From the NCBI GenBank assembly GCA_946409635.1, contig CAMJXD010000001.1, positions 1-64,000 on the forward strand: a stretch of DNA of 64,000 bases, read 5' to 3'. The DNA is from an uncultured Prevotellaceae bacterium (lineage in GTDB: Bacteria; Bacteroidota; Bacteroidia; Bacteroidales; Muribaculaceae). Shown here one piece after another: positions 1 through 64,000 of the stretch. A model generated the notes under the pieces. The model was given only the letters and a program-made list of their open reading frames with translations. It was not told the origin of the DNA and did no database searches. Position numbers and translations under genes: made by a program. The first letter of the stretch is position 1, and each line of letters begins with the position of its first letter.

Positions 1-24
1 GCAATACCCAAAAGGGTGAATAGT

Positions 25-55
25 CAGCCGAGGGCGTGTTATTGTCCCTCGGCTG
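25..55. terminator. Perfect 10-bp hairpin CAGCCGAGGG-N11-CCCTCGGCTG, candidate terminator of the 131..2227 gene
   Basis: Exact inverted repeat 25-34/46-55, ~75 nt past the stop of the minus-strand gene. Confidence 0.5.
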
Positions 56-130
56 GCCACGGTATCGAAGAAGCTATTTCTGTGTATTCCGTTTACAGGC
101 GATTGCTCTCGTCTTGGACAGCATGGCTGC

Positions 131-2227
131 TCAAAGCAGTCCTCTATCTTTGTTCTTCTCGTCGTCAAATTTTGATTGGTTCTTGACTTTGAAGCGCTTG
201 TTGTTGTTCAGACGGAATCCCACCCTGAGCAGTATGAGGTTGTCGTAGGTCTTCAGGTTCAAGCGTTGATGCTCTTTATAGAAGTCGGTATCAATGATTC
301 GATGCTGATTCTCCCTAACTCCTAACCGGATGGGAGGCAAATAGGTGAGCGAGACATTGATTCTGTCGTGCCAGAAGGTCTTGAACAATGAGACCGCCCA
401 CATGTCCTGCTCCTGCTGCTCATATCCTTGAAGCAAAGGCACCTGGCGCAACGAGCGTGAATAATCCACCTCAAGCCTTGTCTTGAGCGGGTTGATATAA
501 TAGGACAAGTTACTGCTGAAGTTCAGGTTGTTGGCATGGTTTTTATAAGTGTCCCAACTGATGTTCATATGAGAGTACTGCAATGAGTTGCTCCATGTGA
601 GGTTTTTATTGATGCTCCAGTTGTGCATGATCACCAGCGCGAGTGCGGAGTGTCTCGCGTTCACGAATGACTGCTGATACAGTCCATCCACGTGACTATA
701 ATAGTCGCTGATAGCATGCTTGGAGGACTGATAAACACCCGCCAAAATGAGATTCTGCCACAGCACCGCCTGCAGGTTCACTTCGTGTTTCAAACTGGGT
801 TTCAGCCCAGGATTCCCTTGAAAGACCATCCTCTCGTCCAGGTTGTAACCGATGGGCGATAACTGATACAGTTTTGGGTATTCCATCCTTGTGGAGTAGT
901 CCGCGCTGATCTGCACATTCTGTGAAGGGACAAAATTCAGCGATGCTGCAGGTAGCAGTTGATTGTATGTATTGGAAGTAACCTTGTCACTAATATGGAT
1001 AGACTCGAAGGCCAGTCCTACTCGTCCACTCAACTTGTCGTTCAACGTGTAATCGAGATAGGAGAACACATTGTGCCTGTTCTCATCTGATTTTGTAACA
1101 GGAATATTGCGTTGGCCGAATCTGTAGAGGGCCCAAGTGGCCGAATATCCAAAATCCACAGAAAGCTTGTCATTCGGGCTGAACACTGCATCAACGGTTC
1201 CCTTATAATAATTCTTCTTGTGGGTGGAATAGACATCGTTGAGTAAGGTTTCATTCATCGAATAGGCATTGTGGTTGTCTGTCTTGAATAGGTTGTAATT
1301 CAAGTCAGCATATAACTTCCACTTTTGGCAGATGGTCCAGTTATAGATAACAGAAAACTTGAAGTCATTGCTTTTCACGTCATTGCCTATCAGTTCGCTA
1401 AAGTTGGTTGGCACATTGTCCGTGGAAGTGCCCGCGTAGTCATATAGGGTAGAATGACGCCTGTTGTCATGTATAAAAGAGCCCCGCAGTGACAGCGTCT
1501 GGTTGTCGGCAACTTTCCAGTCCAGACCGAGGTTTGCCGCATGCGCATTGCTCTTATTGTGGTCATTGGGATTGTCCGTAGTGTATTCCTTGCTGGACAA
1601 ATCGGACAGACCTGGATAGACCTTACTGTAGGAAATCGGGTAGTTCCACCTGATATGGCCATAGACATAGCCAACGTTAAAGTTCCATTTCTTGTCGGTA
1701 TGCGAGTACTGGATGTTGGGTTGCTCATTGACAATGTGGTCATCGCCATTGTTGCCTGGCGATACAATCGTGAAGTTGTTAATGGACAAGCCGTTTCCCA
1801 CATAATCATTTTTGAGTTTGATGTCAATGACATATTTATAGCCGGCAATAACGTATCTGCCAGGCAATTCATGGATGATTTCTATCTCCTTGACCCTTTT
1901 AGGATCAATTGCCCTGACATAATCAAAGTTACGCTCCTGCCCGTCAACTACCACGAGGACCCTCTCGTCATTCTTAACGCTGATTTTGGATTTCAACTGA
2001 TCGAACTTCACACCAGGCAGCAAGTTCATTATATCGAATACATTGGTAACGCCCTTGCGATGGTTTTCAGTGATTTTAAACACATCGCTATTAGGCTTGT
2101 GCTTGATCAGGCTTTCGGTAAACACCAGTTCAGGGAGCGCGATCTCCATGACAGAATCCTGCTCATTTTGTCCGAAAGCCTCGAGGGCCAAACAACTGAG
2201 CATTAAGAATAGCCATAAGTTTCTCAT
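131..2227 (-). CDS. Outer membrane beta-barrel / TonB-dependent receptor-like protein
   Basis: ORF ~698 aa from MRNLWLFLMLSCLALEAFGQ signal peptide; plug-like segment (VFDIMNLLPGVKF...) then aromatic-rich alternating beta strands. Confidence 0.75.
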   Translation of the reverse strand: MRNLWLFLMLSCLALEAFGQNEQDSVMEIALPELVFTESLIKHKPNSDVFKITENHRKGVTNVFDIMNLLPGVKFDQLKSKISVKNDERVLVVVDGQERNFDYVRAIDPKRVKEIEIIHELPGRYVIAGYKYVIDIKLKNDYVGNGLSINNFTIVSPGNNGDDHIVNEQPNIQYSHTDKKWNFNVGYVYGHIRWNYPISYSKVYPGLSDLSSKEYTTDNPNDHNKSNAHAANLGLDWKVADNQTLSLRGSFIHDNRRHSTLYDYAGTSTDNVPTNFSELIGNDVKSNDFKFSVIYNWTICQKWKLYADLNYNLFKTDNHNAYSMNETLLNDVYSTHKKNYYKGTVDAVFSPNDKLSVDFGYSATWALYRFGQRNIPVTKSDENRHNVFSYLDYTLNDKLSGRVGLAFESIHISDKVTSNTYNQLLPAASLNFVPSQNVQISADYSTRMEYPKLYQLSPIGYNLDERMVFQGNPGLKPSLKHEVNLQAVLWQNLILAGVYQSSKHAISDYYSHVDGLYQQSFVNARHSALALVIMHNWSINKNLTWSNSLQYSHMNISWDTYKNHANNLNFSSNLSYYINPLKTRLEVDYSRSLRQVPLLQGYEQQEQDMWAVSLFKTFWHDRINVSLTYLPPIRLGVRENQHRIIDTDFYKEHQRLNLKTYDNLILLRVGFRLNNNKRFKVKNQSKFDDEKNKDRGLL

Positions 2228-2371
2228 AATCAATTGATTTATTTGGTTGAATGTGTTTTGTTGATACAAAATCCATTGGGCTGACAAGGGTATACGATAC
2301 CCACAATGGGTGCTTCTGGCCCCTAGGGAATAGGGAAGCGCCCATTTTGTAACAGGCTTGAAAAGAGGAGG

Positions 2372-2575
2372 TTAATCGTTTCGGTACTCGAGGATGTCGC
2401 CTGGGGTGCAGTCCAGGGCGCGGCAGATGGCGTCGAGAGTCGTGAAGCGCACTGCCTTGGCCTTGCCGGTCTTAAGGATCGAGAGGTTGGCTATGGTGAT
2501 GCCCACGCGCTCGCTCAACTCATTGAGCGACATCTTGCGGCGCGCCATCATGACGTCAAGATTCACGATAATCAT
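2372..2575 (-). CDS. XRE/Cro-CI family small HTH regulator (YozG-like)
   Basis: 67 aa; MSLNELSERVGITIANLSILKTGKAKAVRFTTLDAICRALDCTPGDILEY is a classic HTH. Confidence 0.9.
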   Translation of the reverse strand: MIIVNLDVMMARRKMSLNELSERVGITIANLSILKTGKAKAVRFTTLDAICRALDCTPGDILEYRND

Positions 2576-2590
2576 AACACTTGAAATGGT

Positions 2591-3073
2591 TTAAATGGTT
2601 AACTTCTGGTCCTCGGCCACATCACAGGCCAGCTTGTAAAGCATGGCGACGATGACAGCCACAATCGCATAGACAAAGGGCGTGTCGGTAAGCCTCCAAT
2701 CAAAATGGTCAGCATCGGAGCAGGCAAAGCCCATGTTGTCGCTGATAAACGAATGGATGGGCAGCACTACGGCCATGATCCACAACAGCGCCACGTTGGC
2801 ACGATTGAAAATCATTCCGCCCCTCAGGCACTTGAGGATGTTGAACACGAATGCACCCATCAGCACTGCAAGTGTGAGAATCGTGACACGGTTGATGACA
2901 AACACCGTCAGCTTGCGACCAATGTGCGGGGAGCCCCAGTTGATAACTCCGTCACCGCTGCCAGTTGTCAAGACGAAATAGGTCTGAACGGCATAGAACA
3001 CCACCCACATGAGGGTGCAGATGAGCGCGAACACGCACACAATCTTCAATACTTTACTGGATGTCTTTTTCAT
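2591..3073 (-). CDS. DUF2975-like membrane protein
   Basis: 160 aa, about four TM helices, directly upstream of a YozG-like HTH gene (a common pairing). Confidence 0.7.
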   Translation of the reverse strand: MKKTSSKVLKIVCVFALICTLMWVVFYAVQTYFVLTTGSGDGVINWGSPHIGRKLTVFVINRVTILTLAVLMGAFVFNILKCLRGGMIFNRANVALLWIMAVVLPIHSFISDNMGFACSDADHFDWRLTDTPFVYAIVAVIVAMLYKLACDVAEDQKLTI

Positions 3074-3258
3074 AATCTACAATACTTTTAGTTGATAATT
3101 GCGCTGCAAAGATATAGTTATTTATCGAAATACAATAAATAAATCGTGTTATTTAAGAAATTTTAATCCTTTTACAAGAAATTCGGTTATAGATAGAGTG
3201 TATAGGTGTTTACATTGGTTTTTCGATGAAACTTATACATTATTAAAAAAATAATGAG

Positions 3259-3266
3259 TACCTTTG
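3259..3266 (+). promoter_or_regulatory. Bacteroidetes -7 element TACCTTTG for nifJ
   Basis: TAnnTTTG match 65 nt upstream of nifJ. Confidence 0.55.
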
Positions 3267-3330
3267 CACCCTGTAAACCAAACTGAACATTGACTAATAA
3301 CTAACTATATCAGTTTTTCAAAAATTTTTT

Positions 3331-6300
3331 ATGAGTAAAGAAAAGAAATTCATGACGTGTGACGGCAACCAAGCTGCTGCTCACATCAGTTACATGTTCA
3401 CTGAGGTAGCCGCAATCTACCCCATCACTCCGTCATCAACGATGGCCGAGCACGTGGACGAGTGGGCCGCTGCTGGCCGCAAGAACATCTTCGGTGAGAC
3501 CGTCATGGTCCAGGAGATGCAGAGCGAGGGTGGTGCCGCAGGTGCCGTTCACGGTTCGCTGCAGGCTGGTGCCCTGACCACGACCTACACCGCGTCGCAG
3601 GGTCTGCTGCTGATGATTCCCAACATGTACAAGATTGCCGGTGAGTTGCTCCCCGGCGTGTTCCACGTTTCGGCCCGTACGCTGGCCAGCCACACCCTGT
3701 GTATCTTCGGTGACCACCAGGACGTGATGGCTACCCGCCAGACCGGTTTTGCCATGCTCGCCGAGGGCAGTGTGCAGGAGGTGATGGACCTGGCCGGTGT
3801 CGCCCACCTGAGCGCCATCAAGGGCCATGTGCCGTTTGTCAACTTCTTTGACGGTTTCCGCACCTCGCACGAGATCCAGAAGGTCGAGGCCATGGACCAG
3901 GAAGACCTGCGTCCCCTCATCGACATGGAGGAGCTGGCCAAGTTCCGCAAGGGTGCCATGAATCCTGACAAGCCCGTTACCCGTGGTACTGCCGAGAACC
4001 CCGACGTGTTCTTCCAGCACCGCGAGTCGTGCAACGACTACTATACCGCAGTTCCCGCCATCGTCGAGGACTACATGAACAAGATCAGCGAGATCACTGG
4101 CCGCAAGTATGGTCTGTTTGACTACTACGGCGCCAAGGATGCCGACCGCGTCATCATCGCCATGGGCAGTGTGACCGAGGCCATCCGCGAGACCATCGAC
4201 TATCTGACCGAGAAGGGTGAGAAGGTCGGCCTCGTTGCCGTTCACCTGTATCGCCCCTTCAGCGCCAAGCACTTCCTCGCAGCCGTTCCCAGCACTGCCA
4301 AGCGCATTGCCGTGCTCGACCGCACCAAGGAGCCCGGCGCCAACGGTGAGCCCCTGTACCTGGACGTGAAGGACTGCTTCTACGGCACCGAGAATGCCCC
4401 CGTCATCGTGGGCGGTCGCTACGGTCTGGGAAGCAAGGACACCACGCCTGCCCAGATTCTGGCCGTGTATGAGAACCTGGCCCTGCCCATGCCCAAGAAC
4501 CAGTTCACCATCGGTATCGAGGACGACGTGACCTTTGCCTCGCTTCCCATGAAGGAAGAGGTTGCCATGGGTGGCGCCGGCATGTTCCAGGCCAAGTTCT
4601 ACGGTCTGGGTGCCGACGGTACCGTGGGTGCCAACAAGAACAGTGTGAAGATCATCGGTGACAACACCGACAAGCACTGCCAGGCCTACTTCTCCTACGA
4701 CAGCAAGAAGTCGGGTGGTTTCACCTGCTCTCACCTGCGCTTTGGCGACGAGCCCATCCGCTCGACCTACCTGGTGACCACGCCCAACTTCGTGGCTTGC
4801 CACGTTCAGGCCTACCTGCACATGTATGACGTGACCCGCGGTCTGCAGAAGGGTGGTACCTTCCTGCTCAACACCGTTTGGGACGGCGACAAGCTGGTAG
4901 AGAACCTGCCCAACAACGTGAAGAAGTACTTCGCCGACAACAACATCAAGGTTTACTACATCAACGCCACCAAGATCGCTCAGGAGATTGGTCTGGGCAA
5001 CCGCACCAACACCATCCTGCAGAGCGCATTCTTCCGCATCACCGAGGTTATCCCCGTTGACCTGGCCATCGAGCAGATGAAGAAGTTCATCGTCAAGTCC
5101 TATGGCCGCAAGGGTGAGGACGTGGTCAACAAGAACTATCAGGCCGTTGACCGTGGTAATGAGTACACCGAGTTGGCTGTGGATCCCGCCTGGAGCAACC
5201 TGACCGTCGAGGGCCCCGCCGCCGACAACGCTCCCGCCTTTGTCCACAACGTGGTACGTCCCATCAACGCCCAGAACGGTGACCTGCTGCCCGTGAGCGC
5301 CTTCAAGGGCCGCGAGGACGGTACTTGGGATCCCGGCACCGCTGCCTATGAGAAGCGTGGTGTGGGCGCCTTTGTTCCCGTGTGGAAGGCCGAGAACTGT
5401 ATCCAGTGTAACAAGTGCGCGCTCGTCTGCCCGCACGCTGCCATCCGTCCCTTCGTCATGGACGAGGCCGAGGCTGCCGCTTCGCCCTTCAAGGAGAGCG
5501 ACAAACTCAAGGCCATCGGCAAGGGCTTTGAGGGCATGACCTTTGTGCAGGTTGTTGACGTGATGGACTGCCTGGCTTGCGGCAACTGTGCCGACGTCTG
5601 CCCGGGCAAGAAGGGCGAGAAGGCCCTCGAGATGGTTCCCATGGAGGGCCACGAGGAGGATCAGAAGCTCTGGGACTACGCCATCAACAACGTCAAGAGC
5701 AAGCAGCACCTGGTGGACACCAAGTCCAACGTCAAGAACTCGCAGTTCGCTCAGCCGCTGTTTGAGTTCTCGGGCGCCTGCTCGGGTTGCGGTGAGACCC
5801 CCTATGTGAAGCTGATCAGCCAGCTGTTTGGCGACCGCCAGATTGTTGCCAACGCTACCGGTTGCTCCTCTATCTACAGTGCATCGGTTCCCTCGACGCC
5901 TTACACCGTCAACGCCAAGGGTCATGGTCCCGCTTGGGCCAACTCCCTGTTTGAGGACTTCTGCGAGTTCGGTCTGGGTATGACCATCGCCGACGAGAAG
6001 ATGCGCAGCCGCGTTCTGGGCTTCGTCAAGGAAGCTATCGACGACGCTACCGTTGCTGCCGACGTCAAGGCCCTCTACAAGGAGTGGGTTGAGAACTTCA
6101 ACGACGGTGACAAGACCCGCGAGTTGAGCGACAAGATTCTCGAGGCCATCGAGCACAGCGACAATCCCGCCGACATCAAGGTGCGCGAGCTGGGTCAGTA
6201 CCTGGTTAAGCGTTCGCAGTGGATCATCGGTGGTGACGGTGCCAGCTACGACATCGGCTTCGGCGGTCTGGACCACGTGATTGCCAGCGGCAAGAACGTC

Positions 6301-6885
6301 AACATCCTCGTGCTCGACACCGAGGTTTACTCCAACACCGGTGGTCAGGCCTCTAAGGCTACCCCGATTGGTGCTATCGCCAAGTTTGCCGCTGCCGGCA
6401 AGCGCGTCCGCAAGAAAGACCTGGGTCTGATTGCCAGCACCTACGGCTATGTATATGCCGCACAGATCGCTATGGGCGCCAACGATGCTCAGTGCCTGAA
6501 GGCCATCCGCGAGGCTGAGGCCTATGACGGTCCTTCGATCATCATCGCCTACGCTCCCTGTATCAACCACGGTATCAAGGCCGGTATGGGCAAGGCCCAG
6601 GCCGAGGAGAAGGCAGCCGTTGCTTGCGGTTACTGGCACCTGTGGCGCTACAACCCGCAGCTCGAGGCCGAGGGCAAGAATCCCTTCACCCTCGACAGCC
6701 CCGAGCCCAACTGGGATGCATTTGAGGACTTCCTCAAGGGCGAGGTGCGCTACGCATCAGTCCTGAAGCAGTATCCCGACGAGGCTACTCAGCTGTTTGC
6801 CGCTGCCAAGGAGAACGCCCAGTGGCGCTACAACAACTACCGCCGTCTGGCCCGCCAGCAGTGGGGTGTTGATCCCGAGGCATAA
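3331..6885 (+). CDS. nifJ: Pyruvate:ferredoxin (flavodoxin) oxidoreductase
   Basis: 1184 aa; YPITPSSTMAE N-terminus, two 4Fe-4S motifs (CIQCNKCALVCP, CLACGNCADVCP), C-terminal TPP domain (GGDGASYDIGFGGLDHV). Confidence 0.97.
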   Translation: MSKEKKFMTCDGNQAAAHISYMFTEVAAIYPITPSSTMAEHVDEWAAAGRKNIFGETVMVQEMQSEGGAAGAVHGSLQAGALTTTYTASQGLLLMIPNMYKIAGELLPGVFHVSARTLASHTLCIFGDHQDVMATRQTGFAMLAEGSVQEVMDLAGVAHLSAIKGHVPFVNFFDGFRTSHEIQKVEAMDQEDLRPLIDMEELAKFRKGAMNPDKPVTRGTAENPDVFFQHRESCNDYYTAVPAIVEDYMNKISEITGRKYGLFDYYGAKDADRVIIAMGSVTEAIRETIDYLTEKGEKVGLVAVHLYRPFSAKHFLAAVPSTAKRIAVLDRTKEPGANGEPLYLDVKDCFYGTENAPVIVGGRYGLGSKDTTPAQILAVYENLALPMPKNQFTIGIEDDVTFASLPMKEEVAMGGAGMFQAKFYGLGADGTVGANKNSVKIIGDNTDKHCQAYFSYDSKKSGGFTCSHLRFGDEPIRSTYLVTTPNFVACHVQAYLHMYDVTRGLQKGGTFLLNTVWDGDKLVENLPNNVKKYFADNNIKVYYINATKIAQEIGLGNRTNTILQSAFFRITEVIPVDLAIEQMKKFIVKSYGRKGEDVVNKNYQAVDRGNEYTELAVDPAWSNLTVEGPAADNAPAFVHNVVRPINAQNGDLLPVSAFKGREDGTWDPGTAAYEKRGVGAFVPVWKAENCIQCNKCALVCPHAAIRPFVMDEAEAAASPFKESDKLKAIGKGFEGMTFVQVVDVMDCLACGNCADVCPGKKGEKALEMVPMEGHEEDQKLWDYAINNVKSKQHLVDTKSNVKNSQFAQPLFEFSGACSGCGETPYVKLISQLFGDRQIVANATGCSSIYSASVPSTPYTVNAKGHGPAWANSLFEDFCEFGLGMTIADEKMRSRVLGFVKEAIDDATVAADVKALYKEWVENFNDGDKTRELSDKILEAIEHSDNPADIKVRELGQYLVKRSQWIIGGDGASYDIGFGGLDHVIASGKNVNILVLDTEVYSNTGGQASKATPIGAIAKFAAAGKRVRKKDLGLIASTYGYVYAAQIAMGANDAQCLKAIREAEAYDGPSIIIAYAPCINHGIKAGMGKAQAEEKAAVACGYWHLWRYNPQLEAEGKNPFTLDSPEPNWDAFEDFLKGEVRYASVLKQYPDEATQLFAAAKENAQWRYNNYRRLARQQWGVDPEA

Positions 6886-6910
6886 TTGACCCGTCATAAC
6901 TGACTCTTCA

Positions 6911-6950
6911 CTTGGGGCAGGGAACGCGCATGTTTCCTGCCCCAAGTTTT
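6911..6950 (+). terminator. Rho-independent terminator after nifJ
   Basis: CTTGGGGCAGG...CCTGCCCCAAG + TTTTCTTTC. Confidence 0.85.
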
Positions 6951-7166
6951 CTTTCATCGGGTGTCCGGGGGAAAGTGTCGAAGACACGGACGGGGACTTA
7001 CCCTGGGCAATGACAACTTTCTTTGTCTCTCAGCAATGCGGCGCATTATTCCATCTTCACTTCCGTTCAGAGCGCCCATCCAAACCGTAATTTGCCAGAA
7101 GCAATAGGCCCCCAAGAAAAATATTTAAATATTGCTACAATCCTTGCAATTATCCAGATAAATGGC

Positions 7167-7174
7167 TACATTTG
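7167..7174 (+). promoter_or_regulatory. -7 element TACATTTG with TTG 20 nt upstream
   Basis: TTGCAATTATCCAGATAAATGGCTACATTTG upstream of the 7252 ORF. Confidence 0.65.
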
Positions 7175-7251
7175 TGCGTCATTATATGACACATTCAATA
7201 TCACCCAAGAAATCTATAGCAACTTGATAACTAATTTATACTTTTAAGATT

Positions 7252-7605
7252 ATGGGATTACTTGACGAACTTCAGAAAAAATTGGAAGAGGCTGCACGCC
7301 AGGCTCAGCAGGGCGGAGGACAGGCCCCCAGTGGTAACGAAATTCCCAATCCGTGGGACCAGACACCACAACAGCCCCAACAGCAACAGGTGCCTAACTA
7401 TCCTCCTGGCTACCAGCAGCCGCAACAGCAGCCACAGATGCCCAACCAGCAGCAGTATCAGCAGCAGTACCAGATGATCATGCAGCAGATGCAGCAGCTC
7501 GTGCAGCAGGCCTACCAGCTGGGTTACCAGTATGGCGTGGCCGTGGCACAAGCCGGCGGCTACCGCGCCGGTCTGATGGACGACCAGCCAGAGCAGGAGA
7601 AGTAA
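7252..7605 (+). CDS. Small Gln/Pro/Tyr-rich low-complexity protein
   Basis: 117 aa; MGLLDELQKKLEEAARQAQQ..., Q/P/Y-rich centre, good upstream promoter. Confidence 0.75.
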   Translation: MGLLDELQKKLEEAARQAQQGGGQAPSGNEIPNPWDQTPQQPQQQQVPNYPPGYQQPQQQPQMPNQQQYQQQYQMIMQQMQQLVQQAYQLGYQYGVAVAQAGGYRAGLMDDQPEQEK

Positions 7606-7736
7606 CCTTGACGTGAGACATATCACTTCCACTATCCTTCTCCGGTTTATTGTCTGTTAAAAAACTGCGGCTACTTAAACTCCTAGATATCAATTCATTG
7701 CTATCCAGGAAAGATTTAGTGTCGGTGTATCATGCA

Positions 7737-7840
7737 GGGCCTCGCCTTGGCGTGGCCGTAATGCAGCTGGATGTAGCGCACTGACATGCTGCCTTTTTCC
7801 GTTATCTTGCGGTAGCAACGGCCACGCCAAGGCGAGGCCC
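7737..7840. repeat. MITE/REP-like element with perfect 23-bp terminal inverted repeats
   Basis: GGGCCTCGCCTTGGCGTGGCCGT (7737-7759) and ACGGCCACGCCAAGGCGAGGCCC (7818-7840). Confidence 0.8.
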
Positions 7841-7959
7841 TACAGCATCAACGGCTACAGGTAAGCAAATAACAATGAATACTAACGAACAAGGGACAAC
7901 CGCCAATGTGATGCGTTGTCCCTTGTTGTTATAGTGTTGTCAGTGTTGTCCTGAAGCGC

Positions 7960-9468
7960 TTAGCCGCACTGGAAGTACTCGTTGACGAGCTGGGCGGTGC
8001 GCTTGGGATCGTGCTCAATGTCGTGGCGCAGGGTGCGGTCGTTGAACGAGCGCAGCTCGGCGATGATGCCGTCAATCATGTGTGAACTGAAGACGCCATG
8101 CTCCTCAAAGGCGGCACGCAGCTTGTCCAGGCAGTCGGCGCTGGCCACGCAGCTGTCGGGCAGGCAGTCGAGCTCGTTGAGGCGGTCGGCGTTGGCAGCA
8201 TCATGGATGTTGACGTCGACGTAGGTCTTCTTGGCCAGTTCCAGGGCATTCTCCATCTCAAAGCCATGGCGGCAGGCTACGCACAGGCCGGCGAGCAGCT
8301 GGTAGATGTCGGCCGAGCCGTCCGGCGAGCGCATCTCGACGGTCTGCTTCTGGGTCGTGTCAAACTTGTTGGCGGGTTCCAGCGGATTGGCGATGCGGCA
8401 CATGTCGGCACCAGCGGTCCAGCCCAGAGGCACGCGCACGAGCACCGAGCGGTTGCGGTCGCCCCAGCACACGTTGGTGGGAGCCTCCTGGTGGGGAACC
8501 AGGCGGAAGTAGGACATCGGGTTCTTGTTGCCGAAGGCTGTGATGGCCGGTGCCAGGTCCATCATGCCGGCGATGGCCTTGCGGGCCTCGTCGCTCAGGA
8601 CGCCCTTGTCGTTGATCATCATGTTGCGGCCATCCTTCATCATGCGCATGTGGATGTGCAGACCCGAGCCGGCCTTGCCCGTGGTGATCTTCGGGGCAAA
8701 GGTGACATTCAGGTTGGCGCGGAAGGCCAGGTTGCGGATCACCCACTTGGCAATCATCAGCTGGTCGGCAGCGTCGAGCACGGGAACGGGCAGGAACTCG
8801 ATCTCGTTCTGCTCATACACAACGCCGTCCTGCTCAAAGTTGCCCACCTCGCTGTGGCCGTACTTGATCTGGCCACCAGCCTTGGCGATATAGTCCATGC
8901 AGCGCTGGCGGAAGTCGTTGGTCTTGGCATAGGGCATCGACTCGTGATAGCCGTGCTGGTCGCGGGCGGGGTAGAAGTCAACCGACGGACGGATGACGTA
9001 GTACTCCAGCTCGCCCATGGCGTGATATTCCATACCGGTCACCTCGCGGAAGGCCTGGGCGGCCTTGCGCAGCGTCTGCTCGGGAGAACTCTCCAGCGGG
9101 TTGCCGTCCTTGTCAAAGAACGAGCACAGCAGGCACAGCGTGGGAATCTCGGCAAACGGGTCGAGGAAGGCGGTGCTGAACCTGGGCAGCACATACAGGT
9201 CGCTCGAGCTGGCCTGGATGAAGCTGAACAGGCTGGAGCCGTCTACGCGCTCGCCACAGGACAGGATCGTGCGCAGGTAATCCTTGCTGCTGATGACAAA
9301 GTTCAGGGTTTTCAACTTGCCGTCACCGCCGGGGTACATGAAGTTGACCATGCGGATGTTGTTCTCCTCAATGAAGCGGATGATGTCGGCCTTGGTGAAC
9401 TCGTGCGGTTCTTTCTGCAGGTAGGCCACTACCTGGTTGGCGTTCAATGCCAGAATCTCGTTTTCCAA
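7960..9468 (-). CDS. Glutamine synthetase family protein
   Basis: 502 aa; beta-grasp N-terminus and catalytic motifs (ELEYYVIRP, GSGLHIHMRM, NPMSYFRLVPHQEAPTNVCWGDRNRSVLVRVP). Confidence 0.92.
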   Translation of the reverse strand: MENEILALNANQVVAYLQKEPHEFTKADIIRFIEENNIRMVNFMYPGGDGKLKTLNFVISSKDYLRTILSCGERVDGSSLFSFIQASSSDLYVLPRFSTAFLDPFAEIPTLCLLCSFFDKDGNPLESSPEQTLRKAAQAFREVTGMEYHAMGELEYYVIRPSVDFYPARDQHGYHESMPYAKTNDFRQRCMDYIAKAGGQIKYGHSEVGNFEQDGVVYEQNEIEFLPVPVLDAADQLMIAKWVIRNLAFRANLNVTFAPKITTGKAGSGLHIHMRMMKDGRNMMINDKGVLSDEARKAIAGMMDLAPAITAFGNKNPMSYFRLVPHQEAPTNVCWGDRNRSVLVRVPLGWTAGADMCRIANPLEPANKFDTTQKQTVEMRSPDGSADIYQLLAGLCVACRHGFEMENALELAKKTYVDVNIHDAANADRLNELDCLPDSCVASADCLDKLRAAFEEHGVFSSHMIDGIIAELRSFNDRTLRHDIEHDPKRTAQLVNEYFQCG

Positions 9469-9592
9469 TTTAAAGTAATAAAGTTTATTGAGGTCTCCTT
9501 GAGCCAGCTCAATACCAGCACTTTACACTCATGCGTAAACAAGTCGCCCTCTAAGGTTAATTAATAGTTTCTTGCTTTCAGGCAAAGGTAGT

Positions 9593-9600
9593 CATTTTTT
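9593..9600 (-). promoter_or_regulatory. -7 element TACCTTTG for the glutamine synthetase gene
   Basis: CAAAGGTA on plus strand ~125 nt upstream of the start. Confidence 0.55.
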
Positions 9601-9809
9601 TATAAGCAGAAAGCTTTTTCACAAAGTTTAATTGCGCACCGCCATCTTTTTTCTATCATTGTCCGGGGCTTTCCCCTGGACAGCAATGAAAAAAATGTTG
9701 TCATGGTTGTTGAGGATGTTGTCCAAGTTGTCTGAATTTCCATCTGCACACTTGACTCTTAGGCCTAAAGGTTGTACCTTTGCCCTATCGATTAATCACA
9801 CTTCACCAC

Positions 9810-10523
9810 ATGACAAGAATAAGGATATTATTGCTCACCTGCATCGCCATGTTACTGGGTGCCATTGGAGCCCACGGCCAGCAGTTGCCGCAGTTCACTG
9901 CCGACGACAACGAGGGTTGGATCTACAACAACCCCAACGTGCCCATCACCTCATCAAACATCGCCGGCGGCAAAATCAAGCTCTATGTCGACAAGAACGG
10001 CCTCGTGCTCAGCCTAGTTTCTCCTGCGTTCGACTGCCAGTCGATTGACAGCATCGATGCATCGGTAATCTGGTACCTCAAGGCCATCAACGACAGCAGC
10101 TTTGACCTCTCCAAGACGGCCCTGACCATGGCCATCGACGATGACATGGGCAACCCCGTCGACTCGGTCACCGTGGTGCCGACGACCTCGTCCAGCACCC
10201 TGACCCTGAAGTTGTCACTGCCCGTGCCATCAGGGCTGCAAACCGCACGGCTACGCTTCGTCTCCTGGAAGGCCAACGTCGTGAGCAGCGGTGCCATCAA
10301 GCGCGCAATCATCACAGCCGTGACCAACTCCCAGCCTCCCACCAGTCCTGACGGTGATGCCGACGGCAACGGCGTGTTCAACATCAGCGACGTCACGCTC
10401 ACCATCCAATATCTCCTCAACGGGAGCGCCGATATCAATCTCCAGGCAGTCGACATGGACGCATCGGGCGACGTCAACATCAGTGACGTCGTCGCCATTA
10501 TCCAGAAACTCCTCAACGATTAA
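9810..10523 (+). CDS. Secreted protein with C-terminal dockerin type I-like repeats
   Basis: Signal peptide MTRIRILLLTCIAMLLGAIGAHGQ; DADGNGVFNISDVTLTIQYLLNG and DMDASGDVNISDVVAIIQKLLND Ca-binding repeats. Confidence 0.8.
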   Translation: MTRIRILLLTCIAMLLGAIGAHGQQLPQFTADDNEGWIYNNPNVPITSSNIAGGKIKLYVDKNGLVLSLVSPAFDCQSIDSIDASVIWYLKAINDSSFDLSKTALTMAIDDDMGNPVDSVTVVPTTSSSTLTLKLSLPVPSGLQTARLRFVSWKANVVSSGAIKRAIITAVTNSQPPTSPDGDADGNGVFNISDVTLTIQYLLNGSADINLQAVDMDASGDVNISDVVAIIQKLLND

Positions 10524-11839
10524 TCCCGACGGTGGCTCAGCCCGTAAGCCATCACCACCACAAAGCAAATCGCCGGCACGACAAACGACAGGTTTACCGA
10601 CGGCAGCAGCGACGTCTTGCTGTCGATAATCATCGCCTGCGCCGCCGGTAGCAGACTGCCGCCCAGGATGGCCATAATCAGACCGGCCGAGCCCACCTCG
10701 GTATCGTCTTGCACGTCGCCCAGCGCAATGCCGTAGATGGTGGGGAACATCAGGCTCATGCAGGCCGACACGGCCACCAGGCAGCACATGCCCGTGCGGC
10801 CGCCCACCAGGATGACGCCAAGCAGCAACAACAGGGCCACGGCGGCAAAGAAGGCCATCAGACGGCCAGGCCTGAAGAACTTCATCAGGTAGATATTGAC
10901 AAATCGCATCAGGCAGAAAAGCACCATCGCCACGATATTATAACGCTGCGAGAGCACCTCGGCAGCCTGCTCGCTCATCCCTTCGCCCATGAACACGCGC
11001 GTGCCATACTGGATGATGAACGTCCAGCAGGTGATCTGGGCACCCACATAGAAGAACTGCGCCACCACGCCATAGCGATAAGCCCGGTTAAGCCACAGCC
11101 GCTTAACTGCGGGCCACAACGGAGCTCTTGTGCCTGTGGGCGTAGCCTTGACGGCCGGGATGCGAATGAACAGCAGCACCAGCAGCAAGGCCACCAGCAG
11201 CAGCCCCAGCAGTGCATAAGGCTGCACCAGCACGCCCAGGTCGCTCTGCTTCAATGCCTCAAACTGCGCCTCGTCGAGCATGGCTCGTTGCCCAGTGTCA
11301 AGCGGCGAGAGACGCGCCTGGATGAATTGCATCGCCACAAACATGCCTGCCAGCGACCCGATGGGGTTGAACGACTGGGCCAGATTCAGGCGACGCGTGG
11401 CTGTCTCGCGGTCACCCATGAGCAGGATGTAAGGATTGGCCGTCGTCTCCAGGAACGACAAGCCGCAGGTGAGGATAAAGTAGGACACCAGGAAGGGCCA
11501 AAAGCTGCCTATCGCCCGCGACGGGATGAACAGCAGCACGCCCAACGCATACAGCGCCAGCCCCAACACAATGCCGCTCTTGAACGAGTGGCGGCGGATG
11601 AACAGCGCCGCCGGCAGCGCCATGCAGAAGTAGCCCCCGTAGAAGGCCACCTGGACCAGCGTGCCATCGGTCACGCTCATGCGGAAAATCTTGGAAAACG
11701 CCTTCACCATCGGGTTGGTGATGTCGTTAGCAAAGCCCCACAGGGCAAAGCAGCAGGTCACGACGATAAAGGGCAGCACATAGCTCACGCCCTCGCGCGT
11801 CACCAGCAATCGGGATTTATTTTCTTTATCGGTTGTCAT
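10520..11839 (-). CDS. Sugar MFS transporter, L-fucose permease (FucP)-like
   Basis: 439 aa 12-TM; FALWGFANDITNPMVKAFSKIFRMS..QVAFYGGYF, SFLETTANPYI. Confidence 0.88.
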   Translation of the reverse strand: MTTDKENKSRLLVTREGVSYVLPFIVVTCCFALWGFANDITNPMVKAFSKIFRMSVTDGTLVQVAFYGGYFCMALPAALFIRRHSFKSGIVLGLALYALGVLLFIPSRAIGSFWPFLVSYFILTCGLSFLETTANPYILLMGDRETATRRLNLAQSFNPIGSLAGMFVAMQFIQARLSPLDTGQRAMLDEAQFEALKQSDLGVLVQPYALLGLLLVALLLVLLFIRIPAVKATPTGTRAPLWPAVKRLWLNRAYRYGVVAQFFYVGAQITCWTFIIQYGTRVFMGEGMSEQAAEVLSQRYNIVAMVLFCLMRFVNIYLMKFFRPGRLMAFFAAVALLLLLGVILVGGRTGMCCLVAVSACMSLMFPTIYGIALGDVQDDTEVGSAGLIMAILGGSLLPAAQAMIIDSKTSLLPSVNLSFVVPAICFVVVMAYGLSHRRD

Positions 11840-11949
11840 TCTGTTTCAAGTTTTTCAAACAACTTGAACAACATTGGACAAATAGGCACATCATAAAAAA
11901 GGGTTGTCTTGGTTGTTGTCAGTTGTTCCGGTTGTTTGATTATTTTCAA

Positions 11950-12435
11950 TCATTCTTTTATGGTATAAACATTAAAACGACATGTATCCATTTCCGACTT
12001 TGATGACACCACAAAGAAAGATAAGAATACAGCTGGAGTATAGATTTTATCTCCTTTGATAATTATAGGTTCATGTTCTGTCGCAGGGAATGTGTGCTTC
12101 CATCCATTCGATTTATTGATAACTACCTTATCATTAATCCAAGCAAATAATCTATTTTGCTTTCTTTCTAAGACATAATTGTCGGTTAAATCAATAAAAT
12201 CAATAGGCGCCCTAGATTCAATTATCCAGGTCTCTTTTGTATCATCATCAACTACTGTATCGATAGTCAACTTTTCTTCTCCACTCTGCCAGATAGCAAA
12301 CAGGGTGTCTTGTATTTCCTTGTCAAGTTCTGTGAATCTTACGGTAGAAGGCTCTTTTACAACCGAAGAACGAGAACACTTAAAGGCGATTACACCAATA
12401 ATCAGAATACCAATCAAAAGCAAAACCTTTTTCAT
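11950..12435 (-). CDS. Hypothetical protein with N-terminal TM/signal segment
   Basis: 161 aa ORF MKKVLLLIGILIIGVIAFKCSRSS, intact between syntenic minus-strand genes; lower GC than neighbours. Confidence 0.65.
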   Translation of the reverse strand: MKKVLLLIGILIIGVIAFKCSRSSVVKEPSTVRFTELDKEIQDTLFAIWQSGEEKLTIDTVVDDDTKETWIIESRAPIDFIDLTDNYVLERKQNRLFAWINDKVVINKSNGWKHTFPATEHEPIIIKGDKIYTPAVFLSFFVVSSKSEMDTCRFNVYTIKE

Positions 12436-12442
12436 AAACTTT

Positions 12443-12778
12443 TCACTTTCCTAACTTGAAGATTCGTTCCATCAGTTGCCACTTGGCAGTCGAGGGGGCA
12501 GCAGGGTCATAGCCCTGGAAGCGGGCCACATAGGCCTCCCACTCGGCTTGACGGGGCAGCGTGGCCAGCCGGGCGTTGTCGGCCTCCCAGTCGAAGTCAT
12601 CAACCGTGTCGCAGATCATGAACAGGCGGTTGCCGTGGATATAAATCTGCATGTCGAGGATGCCCACACTGCGGATGCCCTCCTGAATCTCGGGCCACAC
12701 GTGGGCATGGGCCTCCACATATTTCTCAATCATCTCGCGGTCGTCCCGCAATTCCAGTGTTTGGCAATAGCGTTTCAT
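12443..12778 (-). CDS. L-rhamnose/L-fucose mutarotase family protein
   Basis: 111 aa; MKRYCQTLELRDDREMIEKYVEAHAHVWPEIQEGIRSVGILDMQIYIHGNRLFMICDT. Confidence 0.88.
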   Translation of the reverse strand: MKRYCQTLELRDDREMIEKYVEAHAHVWPEIQEGIRSVGILDMQIYIHGNRLFMICDTVDDFDWEADNARLATLPRQAEWEAYVARFQGYDPAAPSTAKWQLMERIFKLGK

Positions 12779-12805
12779 TGGTTTTCAGTTTTCAGTTGTC
12801 AGTTT

Positions 12806-13972
12806 TCAGTTGCGGCGAATGGTGAGGGAGATGGCATCGGCTGGGAAGCAGGTGCGGTCGCGGCACACGAGGGCCAGGTAACCGCCACCGCCCGCGCCTG
12901 GCATCTTCCACGCCAGCACGCCGTCCATGGCGCTGTAGCGGTCTATATAGTCCTGGACGCCGGGCTGGATCATAGCCGGGAACATGGCCACCTGGGCCTC
13001 GAACGAGGACTTGTAGGCTGCGGCAAACTCCTCAAGGTCCATCTGCTGGATGGCATTCCAGCAACGGTCGGCGGCCGCTGCCAGGGCTCTCACCTTGACG
13101 GGTGTGATATCCTTGCCGTCGACAACGCTGCATCCTGGTCGGCGGGGAAACATGGGGATCATGCACAGGTGGTCCTCGAGCCAGCCCAGCAGGGCAGCGT
13201 CACGGGTATATTCAATCTTCTCGGGCCAATAGGAACCATTATAATAATGTCGGGCAAGGCCGGGGACACAGATGCCTATCGCGTCCTGGGCGCCGCTGAC
13301 GATGCCGTCGCTGCGCTCGGGGTCGTTCTCGAGGCAGAACACCAGCCGCGCCAGCATCTCGGGATCCATGTCGGGCAGGCGGTAGGGCCACACGCGCTTG
13401 ATGGTGTTGCGCGTGCTCGTCGACAAGCCGCAACGCTCGCGTATCTCAAACGTCGGCTCGAGCGAGATGGTCAGCGCCCAGCCGGGAGCATGACACGAGA
13501 CGTAGGGCTGGTCGATCCATGTGCCCGCCAGGTCCAGGCGCGTGGGCAGCTGCCCTACGGTCTGCTTGAGGGCGGTACTGCTGCGGGCCGTCAAGCCCTC
13601 ACCAGGAGTGCGCTTGAGCACGACATACTCCATGCCGCGATCCTGGCACAGCTGCCGTTTCTCGTCACGGTCACCATCCTCGTTGACGACCAGGCAGTCG
13701 GGGTGCACAAGGTCCAGCGTGGGCAAGAAATCCAGATAACCGCTGCCCTGGTTGATGTAGGCCTCCGTGACATAGCGTATGGCCCGCACCATGAACAGCC
13801 GCTCCTGCTCGCTGTACATCGTCTTGTGTCCCTTCAGGGCCTCGATGGTCTTGTCACTGCCGATGCCCACATAGAGGTCACCTAGCTGCGAGGCCTGCCT
13901 GAAAAACTCCACGTGGCCCGAGTGCAGCAGGTCATAACAGCCCGACACAAAAACTTTCTTCTTATTGCTCAC
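12806..13972 (-). CDS. Bifunctional cytidylyltransferase-like / GHMP sugar kinase fusion
   Basis: 388 aa; N-terminal GCYDLLHSGHVEFF (HxGH) nucleotidyltransferase; C-terminal GHMP motifs RLDLAGTWIDQPY, GLSTSTRNTIK, KMPGAGGGGYLAL. Confidence 0.82.
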   Translation of the reverse strand: MSNKKKVFVSGCYDLLHSGHVEFFRQASQLGDLYVGIGSDKTIEALKGHKTMYSEQERLFMVRAIRYVTEAYINQGSGYLDFLPTLDLVHPDCLVVNEDGDRDEKRQLCQDRGMEYVVLKRTPGEGLTARSSTALKQTVGQLPTRLDLAGTWIDQPYVSCHAPGWALTISLEPTFEIRERCGLSTSTRNTIKRVWPYRLPDMDPEMLARLVFCLENDPERSDGIVSGAQDAIGICVPGLARHYYNGSYWPEKIEYTRDAALLGWLEDHLCMIPMFPRRPGCSVVDGKDITPVKVRALAAAADRCWNAIQQMDLEEFAAAYKSSFEAQVAMFPAMIQPGVQDYIDRYSAMDGVLAWKMPGAGGGGYLALVCRDRTCFPADAISLTIRRN

Positions 13973-14007
13973 TGTCGTTGAAAAACTAATTTATGGTTTC
14001 AACGACA
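13973..14007. promoter_or_regulatory. Perfect 11-bp inverted repeat TGTCGTTGAAA-N13-TTTCAACGACA, candidate operator or 5'UTR hairpin
   Basis: 13973-13983/13997-14007, next to the start codon at 13972; TATCTTTG -7 element (minus strand) at 14006-14013. Confidence 0.6.
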
Positions 14008-14094
14008 AAGATACAACATCCCGTCAACAAAGGCATCATCGGGAGGGCGAAAAATGTCCTCCGCCCCCTCGACATTGTCCTCAGCGGCTATGCC

Positions 14095-15450
14095 TCATTC
14101 AGGCACACTCTGTAGCGTCTGACGGATGCCCTCGTCACTCACACGGTAATTCATCAGGTCTCCATTGAGATATTGCTCATAGGCGCTCATGTCCATCAAG
14201 CCATGGCCCGACAGGTTGAACAGAATCACCCGGGGCTCGCCCGACTGCTTGCACTTCAGGGCCTCGCGGATGATGGCGGCAATGGCATGGCTGGACTCGG
14301 GCGCAGGGATGATGCCCTCGGTGCGAGCAAACAGCAGGCCCGCCTCGAACGACTCGAGCTGCGGTATGTCCACGCCATGCATCAACCCGTCCTTTATCAA
14401 CTGTGAGATAATCATGCCGGCACCATGGTAACGCAACCCACCGGCATGGATGTTGGCTGGCTTGAACGAATGCCCCAACGTGAACATGGGCAACAAGGGC
14501 GTGTAACCCGCCTCGTCACCAAAGTCGTAACGGAACTCGCCTCTCGTCAACTTGGGACAGCTCTCGGGCTCGGCAGCGATAAACTCGGTCGTCTTGCCGT
14601 CCTTGAGGTTGTGGCGCATAAAGGGGAATGCTATACCGCCAAAGTTGGAGCCACCGCCAAAGCACGCGATCACCACATCGGGGTACTCTCCTGCCATCGC
14701 CATCTGTTTCTCGGCCTCGAGGCCGATGATGGTCTGATGAAGGCCCACATGGTTGAGTACCGAGCCCAGGGTGTACTTGCAGTTGGGGGTTGTGGTAGCC
14801 AACTCTACAGCCTCGGAAATAGCCGTTCCCAGCGATCCCGGATGATGGGGGTCGCGAGTGATAATGTCCTTGCCGGCCCTAGTCGACATCGAGGGAGACG
14901 CCGTCACGGCGGCACCAAAGGTGCGCATGATTGACGAGCGATAGGGTTTCTGCTGCATGGAGATTTTCACCTGATAGACCGCCGACTCCAGCCCAAAGAC
15001 CGATGCGGCATAGGCCAGCGCCGCACCCCACTGTCCGGCACCAGTCTCGGTAGTGACATTGGTCGTACCCTCCTGCTTGGCATAGTAGCACTGAGGCAAC
15101 GCCGAGTTGATCTTGTGGGAGCCGAGCGGATTGACCGACTCGTTCTTGAAATAGATGTGGGCCGGCGTCTGCAAGGCTTCTTCCAGGGCATAGGCTCGCA
15201 CTAGCGGTGTCGAGCGGTAGGCCTTATATTTCTCCAGCACCTCGTCGGGGATGGGGATGAAATCGTGCTCGGTGTCAAGTTCCTGAACACAGCACTCATG
15301 CGGAAAAATGTGGGCTAGGTCATCAACGCCCAGCGGTTGCCTGGTGGCAGGGTGGATAGGGGGCATGGGCTTAACAGGCATGTCGGCCTGGATGTTGTAC
15401 CATGCTGTGGGCAACTCGCTCTCCTGGAGAATAAATCTTTTCTGTTTCAT
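14095..15450 (-). CDS. TrpB-like PLP-dependent enzyme (tryptophan synthase beta chain-like, TrpB2 type)
   Basis: 451 aa; GRP-like RSTPLVRAYALEEAL, NPLGSHKINSAL, TETGAGQWGAALA, GGGSNFGG. Confidence 0.92.
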   Translation of the reverse strand: MKQKRFILQESELPTAWYNIQADMPVKPMPPIHPATRQPLGVDDLAHIFPHECCVQELDTEHDFIPIPDEVLEKYKAYRSTPLVRAYALEEALQTPAHIYFKNESVNPLGSHKINSALPQCYYAKQEGTTNVTTETGAGQWGAALAYAASVFGLESAVYQVKISMQQKPYRSSIMRTFGAAVTASPSMSTRAGKDIITRDPHHPGSLGTAISEAVELATTTPNCKYTLGSVLNHVGLHQTIIGLEAEKQMAMAGEYPDVVIACFGGGSNFGGIAFPFMRHNLKDGKTTEFIAAEPESCPKLTRGEFRYDFGDEAGYTPLLPMFTLGHSFKPANIHAGGLRYHGAGMIISQLIKDGLMHGVDIPQLESFEAGLLFARTEGIIPAPESSHAIAAIIREALKCKQSGEPRVILFNLSGHGLMDMSAYEQYLNGDLMNYRVSDEGIRQTLQSVPE

Positions 15451-15505
15451 TTTGGTTACGGTTATTAAGTGAATAAATCAATGATAGTTTGCGGACTAAA
15501 ATGAT

Positions 15506-15537
15506 CGAAGGCCTGTCGCAAGCGCGACAGACCTTCG
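15506..15537 (-). terminator. Terminator/attenuator-like hairpin in the leader of the TrpB-like gene
   Basis: Minus-strand RNA CGAAGGUCUGUCGC-GCUU-GCGACAGGCCUUCG (14 bp incl. one U-G wobble) followed by AUCAUUUUAG. Confidence 0.7.
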
Positions 15538-15577
15538 GTATGGGTTGCAATCTCATAACTGCACATGGCTGGGCGAC

Positions 15578-15634
15578 TCACGACTGTTTCAATCTTGAGC
15601 TACGCCACCACCAATATGCAGAACACGGGTTCAT
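15578..15634 (-). CDS. Putative Trp-rich leader peptide MNPCSAYWWWRSSRLKQS
   Basis: ATG AAC CCG TGT TCT GCA TAT TGG TGG TGG CGT AGC TCA AGA TTG AAA CAG TCG TGA; sits between a strong promoter and the hairpin. Confidence 0.7.
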   Translation of the reverse strand: MNPCSAYWWWRSSRLKQS

Positions 15635-15664
15635 TTCGGGTTATTTTTGTATCTAATTGCGCTA

Positions 15665-15697
15665 CAAATGTATATTATTCCCGATATACCATCCAAA
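15665..15697 (-). promoter_or_regulatory. Bacteroidetes promoter TTTG-N21-TACATTTG for the TrpB-like leader
   Basis: CAAA 15694-15697 and CAAATGTA 15665-15672 on the plus strand. Confidence 0.7.
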
Positions 15698-15912
15698 TAT
15701 TTCATTAAAAATTTTTCCTCTCACCTCAATAACTACCAGAACCCGTACTGTCACAGCATCCCACGACGAGGAAAACGGCAATTCGGGGCAACATCAGGCA
15801 CGGTGATGGACATTTAGCTGAATAATATGGGAATTTTACAAAAAAAAAGATTAACTTTGTCACCAACAAACATCCTAACGCAACATTCACCCAAAAAATA
15901 ACTAACAGCATC

Positions 15913-17493
15913 ATGTACACTCAAGAGAACGGATTCTACATCGCCCACGGGCCCGACGGGCCCATCAGCATCCTGGGCAATATGGCCAACCGCCACGGTT
16001 TGATCGCCGGAGCAACGGGTACGGGCAAGACGGTGACTCTGCAAGTCATCGCCGAGAGTTTCTGCAAAGCGGGCGTGCCATGCTTCATGGCCGACATGAA
16101 GGGGGACCTCTCGGGCATCAGCCAGCCCGGCAAGATGTCAGGCTTTATCGAGAAGAGGTTGCCCGAGTTCGGCATCCAGCAGGAGAGCCTCACCTTTGAA
16201 GGATGCCCGGTCAGGTTCTATGACGTCTATGGCGAACAGGGAACACCCATGAGAGCCACCATCGGCGAGATGGGTCCCGACTTGATGGCGCGCATCATGG
16301 GCCTGAACGATACCCAGACGGGCGTACTCAACATCCTGTACCGCATCCTCGACGACAAGGGCATCCTGCTCGACGACGTCAAGGACCTGCGGTCGGCCCT
16401 CGACTGGCTCTCACGCCACGCCAAGGAGTACACCACCCAGTATGGCAACGTGTCCACAGCCAGCATCGGCGCCATCCAGCGCGCCCTGCTGCACCTCGAG
16501 AACCAGGGGGCCGACAAGTTCTTCGGCATGCCCTCGTTTGACATCAACGACCTGATGGAAACCCGCGACGGTAAGGGTGTGCTCAGCGTTCTGGCCGCCG
16601 ACAAACTCATGATGCAGCCCAAACTCTATTCCACTTTCCTGCTGTGGCTGCTCAGCGAACTCTACAGCACGCTGCCCGAAGTCGGCGACCTCGAGAAGCC
16701 CAAGCTGATCTTCTTCTTTGACGAGGCCCACATGTTGTTCGAGGAAACCAGCAAGGCCCTCACCGATAAGATCGAACAGGTCATCAGGCTCATCCGCAGC
16801 AAGGGTGTGGGCATCTTCTTCATCTCGCAGCTCCCCACCGACATCCCCGACATCATCCTGGGGCAGCTGGGCAACCGGGTGCAGCATGCATTGAGGGCCT
16901 ACACGCCGCGTGACCAGAAGGCCGTGAAGGTGGCCGCCGAGACTTTCCGCGCCAATCCCGATTTCAAGACCGACGAGGCCATCACCCAGCTCGAGACAGG
17001 CGAGGCCCTGGTTTCATTCCTCGACGAGAAGGGCGCGCCAAGCGTCGTCCAGCGCGCCAAGGTGCTCTTCCCCTTGAGCCAGATTGGCGCCATCACCCAG
17101 GGGCAACGACTTGACATCATGAATGCCAACCGCGACATCAACGCCAAGTACCAAGAGGCGACCGATCGGGAAAGCGTCTTTGAGGTGTTCGCTCGTGAGG
17201 CCGAGGATGAGGCCAAGGCCGCCGAGGAGGCCGAAGCCGCTAAGCAGGCCGAGAAAGAGGAGAAGTCCAAGAAGAAAGAGAAGACCCTCTGGGACAAGAT
17301 CTGGAAATCGGTGGTAACGGCTGTCACCGCTACGCTGGCATCCATCGTGGGCAAGAAGGTATCAGACACCGTCACCGGAAAGAAGAGCAAGGACACCAGC
17401 ATCAAGGACGTGGCTGGCCGAGCTGCCAAAAATGCCACCAGCGCAGCCGGACGACAAATCCTGCGCGACATCCTGGGTAACATCGCCAAGTAA
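15913..17493 (+). CDS. HerA-like ATPase, DUF853 (YjgR-like)
   Basis: 526 aa; Walker A GATGTGKTVTLQ, MADMKGDLSGISQPG, FFFDEAHMLFEE; Lys/Glu-rich linker. Confidence 0.9.
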   Translation: MYTQENGFYIAHGPDGPISILGNMANRHGLIAGATGTGKTVTLQVIAESFCKAGVPCFMADMKGDLSGISQPGKMSGFIEKRLPEFGIQQESLTFEGCPVRFYDVYGEQGTPMRATIGEMGPDLMARIMGLNDTQTGVLNILYRILDDKGILLDDVKDLRSALDWLSRHAKEYTTQYGNVSTASIGAIQRALLHLENQGADKFFGMPSFDINDLMETRDGKGVLSVLAADKLMMQPKLYSTFLLWLLSELYSTLPEVGDLEKPKLIFFFDEAHMLFEETSKALTDKIEQVIRLIRSKGVGIFFISQLPTDIPDIILGQLGNRVQHALRAYTPRDQKAVKVAAETFRANPDFKTDEAITQLETGEALVSFLDEKGAPSVVQRAKVLFPLSQIGAITQGQRLDIMNANRDINAKYQEATDRESVFEVFAREAEDEAKAAEEAEAAKQAEKEEKSKKKEKTLWDKIWKSVVTAVTATLASIVGKKVSDTVTGKKSKDTSIKDVAGRAAKNATSAAGRQILRDILGNIAK

Positions 17494-17532
17494 GTAACAC
17501 GACTGCGCCATTTCACACGCCACCACAAGTCT

Positions 17533-17566
17533 ACCGGCCCTGGAAGGTTTTCCCTCCAGGGCCGGT
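17533..17566. terminator. 12-bp hairpin ACCGGCCCTGGA/TCCAGGGCCGGT
   Basis: Perfect inverted repeat after the DUF853 gene. Confidence 0.6.
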
Positions 17567-17832
17567 GATGTTGTGTGCCTAGTGTCGTGGTTTGTTTCTC
17601 TATTTTTAAGTGCTCTTATTACAATGGTCGTTTGTTTCTCGATTTCACTCACGGGCTTGCCGGCCCCGCTTCCCACCATTCGATAGCAATGGTTTGAATT
17701 ATATTCAGGTATTGGAATGTTTTATTATTAATGTGCGGCAAAAGTCGTTGTATAAAAAATTATTTGATGGTGCAGCGACCGGCTAAGCCTTGTGAGTAAA
17801 TATTCAACATTATTACATAATCATTCTTTCTT

Positions 17833-18366
17833 TTATTGGGCCGGTTCAAACGCCTCAAACCGTCCGTCACTATAAAACACCATGATATTGACAACGCGAC
17901 GAGCCTCGGGGGCCGACGATCCGCGGCCACCGCGCGCGCTGATGTTGGTGCTGCGCATGATCGACTGGATAGCCTCGTTGACAGTCAACGGGGTAGCCAT
18001 CCGCTGTTGCGATCTTGCAGGCTGACGGTAGCCCACCTGGGCATCGTCGTCAAAGGATATCTCTCGCTGGGACATGTCATCAGTAGCATCAACAGCTCCT
18101 GAAGTCGACTGCACGTTGCTCTCCCCGGTGGCAGCTGCATTGCTGCCCGAGATGAGCATCTCGCCGTCACCAAACATCAGCCACATGATGTTCAACGAGG
18201 GATAAGCGCGATGGATCTTGGCAATCACCTCGTCACTCACTTTCTTGTTGCGGCCATTCAGCAACTGCGACAACGTGGGGCGAGGGATGTCACATGTATC
18301 GGCAAACTGGGAATTGCTGATCCCGGCCTGCTGAAGAAACATTTTTAGTCTCGATACAATATCCAT
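17833..18366 (-). CDS. XRE-family transcriptional regulator
   Basis: 177 aa; MDIVSRLKMFLQQAGISNSQFADTCDIPRPTLSQLLNGRNKKVSDEVIAKI. Confidence 0.85.
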   Translation of the reverse strand: MDIVSRLKMFLQQAGISNSQFADTCDIPRPTLSQLLNGRNKKVSDEVIAKIHRAYPSLNIMWLMFGDGEMLISGSNAAATGESNVQSTSGAVDATDDMSQREISFDDDAQVGYRQPARSQQRMATPLTVNEAIQSIMRSTNISARGGRGSSAPEARRVVNIMVFYSDGRFEAFEPAQ

Positions 18367-19916
18367 TTAAGAACAATTTTTACACTGCGCTCAAGTCGAT
18401 GAGAGACCCATCTTCCAGAGCAAAAAATTTTCTCGCTCAAAACTCCGATCAGGGAACACCCCAAAATCGGGCCCAAAATCAAAAATTCCGCTATTTGCGT
18501 TTTTTAATTTTGGGATTGCAAATTTAAAACGAATTCTTGAACTGACCAAATTTAAAAACGAAAATTTTAAAATTTGCAATTATATTTTCCAAAAATCGGC
18601 AATTTTCAGACAATTGCAATCGCAAATGATAAATAATAAAGCACAACTTTATGTTATATATCTTAAATAGCTGATATATAGCGTGTTCGTTGTTTTAAAA
18701 TAGGACAGATTCACACAGGCACCGCGCAACATTCGATTTCATATAGCAACACTCGAGGTTTTTGTCATATTACATTGATTTTCAGCTATTTGTAGCATAG
18801 TTTAAAGAATGTTAATGCATAAATTTTATGCTTTTGCAAACTTTACAGGTGTAAATTTTGGTTTTCTAAACCTTAAGCACAATTGCAAACACCCGATCGG
18901 ACCCAAAAACCGCCGATTTCGTTCCCCACCCCAGCGTTTGAAATTGCAAACATTGGGGTGTTTCCGAAGCCGAACTCAGCGTTGGTAAAATACCATTTTT
19001 GGTTTTCTGGATGCTCAACTCGATTTCCTTGCGATTTTTTCCACCACACCCTATTTCGTCCCAGAAAATAGCATTTTGGCTAAATCTAGAGCAGTATTGA
19101 ACTTTCCATTTATTGACAACAAGCTAGTATTAATCGCATGTTGCAATACTATTTATAGGTCAAAAAAGGCCCTGTTAAACTAGGCCAAAAAAATGTATTT
19201 TGGGCCAAAATCCTCCATTTTCCCGATTTTGGCTTAAAAACCGGGAAAAATAGCCGAAATTCGACTTTTTGACCATTTTTTGCCTGGATCGGCTCGGTAG
19301 GCTTCGGATGCCTTCTCGCCCACTCCACAAGCAATTAAGTCCAAAAATGAGCCCCTGGCCGACGCTCATTTCTACAATTTTTGATGGGCGGCACATGGGG
19401 CCTGAAGCACACATCAGCCCCCCAAAAGCGAAATTATCTGGACCAAAATCGGTGCAATTTTTCAAAACGGCTGCCTTCACCCCACTCCACAGTCCAGAAA
19501 AACGCGCCTGCAGCAGGTCATCAACATCCACAAAATCGTCCCCTGGCTTGACCCGAAATCTTCATCCCACATCGGTTGCTCATGGCATCATCCAGAACAT
19601 CTCGACAAGTTCACGACATGATCGACGCCAGCACCACCCACATCTTCTCCCCCGCGAGTTATGACTCCTGGCATCCATGCCACCCTGGCGACTACCCTCC
19701 CCAATCGTGTTCTTGGCCATGCCATGCACCAATCGATGCGGTCGATATCAGTCCCCCATCCCTCACCACAATCATTACGGGTGGATGCAATTGGCCCGGC
19801 ATGGATATACATCCAGCGAGGGAACATCCCGAAAATCGGGATATCCCCTCGCGACTAATTTTTACATAAATATCCGTATCTTTTTTTTCCTGAACTCGCT
19901 ATCCTTGGCCCGAAAA
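18367..19916. other. ~1.5-kb non-coding, hairpin-rich intergenic region
   Basis: No plausible CDS in six frames; many A/T homopolymers and inverted repeats. Confidence 0.6.
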
Positions 19917-22751
19917 TCAGGCCTCAAGTTCTGGCTTGAGAAAACGCGCCGTCACCGAACGACTTGATTCAGCCACCTGCTCGGGGGTGCCACAGGCCAC
20001 GACCTGTCCCCCGCCCCGTCCGCCTTCGGGGCCCATGTCAATGATGTAGTCGGCACTCTTGATCACGTCCAGATTGTGCTCGATAACAATCACCGTGTTG
20101 CCTTTGTCGACTAGACGGTTGAGCACACCCAGCAGCACCTTGATGTCCTCAAAGTGCAGACCCGTCGTCGGCTCATCCAGGATATAGACGGTCTTGCCGG
20201 TGTCCTTCTTGGCAAGTTCACACGCCAGCTTCACGCGCTGGCACTCGCCGCCCGAGAGCGTGCTCGAGGGTTGCCCCAGCTTGATGTAACCCAGCCCCAC
20301 ATCCTGCAGGACCTTGATCTTGCGCAAGATCGACGGGACGGCTTCAAAGAATTCCACGGCCTGGTTGATGGTCATGTCCAGCACGTCGGCAATCGACTTG
20401 CCCTTGAACTTGACCTCCAGCGTCTCGCGGTTGTAGCGCTTGCCGCCGCACTCCTCACAGGGGACAAGCACGTCGGGCAGGAAGTTCATCTCCACGGCCT
20501 TGTAGCCGTTGCCGTTGCACACCTCACAGCGCCCACCGCCCGTGTTAAACGAGAATCGGCCAGGCTTGTAGGCTCTGATCTTGGACTCGGGCAGGTTGAC
20601 AAACAGGTTGCGGATGTCGGTAAACACGCCGGTGTAGGTGGCGGCATTGGACCGTGGTGTGCGGCCCAGCGGGGCCTGGTCTACGGTGACCACCTTGTCG
20701 ACATGCTCCAGTCCGCTCACTGTGTCATAGGGCATGGGTGCCTGGTGTGACCGATACAGTTTCTGGCTCAGGATGGGTTGCAAGGTGGCATTGATCAGCG
20801 TTGACTTGCCACTGCCGCTCACGCCGGTGACACAGATGAAGCACCCGAGCGGCAGGTCCACATCCACGCCCTTGAGGTTGTTGCCGCGGCAACCGGTCAG
20901 GCTCAGCAGCTTGCCGTTGCCGGCGCGGCGATGGTCAGGCACGGCAATGGTGCGCGTGCCGTTCAGGTAATCGGCGGTGAGGGTGTGCTGCTCAAGCAAC
21001 TGCTGCGGTGTGCCGGCAAACACCACATGTCCACCCTTGCGGCCGGCCATGGGGCCGATGTCGATGACATAGTCGGCCTGCAGCATCATCTCCTTGTCAT
21101 GCTCCACGACCAGGATGGTGTTTCCATCATCGCGCAGGGTCTTCAACGAGTCAATCAGCCGCTGGTTGTCGCGCTGGTGCAGGCCTATCGACGGCTCGTC
21201 GAGAATATAGAGCACATTGACCAGGCGGGAACCAATCTGGGTAGCCAGGCGTATGCGCTGGCTCTCGCCGCCCGACAGCGAAGCCGAGTTGCGGTTGAGC
21301 GACATGTAGTCCAGCCCCACCTCGAGCAGGAAGCTCAGGCGGGAATCGATTTCCTTGACAATCTCGCGAGCGATTTCCCACTGCACGGGCGTGAGGTGAT
21401 TGTGCAAGTCCTGGATCCAGTCACGCAGCTCGCTGATGTCCATTGCGGCCAGCTCGGCAATGTTCTTGCCGTTGAGCTTGAAGTGGAGTGCCTCGCGGTT
21501 GAGGCGAGCGCCGCCACACTCGGGACAGGTGGCGCGCGAGAAGAACTGGCCGGCCCACTTCTGGGCAGCGCTCGACGCGGTCTCGTCCTGCTGCATCTCG
21601 ATATACTTCACAACTCCGTCAAACGACAAGAAGTAGTTGCTCGTCGACAAGGTCTCGGTGCGCAGGTTCAGCCGTTCGGCACTGCCATTCAGGATGTCGC
21701 TCAAGGCCTCCTCGGGCAACTCGCTCAGCGGCGTGTCGAGCGTGCAGCCATATTTCTCGCAGATGGCTTGCAGCTGCCAGAATATCTGCACATTCTTGTA
21801 CTTGCCCAGCGGCTCGATACCGCCGGCGCGAATGCTCAGGCTCATGTCGGGCATGATCTTCTCGCGGTCGATCAGGTTGACATAGCCCAGGCCCTTGCAA
21901 TGGGGGCAGGCCCCAAGCGGCGAGTTGAACGAGAAGTTGTGGGGAGCAGGCTCCATATATGACAGTCCGGTAGCAGGATCCATCAGCGAGCGGCTGTAGT
22001 AGCCCACCTCGTCGGTCTCGGCATCCAGTATCATCAGCTGGCCATTGCCTTGCTTGAAGGCCAGGTCAACGGTGTCGGCCAGCCGCTTGCCGTCCTTGTC
22101 GGCGACCTTCAGCCGGTCAACCACCAGCTCCACGCTGTGGTTGACATAGCGGTCAAGCTTCATGCCGAAGGTGATCTCGCGCAACGCGCCGTCGACACGC
22201 ACATTGATGTAGCCCTTCTTGCGCAGGTTCTCAAACAGGTCCTTGTAATGACCCTTGCGGTTCTTGACCAGCGGCGCCAGGATATAGATGCGGTGACCCT
22301 GATAACGGTCCATGATCAGACTCAGGATCTTGTCGATGGTGTATTTCACCATGCGTTCCCCCGATAGATAGGAGTAGGCATCGGCAGCACGGGCATACAG
22401 CAGGCGCAGGTAGTCATAGACCTCGGTCGTCGTGCCCACGGTGCTGCGGGGATTGCGGTTCACGGTCTTCTGGCCTATCGAGATCACGGGGCACAGCCCT
22501 GAGATCTTGTCCACGTTGGGACGCTCGAGCATGCCCATCATGTTGCGGGCATAGGATGAGAACGTCTCCAGATACCGTCGTTGACCCTCGGCAAACACGG
22601 TGTCAAACGCCAGCGACGACTTGCCGCTGCCGCTCAGGCCCGTGACCACGGTCAACTGGTAGTGAGGAATTTCCACATCTATGTTCTTGAGGTTGTGGAC
22701 GCGTGCACCCAGCACTTCAACGCTGTCAATATCATGCCCGTTAAGTTTCAT
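19917..22751 (-). CDS. uvrA: Excinuclease ABC subunit A
   Basis: 944 aa; GLSGSGKSSLAFDTVFAEGQRRYLE, two LSGGE signatures, CEVCNGNGY..CEECGGKRYN zinc module. Confidence 0.96.
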   Translation of the reverse strand: MKLNGHDIDSVEVLGARVHNLKNIDVEIPHYQLTVVTGLSGSGKSSLAFDTVFAEGQRRYLETFSSYARNMMGMLERPNVDKISGLCPVISIGQKTVNRNPRSTVGTTTEVYDYLRLLYARAADAYSYLSGERMVKYTIDKILSLIMDRYQGHRIYILAPLVKNRKGHYKDLFENLRKKGYINVRVDGALREITFGMKLDRYVNHSVELVVDRLKVADKDGKRLADTVDLAFKQGNGQLMILDAETDEVGYYSRSLMDPATGLSYMEPAPHNFSFNSPLGACPHCKGLGYVNLIDREKIMPDMSLSIRAGGIEPLGKYKNVQIFWQLQAICEKYGCTLDTPLSELPEEALSDILNGSAERLNLRTETLSTSNYFLSFDGVVKYIEMQQDETASSAAQKWAGQFFSRATCPECGGARLNREALHFKLNGKNIAELAAMDISELRDWIQDLHNHLTPVQWEIAREIVKEIDSRLSFLLEVGLDYMSLNRNSASLSGGESQRIRLATQIGSRLVNVLYILDEPSIGLHQRDNQRLIDSLKTLRDDGNTILVVEHDKEMMLQADYVIDIGPMAGRKGGHVVFAGTPQQLLEQHTLTADYLNGTRTIAVPDHRRAGNGKLLSLTGCRGNNLKGVDVDLPLGCFICVTGVSGSGKSTLINATLQPILSQKLYRSHQAPMPYDTVSGLEHVDKVVTVDQAPLGRTPRSNAATYTGVFTDIRNLFVNLPESKIRAYKPGRFSFNTGGGRCEVCNGNGYKAVEMNFLPDVLVPCEECGGKRYNRETLEVKFKGKSIADVLDMTINQAVEFFEAVPSILRKIKVLQDVGLGYIKLGQPSSTLSGGECQRVKLACELAKKDTGKTVYILDEPTTGLHFEDIKVLLGVLNRLVDKGNTVIVIEHNLDVIKSADYIIDMGPEGGRGGGQVVACGTPEQVAESSRSVTARFLKPELEA

Positions 22752-22814
22752 CTGTCCTTGGTTTTCAGGTTCACTTGTTCAGCCAGAATACCCTTCTCTA
22801 GCTTATTGAATAAT

Positions 22815-23780
22815 TTAGTCTACGACCCAGTCCTTGTTATACACGCTATAGGTGCGCTTGCTGCGATACAGCTCGCTGCCCCTGGGGACGCGCACCTTGT
22901 AGGTCTTGCCGCCGGCATTGGTCAGCTTGTTCGACCGGATCCATGGATTAGCCTCTCGCAGCTGGGCATAGGTAATACCCTTGTCCTTGGCCCAGTCCAC
23001 CCAGCTGGCGACTGATCCCGCCACATCCACGGTCGTGTAGGCAACGGGCTGGTACAGGTTCTTGCGCGAGAAACGGTAGCCATAGCGCTTGGGAGACTCC
23101 ATCACCAGCTTGTAGGCGATGATGCGGAACACATATCGTGACGTCTCTTGCACCAGATACAGGTCGAAGGAGTTATCAACCTTCTGCTTGGACAACTCGT
23201 TGCTGATGCGTTGCATTCCGGCGTTGTAACTCGCAGCCACTGTCGGCCAGTGGCCATATTTCTTGTAGGCGGCCTTCAGGTACTTGCATGCCGCTACGGT
23301 CGATTTCTCAGGGTCATAGCGCTCGTCGACCTCGTCACTCACCTCCAGGCCGTAGTCGCGGGCCGTGCCGGCGAGCAGCTGCCACAGGCCAGCCGCCTTG
23401 GCGCTGGAGTAGGCGTTATAGTCCATCGAGCTCTCGGTCACGGCCAGATACAGGAAGTCAAGCGGGACACCCTGCTCCTTCAAAATCTTGGACATCGCAG
23501 GAAAATATCGGTTAGCGCGCTTGAAGCACAGCTCGGTAGTCGTCTGGCCATAGATAATGCCGGTCAACTCGCGATCCAGACGCTCGGCCATGTCCAGACG
23601 GTCAAAACTCACCTTCTCGCCGCCAAAGGTCACGCTCATCGGTATGTCAGGACTTGCCGTCGTGCTGAACACGGGCGATGTCCCCGTTGCCGCGCCCTTG
23701 CTGTACTCTGGCTTGAGCTGAGCCTGGGATGCGGCCGTCGATGCCATCACCATGATGGCTAGCAGTATCATCTTCTTCAT
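22815..23780 (-). CDS. Lytic transglycosylase (SLT-domain, MltD-like)
   Basis: Signal peptide; LDFLYLAVTESSMDYNAYSSAKAAGLWQLLAGTARDYGL...ASYNAGM. Confidence 0.88.
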   Translation of the reverse strand: MKKMILLAIMVMASTAASQAQLKPEYSKGAATGTSPVFSTTASPDIPMSVTFGGEKVSFDRLDMAERLDRELTGIIYGQTTTELCFKRANRYFPAMSKILKEQGVPLDFLYLAVTESSMDYNAYSSAKAAGLWQLLAGTARDYGLEVSDEVDERYDPEKSTVAACKYLKAAYKKYGHWPTVAASYNAGMQRISNELSKQKVDNSFDLYLVQETSRYVFRIIAYKLVMESPKRYGYRFSRKNLYQPVAYTTVDVAGSVASWVDWAKDKGITYAQLREANPWIRSNKLTNAGGKTYKVRVPRGSELYRSKRTYSVYNKDWVVD

Positions 23781-23897
23781 CTCACTTCTCTTGTCATCTA
23801 TAAATCGACAAATTGCGGCAATCGCCGCAATTCTATTGGTTAGTGTTCTCTATCAACTGGAGTATCAAGCAGATAACATACTCATCACTTAAAATCA

Positions 23898-25271
23898 TTA
23901 AGGGATGGTTCCGCCTCCGCTGCTGGCACCCTTCTTGTAGTGCAGGATGTTGATATCGCCGCGTTTCTTGTATTTCTTGCCGTCGCTGCCCGTGGCAGTG
24001 ATTACATAGTAGTATACACCCGGGTCAACGAGCCGTCCGTTATACGTGCCGTCCCAGCCTCCATCGGGGTCGGTGAACTCATACACCAGCGTGCCCCATC
24101 GGTTGAAGATCCAGCAATGGAATTCCAGCAACGACTTGTGCGACACTTTCCACACATCGTTGATTTCATCTTTCACCGTCGGCGAGAACACATTGGGCAG
24201 TCGCCCGTCTGAGCCGCCCAGCTCACTCTCACTCACATTGATACGGTAGGTGTCGCCATAGGCCTCACAACTGCCGTCGGCATTGGCTACCTTGTAGCGC
24301 ATGTAGAAGGTGCCTGATTCGATAAAGGTGTAATCCACCTCATCCTGATTATATTGTAGGATAACATTCTCAAAGTTCTCGTCAAGGGCCATTTCCCAGA
24401 TGCGGTACACAACGCCATCGGTGGGATAACCGGTAAACACGATGTGGGCTGGAGCCGAGCCACCCAGCTCGCCGTCCTGACTGCTCCCGTCATCATCGTC
24501 ATCATCATCGCCTTCGTCCTGACCGTCCTGCACGGCCTTGGAACCACAGTTCACGGCTTGAGTCACGAAAACATCACTCTTTTTAGGCTCTCCTTGCAGG
24601 CCCCATTCCTCCAGAAAACGGTCGCCGCTCAATGTGAATACCGTGTTGCACAGCGGCTGGTCTATCCTGATGGGGTCGTCCAGGCTCTCAAAGGTCTCTA
24701 CCACCGGTTTCTGGAACCAGTCACCTTTTTCTTCCCTGTCCAGCGTATTGTATGACAGCTTGATCTGGCGGTCCAGTATCTCAATTTGCCCGTTATAGGT
24801 GTACGTTATCTTGGGTGCAGTGCCATCAATACTGAACGACAACAGGCTGCACGGTGTGTCATTGACAACGGATATACCATTCAGCGTCATGTAGTAGTCG
24901 GCATAATTCACTACCCACAGGTAGGTGCGGTCGGTACCTTCCTCGATGATGTAGCCCCTGTTGGGAATCACCTGGTCGAGCGTGGTCTCTATTCCGTTCC
25001 ATTTCACTCCTGGAATGACTTCGGGATAGGCGCCACCGCGCATGTCATAGCTATACCACACGGCGGGTTCACCGGTCGTCGACGGGAACGTCATCCCCAC
25101 CCCATCGGTGTCATAGACAACATACACCTTCATATTCTTGCCTACGCTGGTGATGATATCGGTCGTAACCTCAATGGGACGATACTGTCCCACATGGGTA
25201 AAACTCACCTGGCCTGTCGCCGACAACAAAGCCAGCGCAGCCGCCATGAGCGTAATGATTCTCTTGTTCAT
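23898..25271 (-). CDS. Secreted protein with gliding-motility-type C-terminal domain (T9SS type B sorting signal)
   Basis: LPNVFSPTVKDEINDVWKVSHKSLLEFHCWIFNRWGTLVYEFTDPDGGWDGTYNGRLVDPGVYYYVITA. Confidence 0.85.
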   Translation of the reverse strand: MNKRIITLMAAALALLSATGQVSFTHVGQYRPIEVTTDIITSVGKNMKVYVVYDTDGVGMTFPSTTGEPAVWYSYDMRGGAYPEVIPGVKWNGIETTLDQVIPNRGYIIEEGTDRTYLWVVNYADYYMTLNGISVVNDTPCSLLSFSIDGTAPKITYTYNGQIEILDRQIKLSYNTLDREEKGDWFQKPVVETFESLDDPIRIDQPLCNTVFTLSGDRFLEEWGLQGEPKKSDVFVTQAVNCGSKAVQDGQDEGDDDDDDDGSSQDGELGGSAPAHIVFTGYPTDGVVYRIWEMALDENFENVILQYNQDEVDYTFIESGTFYMRYKVANADGSCEAYGDTYRINVSESELGGSDGRLPNVFSPTVKDEINDVWKVSHKSLLEFHCWIFNRWGTLVYEFTDPDGGWDGTYNGRLVDPGVYYYVITATGSDGKKYKKRGDINILHYKKGASSGGGTIP

Positions 25272-25394
25272 AGTGCGCACTCAATATCTGTTTACATGTT
25301 ATATAACGTGAACTGGCCCTCGGTTATTGCAACAAGCGGCTACTGTTTTTACAAAAAGACGACGCCGCACGATGGCCATGTCATGGGATTGAGC

Positions 25395-25402
25395 TACCTT
25401 TG
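25395..25402 (+). promoter_or_regulatory. -7 element TACCTTTG
   Basis: Upstream of the 25454 ORF. Confidence 0.5.
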
Positions 25403-25453
25403 CATCAACATTAATCACACATTATAATATAATAAACATAACTATCTCACGTA

Positions 25454-25855
25454 ATGGAACACGACGACATGACCAACGGCAGGCCTCGCCGCGAGCGGGC
25501 TGTCATGTATAAGCACGACTACAACTGCTGCCAGGCTGTGCTGCTGGCTTATGCTCCCGAGCTTGGACTCACACAGGAGCAGCTGCTGGCCTTGGGAGCA
25601 TGCTTCGGCAGCGGCATGGGCTGCATGGAAGAGACCTGTGGAGCCTTGTGCGGAGCTCAGATGGTGCAGGGATTGCTCAAGTATGACAACCGCAGGCTCA
25701 ATCCCCAGGCAGCACAGCTCACGGCCGATTTTCTGAAGCGTTGCGGAGCCACCCGCTGCAAGGACCTCAAGGGGGTCGGCAGCCAGCGTGGTCCGCTATG
25801 CTCCTGCGAGGACTGTGTGCGCAATGCCGTCGATGCTCTCGACGATTTGCTCTGA
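25454..25855 (+). CDS. C_GCAxxG_C_C family (putative redox) protein
   Basis: YNCCQAVLLAY..GLGACFGSGMGCMEETCGALCGAQMV...C-SCEDCV. Confidence 0.88.
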   Translation: MEHDDMTNGRPRRERAVMYKHDYNCCQAVLLAYAPELGLTQEQLLALGACFGSGMGCMEETCGALCGAQMVQGLLKYDNRRLNPQAAQLTADFLKRCGATRCKDLKGVGSQRGPLCSCEDCVRNAVDALDDLL

Positions 25856-26034
25856 CCGGTGCCGTCATCTGAGTGTCATTCCCGCCAATCCGCCTAATTG
25901 GTCGGACGACAAAAAAACTATACTAAATCATAGTGGGAATTTGGCAAAACTTCTGTAATTTTGCAGTCCGATTTAAACGGGATTTTTCACTAGACATACC
26001 TAACTAACAAACTAACAACATACTGATAACAATC

Positions 26035-27057
26035 ATGGGATGGTTTTCATTCACACAAGAAATCGCTGTCGATCTAGGAACAGCCAACACCATTATCATC
26101 CATAACGACCGCATCGTCATCGACGAGCCGTCGGTTGTTGCTCTTGATTCCAAGACCAACAAGCCCATCGCCGTGGGTGAGCGCGCTCGTGAGATGCACG
26201 GCAAGGCTCACGAGGGCATCCGCACCGTCAGGCCCCTGAGCGACGGCGTCATCGCCGACTTCAATGCCGCCGAGCACATGATTCGCGGCATGATCAAGAA
26301 AGTCAGCGCCAAGAACCACTGGTTCTCACCCTCGCTGCGCATGGTCGTGTGTGTCCCCTCGGGTTCAACCGAGGTCGAGATTCGCGCCGTCCGCGACTCC
26401 AGCGAGCATGCCGGCGGACGTGACGTCTACATGATCTATGAGCCCATGGCTGCTGCCCTGGGTATCGGACTCGACGTCCTCGCTCCCGAGGGCAACATGA
26501 TTGTCGACATCGGCGGCGGCACCACCGAGATTGCTGTCATCTCGCTGGGCGGTATCGTCAGCAACAAGAGCATCCGCACTGCCGGCGACGATCTCACCGA
26601 GGACATCCAGGAGCACATGCGCCGCGCCCACAACGTGCGCGTGGGAGAGCGCACTGCCGAGGCCATCAAGATCAACGTCGGCTCGGCCCTTACCGACCTG
26701 GGCCCCGACGCCCCCGAGGACTTTATCATCCACGGCCCCAACCAGGTCAATTCACTGCCTCTCGAGGTGCCCGTGACCTATCAGGAGGTGTGCCACTGCA
26801 TCGAGAAGTCGATTTCCAAGATCGAGGCCGCTGTGCTCAGCGCTCTCGAGCAGACGCCTCCCGAGCTCTATCAGGACATCGTCCACAACGGTATCTTCCT
26901 CACCGGAGGTGGCGCTCTGCTGCGTGGACTTGACCGCCGACTCACCGACAAGATCGGCATCGAGTTCCATGTCGCCGAAGATCCACTGCACGCTGTAGCC
27001 AAGGGTACTGGCATCGCTTTGAAGAACATCAAGCACTTCAAGTTCCTCATGCGCTAA
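26035..27057 (+). CDS. mreB: Rod shape-determining protein MreB
   Basis: 340 aa; AVDLGTANTIIIHNDRIVIDEPSVVAL, IVDIGGGTTEIAVISLGGIV; start of mreBCD cluster. Confidence 0.97.
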   Translation: MGWFSFTQEIAVDLGTANTIIIHNDRIVIDEPSVVALDSKTNKPIAVGERAREMHGKAHEGIRTVRPLSDGVIADFNAAEHMIRGMIKKVSAKNHWFSPSLRMVVCVPSGSTEVEIRAVRDSSEHAGGRDVYMIYEPMAAALGIGLDVLAPEGNMIVDIGGGTTEIAVISLGGIVSNKSIRTAGDDLTEDIQEHMRRAHNVRVGERTAEAIKINVGSALTDLGPDAPEDFIIHGPNQVNSLPLEVPVTYQEVCHCIEKSISKIEAAVLSALEQTPPELYQDIVHNGIFLTGGGALLRGLDRRLTDKIGIEFHVAEDPLHAVAKGTGIALKNIKHFKFLMR

Positions 27058-27081
27058 CAGGCGCTGCACTCAACGGGCACG

Positions 27082-28116
27082 ATGAATAATCTGCTCCACT
27101 TTTTCATCAAGCACAGTGCGTGGTTCATTTTCGCAATCTATGTGATATTGAGCCTCGTGCTGCTGTTTAGGGATAACCCCTACCAGCAGAGCGTCTATCT
27201 GACGTCGGCCAACTCGGTGAGCGCCGCCGTCTACAAGGCGTTCAACAGCGTCACGTCCTATTTCCACCTGCGGGACATCAACGAGAGTCTGCAGGAACGC
27301 AACGCTGCGCTGGAGATGGAACTCATCGAGCTGCGCAACCAGATGGGCGAGATGGCACTCAATCTGCCCGACTCCATGCAGCAGCCCGCACTCAAGCAGT
27401 ACACGTTCGTCATGGCCCAGGTCATCAGCAACAGCATCGCCCAGCCCAACAACTACATCACCATCAACCGTGGATACATGGACGGCGTGAGCCCCGAGAT
27501 GGGTGTCATCGACCAGAACGGCGTCGTGGGCATCGTCAATGTCGCCGGCCCCCACGCGGCACGAGTCATCTCGCTGCTCAACCCTCACATGAGGCTGTCG
27601 TGCAAGCTACAGCGCAGCGGATTCTACGGCAGTCTGGTGTGGGACGGCAAGAGCCCGCGATATGCCGTGCTCGAGGAACTGCCTAAGCACATCACCTACA
27701 ACAAGGGCGACACCATCGTCACCAGCGGCTACTCGGCGGTCTTCCCCGAGGGTATCATCGTGGGCACCATCGAAGGACTCGCCCATGGCACCAGCGACAG
27801 CTTCCTGTCGCTGCGCATCAAGCTGTCGACCAACTTCAGCCAGCTCAGTAGCGTGCGCGTCATCACCAACAGCATGAAGGAACAGATCGACGCCCTCATC
27901 CGCGCCGAGCAGGGCATCGACACAGCCACCAACATCCAGACCAGGCCCGAGATCAAGCCTGAGATCATTGATGTCATCCCCGACGAGGACGCTCCCGTCA
28001 AGAAGAAGCCTGCCAAGCAGCCCGCCGGCACCCCAGCCAGCGAGCAGCCATCACAGGAACCCCCCGTTCAGCCCCAGCAAGCCGTAGAACCTGAAAATCC
28101 CGACCAGCAGCCATGA
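27082..28116 (+). CDS. mreC: Rod shape-determining protein MreC
   Basis: N-terminal TM, coiled coil, beta domain (INRGYMDGVSPEMGVIDQNGVVGIV); position after mreB. Confidence 0.95.
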   Translation: MNNLLHFFIKHSAWFIFAIYVILSLVLLFRDNPYQQSVYLTSANSVSAAVYKAFNSVTSYFHLRDINESLQERNAALEMELIELRNQMGEMALNLPDSMQQPALKQYTFVMAQVISNSIAQPNNYITINRGYMDGVSPEMGVIDQNGVVGIVNVAGPHAARVISLLNPHMRLSCKLQRSGFYGSLVWDGKSPRYAVLEELPKHITYNKGDTIVTSGYSAVFPEGIIVGTIEGLAHGTSDSFLSLRIKLSTNFSQLSSVRVITNSMKEQIDALIRAEQGIDTATNIQTRPEIKPEIIDVIPDEDAPVKKKPAKQPAGTPASEQPSQEPPVQPQQAVEPENPDQQP

Positions 28117-28631
28117 CCAAGACCGTGATCCAATTCATATTGCTGACGCTCGTTCTCATCGTCCTGCAGCTGGTGTGCAACAAGATCGTGTTGTTCAACG
28201 TCGCCATGCCCGTGGTGTTCATCTATCTCATCCTCAGGCTGCCGGTCAACCTGCATGCCGGATGGGTGCTCACCGTGGCTTTCTTCATGGGACTGGTCAT
28301 CGACATCTTCAACAACACGCCTGGCATGAACGCCCTGGCATGTACGCTCATGGCGGCCTCGAGACGGCCCGTGCTCAACGCTCTCATCACCTCTGAGAAG
28401 GACATGAACCAGCCCATACCATCGGTCGACACGCTCGGCGTGGGAGACTACTTCAAGTACATGGCAACCCTGGTCACACTGTATTGCACGCTCATCTTTG
28501 CCATACAGGCCTTCTCGCTGCACAACATCGCGCTCACCCTGGCACGCATCGCTGCCAGCAGCCTGCTGTCGATTGTCATCATCTTTGGGTTGGACACTTT
28601 AGTGAGCACGCGCCGTGAGAAAAGACTATAA
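28113..28631 (+). CDS. mreD: Rod shape-determining protein MreD
   Basis: 172 aa multi-TM; synteny. Confidence 0.9.
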   Translation: MTKTVIQFILLTLVLIVLQLVCNKIVLFNVAMPVVFIYLILRLPVNLHAGWVLTVAFFMGLVIDIFNNTPGMNALACTLMAASRRPVLNALITSEKDMNQPIPSVDTLGVGDYFKYMATLVTLYCTLIFAIQAFSLHNIALTLARIAASSLLSIVIIFGLDTLVSTRREKRL

Positions 28632-30477
28632 CCTGGAAAAGCGCAAACTGGTCATCGGCGGTTTCATCGTGGCCATCGTCATCATCTACATCGTCCGCCT
28701 GGTACAGCTCCAGGTGCTCGACACTACTTACAAGGCCCATGCCGACAACAACGCCTTCATGGAGAAGGTCATCTACCCCTCCAGGGGGCTCATCTATGAC
28801 CGCAACGACTCGCTCGTGGTGTTCAACACGCCCGAGTACGACCTGATGATGATTCCTAAGGACGTCCTTCCATTTGACACGATTGACTTTTGCAACACGC
28901 TGCAAATCAGCCGACAGGAATTTAACCGACGGTGGCAGGAGATGAGAAAGGGGCGCAACTACTCGGCCTTCACGCAGCAGGTGTTCATGAACCACCTCTC
29001 GCCCGAAGACTACGGACGGCTCCAGGAAAAACTCTACCGTTTCCCCGGATTCTTTGTCGTGCAGCGCATCCTCAGGCAGTACAACTATCACGTCGCGGCC
29101 AACGTGCTGGGCGACATCCGCGAGGTCAATGCCCGCGACATCAAGGGTGACGACTATTACCGCCCCGGCGACTACACCGGCGACCTGGGCATCGAGAAGA
29201 GTTACGAGACCTGGCTGCGCGGCATCAAGGGTAAGGAAATACTCATCCGCGACGCCACGGGCAAGATCAAGGGACGATACAACGACGGTGCCGATGATGT
29301 CGACCCCGTCGCCGGCAACAACCTCAAGCTCAGCATCGACATCGGCCTGCAAGCCTATGGCGAGATGATCATGCAGGGCAAGGTCGGCGCCATCGTGTGC
29401 ATTGAGCCCAAGACGGGCGAAATCCTCGCTCTGGTGTCCAGCCCCACCTACGACCCCTCGCTGCTCATGGGCAAGGAGCGCGGCAAGAACTACCGTGACC
29501 TGGTCAACAACCGCCTCAAGCCGCTCTACGACCGCTCCATCATGGCGGCCTACCCGCCCGGCTCGACCTTCAAGCCCACCCAAGGACTCATCTTCCTCGA
29601 CGAGGGAATCATCACCACGAGCTCCGTCTTTCCCTGCCACCGCGGATACGTCAACGCAGGACTGCGCGTGGGATGCCACGGCCACGGCTCACCCATTTCC
29701 CTGAAACCCGCCTTGCAGACGTCTTGCAATGCCTACTTCTGCTGGGGTTTCAAGTACATGATGGACAAGCGCTCCAAGTATGGTTCGACGGGTAAAGCCT
29801 TCGAGGTGTGGAAAAACCACATGGTCTCGATGGGATACGGCTACAAGCTGGGCATCGACATGCCGGGCGAGAGCCGAGGCTTCATCCCCAACACGGCCTT
29901 CTATGACAAGATCTACGGCGAGGGCAAGTGGGTGGGACAGACCATCATCAGCGACGCCATCGGTCAGGGCGAAATCCTGGCAACGCCCTTGCAGATTGCC
30001 AACCTGAGCGCCACCATCGCCAACCGCGGCTACTACATCACCCCCCACGTCGTGAAACACATCGAGGGCGTTGGCATCCTCAAGAAGAACCTCGAGCGAC
30101 ATGACACCGACATCGACAAGCGCTACTATGCCGACATCGTCGAGGGCATGCGCATGGCCGTGCTGGGAGGCACCTGTACCGGCGCCAACATCCCGGGCCT
30201 TGACGTGTGCGGCAAGACTGGTACGGCCCAGAACCCCCACGGCCGCGACCACTCGGTCTTCATGGGTTTTGCCCCCATGAACGATCCCAAGATTGCCGTC
30301 TGTGTCTACGTCGAGAACGCGGGCTTCGGAGCCACCTATGGCGTACCCATCGGTGCGCTGATGATTCAGCGCTACCTCATGGGCGACTCTCCGGGCCTGC
30401 AGGCCAGGGGACGCGCCATGGCCAGCCGCCACACCATCGCCCACCCCAAAGTAAAGAAATCAACAAACGACAACTGA
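28615..30477 (+). CDS. mrdA: Penicillin-binding protein 2
   Basis: 620 aa; MAAYPPGSTFKP (SxxK), SCN, CGKTGTAQNPHG (KTG). Confidence 0.95.
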   Translation: MRKDYNLEKRKLVIGGFIVAIVIIYIVRLVQLQVLDTTYKAHADNNAFMEKVIYPSRGLIYDRNDSLVVFNTPEYDLMMIPKDVLPFDTIDFCNTLQISRQEFNRRWQEMRKGRNYSAFTQQVFMNHLSPEDYGRLQEKLYRFPGFFVVQRILRQYNYHVAANVLGDIREVNARDIKGDDYYRPGDYTGDLGIEKSYETWLRGIKGKEILIRDATGKIKGRYNDGADDVDPVAGNNLKLSIDIGLQAYGEMIMQGKVGAIVCIEPKTGEILALVSSPTYDPSLLMGKERGKNYRDLVNNRLKPLYDRSIMAAYPPGSTFKPTQGLIFLDEGIITTSSVFPCHRGYVNAGLRVGCHGHGSPISLKPALQTSCNAYFCWGFKYMMDKRSKYGSTGKAFEVWKNHMVSMGYGYKLGIDMPGESRGFIPNTAFYDKIYGEGKWVGQTIISDAIGQGEILATPLQIANLSATIANRGYYITPHVVKHIEGVGILKKNLERHDTDIDKRYYADIVEGMRMAVLGGTCTGANIPGLDVCGKTGTAQNPHGRDHSVFMGFAPMNDPKIAVCVYVENAGFGATYGVPIGALMIQRYLMGDSPGLQARGRAMASRHTIAHPKVKKSTNDN

Positions 30478-30487
30478 CAACTGAATA

Positions 30488-31957
30488 ATGGAAAGGAACG
30501 AAGATGAGAATACCAACCTCTTGAGGTCGGTCGACTGGTTCACCATAGTCCTCTACCTCATCATGGTCATCGCCGGGGCGGTAAGCATCTATGCCGCCAC
30601 CTACGACTACGACAAGGCCAGCATGTTCGACCTGAGCGAGTTCTCGGGCAAGCAGTTCATGTGGGCCGGACTGTCGTTCCTCATCGGATTCTCGCTCCTG
30701 CTCATTGACAGGCGCATCTACGAGGCCTATGCCTATCCGCTCTACGGCTTCATGATACTGCTGTTGATTGTCACCATCTTTGTCGCCCCCGACATCAAGG
30801 GCTCCCGATCATGGCTGGTCTTTGGCCCGGTGAGCCTGCAGCCGGCCGAGTTTGCCAAGACGGCGACTGCGCTCGCGCTGGCCAAGCTGTTCAGCACCTA
30901 CGGGTTCCAGCTCAACGGTTGGCGCAACTATGCCATTGCCCTGGGCATCATCATGCTGCCCATCCTGTGCATCATTCTGGAGCGCGAGACGGGGTCGGCC
31001 CTGGTCTACACCTCGCTCATCTTTGTCCTCTACCGCGAGGGCATGTCGGGTTTTGTGTTGTTTGCCGCGCTCATGGCTGTCGTCTACTTTGTCGTGGTGC
31101 TCAAGTTTGCCGCTGTCACCTTCATGGCCATTCCCCTGGGCATGGTCATCGCCTTCATCATGGTCATGGTACTCATCGTGGCCATGTTGCTGCTCTATTG
31201 CCGCTCATGGATCCTGGGGCGCAACGTCATGCTGGGCTACCTAGCGGCAGCAGCCATCGCCGGCGGTCTCGAGCTGGCCGGTATCCACGTCAATGGCTAT
31301 GCCTTCTTCCTGCCCGTCATCATCCTCTCGCTGCTCTACCTGCTATATGGCATGCTGCATGAGCTTCACCTCAAGAAGGTGCTCACCACAGTCTGCTTTG
31401 CAGCAGCCTCACTCATCTTCCTGTTCACGGTCAGCTTTGCCTTCAACAAGGTGCTCGAGCCTCACCAGCAGACGCGCATCAAGGTCACCCTGGGCATCGA
31501 GGAGGACTTGCGAGGCGCTGGCTACAACGTCAACCAGAGCAAAATCGCCATCGGCAGCGGCGGCATTGCAGGCAAAGGCTTCCTCAACGGCACGCAGACC
31601 AAACTCAAGTACGTTCCCGAGCAGCACACCGACTTCATCTTCTGTACCATCGGCGAGGAGCAAGGCTTCATCGGCAGCGTTGCAGTGCTCCTGCTCTTCC
31701 TCGCATTGATATTGCGCATCATCACCCTGGCCGAGCGTAACCACTCCACGTTTGCCCGCGTGTATGCCTACTGTGTCGCATCCTATCTCATCTTCCACCT
31801 GGCCATCAACATCGGCATGGTCATCGGCCTGTGCCCCGTCATCGGCATCCCGTTGCCCTTCTTCAGCTACGGCGGCTCCTCACTGTGGGGATTCACCTTC
31901 CTGCTGTTCATCCTCTTGCGCATAGACGCCGACCGCGGCAACTACGGCACCTGGTAA
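30488..31957 (+). CDS. rodA: Rod shape-determining protein RodA (SEDS)
   Basis: 489 aa multi-TM; ERETGSALVYTSLIFVLYREG, PEQHTDFIFCTIGEEQGFIG, PFFSYGGSSLWGF. Confidence 0.95.
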   Translation: MERNEDENTNLLRSVDWFTIVLYLIMVIAGAVSIYAATYDYDKASMFDLSEFSGKQFMWAGLSFLIGFSLLLIDRRIYEAYAYPLYGFMILLLIVTIFVAPDIKGSRSWLVFGPVSLQPAEFAKTATALALAKLFSTYGFQLNGWRNYAIALGIIMLPILCIILERETGSALVYTSLIFVLYREGMSGFVLFAALMAVVYFVVVLKFAAVTFMAIPLGMVIAFIMVMVLIVAMLLLYCRSWILGRNVMLGYLAAAAIAGGLELAGIHVNGYAFFLPVIILSLLYLLYGMLHELHLKKVLTTVCFAAASLIFLFTVSFAFNKVLEPHQQTRIKVTLGIEEDLRGAGYNVNQSKIAIGSGGIAGKGFLNGTQTKLKYVPEQHTDFIFCTIGEEQGFIGSVAVLLLFLALILRIITLAERNHSTFARVYAYCVASYLIFHLAINIGMVIGLCPVIGIPLPFFSYGGSSLWGFTFLLFILLRIDADRGNYGTW

Positions 31958-31978
31958 AACGCCGTTTCCGCAAAATGC

Positions 31979-32863
31979 TTAGTCTTTGCCCTTGGCCATG
32001 AGCAGGGCCACGCAGATGAAGAAATGGATGACCAGGTACAAGGTGGTGAACAGGACATTAGGACGTGCATCAGCACCAAGTCCCACATTGTGAATTTCCT
32101 CGATGATGGGCGGCAGGGACTCCACTTGATAGAGCGGGTCGTTCACGTACTGTGACGAGTTTTCTACAGCATTGACATACTTGTCATATCCCACGTAATT
32201 GTAGGCAAAGATGCGATGATAGGTATGGCACTGGTTGTCATTGCGGTGATCGGAAACCTTTTGTCGCAGTTTTTCCTGTGCATCGTCATCGGCCTCTTCA
32301 ATCTCATCGCTATTTTTCCATCGGGTATTATAGTACACTCTGTCATCAAAGGCCAAATAAACGCCATGGCTATCCCTGATTGGGGCAACAACACGGGCTG
32401 TATATTTTCTCCGTCCCCTTCTCTCATGGGATAGACTCACATCATAGCCACGGCAATTATCCATCACATCGATTTCCTGCTCACTCATTATATACTCGGC
32501 ATCGCCGATGCTCTCGCGAGTGATGCGCTCGCAGTGATGATAGGACGAGGTGGCCCGGTGGACATATTGATCAATGACCAAAAGCCCGCTGCCAATGCTC
32601 ATGCCAAAAAAGAGATAGGCCACAAAACGATAGTTGTCCTTTTTAGGTATTGCACTGAACTGTTTCCTCAAGAGGAAAACCGTCATCACCACCCACGCTA
32701 GACCGACAAAGAAACCCATCGAGCGCCTCTGATACTTTAGGTCGGTACAATTCACGCCCCAACATAGCAGTGCAAATAAGGCTACCGACAGCAGCGAGCC
32801 CACTGTAATAACCAGGACCCTTTGCCACCCCTGTGACCAATCATGTTTCTTTCTTCCCATCAT
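31979..32863 (-). CDS. Hypothetical multi-pass membrane protein
   Basis: ~294 aa from MMGRKKHDW; N-terminal TM plus C-terminal TM. Confidence 0.7.
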   Translation of the reverse strand: MMGRKKHDWSQGWQRVLVITVGSLLSVALFALLCWGVNCTDLKYQRRSMGFFVGLAWVVMTVFLLRKQFSAIPKKDNYRFVAYLFFGMSIGSGLLVIDQYVHRATSSYHHCERITRESIGDAEYIMSEQEIDVMDNCRGYDVSLSHERRGRRKYTARVVAPIRDSHGVYLAFDDRVYYNTRWKNSDEIEEADDDAQEKLRQKVSDHRNDNQCHTYHRIFAYNYVGYDKYVNAVENSSQYVNDPLYQVESLPPIIEEIHNVGLGADARPNVLFTTLYLVIHFFICVALLMAKGKD

Positions 32864-32882
32864 GAAAAAATGAATGATATTA

Positions 32883-34010
32883 CTACCGCTTGAGCCAGAG
32901 GGCAAAGAATCGGTCATAGACCTGATAAGCGCCTTGGGCGTCCAAAACCAGTTCCTTTTCTACTAACGTCTTGACAGCTGAGCTGATTGTGCTGGTAGCT
33001 CCCAGCTGATACCGACTGATAAAAGATTGACCTAAAGCTTGCTGCACTGATCCCTCTTTAGCTATCGCTCTAAGCAGCTTAGCTTGAGCAGGTGTCACCA
33101 ATCGCATGAATGTCTGGAATGTAGCTTCGTTTTCATCGACAATACTCGTCAAAACTTTATCGACGACTTCTCGTGTGACCAACGTATCTCCAGACTCATA
33201 CACGCGATTCAGCAACATCTGGACATACCATGTGTGACCAGCAAGTTTTTTATATAGGAACCCAAACACATCAGCATTTAACTGCTGACCATGAGCCTCC
33301 AGTTTCTTTTTGGCAAAGTCATAATAAGACTCTTCCTGTATCTCATAAAGGTTCATGATTTGTGTGCTCTGATAAAACGGGCGGTTGGCTGATGCGAACA
33401 TATTTTCCAATACATGACGCTGGCTGCCCGAGAAGATAAAATGAACATTATTCAGTTGCTGGATGTGTGAACGCAACAAGGCTTCCACATTCTTGTCACC
33501 ATAATCAGCAATAGACTGAAATTCGTCCATAGCAACGACACATTGCTGGCCCGACTGCTCCATATAGGAGAATATCTCAGCCAACGAATGTTCTGCCAAT
33601 TCCGGCTTGACATCAACCATAACGGTAGGTACGCCAGTCAAAGAGTCAAAGCTAAACAATGGGCGCAAAGATTTGAAAAAAGAAGTGAGCTGTTTTACAA
33701 TCTTTCTTTTAGTTGTGTCAAGTGACCCCAATACAACAACGGCCAATTGTTCAACAAGAGAGACCAAGCTATCGGTTTTATATAAATCCACATAGTAGCA
33801 TTTTGCTCGTTTTTCAGCCTCTAAGCGATGAAAAACATGACGAATTAGGCCCGTTTTTCCCATTCGGCGAGGGCTTATCAGGGTCACATTTCTGCCATTT
33901 CTTAATGCCGAAACCAGTTTATTGGATTCTTGCTCTCTATCACAAAAATAAACAGGAGACATATAACCTGTTAAAAGAAACGGATTTAAAGGTGTCGTCT
34001 TCTTATTCAT
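32883..34010 (-). CDS. AAA ATPase (archaeal ATPase / DUF234-type ATP-binding protein)
   Basis: 375 aa; LISPRRMGKTGLIRHVF, CVVAMDEFQSI, C-terminal wHTH; AT-richer than flanks. Confidence 0.88.
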   Translation of the reverse strand: MNKKTTPLNPFLLTGYMSPVYFCDREQESNKLVSALRNGRNVTLISPRRMGKTGLIRHVFHRLEAEKRAKCYYVDLYKTDSLVSLVEQLAVVVLGSLDTTKRKIVKQLTSFFKSLRPLFSFDSLTGVPTVMVDVKPELAEHSLAEIFSYMEQSGQQCVVAMDEFQSIADYGDKNVEALLRSHIQQLNNVHFIFSGSQRHVLENMFASANRPFYQSTQIMNLYEIQEESYYDFAKKKLEAHGQQLNADVFGFLYKKLAGHTWYVQMLLNRVYESGDTLVTREVVDKVLTSIVDENEATFQTFMRLVTPAQAKLLRAIAKEGSVQQALGQSFISRYQLGATSTISSAVKTLVEKELVLDAQGAYQVYDRFFALWLKR

Positions 34011-34032
34011 AATTTCATTAATTCAAAATTTA

Positions 34033-34077
34033 TTGCGAAAATATTGTTGCGAACTTTTCGTTGCGAATTTTTCGCAA
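34033..34077. repeat. Three TTGCGAA copies at exact 14-nt spacing plus an inverted TTCGCAA
   Basis: TTGCGAA at 34033, 34047, 34061; TTCGCAA at 34071; just upstream of the AAA ATPase start. Confidence 0.75.
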
Positions 34078-34325
34078 TGCAAAATTAAATGATTATTCTC
34101 AAGCAACCAAATATCAGTTCAAAAAAGTATCTTTTCTCGATATAAAATACTATTGGGGGTCTCGTTAATCTATTGCAAGTTGGCATCATTCTTTCCAAAT
34201 CCGAAATTTTTACCACTTTAGGTGGGTTTTTGACCGAAAACAGTGGTTTTTCCCTCTTGTGGGATCCTTTCAACTTGTAAAGAAGATTGATTTCAAGGAG
34301 GTGCAGCGAGGATTCTCAATCGCCA

Positions 34326-35133
34326 CTACTCATCTTCATCACCAGGAATTCCCCTCTGCATCCACTGGACATGGACCGCACCAGCAAGGCCTCCACTCAG
34401 GAAGCCGGCAAGATGGGCCGACATGCTCATGCCAGGCAGCACCCGCGTCGCTATCGTGAAAACTAAAAAGATAATGGCCACCGTGAACGACACTCTAAAG
34501 GTCCTATAGGTCATGCGCCACGCACGGGTCTTATCAAAGAAGATGGCACTGATACAGTAGCCGTACATACCCATTATGGCCCCCGAAGCGCCAGTGACAA
34601 TTCCGTCGCTGTAGATGGCACTGCACAAGACTCCCACGATGCCCGTCCCGAAAAACACCAGCAGACCACGCCACCCTTGCAGCGACTTGCCGAAAAAGGC
34701 CAGCACAGCGCCCAGGGCAAACAGGTTCAGGCCCAGGTGTATGTAGTCGGCGTGCATGAGCATTGACGTGAGCAACCGCCACCACTCACCCAGCGTTATC
34801 AAGTGATAGCCTGTGATGGCCCCATAGTCGAGAAGCATCGATGAATGAGTATAGCCCATAGCCATTGCTGTCACATAATAGGCCACAAGCAGGATGACAA
34901 TCAGCACGCCAGACCAGTTGGCGGGAGTCTTGACAAACCTGATGACCTCGTCAATCAGGTCGGCATCGAGTTCTGCTACTTCTTTCCCCTTTCTTGACAG
35001 AGCATGGGATAAAACCAAGGCCAACCACCCAATACAGCAACCCGTATAGAGCCAACGACAGCAGTGAGCCCATCGTGATCGAGAAGGCACCCTTCCCCAC
35101 TCTTGCCCAATCTTGTCTATTGCCTGTCGTCAT
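34326..35133 (-). CDS. Rhomboid-family intramembrane serine protease, apparently frameshifted
   Basis: GASGAIMG, HLGLNLFALG and MSAHLAGF in frame 34326..35090; natural N-terminus MTTGNRQDWARVGKGAFSITMGSLLSLALYGLLYWVVGLGF in frame 34951..35133; frames join near GGGG (plus CCCC 34986-34989). Confidence 0.75.
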
Positions 35134-35260
35134 GAAATATAAATATCCTCTAAATATTCATTGCAAAATTACTCATTTAACCCAGAGCAGCCAAATAATG
35201 GGAGAGGATATAGGCGTAAATATACTAACGCGCACGGGTTACACGTTATTGAATTGTCAG

Positions 35261-35276
35261 TTGGCATCATTTTTGC
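35261..35276 (+). promoter_or_regulatory. Sigma-54-like -24/-12 element TTGGCATCATTTTTGC
   Basis: GG and GC dinucleotides at canonical 10-nt spacing, upstream of the 35295 ORF. Confidence 0.5.
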
Positions 35277-35294
35277 CACTGTGTTAACGTATAG

Positions 35295-36548
35295 ATGCAA
35301 CGACTGCTGACAAAATACTATGTGACGATGCTGTGTGCCCTGTGTGCAACGGGTACACTCAATGCCGTGCCCCAGCTACCTCAGCCTGCCGAGGCCCAAG
35401 AGGAGGAGCAACTGGTCGAGGAGCCGGTGAGCGTGAGCCTTGTCACGTTCTATCCTGGCAGTGAGCCGCACAACATCTTCGGTCACAGCGAGGTACGCGT
35501 CAAGCAAGGCCCAGTCGACCTCTACTTCAACTATGGTGTATTCGACTTCCAGGCACCCGCATTCATGTGGCGATTCATGCTGGGTGAGACCGATTATATC
35601 TGTGCCCCTGTCCCACGAGCCTATGCCACAATGGGTATGGAACAGCGGCGCATGGTTGAGCAGGAACTCAACCTGCCCCAGGATAGAGCCATTGCCGTGA
35701 GGGACTTCCTGTGGAACAATGCCCAGCCTGAGAACCGCACCTATCGCTATAAGTTCCTGAGCGACAACTGCTCTACCCGCCCCCGCGACATCATCGAGAT
35801 GGCCGCTGGCGACGGCCTGCAATACCCGGCGATGGGCGACACAGCTGTCACCTATCGTGACATTTTGGCACACTACTGCCGCAACTACGCCTGGGAGCGA
35901 TTCGGCATCGACCTGGTGCTGGGATGGGATATCGATACCGTGCTTGACCAGCGCGCCACCATGTTTATCCCCATGCTGCTGATGGATGCCGTGGCTGGAG
36001 CCACCATAACCATCGACGGCCAGACCATGCCGCTGGTCAAGGCTACCACAGTGCCTATCGACAAGAGCACCGAGGGCAACGTCAGGCCACCCACGCCCTG
36101 GTACATCTCACCACTGGCCATTGCACTGATTGTGCTGGCAATCACACTCATCGTGAGTGGCCGCGACTGGCGGCGCCGCGACGTGTCTCGATGGCTCGAC
36201 TCGATGCTCTTCACGGCAGGAGGCTTGGCAGGGTGCATCCTGTTTTTCCTCATCTGCTTCTCTACCCACGAGGCCACCTCACACAATGTCAACATCCTGT
36301 GGCTCAACCCGCTGCTGTTACTGCTGGCCATCCTGCCCTGGTTCAAGAAAACCCGCAATGCCGCCCGTTGGCTCCATGCCCTCAACGCCCTGGTTGTAGC
36401 CCTGCTCATGCTGGCCTGGCCATGGCAGCCCCAGGTGGCCAACATAGCCTTCTTCCCCCTAATGGCGGCCCTGGTGACACGCTCGTTGACCAACGTGTGG
36501 CTCACCTGCCAAAAGACCCGCGGCCCCGATTCCCCTACCATTCATTAA
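35295..36548 (+). CDS. DUF4105-family protein (Lnb-type lipoprotein N-acyltransferase domain)
   Basis: 417 aa; PGSEPHNIFGHSEVRVKQGPVDLYFNYGVFDF, FLSDNCSTRPRDIIE, C-terminal TM helices. Confidence 0.85.
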   Translation: MQRLLTKYYVTMLCALCATGTLNAVPQLPQPAEAQEEEQLVEEPVSVSLVTFYPGSEPHNIFGHSEVRVKQGPVDLYFNYGVFDFQAPAFMWRFMLGETDYICAPVPRAYATMGMEQRRMVEQELNLPQDRAIAVRDFLWNNAQPENRTYRYKFLSDNCSTRPRDIIEMAAGDGLQYPAMGDTAVTYRDILAHYCRNYAWERFGIDLVLGWDIDTVLDQRATMFIPMLLMDAVAGATITIDGQTMPLVKATTVPIDKSTEGNVRPPTPWYISPLAIALIVLAITLIVSGRDWRRRDVSRWLDSMLFTAGGLAGCILFFLICFSTHEATSHNVNILWLNPLLLLLAILPWFKKTRNAARWLHALNALVVALLMLAWPWQPQVANIAFFPLMAALVTRSLTNVWLTCQKTRGPDSPTIH

Positions 36549-36672
36549 CTGCCAGCTGGCCCATCACAGGCCTAAGAACCCAGCGCAACCTGTATGGCCA
36601 AGAAATCTGGCAAAAAGCTATCCTCTAGCATTTTTATAGCCTCTTTTTGGCTGATAATCGGCTAAGAAATAG

Positions 36673-36680
36673 TACCTTTG
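36673..36680 (+). promoter_or_regulatory. -7 element TACCTTTG for secA
   Basis: TAnnTTTG 53 nt upstream. Confidence 0.55.
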
Positions 36681-36732
36681 CAATTTGGACAACGAACAAA
36701 ACAAATCATAACATACAACAAAACCTAATCAA

Positions 36733-40068
<3,336 letters not shown>

Positions 40069-40095
40069 CCGCGCACCCCGGCACCATTAACTATA

Positions 40096-40131
40096 AACAC
40101 GCCAGCCTGATGAACTCCAGGTTGGCGTGTT
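40096..40131 (+). terminator. Terminator hairpin after secA
   Basis: AACACGCCAGCCTG / CAGGTTGGCGTGTT then TCTCGTTTTC. Confidence 0.8.
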
Positions 40132-40156
40132 CTCGTTTTCAGTCACATCCTCTCAG

Positions 40157-40906
40157 TCAGTCGTCTAACTCGTCGTCCACAATCAGACGCAGCCACTGGG
40201 CGATCCTCATGGGGATGGGGCCCGCAGGTTCGCTATACATCAGGCGCTCGTTGAGTTCCTGCAACAGGGGGCGGGCATCACTCTCCCCTGCCCGCTCGAT
40301 GATGGCATGGGCCTCGGGCATGGCACGCTCCATCACCGCCTGGCTGGAAGGACGCAGCAGGAAGCTGCGCCAGTACAGCCAGTAGGCGTAGTCATAGATG
40401 CGTTGGGCATCCTCAGGGTTGTCCAGGTCCACCTCGCTGGCGATGCAGAACTGGCGCGGCACCGGCGCCTGCTCGTATTCCTCGTCAAGCAGCTTGTAGA
40501 AGGCCAGCGACAGGGCGTTGAGTTCGGCATCATGCGGGTCGAGCACGTCGCCGCCGCGCTCGCCAGCTATCGTCCACCACATCACATAGCGCACATCATC
40601 CTGGTTCAGTTCATAGTCCACATAGTCTTCACGACGACCATAATGAGGCACGGGACTGCCATGACGCTCCATGTGCATCCGCGAGAACGAGCGCCACAGG
40701 CCGCCGTCGGCCACCACGTCCTGGTAATAACCCGTCACGGCGAGTACCACATCGCGGCGCACGTCATCATCCAGGCCATGCAGCCAGGGCGCCTCGTCCC
40801 ACAACTTGGCCAGCCGTAACGCTATCCACAGGTAGAACTGATCGGTCTCAGCCACCTGGGGGGCTCCCGGCTGTCGCTCCATATAATCCTTTACTCTGAT
40901 TTCCAT
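40157..40906 (-). CDS. DUF3843-like hypothetical protein
   Basis: 249 aa; MEIRVKDYMERQPGAPQVAETDQFYLWIALRLAKLW pattern. Confidence 0.65.
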   Translation of the reverse strand: MEIRVKDYMERQPGAPQVAETDQFYLWIALRLAKLWDEAPWLHGLDDDVRRDVVLAVTGYYQDVVADGGLWRSFSRMHMERHGSPVPHYGRREDYVDYELNQDDVRYVMWWTIAGERGGDVLDPHDAELNALSLAFYKLLDEEYEQAPVPRQFCIASEVDLDNPEDAQRIYDYAYWLYWRSFLLRPSSQAVMERAMPEAHAIIERAGESDARPLLQELNERLMYSEPAGPIPMRIAQWLRLIVDDELDD

Positions 40907-40988
40907 ACGCGATTATTTACATGTTACCGTGGATTCAATAAAAAAAACGACAGGAAAACAATCAACCTTGTCTTCCCGTCGTGTCAGG

Positions 40989-41061
40989 AGCCGCGAGCGG
41001 GACTCGAACCCGCGACCTTTTCGTTACGAATGAAATGCTCTACCGACTGAGCTATTGCGGC
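40989..41061 (-). tRNA. tRNA-Thr(CGT)
   Basis: GCCGCAATAGCTCAGTCGGTAGAGCATTTCATTCGTAACGAAAAGGTCGCGGGTTCGAGTCCCGCTCGCGGCT; loop TTCGTAA. Confidence 0.93.
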
Positions 41062-41127
41062 TTGGTGCAATGCGATCTCTTGCAATGCGGGTGCAAAGGT
41101 AATACCTTTTTCTTAATTTCGCAAACT

Positions 41128-42552
41128 TTAATCCACAATTTGTTTACTATACGTCATTTTGATTCTGGCCTTGTCAAGCAGTAGCTTCACGATGGCCGGG
41201 CGCGACACCATCGGCGAGATCTTGGTGATGACCGATGTCGACGAGTTATTGTAACCATAGTAGCTGTAGGACTGCGGGTAGACATAATTGGTCACGTCGA
41301 CAGGCGTGATGGTGAAGGTGCAGTCATCCTCGGTCGCCACACCGCCCTGATTGTTGATGATGTTCAGCACATAGTTGCGCAGGCCCGTAAAGGTGTACTC
41401 CTTCTGGTCAGCATCATATATCGCGTAGAACGAGTCCTTGTCATTGGCCAGGCTGTCACCGTTGATGAAGTTATCCTTCTGCGACGTCCTCACCATCAGC
41501 AGATAGGTGGGTGGCTGGATGTTATACTCGGTCGACGGCACGCTCACGGGCAACTCTAGCGTCACGTCGTTGATCACCGACTGGTTGTTGCCCACGTTGG
41601 CCTCATAGCGGTCGATGATGTCCTGGACGGGGAAACGCACCTGCACCTCATAGCCCGCCGGGGCAGCGATGATGGCATCGCCGTTATCGACCATCGACCT
41701 CACCGCATCATCCACCTCATAATGGATGATGTTGTCCGATATCACCTCGGGCGTCGATGCCAGGTATGACTGGCTGCGATGATAGATGGTATCACTGCCG
41801 TCGTCCTTGGTGCCATGCTGCCGGTAGTACACGTCAAACTCGGTCGCCTTGATGTTGACCACATGGCCGCTGCCATAGCTGTTGGTGATATAGATGCCGG
41901 GGAACACGTCGGCAAAGGCCCGGGGAGTGGCAAACTTGTTGGGATCAGCGACATAGGCATTAAACAAGTCACGGCCCAACTCCACCGGCATTGCAACCGA
42001 GATGACTCGCACGGTATCACTCTCGGCAGTTCCGTTTGAGGTGTAGCCCGTGCTTGTCTCCACGTTACCCGACGTCGGCGAATACGGTGCTGTGGCCAGC
42101 AGGTCTCCTTCGTTATAGTACCCCGTGGGATCAAAGTCACTGTAGATGGGCGTGGGCAACGATTTGTTCAGGCGATACACGTTAAGCCTCATCGGCGCCA
42201 GCGCGTCACCCGTGTAACCCTGAGTGTAGGGGATGCGCAACTTCAGCCGGCACGAGTCAATCATCTCGGCCGTGACGCCAGTGGTATCCAGTCTCACCGA
42301 CGGCATCCACATTGTCACTGCCGATGCCGTCACGCGGCCAAAGCCGTCGGCTGTGAGCGTTCCAAGCATCTTGGTCGTCGTGCGCATCTGCACCCGGTCG
42401 TTAAGCACCGAGTGACCCGTGATGACAAATGATGAATCCTCGATAATCGACGACACGCTGTCGGTAATCGACACGCCTATCGTATCGTCGGCACATGCAT
42501 ACAAGCCAAGCAGCATTATGGCTGCCAGTATCACATTTAAGAAATGCCTCAT
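41128..42552 (-). CDS. DUF4270 domain lipoprotein
   Basis: 474 aa; lipobox LLGLYACADD; DUF4270-style repeats. Confidence 0.8.
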   Translation of the reverse strand: MRHFLNVILAAIMLLGLYACADDTIGVSITDSVSSIIEDSSFVITGHSVLNDRVQMRTTTKMLGTLTADGFGRVTASAVTMWMPSVRLDTTGVTAEMIDSCRLKLRIPYTQGYTGDALAPMRLNVYRLNKSLPTPIYSDFDPTGYYNEGDLLATAPYSPTSGNVETSTGYTSNGTAESDTVRVISVAMPVELGRDLFNAYVADPNKFATPRAFADVFPGIYITNSYGSGHVVNIKATEFDVYYRQHGTKDDGSDTIYHRSQSYLASTPEVISDNIIHYEVDDAVRSMVDNGDAIIAAPAGYEVQVRFPVQDIIDRYEANVGNNQSVINDVTLELPVSVPSTEYNIQPPTYLLMVRTSQKDNFINGDSLANDKDSFYAIYDADQKEYTFTGLRNYVLNIINNQGGVATEDDCTFTITPVDVTNYVYPQSYSYYGYNNSSTSVITKISPMVSRPAIVKLLLDKARIKMTYSKQIVD

Positions 42553-42634
42553 ATTCTTGAAATGATGATAGATAACTATTCTTTATGGTGACCGGTTTGC
42601 CCCTTTACGCTTGGGGGGGACAATGCCTCCGGTC

Positions 42635-43432
42635 TCACAACGATGCGTAGAAGTCCTTGACCCTGGTCACGTCATCATCGTCGATGAACTCCAGCTTGGG
42701 CAGCGACGCGGCTGCTTCGAGCACGGCCTCGCTCACTCCCGTCTCACACTCGATGACCGCATCGGCATACTTCAGCGAGTAAGCCATCAGGGAGTCATAA
42801 TCCAGCTCCTTGCCGGCAATGGGTTTCAAGGCGTTCTTGGGGATGCCATCCATGTGCATCTTCTCGCTCAAGCGTGCGTCCAGTGGCCCGGCTATCTGTT
42901 CATTGAACAGGGCACTCACGATCTTGGCATCACGGAACGACGGATCGTCGCCGTAGAGTGTGCGGATGTAAACAGGTGCCAGCGCCGAAATCCAGCCCGT
43001 GCACTGGATGATGTCAGGTATCCAGCGCATCTTGCGTATCGACTCAATCACCGCACGGACAAAGAACAGGCTGCGCTCGTCATTGTCGGCCGGAGAACAG
43101 TTCATCTCCAGCTCATCGATGCGGCTGCTGGCAAAATAATCCTCATTATAGATGAAATAAACCTGAAAATGAGCCTGTTGCAAGGTGGCAACCTTGATAA
43201 TCAACGGGTGGTCGGTATCATCAATGATTACATTCATGCCCGATAGCCTGATCATCTCGTGAAGCTGATTGCTCCGCTCGGCTATCATACCATACTTCGG
43301 CATGAATGTACGTTCCTCTATGCCCTGTTCCTTAATGCCTTGAGGAAATATTCGACCTATCTGGGACACGCGACGCTCGGGCACATAGGGAGCAATCTCT
43401 TGTGATATAAATAAGACTTTCTTTACATCCAT
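42635..43432 (-). CDS. Glycogen/starch synthase-like (short GT5 N-terminal-type) protein
   Basis: 265 aa; KVLFISQEIAPYVPE...FMPKYGMI; adjacent to DUF4270 gene. Confidence 0.8.
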   Translation of the reverse strand: MDVKKVLFISQEIAPYVPERRVSQIGRIFPQGIKEQGIEERTFMPKYGMIAERSNQLHEMIRLSGMNVIIDDTDHPLIIKVATLQQAHFQVYFIYNEDYFASSRIDELEMNCSPADNDERSLFFVRAVIESIRKMRWIPDIIQCTGWISALAPVYIRTLYGDDPSFRDAKIVSALFNEQIAGPLDARLSEKMHMDGIPKNALKPIAGKELDYDSLMAYSLKYADAVIECETGVSEAVLEAAASLPKLEFIDDDDVTRVKDFYASL

Positions 43433-43697
43433 GTTGCTTACTTTCTTAATTGAAATGCAAAGATAGCAATTTTTTTTGTTTTTATCCCTATTCTCAACTC
43501 ACAACTACCGCTTTTTTAAGTAAAAACACCCCCTTTTTAACATCTTCTAATCCTTTTTGCCCCCCACATTCACCACCGCCCATCCATTCAGCGCCAACAG
43601 CTCCTAACCCTTATTCTCAAAACCGCATTCCTCGCGACATCAGTTAAAAAAAAGCGTATTCCTTTGCTTCCTTTTCAAAGATATACTATAACTTTGC

Positions 43698-43790
43698 ATC
43701 CGGCGTTGACCATAGCCGGAATTATTAACTTTTTACAGTGAACTTCTATATCATCGCCACATTGCGATAATGATAGCAGTTCACGCCCCC
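43698..43790 (+). ncRNA. Candidate structured 5'UTR of the 43811 ORF
   Basis: TAACTTTG -7 element (43689-43696), CCGGC...GCCGG hairpin, long hairpin GTGAACT(43738)...AGTTCAC(43784) with inner TATCAT/ATGATA. Confidence 0.45.
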
Positions 43791-43810
43791 TAGAAAAAAC
43801 GGTTTTCGAT

Positions 43811-44035
43811 ATGTTTACAGTACAAGTCATCGAGCAATCTACAGGACGACCCGCCTATTACAAGAAGGTAGGCATAATCTTCCACGGACTCTTTCGTGGA
43901 GGCACCAAGGACATCTACACCGACCGTAACGGCGAAGCCCACTTCGACTATGACAACGGCAGGGGCACCATCTATGTGGGTGGCAAGAAGGTGTACGACG
44001 GTGAGATAAGCGGGCGCAAGGTCATCTACATCTGA
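43811..44035 (+). CDS. Small 74-aa hypothetical protein, beta-rich
   Basis: MFTVQVIEQSTGRPAYYKKVGIIFHGLFRGGTKDIYTDRNGEAHFDYDNGRGTIYVGGKKVYDGEISG; promoter upstream. Confidence 0.7.
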   Translation: MFTVQVIEQSTGRPAYYKKVGIIFHGLFRGGTKDIYTDRNGEAHFDYDNGRGTIYVGGKKVYDGEISGRKVIYI

Positions 44036-44088
44036 CCCTGGCCCACAGCTTTCAGGGCGCCTGGGGAAAGATTCCTCAGGCGGGTTGA

Positions 44089-45189
44089 TTATATCTCAGA
44101 GATCGAGGTCTTCAAGTCTTTCAGCACCAGCAGCCTGAACAGCCAGTGAGACATGCCGCCCCTGATGCGGTGCACCTTGCCTTTGTCCAGCTCTTCGACA
44201 TACATCGGCCTGATGCGCCAGCTGTAGTTATACCTGTTACCCCTGTCAAACATGCAGTACTCCCACCACTGTTCATCACGGCGCCACCACTCGCCTGTGG
44301 TATAGCCGTGCCTCAAGCCCCAATCGCTCACGCCGACAGCATTGGCCGACCCGCACTGGGCATACACATGCTTGGGCGCCATGCCCAGGTCCAGGACTTT
44401 GCCCAGCGACACGCGGCACACAATCAGCGCCTTGTTGCTATGATTGCGGGCATAGTGCGTCGCCGTCTTGCGCACGGGGGCAAAGTATATGCCATTGCCC
44501 ACATAGTTGCCGCCGCCCACTTGCCAGGTGCCCAGCGTGCGGCCATCATTCAGCCGACCGGGACTCTGGGTGATATTTTCACTGGCATACTGGTTGGTGC
44601 CATGATAGACCATCAGCGCGGGAACAACCGTGTCGATAGCTGTCCAGATGACACTCTCTACCACCGTCAGCATGAAGTGCCAGCTATATTTGACTAGCCG
44701 TAACGGAATCAGCAGCAGCCATGTGAAAAAGTTAGCACCGCCCTCTATTCGCGAGGTCGGATCGGCTATCTCTGCCAGATAGTTAAAGAACTCAAAACCC
44801 ACATGGATGATGATGTTGTAGAAAATTGCATTCACCAGGCGCAACGGGGCCAACAACACGTAGAGCGGTAGCTTCATCACTGTCCAGAATCGACGCATGA
44901 AGCGGTTGACCTTATCCGACCCGTGATGACTCTTGTAGAGCACGCGCCAGGGCTTGGACAAGTGACGCTGCAGACCATTGAGCAGGTTAAACGGATAACT
45001 CACCGTCCTGTAAAACAGATAGAAGAAACGACTCAACCCACTCACACCATAGCGCAGCAGATGCCTCAACAGGTAGAACCCCACCAGCAGCAATGGCACA
45101 ATTGTCACCAGACCGCCGATTTCCTCGTCGGTCAAGAAGATTAACAAGATGACGCTTTGAATACTCATGAGAAATGTTATTGTTACCAT
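44089..45189 (-). CDS. Multi-pass membrane protein with C-terminal PARP-like ADP-ribosyltransferase domain
   Basis: 366 aa; hydrophobic N-half; MVYHGT, GNGIYFAPVRKTATHYAR, LIVCRVSLGKVLDLG, WWEYCMFD (H196-Y235-E310). Confidence 0.7.
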   Translation of the reverse strand: MVTITFLMSIQSVILLIFLTDEEIGGLVTIVPLLLVGFYLLRHLLRYGVSGLSRFFYLFYRTVSYPFNLLNGLQRHLSKPWRVLYKSHHGSDKVNRFMRRFWTVMKLPLYVLLAPLRLVNAIFYNIIIHVGFEFFNYLAEIADPTSRIEGGANFFTWLLLIPLRLVKYSWHFMLTVVESVIWTAIDTVVPALMVYHGTNQYASENITQSPGRLNDGRTLGTWQVGGGNYVGNGIYFAPVRKTATHYARNHSNKALIVCRVSLGKVLDLGMAPKHVYAQCGSANAVGVSDWGLRHGYTTGEWWRRDEQWWEYCMFDRGNRYNYSWRIRPMYVEELDKGKVHRIRGGMSHWLFRLLVLKDLKTSISEI

Positions 45190-45357
45190 GCAAATTTAGG
45201 CAGAATCGCCCAAACAGCCAAATAATCAGCACTTTTTCACGCACGCAGGATAAAAAAATGCTTAAGTTTCGCAAGCAGATAGCTTGCTCACTGATCACTC
45301 ATCTCTAATCCTCAAGTTGTAAAGTGGTTTGGACACTTTAGAAACTTGATAAAAAAA

Positions 45358-45391
45358 GGAGGGCACGTCCTTCAAACAGGAAATGCCCTCC
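45358..45391 (-). terminator. Terminator for the 45439..45897 gene
   Basis: Minus strand GGAGGGCA...TGCCCTCC followed by TTTTTTT. Confidence 0.85.
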
Positions 45392-45438
45392 CACTTTCAA
45401 AACACACACACGATTAAGTCATTTCTTCATTTCACGAT

Positions 45439-45894
45439 TCACTTGTCTTTCTTGCATGCACATCCGCCTTCACATGCGGCCGTTCCTGAATCACCCGAGC
45501 GAGTGATTCGGTGATGCTTGCGGTGTCCATCGGGACCTTCATGTCGCTTTACCTCGGCATACTTGGCAGCCTGTTCTGGAGTCAGCAGGGCTTCGATGCG
45601 GGCATCGGTCTGAGCACGACGCGACTGCATCTGCTCTCGACGAGATTTCATCGTTGCCTCATCAACGCGCTCGCTTGACTGAGCCGGCATCGACTGCATT
45701 TCCTCGATCAAGATGTTGGCAATCTCGCGTTTCTGTTCATCGGTCAGATTCAACTGCCTGTCCAGACGCTCTACTCGGCGCTGAGCCATCCTGGCCGGGT
45801 CCTTACTCCCATGGCGCTGAGGCTGTGCCGACATGACAATCGAGCCCATCAGGACCACGGTCATGACTAAAACAATCTTCTTTACTTGTTTCAT
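45439..45894 (-). CDS. DUF4890/Spy-CpxP-like periplasmic protein with Cys-rich tail
   Basis: MKQVKKIVLVMTVVLMGSIVMSAQ; LDRQLNLTDEQKREIANIL; LLTPEQAAKYAEV; C-terminal CEGGCACKKDK. Confidence 0.75.
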   Translation of the reverse strand: MKQVKKIVLVMTVVLMGSIVMSAQPQRHGSKDPARMAQRRVERLDRQLNLTDEQKREIANILIEEMQSMPAQSSERVDEATMKSRREQMQSRRAQTDARIEALLTPEQAAKYAEVKRHEGPDGHRKHHRITRSGDSGTAACEGGCACKKDK

Positions 45895-46204
45895 AATGGT
45901 GGTGTTTTGGAATTGATAATTGTAAATAAACATCACATTGATTTTCTCTCAATGATTCGACTACAAAGTAATATCCTTTTTTTAAAACAAAAAAATGTCA
46001 AATCGCCACTTCGTGACCAATCAACCAATCATGTTGACAAACGACACTAAAATCAAGACAAAATCAAGGCACGCCACCGGTCAGGCATGGCAATCGCATC
46101 CAAAATTCTTGTCAATAAATCAAAAAAAATGTAATCACAGCATACAACATAATGAAAAACGACGTATATTTGCATCACTATAGAGTACACAATCAAGCGC
46201 ACCA

Positions 46205-47395
46205 ATGTTGACTCAGATTTACAACGGGCATGTGCTCACTCCTGAAGGGTGGATCAACGGCGGATCGGTCATCATCGAGGACAGCCGCATCAAGGAGGTG
46301 AGCAAGAGCAGCAGGCTCGTCGATGGCATGGACAAGAGCATCGACGCCCGCGGCATGCACGTCGTGCCCGGCGGCATCGACCTCCACTGCCACGGCGGCG
46401 GCGGATGCGACTTCCAGGAATGCACCGCCGAGGCCTTTCAAACCGTCGCCAGCACCCACCTCAAGCATGGCACGACGGCCATCTATGCCACGTTGTCCTC
46501 GTCGCCGCTCGACATGATGGAACGCGCCTGTCAGACGTGTGACTCCCTCATGCAGGACCCCAAGTGCACCATCATGGGCATGCACATGGAAGGGCCTTAC
46601 TTCAACCCCAGCAAGGCCGGTGCACAGATGCCCGAGGTGATTCGCATCCCCGACCCCGCCGAGTATACCCACATCGTCGAGGACTTTGACTGCATGCGGC
46701 GCTGGGACACAGCCCCCGAGCTGCCCGGAGCAGTCGAGATGGGCAAGTACATCACCGGCAAGGGAATCGTCGCAGCTATCGGGCACACCGCGGCCGAGTA
46801 TGACCACGTCAAGGCCGCCTGGGATGCCGGATACACCCTGGCCACCCACTTCTACAACGCCATGCCGGGTTTCCATAACGTGCGCGAGTTCAAGCACGCC
46901 GGCACGGTCGAGAGCGTCTATCTGCTCGAGGACATGGCCGTCGAGATTATTGCCGATGGCATCCACGTTCCCACTACCCTGCTCAACCTGGTCTATCACA
47001 TGAAGGGCGTGGAGCGCACCGCCCTGTGTACCGACGCCCTCGCCGTGACCGACAGTGACACCGAGCACGCCTTCGACCCCCGCGTCATCATCGAGGATGG
47101 CGTGTGCAAGCTCTCTGACCGCAGCGCCCTCGCGGGCAGCATCGCCACCATGGACCGACTCATCAAGACCATGGTCCGCGTCGTCGACGTGCCCCTGCAG
47201 GATGCCGTGCGCATGGCCAGCGAGACGCCGGCCAGGATCATGGGAATCTATGACCGCAAGGGCTCCATCCAGCGCGGCAAGGACGCCGACATCCTCCTGC
47301 TCGACGGCGACATCAACCTGCGCAGCGTCTTCTCAATGGGCGAGTTTGTCAAGGGAAGCGACCGCATCGCCCCGGCCGTCATCATGACCATGTAG
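46205..47395 (+). CDS. nagA: N-acetylglucosamine-6-phosphate deacetylase
   Basis: 396 aa; PGGIDLHCHGGGGCDF, HMEGPYFNPSKAGAQ, IADGIHVP, CTDALAVTD. Confidence 0.95.
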   Translation: MLTQIYNGHVLTPEGWINGGSVIIEDSRIKEVSKSSRLVDGMDKSIDARGMHVVPGGIDLHCHGGGGCDFQECTAEAFQTVASTHLKHGTTAIYATLSSSPLDMMERACQTCDSLMQDPKCTIMGMHMEGPYFNPSKAGAQMPEVIRIPDPAEYTHIVEDFDCMRRWDTAPELPGAVEMGKYITGKGIVAAIGHTAAEYDHVKAAWDAGYTLATHFYNAMPGFHNVREFKHAGTVESVYLLEDMAVEIIADGIHVPTTLLNLVYHMKGVERTALCTDALAVTDSDTEHAFDPRVIIEDGVCKLSDRSALAGSIATMDRLIKTMVRVVDVPLQDAVRMASETPARIMGIYDRKGSIQRGKDADILLLDGDINLRSVFSMGEFVKGSDRIAPAVIMTM

Positions 47396-47536
47396 TTCGA
47401 CCGGCCCCGGCACCCCGTCAAGATGTCCAATCGGCTCTATTCACGATTTTTTCAACGTTTTTTTCACAATATTCTTGCACAAGAACAAAATTGGTATTAT
47501 CTTTGCACCCGCGTTTGGGAGAAAATGCGTTACATG

Positions 47537-47613
<77 letters not shown>

Positions 47614-47621
47614 TCAACATC

Positions 47622-47649
47622 AAAGCCTGCATCAATTGATGCAGGCTTT
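47622..47649 (+). terminator. Perfect palindromic terminator after tRNA-His
   Basis: AAAGCCTGCATCAATTGATGCAGGCTTT + TGTTATTTT. Confidence 0.85.
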
Positions 47650-47701
47650 TGTTATTTTAATTTCGGACGATTAGCGATTCGGCGTGAGGGGCCGTCAACG
47701 G

Positions 47702-48208
47702 TCACTCCAGGCCCAGCTTCGCCTTCACCACAGGCATCAGGTCAATGGTGTTGGGACCGTAGTAGGCAACAGGGGTGACAGCCGTGTCCAGAACCAGGTC
47801 CAGGGCTCCCTGCTCTCCGGCCTGACGGATGGCGGCCTGCACCTTATCCACTATCGGCTTGGTGAGCAATTCACGCTGAGCCGCAATGTCGTCGGCAGCA
47901 CGGCGCTCAAACTCGCGCATCTTCTTGTCACCCTCCTGCAGTTCCTGCACCCGGCGCTCCTTGATGGTCGCTGGCATGGCAGCGTCGGCAGCCACGCTCT
48001 GGTAGTCGGCATACTTCTTGTCAAACTCAGCCTGCAGCAGTTCATACTCGGCATGATACCTGTCGCTCAATGTCTTGAGCTGAGCCTCGGCCGCTGCCTT
48101 CTCGGGCATGAGGTCAAACAGCTGCTGCGAGTTCACTATGCCTATCCTGGCCTGAGCCATCATCACGAGCGGCAGCACAGCCACTATCATGATAAAAAAC
48201 CGTTTCAT
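47702..48208 (-). CDS. OmpH/Skp family periplasmic chaperone
   Basis: 168 aa; ARIGIVNSQQLFDLMPEKAAAEAQLK. Confidence 0.88.
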   Translation of the reverse strand: MKRFFIMIVAVLPLVMMAQARIGIVNSQQLFDLMPEKAAAEAQLKTLSDRYHAEYELLQAEFDKKYADYQSVAADAAMPATIKERRVQELQEGDKKMREFERRAADDIAAQRELLTKPIVDKVQAAIRQAGEQGALDLVLDTAVTPVAYYGPNTIDLMPVVKAKLGLE

Positions 48209-48384
48209 TGCTTCAATTCTCCTCTTTTTTACATGAATAATATAACCGTTACAAAGGTAATCACTTTTTTGAACAATCGGGCCGATCGGGCACTAAAAAT
48301 TGAAACCCCTAGCGACAGTTTCCCGCCGTCCAGGGGTTTCGCAACTTAGCATTATCGTATTAGTGCTTTAGTCTACTTGATTGA

Positions 48385-48897
48385 TTACTTGATGCCTAAC
48401 TTGGCCTTTACCTTGGCGCTCACATCCTCGGCATCATTGCCAGTGTAGATGATTGAGCCGGCTGCGTGGTCAAAGATGAAGGTGTAACCGCCCTCGGCAC
48501 CTACTGCCTGGATGGCGTTCTGGAGCTTCTGAGTGATCGGAGCCAGAAGGGTCTCCTGCTGACGCTGCAGATCCTGCGATGCGGTCTGCTGGAAGTTCTG
48601 GATCTTCATGTACTCGTCTTGCAGTTCCTGCTGGTGACGGTCCTTGATGGCCTGGGGCGTTGAAGCGTCCTGGTCGGCTGCCTCATAGTCGGCCATTTTC
48701 TTCTGGAAGGCATCCTGCAAGTTCTTGAACTCGGTCTCATACTTGTCACTTACCGTCTTCAGGGTGCTCTCGGCAGTAGCCTTCTCGGGCATCACGTTGA
48801 AGATCTCACTGGTGTTGACATAACCGAACTTCTGAGCTTGTGCAGCAAGGCACATCATAGTTGCCGTAATGGCAAAGAGCATAAATCTTTTAAACAT
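48385..48897 (-). CDS. OmpH/Skp family periplasmic chaperone
   Basis: 170 aa; QKFGYVNTSEIFNVMPEKATAEST. Confidence 0.9.
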   Translation of the reverse strand: MFKRFMLFAITATMMCLAAQAQKFGYVNTSEIFNVMPEKATAESTLKTVSDKYETEFKNLQDAFQKKMADYEAADQDASTPQAIKDRHQQELQDEYMKIQNFQQTASQDLQRQQETLLAPITQKLQNAIQAVGAEGGYTFIFDHAAGSIIYTGNDAEDVSAKVKAKLGIK

Positions 48898-48968
48898 GTC
48901 TAATAATTGATTTCAGTTGTTAGTATACTAATGCTTTTTTTACTTCATTTTCTGTGCCGAGAATGGGA

Positions 48969-49481
48969 TTACTTGTAACCCATCTTCTCCAGCACCTCGT
49001 TGCTCACGTCGATGCGCGGCGAGGCAAAGATGATGCTCTGGCTGCTGGCACGGTCCATAATCATCTGGAAGCCACGCTCCTCACACACCTTCTTGCAGGC
49101 ATTGTAAATGTCGTCCTGGATGGGCTTGATGAGCGACTGGCGCTTCTTGAACAGCTCGCCCTGGGGGCCGAAGTACTTGTACTGCAGCTGCTGAGCCTCC
49201 TTCTCCTTCTCGGTAATCTCGGCCTCTTTCTTCTTCTTCTGGTCGTCGGTCAGGAAGACCATGTCGGCCTGATAGTTCTTGTACATGGTGTCGGCCTCTT
49301 TCTTGAGCTCGTCAACTTCACGCTGCCAGCGCTGGGACACCTGGTTCAACTGCTCGTTAGCCATCTCATAGGCGGGAATGTTCTTCAGCACATACTCCAT
49401 GTCAACGAGGGCAAACTTCTGCGCATTGGCGGCCATAAAGCCGGCAACAAGCGCCACTGCGATTAAAGCGATACGTTTCAT
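48969..49481 (-). CDS. OmpH/Skp family periplasmic chaperone
   Basis: 170 aa; QKFALVDMEYVLKNIPAYEMANEQLN. Confidence 0.9.
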   Translation of the reverse strand: MKRIALIAVALVAGFMAANAQKFALVDMEYVLKNIPAYEMANEQLNQVSQRWQREVDELKKEADTMYKNYQADMVFLTDDQKKKKEAEITEKEKEAQQLQYKYFGPQGELFKKRQSLIKPIQDDIYNACKKVCEERGFQMIMDRASSQSIIFASPRIDVSNEVLEKMGYK

Positions 49482-49583
49482 TTCTTTCTCCTTTTTTTAT
49501 TGATTGGTTGTTTATTTTCGACTTTTAGACTACCATCGGGGCAATTCGTTTATCCGTTCTGTTAAAAAATTAACTTAACCGGT

Positions 49584-52259
49584 TTAGAACTCCTGACCGA
49601 GAACAAAGTGGAAGTGGCTGCCACCCTTCTCGCCAAACACGGTGTCAAAGCCATAACCCCAGTCAATGCCCATCATGCCGATCATCGGCAGGAAGATGCG
49701 CGCGCCCACACCGGCCGAGCGCTTCACGTTGAACGGGTTAAAGTCTTTCACACTGGTCCATGCGTTACCGGCCTCGACAAACACCAGCGGATAGATGGTC
49801 GCGCTCTGCGACAGCATCAGCGGGAAGTGGAGCTCCATCACAAAGCGGTCATAGGCATAGCCCTCAGAGCCGTAGGGCGTGAACGCGCCGTTCTCATAAC
49901 CGCGCAGGGCTATCGTCTCTGTGGCATAGGTGTAGCTGCCCGACATGCCGTCGCCACCCACATAGAAGGTCTCAAACGGCGACTTCAGCCACTTGTTCCA
50001 GCTGCCCAGCAGACCAAAGTCGGCACGGGTCATCAGCACCAGCGTCCAGCGGCCGTCGGGGTCGGTGAGCGGCGTGTAGGTGCGTGCCTGGAACTTGAGT
50101 TTCCAGTACTCAATCCAGCGGTACAAGTCCTTCTTTGAGGCATCGGTATTGCTCTGGCTCAATGCCTGCCAGTTCTTCTTGCCGAACAGGCTGGCCGGTG
50201 GTGTGGCGTTGAACGACAGCGTGAACGTGCTGCCCTTGCGCGTATACAGCGGGTTGTCGATACTGCTGCGCGACAGCGTCAGGCCCAGCACAATCGAGTT
50301 AGATACGCCGTTCTTCATATAATAAAGGTACTCCCAGTTCTTGAGGCTATACCACTGGTAGCTCAGGCTGGCCATGAAGGTGAAATAGTCGTCGGGCCAT
50401 TTCAGGCGCTTGCCGAAGCCCACCGTCACGCCCGCCATCTGCAGGTACTTGTTGGGGTCGTAGGCATTCTCATAGTAGTTGTAGCCACCATAGCCGTTGT
50501 AGCCGTAGCCGCCATAACCATAGCCGCCATAACCATAGCCCGGGTACATGCCGTTGTAGTTATACATCATGTTGGCCATCGCGTTCTGGTACATCTGGCT
50601 ATAATATGACGAGTTGATACCCGTCTGGCGGCTGTAGAAGGCCGATACCGACAGCGAGTTGGGGCGCTTGCCGCCAAACCACGGGTCGAGGAACGACACG
50701 CTGTAGGCCTGGTAATACTTAGCGTTGGTCTGGGCGCTGATGGTGAAGGTCTGGCCCTCGCCCTGCGGTATCAGGCCCTTGTAGGACGACGGGTGCAGCA
50801 GGTTCTGCATCGAGAAGTTGGTAAACTTCAGCGAGGCCTTCAGGATGACACCGGTCTGGCCCCAGCCGGCGCTGAGCTCAACCTGGTCGTTGGCTTTGCT
50901 CTCGAGGTTGAGGATGATGTCCACGGTGCCGTTGTCGGCATTGGACTCGGGGCGGATGTCCATCTTCTCGGGGTCGAAGTGGCCCGTCTGGGCAATCTCG
51001 CGTGCCGAGCGCATCAGGTCCTCCTTCGAGAACAGGTCGCCGGGACGCACACGCAGCTCACGCCTTACCACCTTTTCATACAACCTGTCGTTACCATTGA
51101 TCACCACGCGGTTGATGCGGGCCTGCTTGCCCTCATACATGCGCATCTCCAGATCGATGCTGTCGCCCTCGATCTTGCTCTCGATGGGGATGAGCTGATA
51201 GAACAGGTAACCGTTGTTCAGGTACAGGTTAGACACGGCATCATCGTCTTCCTGAGTGCGCTTGGACAGCAGTTTCTGGTTATACACGTCACCCTTCTTG
51301 ATGCCCAGTATCTCGTTGAGGATGGGGGCAGGATATACCGTATTGCCCACCCACGTGATGTCCGAGATGTAGTAGCGCTTGCCTTCGTCAATCTTCAGGT
51401 AAACGTCGACGGTCTTCTCGTCATAGGGGACAACGCTGTCGCTCACGATCACGGCATCGCGGTAGCCCTTTTCATTATACTTGTCGATGATCAGCTGCTT
51501 GTCGGCCTCATAGTCGCTCTGCACAAACTTCTTCTGCGAGAAGATTTTCCACAGGTTGCTCTTCTCGTTGGTCTTCTTCATCGTGCGCTTGATCTTGCCG
51601 TCGCTCAGCACCTCGTTGCCGTCGATGTAGATCTTGTGCACCTTGATCTTCTCGTGCTTGTCTACGTTGATGTTGACAATCACCTCGTTCTGCTTGCTCA
51701 GATCGGGCACTTGCACCACTTCACAGGTCGCTTGGCCAAAGCCCTTGTTGGCATAGTACTTCTCGACGATGATCTTGATGCGGTCGGCGATATTGGGGGT
51801 CATCTGGCTACCCGGCTGAAAACTCAGTCGCTCAATCAGGTCCTTCTTCTCGCCGCTCTTCATGCCGTTGTAGTTCACCTGAGACACGCGCGGCTGCTGG
51901 CGCAGGTTAAACACCAGCCATGCCTGGTCATTATAGATCTTCTCGACCTGGATCTGGACCTTGGAGAACAGCCCCTGACGCCAGAAGCGCTTGGCGGCCG
52001 ACTTGATGTCGTCGCCTGGTATGTCCACGCGCTGACCCACCGCCAGACCCGAATAACCGATGATGATGTTCTCATCATAGTTGTCCACACCCTCAACTCG
52101 GATGCCCGCAATCTCATAGCGCGTGGGCGATGCCGTGAAGATGATCTTCGGGTTATAGATCGTGTCATTGGACGTGTAAGTCGTCTGGGCCTGCATCGCG
52201 GCAGGGGCCATCGATGCCAGCACGATTCCGGCCAATAACGTATGCTTGAAACTCTTCAT
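49584..52259 (-). CDS. bamA: Outer membrane protein assembly factor BamA
   Basis: POTRA repeats and surface-antigen barrel; start MKSFKHTLLAGIVLASMAPAAMQAQ. Confidence 0.95.
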   Translation of the reverse strand: MKSFKHTLLAGIVLASMAPAAMQAQTTYTSNDTIYNPKIIFTASPTRYEIAGIRVEGVDNYDENIIIGYSGLAVGQRVDIPGDDIKSAAKRFWRQGLFSKVQIQVEKIYNDQAWLVFNLRQQPRVSQVNYNGMKSGEKKDLIERLSFQPGSQMTPNIADRIKIIVEKYYANKGFGQATCEVVQVPDLSKQNEVIVNINVDKHEKIKVHKIYIDGNEVLSDGKIKRTMKKTNEKSNLWKIFSQKKFVQSDYEADKQLIIDKYNEKGYRDAVIVSDSVVPYDEKTVDVYLKIDEGKRYYISDITWVGNTVYPAPILNEILGIKKGDVYNQKLLSKRTQEDDDAVSNLYLNNGYLFYQLIPIESKIEGDSIDLEMRMYEGKQARINRVVINGNDRLYEKVVRRELRVRPGDLFSKEDLMRSAREIAQTGHFDPEKMDIRPESNADNGTVDIILNLESKANDQVELSAGWGQTGVILKASLKFTNFSMQNLLHPSSYKGLIPQGEGQTFTISAQTNAKYYQAYSVSFLDPWFGGKRPNSLSVSAFYSRQTGINSSYYSQMYQNAMANMMYNYNGMYPGYGYGGYGYGGYGYNGYGGYNYYENAYDPNKYLQMAGVTVGFGKRLKWPDDYFTFMASLSYQWYSLKNWEYLYYMKNGVSNSIVLGLTLSRSSIDNPLYTRKGSTFTLSFNATPPASLFGKKNWQALSQSNTDASKKDLYRWIEYWKLKFQARTYTPLTDPDGRWTLVLMTRADFGLLGSWNKWLKSPFETFYVGGDGMSGSYTYATETIALRGYENGAFTPYGSEGYAYDRFVMELHFPLMLSQSATIYPLVFVEAGNAWTSVKDFNPFNVKRSAGVGARIFLPMIGMMGIDWGYGFDTVFGEKGGSHFHFVLGQEF

Positions 52260-52266
52260 TGACAAT

Positions 52267-53046
52267 TTACTCTTCATTATCGTGTTTAACCTGTTCGCTC
52301 GTTTTGCCATAACGACGCTCGCGCGCCTGGAAGTCGATGATGGCATCAACAAAGTCTTCCTTGGTAAAATCGGGCCAATATTTTGAAGTGAAGTAGAGTT
52401 CACTATAGGCAATCTGCCATAACAGATAGTTGCTCACTCGCAGGTCTCCGCCTGTGCGTATCAGCAGATCGGGGTCGGGCATCTCGCGTGTGGCCAGGTG
52501 GCGGGACAGCAGTGCGTCGTCGATATCGGCGGGATCAATGCTGCCCGCTGCTGCCTCACGAGCCAGCTCGCGGCATGCTTCCACTATCTCCCAGCGCGAC
52601 GAGTAGCTCAATGCCAGGCACAGCACCAGACCGGTGCAGTGACCTGTGTCCTGCATGCACTTGCGCAGCCGGTTGGCCGCAAACTCGGGCATGCGCTTCA
52701 TGTCGCCTATCGTGGTAAGCCTCACGTTGTTCTTGATCAGGTCGGGCGTCTGCTTCTCGATGCTCACGACAATCAGGTTCATCAACGCGTCGACCTCTTC
52801 CTGCGGGCGGTTCCAGTTCTCGGTCGAGAAGGTGTAGAGCGTCAAGTATTTCACCCCAACCTCGCTGGCGATTTCGGTCACCTGGCGAACGGTATCCACG
52901 CCGTTCTCGTGACCGAAGCTGCGCTCATGTCCGTGTTGCTTGGCCCAACGGCCGTTGCCGTCCATGATGATGGCCACATGACACGGGACGCGACCGTGGT
53001 CTAACTGCTGTATTTTATCGCTCAGTGATGACATAGCGGTAATCAT
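52267..53046 (-). CDS. uppS: Isoprenyl transferase (undecaprenyl diphosphate synthase)
   Basis: [49 protein letters not shown]. Confidence 0.96.
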
Positions 53047-53714
53047 TATTCAATATAGTTACACTTGATGCAGCGCTTGCCGAACTCATAGGTTACCGAC
53101 AGCGTTGCAAACGAGTACCAGTCGGTGTTCTTGCCAAACGAGTGCTTGATGCCGAACAGGTCGCTCAGGCCGTCGATGCGGTCACTGAACTCCTTGCGCA
53201 TCGTGAACTCGAAGCCCAGGTTCAAGCGGTCCTTATACTTATATTTAACGCCGATGCCCAGGGGGACCGTGAACGATGCCTGGTTGTGGCCGTCACAGAT
53301 GGCAAACACAAAGCCCACTCCGGCAACCATATACGGCGTAATGGGCTTGTACTTCTTGTAGGCAGGACCGCGGCCGTAGTTCAGGAAGTTGAACTCGGCA
53401 GTCAGGCCCAGATCGATCAGGCTGGAGTTGAAACTATAGGTCTGCCCGTCGGGATAGACGGTATCGTCACTCATGCTGTCACCCTTGAGGTTGGCATAAT
53501 TCAGGTTGGCCTTGAAGGCCCAGCGGCTGTTGTGGGCATAACGGAACATGCCGCCCACCGTGAAGCTGGGATGCCTGAACACGTTTCCGCTGTTGCACTC
53601 GCCCAGGTAGCCGGTCATGCCCAGCATCGGACCCACCTCATACTTGTACTGCTGAGCCCCTAGTGGCAGGGCCGCCAGCATCGCGAGCCATGTGACTAAC
53701 AATAGTTTCCTCAT
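53046..53714 (-). CDS. Outer membrane beta-barrel protein (DUF6089-like)
   Basis: [39 protein letters not shown]; next to uppS/bamA. Confidence 0.75.
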
Positions 53715-53725
53715 CGGTCTGCAGA

Positions 53726-55222
53726 TCAATAGACTGGATAGTTGGTCATGCGGATATACACGCCGCGCCACACGTTGGGCAGCAACGAGCCCTGAGCATT
53801 GTAACCGCCCATCAGGTAGATGAAGGGGCAGGACCACTCGGTGACGGGCTTCGACACCATCAACGGTGCACGGTTGGCGCCGTTGATGGTCTCATCGACC
53901 ACAAATGCCTGTGCGCCATAAAAGTCGGGCATGTGAGAGGCCTGGGTCAGCGTCGAGTCGCTGGCAACCCAAGTGATGCCCTGGGTGGTCGACAGGTAGA
54001 TCTTGCGGTTGAGCGTGCCGTCGGACAGGCGACCGCCCATCAGCAGCCACGTCGGCTGTTTGCCGTAGCGGCGCACACCGCTCAGCGCCTTGTAGGTATA
54101 ATACGGGAAAATGGTCGCGTCGGCCACAGCCGGCAAAGCCGACCTGCGTTCATTGTCGATTTGGCCCCAGCGGATGCCGTCATAGCCCCACACACTGCGC
54201 AGCAGGTTTCCCTGTGCATCCACGCCACCCACGATCATGCCTTGGGGGGCATCGCTCCACGTGTTGTCGATCACAACCATGTCGGTCGAGCCCTCTACGG
54301 GGAATCCGTCCTCGACAGCAGTGACCGCGAAGCCTTCGCCACGAGGATACTCATCATGGTAGTAGCCGCCGTTACCGTCGGCAGCAATGCCCAGCACACG
54401 GCCCTCATAGGAGCCCAGCACACTGTGCCACACCACGCCACACGAGCTCCATGCCACACCGTCGTGAGAGGCATACAGCACGCCGCTGCCGTCCAGCATA
54501 TACAGGTCGTCGCCACAAGCCGTCAACGAGGAGACAACCGGCTCAAACGGCAACTGCACCGTGTTCTTGTCCAGGTAGGACTCGTCGGGCGCCAGGGTGG
54601 TCAGCACCGTGCACGTCGTGCCGTCATAGGCCATACTGCGGTATAGCTCTCCTTGCTTCACAGTCTTGTAGGCGATGGCCCCGCTTTCAATGCCCTGCAG
54701 GTCGCGGCGCCACGACTGTGGCCACACCAGCGAGTCGGGGTTGACCTTGTGAACCAGCACCTTCACCTCGTAGTCCTTGACACGGCTATCGTCGGCCGAT
54801 GTCACCGTCAGCGTCGTCTTGCCTGAGAAGTCCAGACTCTTGCTCATCGAGGCCGTGTAACTGATTGTCGTGTCGGCATGAGCGGTCGCTCCGGTAATCG
54901 TGAACACTGCCGACTTGACCGTGTTCAGGAACTCAACGGTCACTTTAAGCGCCGTGATGTCGGTACCCACGGGCAACGAGTCGGCATTATAAATCAAGCC
55001 GTTGTCATAGTCCACGGTAAAGTGGACCGAATCCAGGTTGGCAAGCACGTCATTGTTGGCCTGCAGGCCGAACGCTGTGACAAGCGTCGTCTGGGCACTG
55101 GTGCTGTAGGTGAACACGTCGTCTTCATCGTCGTCATGGTGCTTACACGAACTCAAGCACGAGATCGACGACAGCAACACGGCCATCGCCAGCATGAGGT
55201 ATAACGGGTTTCGTTTAGTCAT
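53726..55222 (-). CDS. DUF6242-like lipoprotein
   Basis: 498 aa; lipobox SSCK; kelch-like C-terminal half. Confidence 0.7.
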   Translation of the reverse strand: MTKRNPLYLMLAMAVLLSSISCLSSCKHHDDDEDDVFTYSTSAQTTLVTAFGLQANNDVLANLDSVHFTVDYDNGLIYNADSLPVGTDITALKVTVEFLNTVKSAVFTITGATAHADTTISYTASMSKSLDFSGKTTLTVTSADDSRVKDYEVKVLVHKVNPDSLVWPQSWRRDLQGIESGAIAYKTVKQGELYRSMAYDGTTCTVLTTLAPDESYLDKNTVQLPFEPVVSSLTACGDDLYMLDGSGVLYASHDGVAWSSCGVVWHSVLGSYEGRVLGIAADGNGGYYHDEYPRGEGFAVTAVEDGFPVEGSTDMVVIDNTWSDAPQGMIVGGVDAQGNLLRSVWGYDGIRWGQIDNERRSALPAVADATIFPYYTYKALSGVRRYGKQPTWLLMGGRLSDGTLNRKIYLSTTQGITWVASDSTLTQASHMPDFYGAQAFVVDETINGANRAPLMVSKPVTEWSCPFIYLMGGYNAQGSLLPNVWRGVYIRMTNYPVY

Positions 55223-55507
55223 TATATTTTATTGGTTCTTTTCTTTATTACAAACGGCAAAATTACAAAAAAATTCGGTCCCATGCGGGATTTTTCCAAT
55301 TAATAATGTAAGACAATGCCGATTTTTGGGGGTAAAGGTACTATTTCACCACCATTCATGCCACACCCGTTAAAGATAATAAACGGAAAATGCCCCATTT
55401 TACACCTTTTTAACGAACCTCACACGCCATCAGGCGACCTGGCTGCCATCCAGCCACCTCACCGATGTAACGCAAGCCGCCGGCCTGCATATGCAATGAT
55501 TGATGCT

Positions 55508-56350
55508 TCACCCCTTACGGGCAGCGGCAAACCGTGTGTTGCCGTAGCTGTCGTCGATGATGCGCACATCCGCCAGGCCGTGGTCTTGAAGCAGCCGTTT
55601 GACCTCGTTGCCATAGCGGCGGTTGATTTCAAGATACAGCCGTCCGCCCTTGTCCAGCGCTTCCACGGCATATTTCACAATGGCCTTGTAGAACAGCAGC
55701 GGATCATTGTCGGGCACAAACAGTGCCTGGCCTGGCTCATAGTCCAGCACGTTGCGCTCCATCGACTCGCGCTCGCTCCAGCACACATAGGGGGGGTTGC
55801 TCACGATGATGTCATAGCTGCCGGGGGGCTGCGGCGACAGCATGTCGCTCTCAAACAGCCTCACCTTCACCTTGAGCGACTCGGCATTCTCGCGCGCTAC
55901 AGCCAGAGCGTCACGAGACACGTCCAGCGCATCGACCTGGGCAAACTTCAACGCGCGGGCCAGCGAGATGGCGATGCAGCCGCTGCCCGTGCCCATGTCC
56001 AGCACACGCAGGTCGCTGCCGGGGTTCTCGTCAACGATGAGGTCGACGAGTTGCTCGGTCTCGGGACGGGGAATGAGTACGGCAGGACTGACCTTCAACT
56101 TGTGTCCATGGAACCTCGTGCTGCCCACGATGTACTGCAACGGCTCATGGCGCCGCAGGCGGGCGACAATCTCGGCTATGCGCTGCGGGGCAAAATCGGG
56201 CAGCTCACTCTCTTGACGCAGGGCCACGTCAACCTGGTCATAGTTAAACACGTCTTCACAGATGACACGTATCATCGCCTGCACTTCACTGGCCTCGGCT
56301 ACGCCGGCAAGGCCGCTCTTGAGTTGGTCTATCGCTTCCTTGAGTCTCAT
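55508..56350 (-). CDS. prmC: Release factor N5-glutamine methyltransferase
   Basis: VLDMGTGSGCIAISLA, IIVSNPPYV. Confidence 0.94.
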   Translation of the reverse strand: MRLKEAIDQLKSGLAGVAEASEVQAMIRVICEDVFNYDQVDVALRQESELPDFAPQRIAEIVARLRRHEPLQYIVGSTRFHGHKLKVSPAVLIPRPETEQLVDLIVDENPGSDLRVLDMGTGSGCIAISLARALKFAQVDALDVSRDALAVARENAESLKVKVRLFESDMLSPQPPGSYDIIVSNPPYVCWSERESMERNVLDYEPGQALFVPDNDPLLFYKAIVKYAVEALDKGGRLYLEINRRYGNEVKRLLQDHGLADVRIIDDSYGNTRFAAARKG

Positions 56351-56555
56351 GCCACAAAGGTACACTTTTTTTCTGTTACTCCAGCCAAAGCTCGACTGAA
56401 TAGAACAGGACAACCGCATTCGTCCACGTCTATACCAAATAATGAATAATGAGAAATAGGGAGATTATTCCTAAGAAAAATGCCCTAAAACTCAAGATGT
56501 GAAGATTTTTTTAAAAAAATCCTTATAATTTATCAATTTTATTTGAAATAAGTTG

Positions 56556-56563
56556 TATCTTTG
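56556..56563 (+). promoter_or_regulatory. -7 element TATCTTTG for the Lrp/AsnC gene
   Basis: TAnnTTTG, ~108 nt upstream. Confidence 0.5.
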
Positions 56564-56670
56564 TAGCGCCGTTTTGACACCCACTTGTTTCGGGCCATCT
56601 CATTTCGGCATGAAATTTCATTTTTTCAGGAGCTAATAAATTTAGACATACACTTAAAACTATAGACTTT

Positions 56671-57153
56671 ATGGCAACTAAACTTGATTCACTTGACTAC
56701 AAGATTTTAAAAATGCTGTCTCTGAATGCCCGCAAGCCTTACCTTGAAATCGCTAGGACATGTAACGTATCAGGAGCAGCTATCCATCAGCGCATCCAGA
56801 AGCTGTATAACATGGGTGTCATCAAGGGCTCTATTTCCTTGATCGACCCGTCGTCGGTAGGCTATCAGACATGTGCTTACATCGGTTTCTTCCTCAACGA
56901 CCCGTCAAAGTTCGACGAGGTGGTGGCCAGGCTCAAGACCGTACCCGAGGTTGTTGAGTGCTATTTTACCACCGGCAAGTATGACCTGTTCATCAAGCTC
57001 TATGCACAGAACAACGACCACCTGCTGCAGGTCATCCACGACCGCTTCATGAAGATGGGCCTCGGTCGCAGCGAGACGCTCATCACCTTCAAGGAAGTCT
57101 TCAAACGTCAGATTCCCATAGCACCTGACGGCGAGGAAGCACCGATTGAATAA
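56671..57153 (+). CDS. Lrp/AsnC family transcriptional regulator
   Basis: 160 aa; LDYKILKMLSLNARKPYLEIARTCNVSGAAIHQRIQKLYNMGVIKG. Confidence 0.93.
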   Translation: MATKLDSLDYKILKMLSLNARKPYLEIARTCNVSGAAIHQRIQKLYNMGVIKGSISLIDPSSVGYQTCAYIGFFLNDPSKFDEVVARLKTVPEVVECYFTTGKYDLFIKLYAQNNDHLLQVIHDRFMKMGLGRSETLITFKEVFKRQIPIAPDGEEAPIE

Positions 57154-57170
57154 TATACATCATATCACGG

Positions 57171-57198
57171 GGGAGCGAAATTGTCGCTCCCTTTTTTT
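57171..57198 (+). terminator. Rho-independent terminator
   Basis: GGGAGCGA aattg TCGCTCCC TTTTTTT. Confidence 0.9.
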
Positions 57199-57243
57199 AG
57201 GACTCAGGACTTCAAGGTTTCAAATCAAGAGATAACAGGTATT

Positions 57244-58032
57244 ATGACAAGCAACGATTTCACTACACAGCAACAAGATTGGATCAGGAGTGCACGCATC
57301 ATGAGCCACGAGGCAGCCCAGGTGCTCAAGCGCAACTTCAGGCGCCGCGACCTCTCCATCGAGGACAAGGGCAGCGCATTTGACATCGTCACCGAGGCCG
57401 ACAAGGGCAGCGAACGCATCATCATCGACTTTATCCACAGCCATTTTCCCGACCACGCCATCCTCAGCGAGGAGAGTGGCGACGACCATCGCCAGGCTCG
57501 ATACCAATGGGTCATCGACCCGCTCGACGGCACGGTCAACTACAGCGCCGGCATCGCCACCTACTGCATCTCCATCGGACTCAAGGTCGACGGCGTGACA
57601 ACCATGGGCTTTGTCTACGCTCCCTCTCTCAACGAGGAGTTCTATGCCATCAAGGGGATGGGTGCCTTTGGCCCCTACGGGAGGCTGCAGGTAAAAGCAA
57701 CCACCGAGCTGCAACGCGCGGTCATTTCAACGGGTTTCCCCTACGACAAGGCCACCAACCCCGACAACAACCTCGACCGCGTGGCGCGCATCATGCCACG
57801 CATCAGGGGACTGCGCCGACTGGGATCGGCGGCCATGGACCTCTGTTACGTCGCTGCCGGATGGCTCGACGGCTACTGGGAACTCAACCTCAAGGAGTGG
57901 GATGCCTGTGCCGGCGAACTCATCGCCCAGGAGGCGGGCGCCTTTGTCAAGCGTTACCGCAACGACCACGGCATCTGCATCTTGGCAGCTTGTCCGGGCA
58001 TCGCCCGTGAGCTGCTCGAGTTGGTAGAATGA
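57244..58032 (+). CDS. Inositol monophosphatase family protein
   Basis: DIVTEADKGSERIII, SEESG, VIDPLDGTVNY. Confidence 0.93.
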   Translation: MTSNDFTTQQQDWIRSARIMSHEAAQVLKRNFRRRDLSIEDKGSAFDIVTEADKGSERIIIDFIHSHFPDHAILSEESGDDHRQARYQWVIDPLDGTVNYSAGIATYCISIGLKVDGVTTMGFVYAPSLNEEFYAIKGMGAFGPYGRLQVKATTELQRAVISTGFPYDKATNPDNNLDRVARIMPRIRGLRRLGSAAMDLCYVAAGWLDGYWELNLKEWDACAGELIAQEAGAFVKRYRNDHGICILAACPGIARELLELVE

Positions 58033-58051
58033 TAATTGTGTGTGTATGCGG

Positions 58052-58642
58052 TCAGGATGGCTGACCCTTGTTGATTTTCCTTAGGGCCGACAGGCCGTGA
58101 CGACGGCCTATGATATAGACGGGACGCTCTTCCTCGCCATGCTTGTGGTTGGTGGCCATCACGGGCTGATCCAGGCACATCACCAGCGTCTCAAACGTGT
58201 CACCCACCTGCAGGTGCTTGCTTCCACTCACGGCCAGCACTTCAAATCGGTTACTTCCCGCGTATCTCACATGACAATACCGGTCGGGTAGCCATTCCAT
58301 CTCTATCTCGTCATCTACAGCAAGCCCGCTCGACTGGATCAAGTCCTCGTTCAGCGCCCCCGACGTCGCGTCGTCGAGGTGAAGCTGCAGCGATGACCAG
58401 TTGTCGAATCCCACGTAACGCGACAACAGGTTGAGCGTCGTGATGCTGGGCATGTGCTCATCGTTCACATAACCCACCAGGCGCTTGATCGTCGAGATGC
58501 TGATTGTCTCGTTCAGCGTCTTCTCTATTTCCAGTGACAGCAGGCTGAAGTCGACTGGTGCCGCAAGAGGTCTCCCCAACTTAGCTTCTACCAGCCTTAT
58601 CAATTCCTTCATTTCGTGGTCAGTAATTTTCATTGGCCGCAA
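58052..58642 (-). CDS. Hypothetical protein with HTH-like N-terminus
   Basis: 196 aa; EKTLNETISISTIKRLVGYVNDEHMPSITTLNLLSRYVGFDNW. Confidence 0.7.
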   Translation of the reverse strand: MRPMKITDHEMKELIRLVEAKLGRPLAAPVDFSLLSLEIEKTLNETISISTIKRLVGYVNDEHMPSITTLNLLSRYVGFDNWSSLQLHLDDATSGALNEDLIQSSGLAVDDEIEMEWLPDRYCHVRYAGSNRFEVLAVSGSKHLQVGDTFETLVMCLDQPVMATNHKHGEEERPVYIIGRRHGLSALRKINKGQPS

Positions 58643-58781
58643 ATTTACAATATTATTTAAAAAAATGTAACAATATCACTTTGCGTGAACCAACTTGAAC
58701 CAATCCCACAACCGTTTTTTAGCCTGACTGCAGTAAATTTGCAACAATTATCCGATTAATAACCTATAAACTAGACAAAAC

Positions 58782-59177
58782 ATGAGAAAACCCTATCTTT
58801 TCACTATGACACTGCTGCTCGCCATGACCCTTGGGTTGGCATCATGCGGCAACAGCAACAGCAACAACGAGAATCAACAGTGGGAGTACCTCGTCAAGAG
58901 AGCCGAGGGAATGGTCATGTCTGACAGCAACGAGGAATTCAAGGCCAAGCGAGTCATCATCGAGGAAGAAGACCTCGACGAGCTGGGCGCGCAAGGCTGG
59001 GAACTCGTCAACACCTATGAGGAGACCGAGACCGTCTTTCCCAACTGGGGCAACGAGAAGTATGTCACTGGCATACAGCCCAACACACGCACCCTGGGCA
59101 TCGTCTTGATCTTCAAGCGCCCGGCCACCAGCAAGAAAGCCGACAGCGACAAGAAGCAGTCCGACGACAAGAAATAA
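58782..59177 (+). CDS. Hypothetical lipoprotein
   Basis: 131 aa; lipobox LGLASCGNSNSNN; TAAATTTG promoter upstream. Confidence 0.7.
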   Translation: MRKPYLFTMTLLLAMTLGLASCGNSNSNNENQQWEYLVKRAEGMVMSDSNEEFKAKRVIIEEEDLDELGAQGWELVNTYEETETVFPNWGNEKYVTGIQPNTRTLGIVLIFKRPATSKKADSDKKQSDDKK

Positions 59178-59221
59178 CATTACACAACTCCATAACCATA
59201 AGATAAATATTTTTTACCACA

Positions 59222-59956
59222 ATGAAAAAGTTTTTATTCAGCATGGCCATCGCATTACTCATGGCCGGAACAACAAGTTGTCAACAAGACGGCGGCACAA
59301 CCGCCTCAAGCAGCCCAAAGGCTACTGCCAACAACACTATCGACTCGCTCAGCATGGTCTTTGGCGACATCTGGGGCGATGCCATCAGTAAAATGTTAAT
59401 CCAGAAGGATTCAACTGTCAATCTTGAGCAGACTTACAAGGAAATCGAGCAGGTGCTCGGCGTCGACAGCGCCAATGCCAGGATCGCCATGCAGATTGTT
59501 AATCTTTTCGATGGGGCCGAGAAGCAGTTGGGCAAGCCCTTGAACAAGGAGATCTTCATGCAGCAACTGTCACAACGCATGACATCAGGGCCGAAGCTGA
59601 CCGACGCCGACATCAAGGCCATGCAGGAGTCAATCGAACCGTTGATGGAAAGAATCGCTCCAGGCAGCACCCACCAGGAGCCCACCTCTTTTACTACTGC
59701 CAAGGGTACTTACAGCATCAGCGGCGCCATGCAGAATGCCTACGACCAAGCTGTCTCCACTGCCAGTGGTCGCCGAGGACTTCATGACAAGAATCCTAGC
59801 TTGTTCAAGAAATCGGGTGCTAAGGCAATCGAGGCCGATTTCAAATCATGGTGGATGGCCTATTATGGCATGCCCAGCGATGATTTAGCCAGGGACGTTT
59901 ACCAGAGGGCGCTCAAGCAATACAAGAAGGGGTTTGAAGACGGTTGGAATTATTGA
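59222..59956 (+). CDS. Hypothetical lipoprotein resembling FKBP N-terminal domain
   Basis: 244 aa; lipobox GTTSCQQ; DSLSMVFGDIWGDAI... KLTDADIKAMQESIEPLM; no FKBP catalytic domain seen. Confidence 0.6.
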   Translation: MKKFLFSMAIALLMAGTTSCQQDGGTTASSSPKATANNTIDSLSMVFGDIWGDAISKMLIQKDSTVNLEQTYKEIEQVLGVDSANARIAMQIVNLFDGAEKQLGKPLNKEIFMQQLSQRMTSGPKLTDADIKAMQESIEPLMERIAPGSTHQEPTSFTTAKGTYSISGAMQNAYDQAVSTASGRRGLHDKNPSLFKKSGAKAIEADFKSWWMAYYGMPSDDLARDVYQRALKQYKKGFEDGWNY

Positions 59957-60035
59957 TCCACATCGTCTCATCTCCTGAATGCCAGGCCTACCGGCTCATC
60001 TCTCCTGCCATGGGAGGGGTGAGCCTGTTTCTTTC

Positions 60036-61460
60036 TCATTCTTGCCAGTCGGGCGCTGCAGCAGGGAACGGCGGTATGTCCAGGTCGGGGAACGACTCGT
60101 GCAGGATAATTTGGGCGCGCTCAAGGGCCTCCTGCCGGCCAGCGTCTATCAATTGACGTCCGGCCGGGGTAATCATGTACTCGCGCAGGGGCTTGAAACG
60201 CTCGTCGGTGGCGGGAAACATGTTGTTGGCCGCATCGATGACTTCGAGTTCGATGCGCTCTCTCAGGAATTCGGTAATGTGCCGGTCAAATGCTTTCTTG
60301 CCCTGCATGCGATACACTTCCTCCAGATCGTCTCGACTGTCGCGGGCTTCGTTATATCCCACTTGGGCCGCCCTCGACAGGAACCACTGGCGCAGGGTCG
60401 GCGGCAACTTGGGTTCCCTCGGTTCCTTGGCCTCATCAGTCTGCTGCGGGGGTGCGCTGGCCGGGGGTGCGCTGGCCGAGGCTGCTTTCACGTCCTCTTG
60501 TTGAGATGGCAGAGCTGTAGGAACCCCTTCGCGCTGCTCGGCAGGGTGCACTATGGTGTCGATTTCTGGCAGGTCCTGGGTGGCGACCACGGTCGGCTCT
60601 GGAGCGCTGCTTTCACTCAGGCGTGCCGGCATCAGCCACCACACGATAGCTACGACGACAGCGACAGCCAGGACGGCTCCTGCCAGGTAATAACGCAGCA
60701 TTGAGCTAGGCGCCTGAAGGGCGGCGACCACTTCACCTGCGCCAGCTGGACGCCGCTCGCGGTCGGGGGCACTGCACCACCGGGCCACACGCGACATGCG
60801 CCGGTCGGGGTGAGGCAGCCCACGGTTCATCAGGTCGATGAGTACGCCCAGCGAGTACAGGTCGGCGCGCGAGTCGGCTGGCTCGCCGGCCAGCAGTTCG
60901 GGCGCAGCATACGCTCGCGTGCCTGCGGGTCCCTTAAGGATGGCATAGTCGGCCGTGTCACTCACGCCGAAGTCGATCACCTTCACGCGGTTGCCGTCGC
61001 CAGTGACAAGGATGTTGCTGGGCTTCAGGTCGCGATGCACCACCTGGCGGGCATGGATATACCTGAGCACATCACACAACTGCACAATCAGGTCACGGGC
61101 CAGGGCTACGGTCAACCCGCCGCCTGCGATAAACTTGTCCAGCGTGATGCCGTCAACCCACTCTTCCACGATGCACTCGCCCAGCGGCTCAACGCGCTCC
61201 AGGCCCAGTGTGGCAGCGATGCCGGGATGCGAAAGATGAAAGCCGATGTCAAACTCCTTGCGCAGCATCGCCTGGCAGGCCGGGGTGTCGCGATACTCGG
61301 CCTTCAACGACTTGAGCACGTGCCACTTGCCATGACGACGGGCACGATACACGTCACAATAGCCGTGCTCGTGGCCCCCGCCGAGCAGGGCAATGTCGGT
61401 GAAGACATTGTCCACTCCTGGGCTTGTCAGCTCATTTTCCCATCCTGAATCGGTCGTCAT
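60036..61460 (-). CDS. Hanks-type serine/threonine protein kinase with C-terminal TM and extracytoplasmic domain
   Basis: VVHRDLKPSNILVTGDGNRVKVIDFGVSD, AGTRAYAAPELL; TM LAGAVLAVAVVVAIVWWLM. Confidence 0.9.
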   Translation of the reverse strand: MTTDSGWENELTSPGVDNVFTDIALLGGGHEHGYCDVYRARRHGKWHVLKSLKAEYRDTPACQAMLRKEFDIGFHLSHPGIAATLGLERVEPLGECIVEEWVDGITLDKFIAGGGLTVALARDLIVQLCDVLRYIHARQVVHRDLKPSNILVTGDGNRVKVIDFGVSDTADYAILKGPAGTRAYAAPELLAGEPADSRADLYSLGVLIDLMNRGLPHPDRRMSRVARWCSAPDRERRPAGAGEVVAALQAPSSMLRYYLAGAVLAVAVVVAIVWWLMPARLSESSAPEPTVVATQDLPEIDTIVHPAEQREGVPTALPSQQEDVKAASASAPPASAPPQQTDEAKEPREPKLPPTLRQWFLSRAAQVGYNEARDSRDDLEEVYRMQGKKAFDRHITEFLRERIELEVIDAANNMFPATDERFKPLREYMITPAGRQLIDAGRQEALERAQIILHESFPDLDIPPFPAAAPDWQE

Positions 61461-61570
61461 TGTCTCTCATTACCGTAGTTTTAGTGTAATGCAAAGATAC
61501 ACATTTTTCATGATTCAAAAATATTGATTACCTTTGCCATCTGGAAAAATATTATTACAACAATTTGAAT

Positions 61571-62647
61571 ATGGATAACAAGAAGATTGTTTTAAGCGGA
61601 ATACGCCCCACGGGGCAGTTGCACTTGGGTAACTACCTGGGCGCCTTGAGTAACTTCGTGAAGATGCAGAACGAGGGCAAGTATGACAGCTACTACTTCA
61701 TCGCCGACCTCCATGCCCTCACGACCAACCCCGACCCCAAGGAGCTGCACACCAACGTGCGCCACATCCTGGCCGAGTACCTGGCGGCTGGACTCGACCC
61801 CGAGAAGTCCACCATATTTGTCCAGAGTGACGTGCCTGAGGTGAGCGAGATGTACCTGCTGCTCAACATGCACGTGGGCATCGGCGAACTGATGCGCACC
61901 GCCGCCTTCAAGGACAAGGCACGCAAGGCGCTGGGCATCTCTGCGCCCACCCAGGGCGATGACGACGAGGACGTAGCCAAGGAGATCATCGGTGCCAGCA
62001 CCAACAAGCGTGTCAACGCCGGCTTGTTGACCTACCCCACGCTCATGGCCGTCGACATCCTCATCCAGCGGGCCGACTTTGTGCCCGTGGGCAAGGACCA
62101 GGAGCAGCACTTGGAGCTCACGCGCCGCTTTGCCCGCCGCTTCAACTCGTTCTACAAGACCGAATACTTCAACGAGCCGCAGAATTTCAACTTCGGCAGC
62201 GCGCCCGTCAAGGTGCCTGGTCTGGACGGCAGCGGCAAGATGGGCAAGAGCGAGGGCAACTGCATCTACCTGGTCGACGACGAGAAGACCATCCGCAAGA
62301 AGGTCATGAGAGCCGTCACCGATGGCGGACCCACCGAGCCCAATCAGCCCATGGCCGAACCCGTGCAGAACCTCTTCACCATCCTCAAGCTCGTCGGCTC
62401 GCCCGACAAGGTGGAATTCTTCACCCAGGCCTATAACGACTGCTCCATCCGCTACGGCGACCTCAAGAAGGAGATTGCCGAGGACATCGTGGCCATGACG
62501 ACACCCATCCGCGAGCGCATCCTCGACATCGAGAACGACAGCGCCTATCTGCACCGCGTGCTCGAGATGGGTGCCGAGCGTGCACGCGCACGTGCCGGCA
62601 AGACCCTGGCCGACGTCCGCCAGATCATGGGCATCACCAAGTTCTAG
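61571..62647 (+). CDS. trpS: Tryptophanyl-tRNA synthetase
   Basis: SGIRPTGQLHLGNYLGAL (HIGH), GSGKMGKSEGNCIYL (KMSKS); TACCTTTG -7 at 61529. Confidence 0.96.
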   Translation: MDNKKIVLSGIRPTGQLHLGNYLGALSNFVKMQNEGKYDSYYFIADLHALTTNPDPKELHTNVRHILAEYLAAGLDPEKSTIFVQSDVPEVSEMYLLLNMHVGIGELMRTAAFKDKARKALGISAPTQGDDDEDVAKEIIGASTNKRVNAGLLTYPTLMAVDILIQRADFVPVGKDQEQHLELTRRFARRFNSFYKTEYFNEPQNFNFGSAPVKVPGLDGSGKMGKSEGNCIYLVDDEKTIRKKVMRAVTDGGPTEPNQPMAEPVQNLFTILKLVGSPDKVEFFTQAYNDCSIRYGDLKKEIAEDIVAMTTPIRERILDIENDSAYLHRVLEMGAERARARAGKTLADVRQIMGITKF

Positions 62648-62649
62648 CA

Positions 62650-62713
62650 ATTCCTTAAAGACCTTAAAGACCCTAAGGTCCTTAAAGTCGTTAAGGTCAT
62701 TAAGGACTTTAAA
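62650..62713 (+). repeat. Degenerate 9-nt tandem repeat (TTAAAGACC-like), ~7 copies
   Basis: CCTTAAAGACCTTAAAGACCCTAAGGTCCTTAAAGTCGTTAAGGTCATTAAGGACTTTAAAAG. Confidence 0.85.
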
Positions 62714-62720
62714 AGAAAAG

Positions 62721-63431
62721 ATGAAAGGCTATATCGAGGACCGTGAGTTCGGAAAGATATATGTGGAACTGCGCCGAGGCATGACCTCGGTGCGGTTCAC
62801 TTATCATGCCGACGGCCACCTGCTCATGCGGGCACCACTGGGCGTCTCGGTCACCGACCTGCAGCGCATGGTGGACATCAACCGCGAGCAGCTGCAACGG
62901 TTGCAACGCCCCGATGTCCCCGAGATGCATTTCGGACAGACCATCGACTGCTTTGGCTGCAAGGTAGTGATTACTACAGGCGAGAAGCGGCCAGGCTACG
63001 TCAGCACCAAGTGGCAAGACCGCACCTTGATTGTCAAGGCCCATGAGAGCATCGACTTGACCACCGTCGATGGCAAGCAATTTGTTTCAGACATCATCAG
63101 CCGGGCCATGGAGTATCAGGCAGTGCAAGTGCTGCTGCCCTATGCACGGCAGGTAGCCGACAGCCTCGGACTCATGCCCGCCGGATTTGAGGTGGGCCGA
63201 GGCATGCGCAAACTGGGCCACTGCACGACCAAACGCGTCATCCAGCTCTCCCGCAACCTCATGTTTTACCCCCAAGAACTAGTGCATTACATCATCTGCC
63301 ACGAGCTGGCCCACTTGACCCACATGAACCACTCGCCCCAATTCTACGCCCTGTGCGACCAGTACACCGGCGGCCACGAGAAGGAACTGGAGCAACAATT
63401 GCGCAACTTCCGCTTCCCCATCCTCAAATAG
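62721..63431 (+). CDS. YgjP-like M48-type metallopeptidase (DUF45)
   Basis: CHELAHLTHMNHSPQFYALCDQ. Confidence 0.9.
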   Translation: MKGYIEDREFGKIYVELRRGMTSVRFTYHADGHLLMRAPLGVSVTDLQRMVDINREQLQRLQRPDVPEMHFGQTIDCFGCKVVITTGEKRPGYVSTKWQDRTLIVKAHESIDLTTVDGKQFVSDIISRAMEYQAVQVLLPYARQVADSLGLMPAGFEVGRGMRKLGHCTTKRVIQLSRNLMFYPQELVHYIICHELAHLTHMNHSPQFYALCDQYTGGHEKELEQQLRNFRFPILK

Positions 63432-63455
63432 CGCCATTTCTTCTCAAACAACCCA

Positions 63456-63540
63456 CTTCTCTTTCAAACAACATTGAACAACAATCATTTTAAATAATTG
63501 TTGTTCAAGTTGTTTATCGTTGTTCAAGTTGTTTGATAAG
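63456..63540. repeat. GTTGTTCAA 9-nt repeats forming a hairpin between convergent genes
   Basis: CAAACAACATTGAACAACAAT / ATTGTTGTTCAAGTTGTTT plus an extra GTTGTTCAAGTTGTTTG. Confidence 0.75.
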
Positions 63541-63548
63541 GGGAGGCG

Positions 63549-64000
63549 TCAGTGGATGGTGACCTGGGTGGCGCCGAAACCGTACTCGCGGAAGCTGGCG
63601 TCCTGGGCGGTGCAGCGCGGATAGCGGCGCTTGAGCTCGCTCAGCAGGTGCTGGCGCAACTTGCCCTCGCCCTTTCCGTGGATAAAGACGATGCGCTGCC
63701 CGTGCTTGTTCAGGTTGGCGTCCATCACTTCACGGAACTTGTCCATCTGGTACTCGAGGATGGCTCCTGGGGTCATGCCGTTGAGGTTGTCGAGCAGCGA
63801 GGTGATGTGCAGGTCTTGCACGATGATGCCGTTGTTGTCGGTTTTCTTTTGCACGGGTTTGCGCTGCGGGCGGTCAAGGCGTTTTTTCTCCTTCATGGCT
63901 CGCTCGAGCTCGCCGCTGTCGATGCGCATCATGCGCGCCGGCCGGTCGTTGGTAACGATTTCTACGGCAATCACCGGCACGTCAAAGTAGGGGTTCTCGT
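63549..64000 (-). CDS. Smr-domain (DUF2027/MutS2-type) protein, truncated by window end
   Basis: C-terminal DANLNKHGQRIVFIHGKGEGKLRQHLLSELKRRYPRC...GFGATQVTIH; frame continues to the window edge. Confidence 0.85.
   Translation of the reverse strand, partial: ENPYFDVPVIAVEIVTNDRPARMMRIDSGELERAMKEKKRLDRPQRKPVQKKTDNNGIIVQDLHITSLLDNLNGMTPGAILEYQMDKFREVMDANLNKHGQRIVFIHGKGEGKLRQHLLSELKRRYPRCTAQDASFREYGFGATQVTIH

What the first reader, a model, noticed from the sequence alone, without database searches (positions are those of the whole stretch)
44089..45189. Membrane-anchored PARP-like ADP-ribosyltransferase
The C-terminal ~170 residues carry the ordered PARP hallmarks: MVYHGT (His196), GNGIYFAP..ATHYAR (Tyr235, compare GKGIYFA..S.NY), LIVCRVSLGKVLDLG (compare LLLCEVALG), and WWEYCMFD (Glu310, compare NEYIVYD). 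The N-terminal ~190 residues are hydrophobic and multi-pass. A H-Y-E type ART on a polytopic membrane module in a gut-type Bacteroidales could be a stress or phage-defence effector, or could modify an envelope or nucleic-acid substrate. I do not recognise this architecture as characterised.
Basis: partly seen in the sequence, partly recalled or inferred. Interest (0 to 1): 0.88.

Follow-up and report, generated by a model that had tools for sequence, protein, structure and literature searches.

The report
Membrane-anchored PARP-type ADP-ribosyltransferase
A gut/rumen Bacteroidales genome carries, in a small accessory insert, a membrane-tethered enzyme of the PARP type; it belongs to a rare, apparently undescribed family that usually has a sensor-like domain outside the cell membrane and often sits among stress or phage-defence genes, so it may be an envelope-linked alarm switch, although its target has not been shown.

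Summary
The C-terminus is a PARP-type ADP-ribosyltransferase (ART): PF00644 scores just above its curated cut-off, the AlphaFold model (pLDDT 87) matches PARPs in PDB, and His196, Tyr235 and Glu310 are invariant in 24 aligned members. They form a rare Bacteroidales family. Of 24, 18 also carry a signal-peptide-like N-terminus and an SH3b domain before a transmembrane helix, an architecture absent from the two bacterial-PARP surveys I read. The window copy lacks SH3b. It lies with a 74-aa transthyretin-fold gene in a ~1.8-kb insert; no other same-genus genome examined has the ART there. That 74-aa gene directly precedes the ART in the two closest relatives and was found, at strong E-value, only in ART-bearing genomes. 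ART loci are enriched for RyR domains (5 of 26 loci, 0.16 expected, P about 3e-7) and TIR domains (P about 0.004), and recur with ion channels, NYN nucleases and CbbX-like AAA ATPases. Best reading: an inner-membrane ART with a cytosolic catalytic domain, an accessory effector or modifier in NAD+-linked stress/defence loci. Target and trigger are unknown. New variant of a known kind.

The parts
44089..45189 (-). Membrane-anchored PARP-type ADP-ribosyltransferase, 366 aa
   Evidence: ORF; PF00644; 24-member family, invariant H-Y-E; AlphaFold model matches PARPs; purifying selection
45055..45189 (-). N-terminal membrane-anchor region, residues 1-45: one strong and one weaker hydrophobic segment; replaces the signal-peptide+SH3b+TM of most relatives
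   Evidence: hydropathy; alignment; SH3_3 in 18/24 members, not in this one
44620..44991 (-). Conserved helical module, residues 67-190, amphipathic/interfacial; mean column conservation 63%
   Evidence: function inferred only
44140..44619 (-). PARP-type ART catalytic domain, residues 191-350
44602..44604 (-). Codon of His196 (PARP H of H-Y-E)
   Evidence: Invariant in 24/24; aligned with the H of canonical Bacteroidota PARPs
44485..44487 (-). Codon of Tyr235 (PARP Y of H-Y-E)
   Evidence: Invariant in 24/24; aligned with GYGLYF of canonical PARPs
44260..44262 (-). Codon of Glu310 (putative catalytic E)
   Evidence: Invariant in 24/24; aligned with NEFIVYN of a canonical PARP in one low-confidence profile alignment; the best local alignment stops before it
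43811..44035 (+). 74-aa transthyretin-fold protein, probable partner, convergent with the ART gene
   Evidence: immediately upstream of the ART in L005 and L006 at 78% identity, and at strong E-value only in ART-bearing genomes; fold
43558..45349 (.). Accessory insert (~1.8 kb) carrying both genes between a starch-synthase-like gene (42635-43432) and a Spy-like gene (45439-45936)
   Evidence: same-genus genomes have the two flanks about 35-115 bp apart, without the ART; one (L080) has the 74-aa gene alone

Best explanation
An inner-membrane-anchored, PARP-type (H-Y-E) ADP-ribosyltransferase whose catalytic domain lies in the cytosol, where NAD+ is. In the typical family member a periplasmic SH3b domain reads the state of the cell wall or envelope and passes it through a TM helix and a conserved helical module to the ART. 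When triggered, the ART transfers ADP-ribose to a nearby target, perhaps an associated ion channel or AAA machine, as an accessory stress/defence effector or modifier. The window copy is an SH3b-less version that works with, or is controlled by, the 74-aa transthyretin-fold protein carried in the same insert. SHOWN: ART fold and family, triad conservation, SH3b+TM architecture of relatives, purifying selection, insert nature, partner co-occurrence, enrichment near RyR/TIR genes. INFERRED: topology, catalytic activity, trigger, target, role of the partner, defence function.
For: PF00644 hit; AlphaFold pLDDT 86.9 / pTM 0.84, with listed PDB matches all PARPs or tankyrases; H/Y/E invariant 24/24; SH3_3 in 18/24. 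Positively charged residues follow the TM helix, and the N-terminal variants (SP+SH3b+TM, single TM, two segments) can all leave the ART cytosolic. RyR enrichment P=3e-7 and TIR P=0.004. CASTOR/POLLUX-like RCK channels in L009, L014, L015, L016, L018 (in L015 the channel gene overlaps the ART start by 4 nt), MscS in L005, Ion_trans channel in L110. Microbial PARG upstream of the ART on the same strand in L006. 74-aa gene: 2 of 297 family genomes at strong E-value, both ART-bearing, Fisher P=7e-5, plus adjacency in L005/L006.
Against: No biochemical data. The window copy has no TIR, channel or known defence gene beside it and no PADLOC or NCBIfam match of its own. PARG pairing is not general: 6 of 28 ART genomes. 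Several relatives sit in ordinary contexts (L011, L013, L017). In G193 the 74-aa gene and the ART lie at different loci. The Glu310 equivalence rests partly on one low-confidence alignment. Co-location with defence-like genes is association, not function.
Confidence: 0.5

Rival explanations
1. Envelope-stress signalling enzyme rather than defence: an SH3b-regulated membrane ART that adjusts envelope or translation homeostasis, working like eukaryotic PARP16 at the ER membrane.
For: Periplasmic-type SH3b in 18/24 members; repeated ion channels and an OmpA-family gene near ART loci; some members in housekeeping contexts.
Against: Rare and sporadic: 3 of 297 family and 3 of 394 order genomes; enrichment near RyR/TIR genes; the window copy is in an accessory insert.
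Confidence: 0.25
2. Toxin-antitoxin-like pair: the ART is a self-toxic effector and the 74-aa transthyretin-fold protein is its antitoxin or chaperone.
For: Small partner in the same insert; upstream of and next to the ART in L005/L006; no strong match in 294 genomes lacking the ART.
Against: 24 of 28 ART genomes have no strong 74-aa homologue; G193 carries the two genes apart; in the window they are convergent, not co-directional.
Confidence: 0.12
3. NADase or catalytically inactive ADP-ribose/NAD+ sensor using the PARP fold.
For: Neighbouring TIR domains can consume NAD+, and RyR neighbours may sense nucleotide signals (from general knowledge, not tested). Foldseek superpositions on PARPs are loose (TM-score by target about 0.24-0.42).
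Against: Complete invariant H-Y-E, including the Glu expected for transfer.
Confidence: 0.1
4. Secreted polymorphic toxin carrying a C-terminal ART.
For: ART at the C-terminus, as in many toxins.
Against: Conserved TM helix and helical module before the ART, no toxin-trafficking or repeat domains in Pfam scans, no consistent immunity gene, conservation over the whole module rather than an exchangeable tip.
Confidence: 0.03

Closest known systems
PARP catalytic domain family PF00644 / bacterial PARPs (WGR-PARP_reg-PARP_cat; PMC4245714, PMC5966428)
   Same: Fold, H-Y-E triad, GxGIYF and LxxCxVxLG motifs, sporadic occurrence in bacteria
   Different: No WGR and no PARP_reg domain; N-terminal membrane anchor, SH3b in most relatives, own helical module. 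The two surveys list WGR-PARP(-reg) or PARP-only architectures in bacteria.
Human PARP16 (PARP with a transmembrane region; PMC4245714)
   Same: PARP catalytic domain tethered to a membrane, with a helical domain besides
   Different: [quoted passage not shown] here it is N-terminal. No SH3b in PARP16 (from general knowledge).
PARP4 ART domain (PDB 8swy)
   Same: Best single-sequence PDB match: GSGIYFSDS and LLICDVALGKCMDL; also second in the fold search
   Different: Weak similarity (E=0.19 single sequence, 0.0012 by profile); no shared domains outside the ART
CmdTAC and DarTG ART defence systems (PMC11618068, PMC9967889)
   Same: ART as a defence-type enzyme in bacteria
   Different: No PADLOC match; different architecture and partners; soluble rather than membrane-anchored (from general knowledge)

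Membership tests
PARP (PF00644) catalytic family | Significant match to the family profile | tested here: met
   27.5 bits against 26.7; 18 of 24 members match at E<=0.01. Marginal but consistent.
PARP (PF00644) catalytic family | PARP/ART fold | tested here: met
   model pLDDT 86.9; listed PDB matches are all PARPs/tankyrases, probability 1.00
PARP (PF00644) catalytic family | H-Y-E triad | tested here: met
   Invariant 24/24; H and Y co-align with canonical PARPs, E in one extended low-confidence alignment only. Spatial triad not measured.
PARP (PF00644) catalytic family | Poly- or mono-ADP-ribosylating activity | not testable with these tools
   Needs an NAD+ assay
DNA-repair-type (Clade 1) bacterial PARP | WGR and PARP_reg domains | tested here: not met
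   No such Pfam match in any of 24 members
PARP16-type membrane PARP | C-terminal transmembrane region after the ART | tested here: not met
   Hydrophobic segments are N-terminal; none after the ART
Known anti-phage ART systems (PADLOC) | Match to a PADLOC model | tested here: not met
   no model at E<=1
Toxin-antitoxin pair | Dedicated linked antitoxin gene throughout the family | tested here: not met
   74-aa gene at strong E-value in only 4 of 28 ART genomes
Toxin-antitoxin pair | Toxicity and neutralisation | not testable with these tools
   Needs expression experiments

The most novel reading that the evidence does not exclude
The family is the membrane part of an undescribed bacterial NAD+-based alarm system in which envelope damage, read by a periplasmic SH3b, activates a cytosolic PARP that ADP-ribosylates or gates a CASTOR/POLLUX-like RCK channel, alongside TIR and RyR proteins that make and read NAD+-derived signals.
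Probability: 0.13. Interest if true: 0.88.

Novelty: new variant of a known kind. Interest (0 to 1): 0.62.

Why it matters
The bacterial PARPs in the surveys I could read are mainly soluble, DNA-repair-like WGR proteins. An SH3b-TM-PARP family facing the cell wall would be a new way to wire ADP-ribosylation to the envelope in bacteria, and its repeated neighbourhood with RyR, TIR and ion-channel genes would tie PARP chemistry to NAD+-based bacterial immunity, a link so far made mainly for other ART families. It yields direct tests with single-residue mutants and a small partner protein.

Tried and rejected
Phage, plasmid and viral-contig searches for the ART: no relatives, so not a known phage gene in these collections. 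NCBIfam and PADLOC: no match to the protein. General PARG pairing: rejected, PF10021 in 6 of 28 ART genomes and absent from the window's genome. In the order-level search 42 of 45 genomes matched only over the SH3b part and were set aside as not ART members. The 34% identity hit in G178 (L004, 59 residues) was not used. A weak 74-aa hit in G104 (E 9e-4) is antisense to an unrelated gene and was discarded. In one search the L102 protein was read in a wrong frame; one search repeats the comparison with the right frame. Literature searches (8 used) found no description of SH3b-TM-PARP proteins or of the RyR/channel/TIR gene groups; the library holds open-licence papers only, so earlier description elsewhere is not excluded.

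Full report
OBSERVATION. ORF 44089-45189 is real but lies on the minus strand; it encodes 366 residues. Pfam PF00644 (PARP) matches residues 194-272 at E=2.6e-6, 27.5 bits against a curated cut-off of 26.7. NCBIfam and PADLOC give nothing and PHROGs one weak unnamed family.

FAMILY. One scan of GTDB genome contigs found 25 relatives, nearly all labelled as Bacteroidales-type MAGs, many from rumen or gut; L014 is labelled Rickettsiales, but its gene nests among Bacteroidales copies, so mis-binning is likely. The gene is rare: 3 convincing members in 297 genomes of the window's family and 3 in 394 of its order, own genome included. In 24 aligned members H196, Y235 and E310 are identical throughout. 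Pfam finds SH3_3 in 18 of 24 and PARP in 18 of 24. The usual architecture is signal-peptide-like segment - SH3b - TM helix - conserved helical module - ART. The window copy, L005, L006, L018, L027 and L029 lack SH3b. The window copy groups with L005 and L006 with moderate support (80/100). Selection is purifying: pN 0.22-0.23 against saturated pS between the window copy and L005/L006.

FOLD. AlphaFold2 gives mean pLDDT 86.9 and pTM 0.84. The listed PDB matches are all PARPs or tankyrases, at E about 1e-3 and probability 1.00, though superpositions are loose; the best viral matches include ART-PolyVal and PARP-like proteins. A profile of the family's ART region against canonical Bacteroidota PARPs scores 32.2, while 100 column shuffles reach at most 20.8; H196 and Y235 fall on the homologous residues. 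E310 falls on the canonical Glu (NEFIVYN) in a longer, low-confidence alignment made with one mis-framed template row; the best local alignment ends before it. The order of strands (308-314, then 326-333) fits the PARP order, from general knowledge of PARP structures.

MEMBRANE PART. By crude hydropathy there is one strong and one weaker segment within residues 2-42. Residues 43-78 and 92-112 are amphipathic (hydrophobic moments 0.53 and 0.59) and residues 114-188 moderately hydrophobic with invariant charges. Most relatives have a clear TM helix just before the module; L029 has none. Positive charge after the TM helix and a periplasmic-type SH3b before it put the ART in the cytosol (inference).

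WINDOW LOCUS. In the same-genus genomes examined, the flanking starch-synthase-like and Spy-like (or NagA) genes are close together without the ART. DNA alignment places the insert at about 43558-45349; empty sites have only about 35-115 bp there. The insert carries a second gene, 43811-44035 (+), 74 aa, modelled as an all-beta transthyretin-like fold (pLDDT 90.4). It ends fewer than 10 bp before the ART start, same strand, in L005 and L006 at 78% identity. In 297 family genomes only G000 and G193 have it at strong E-value, and both carry the ART (Fisher P=7e-5). In G193 it sits at the same chromosomal site without the ART, which is elsewhere. Only 4 of 28 ART genomes have it, so it goes with part of the SH3b-less members, not with the family.

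NEIGHBOURHOODS. Around relatives' genes recur CASTOR/POLLUX-like RCK channels (L009, L014, L015, L016, L018), other channels (MscS in L005, Ion_trans in L110), RyR domains, TIR domains (L005, L016, L025), NYN nucleases (L008, L010, L014, L027), CbbX-like AAA ATPases (L006, L008, L014, L015, L020 by Pfam; L022 by sequence clustering), DUF4062-STAND (L018), TerB (L012) and a microbial PARG in L006. The CASTOR/POLLUX naming rests on RCK domains plus filter-like motifs judged by eye. Genome-wide counts give the background: 29 RyR hits predict 0.16 genomes with one near the ART, and 5 of 26 are seen (P=3.4e-7); 64 TIR hits predict 0.36, and 3 are seen (P=0.0044). L014 extends into a channel-RyR-TIR run just outside its window, not counted. 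These P values assume uniform placement, and channels, NYN and AAA were not tested against background. PARG is found in only 6 of 28 ART genomes. TIR neighbours match Thoeris and other PADLOC TIR models only over the TIR part.

MECHANISM. Best supported: an inner-membrane ART with a cytosolic active site, envelope-sensing in the SH3b form, working as an accessory stress/defence effector or modifier; the window form works with the 74-aa protein. Activity, trigger, target and partner role are inferred.

COMPARISON. The two bacterial-PARP surveys read (PMC4245714, PMC5966428) describe WGR-PARP, WGR-PARP_reg-PARP and PARP-only proteins in bacteria, none with SH3b or a TM anchor. PARP16 has a C-terminal TM region. 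The protein is a PARP-type ART by fold and triad but fails the tests for the DNA-repair PARP architecture, for PARP16 topology and for known PADLOC systems. Hence: new variant of a known kind.

Noticed in passing
L111 329-8960 with L014 88-6849: Same-strand run AAA - NYN - CASTOR/POLLUX-like RCK channel - RyR - very large TIR-Sel1 protein (1886 aa), divergent from the ART gene, with a Cas6b gene between. I found no paper describing this gene group.
   Followed up: partly
L005 10272-11832, L006 13779-15270, L020 9074-10111: Sigma-factor-like genes next to, or fused with, a papain-like or RyR-containing protein near ART loci; identities judged by eye.
   Followed up: no
L006 1947-2891: Bacterial LIM-domain plus DA1-like gene in the same region as the PARG and the ART.
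   Followed up: no
L028 7665-9012: ART gene split by a frame break; real loss or assembly error not decided.
   Followed up: partly
L014: Contig labelled 'uncultured Rickettsiales' carries an ART that nests among Bacteroidales copies; probably mis-binned.
   Followed up: partly
L023 341-793, L024 7080-7487, L025 7077-7490, L026 9792-10199: A conserved ~135-aa protein without Pfam match beside or near the ART in four loci, rearranged in L026 but kept; a possible second kind of partner.
   Followed up: partly
L110 3279-8178: Several short related genes without Pfam match and an OmpA-family gene upstream of the SH3b-ART, and an Ion_trans channel downstream.
   Followed up: partly
window 47702-49481: Three OmpH/Skp-like genes in a row next to a BamA-like gene; judged by eye, looks ordinary.
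   Followed up: no
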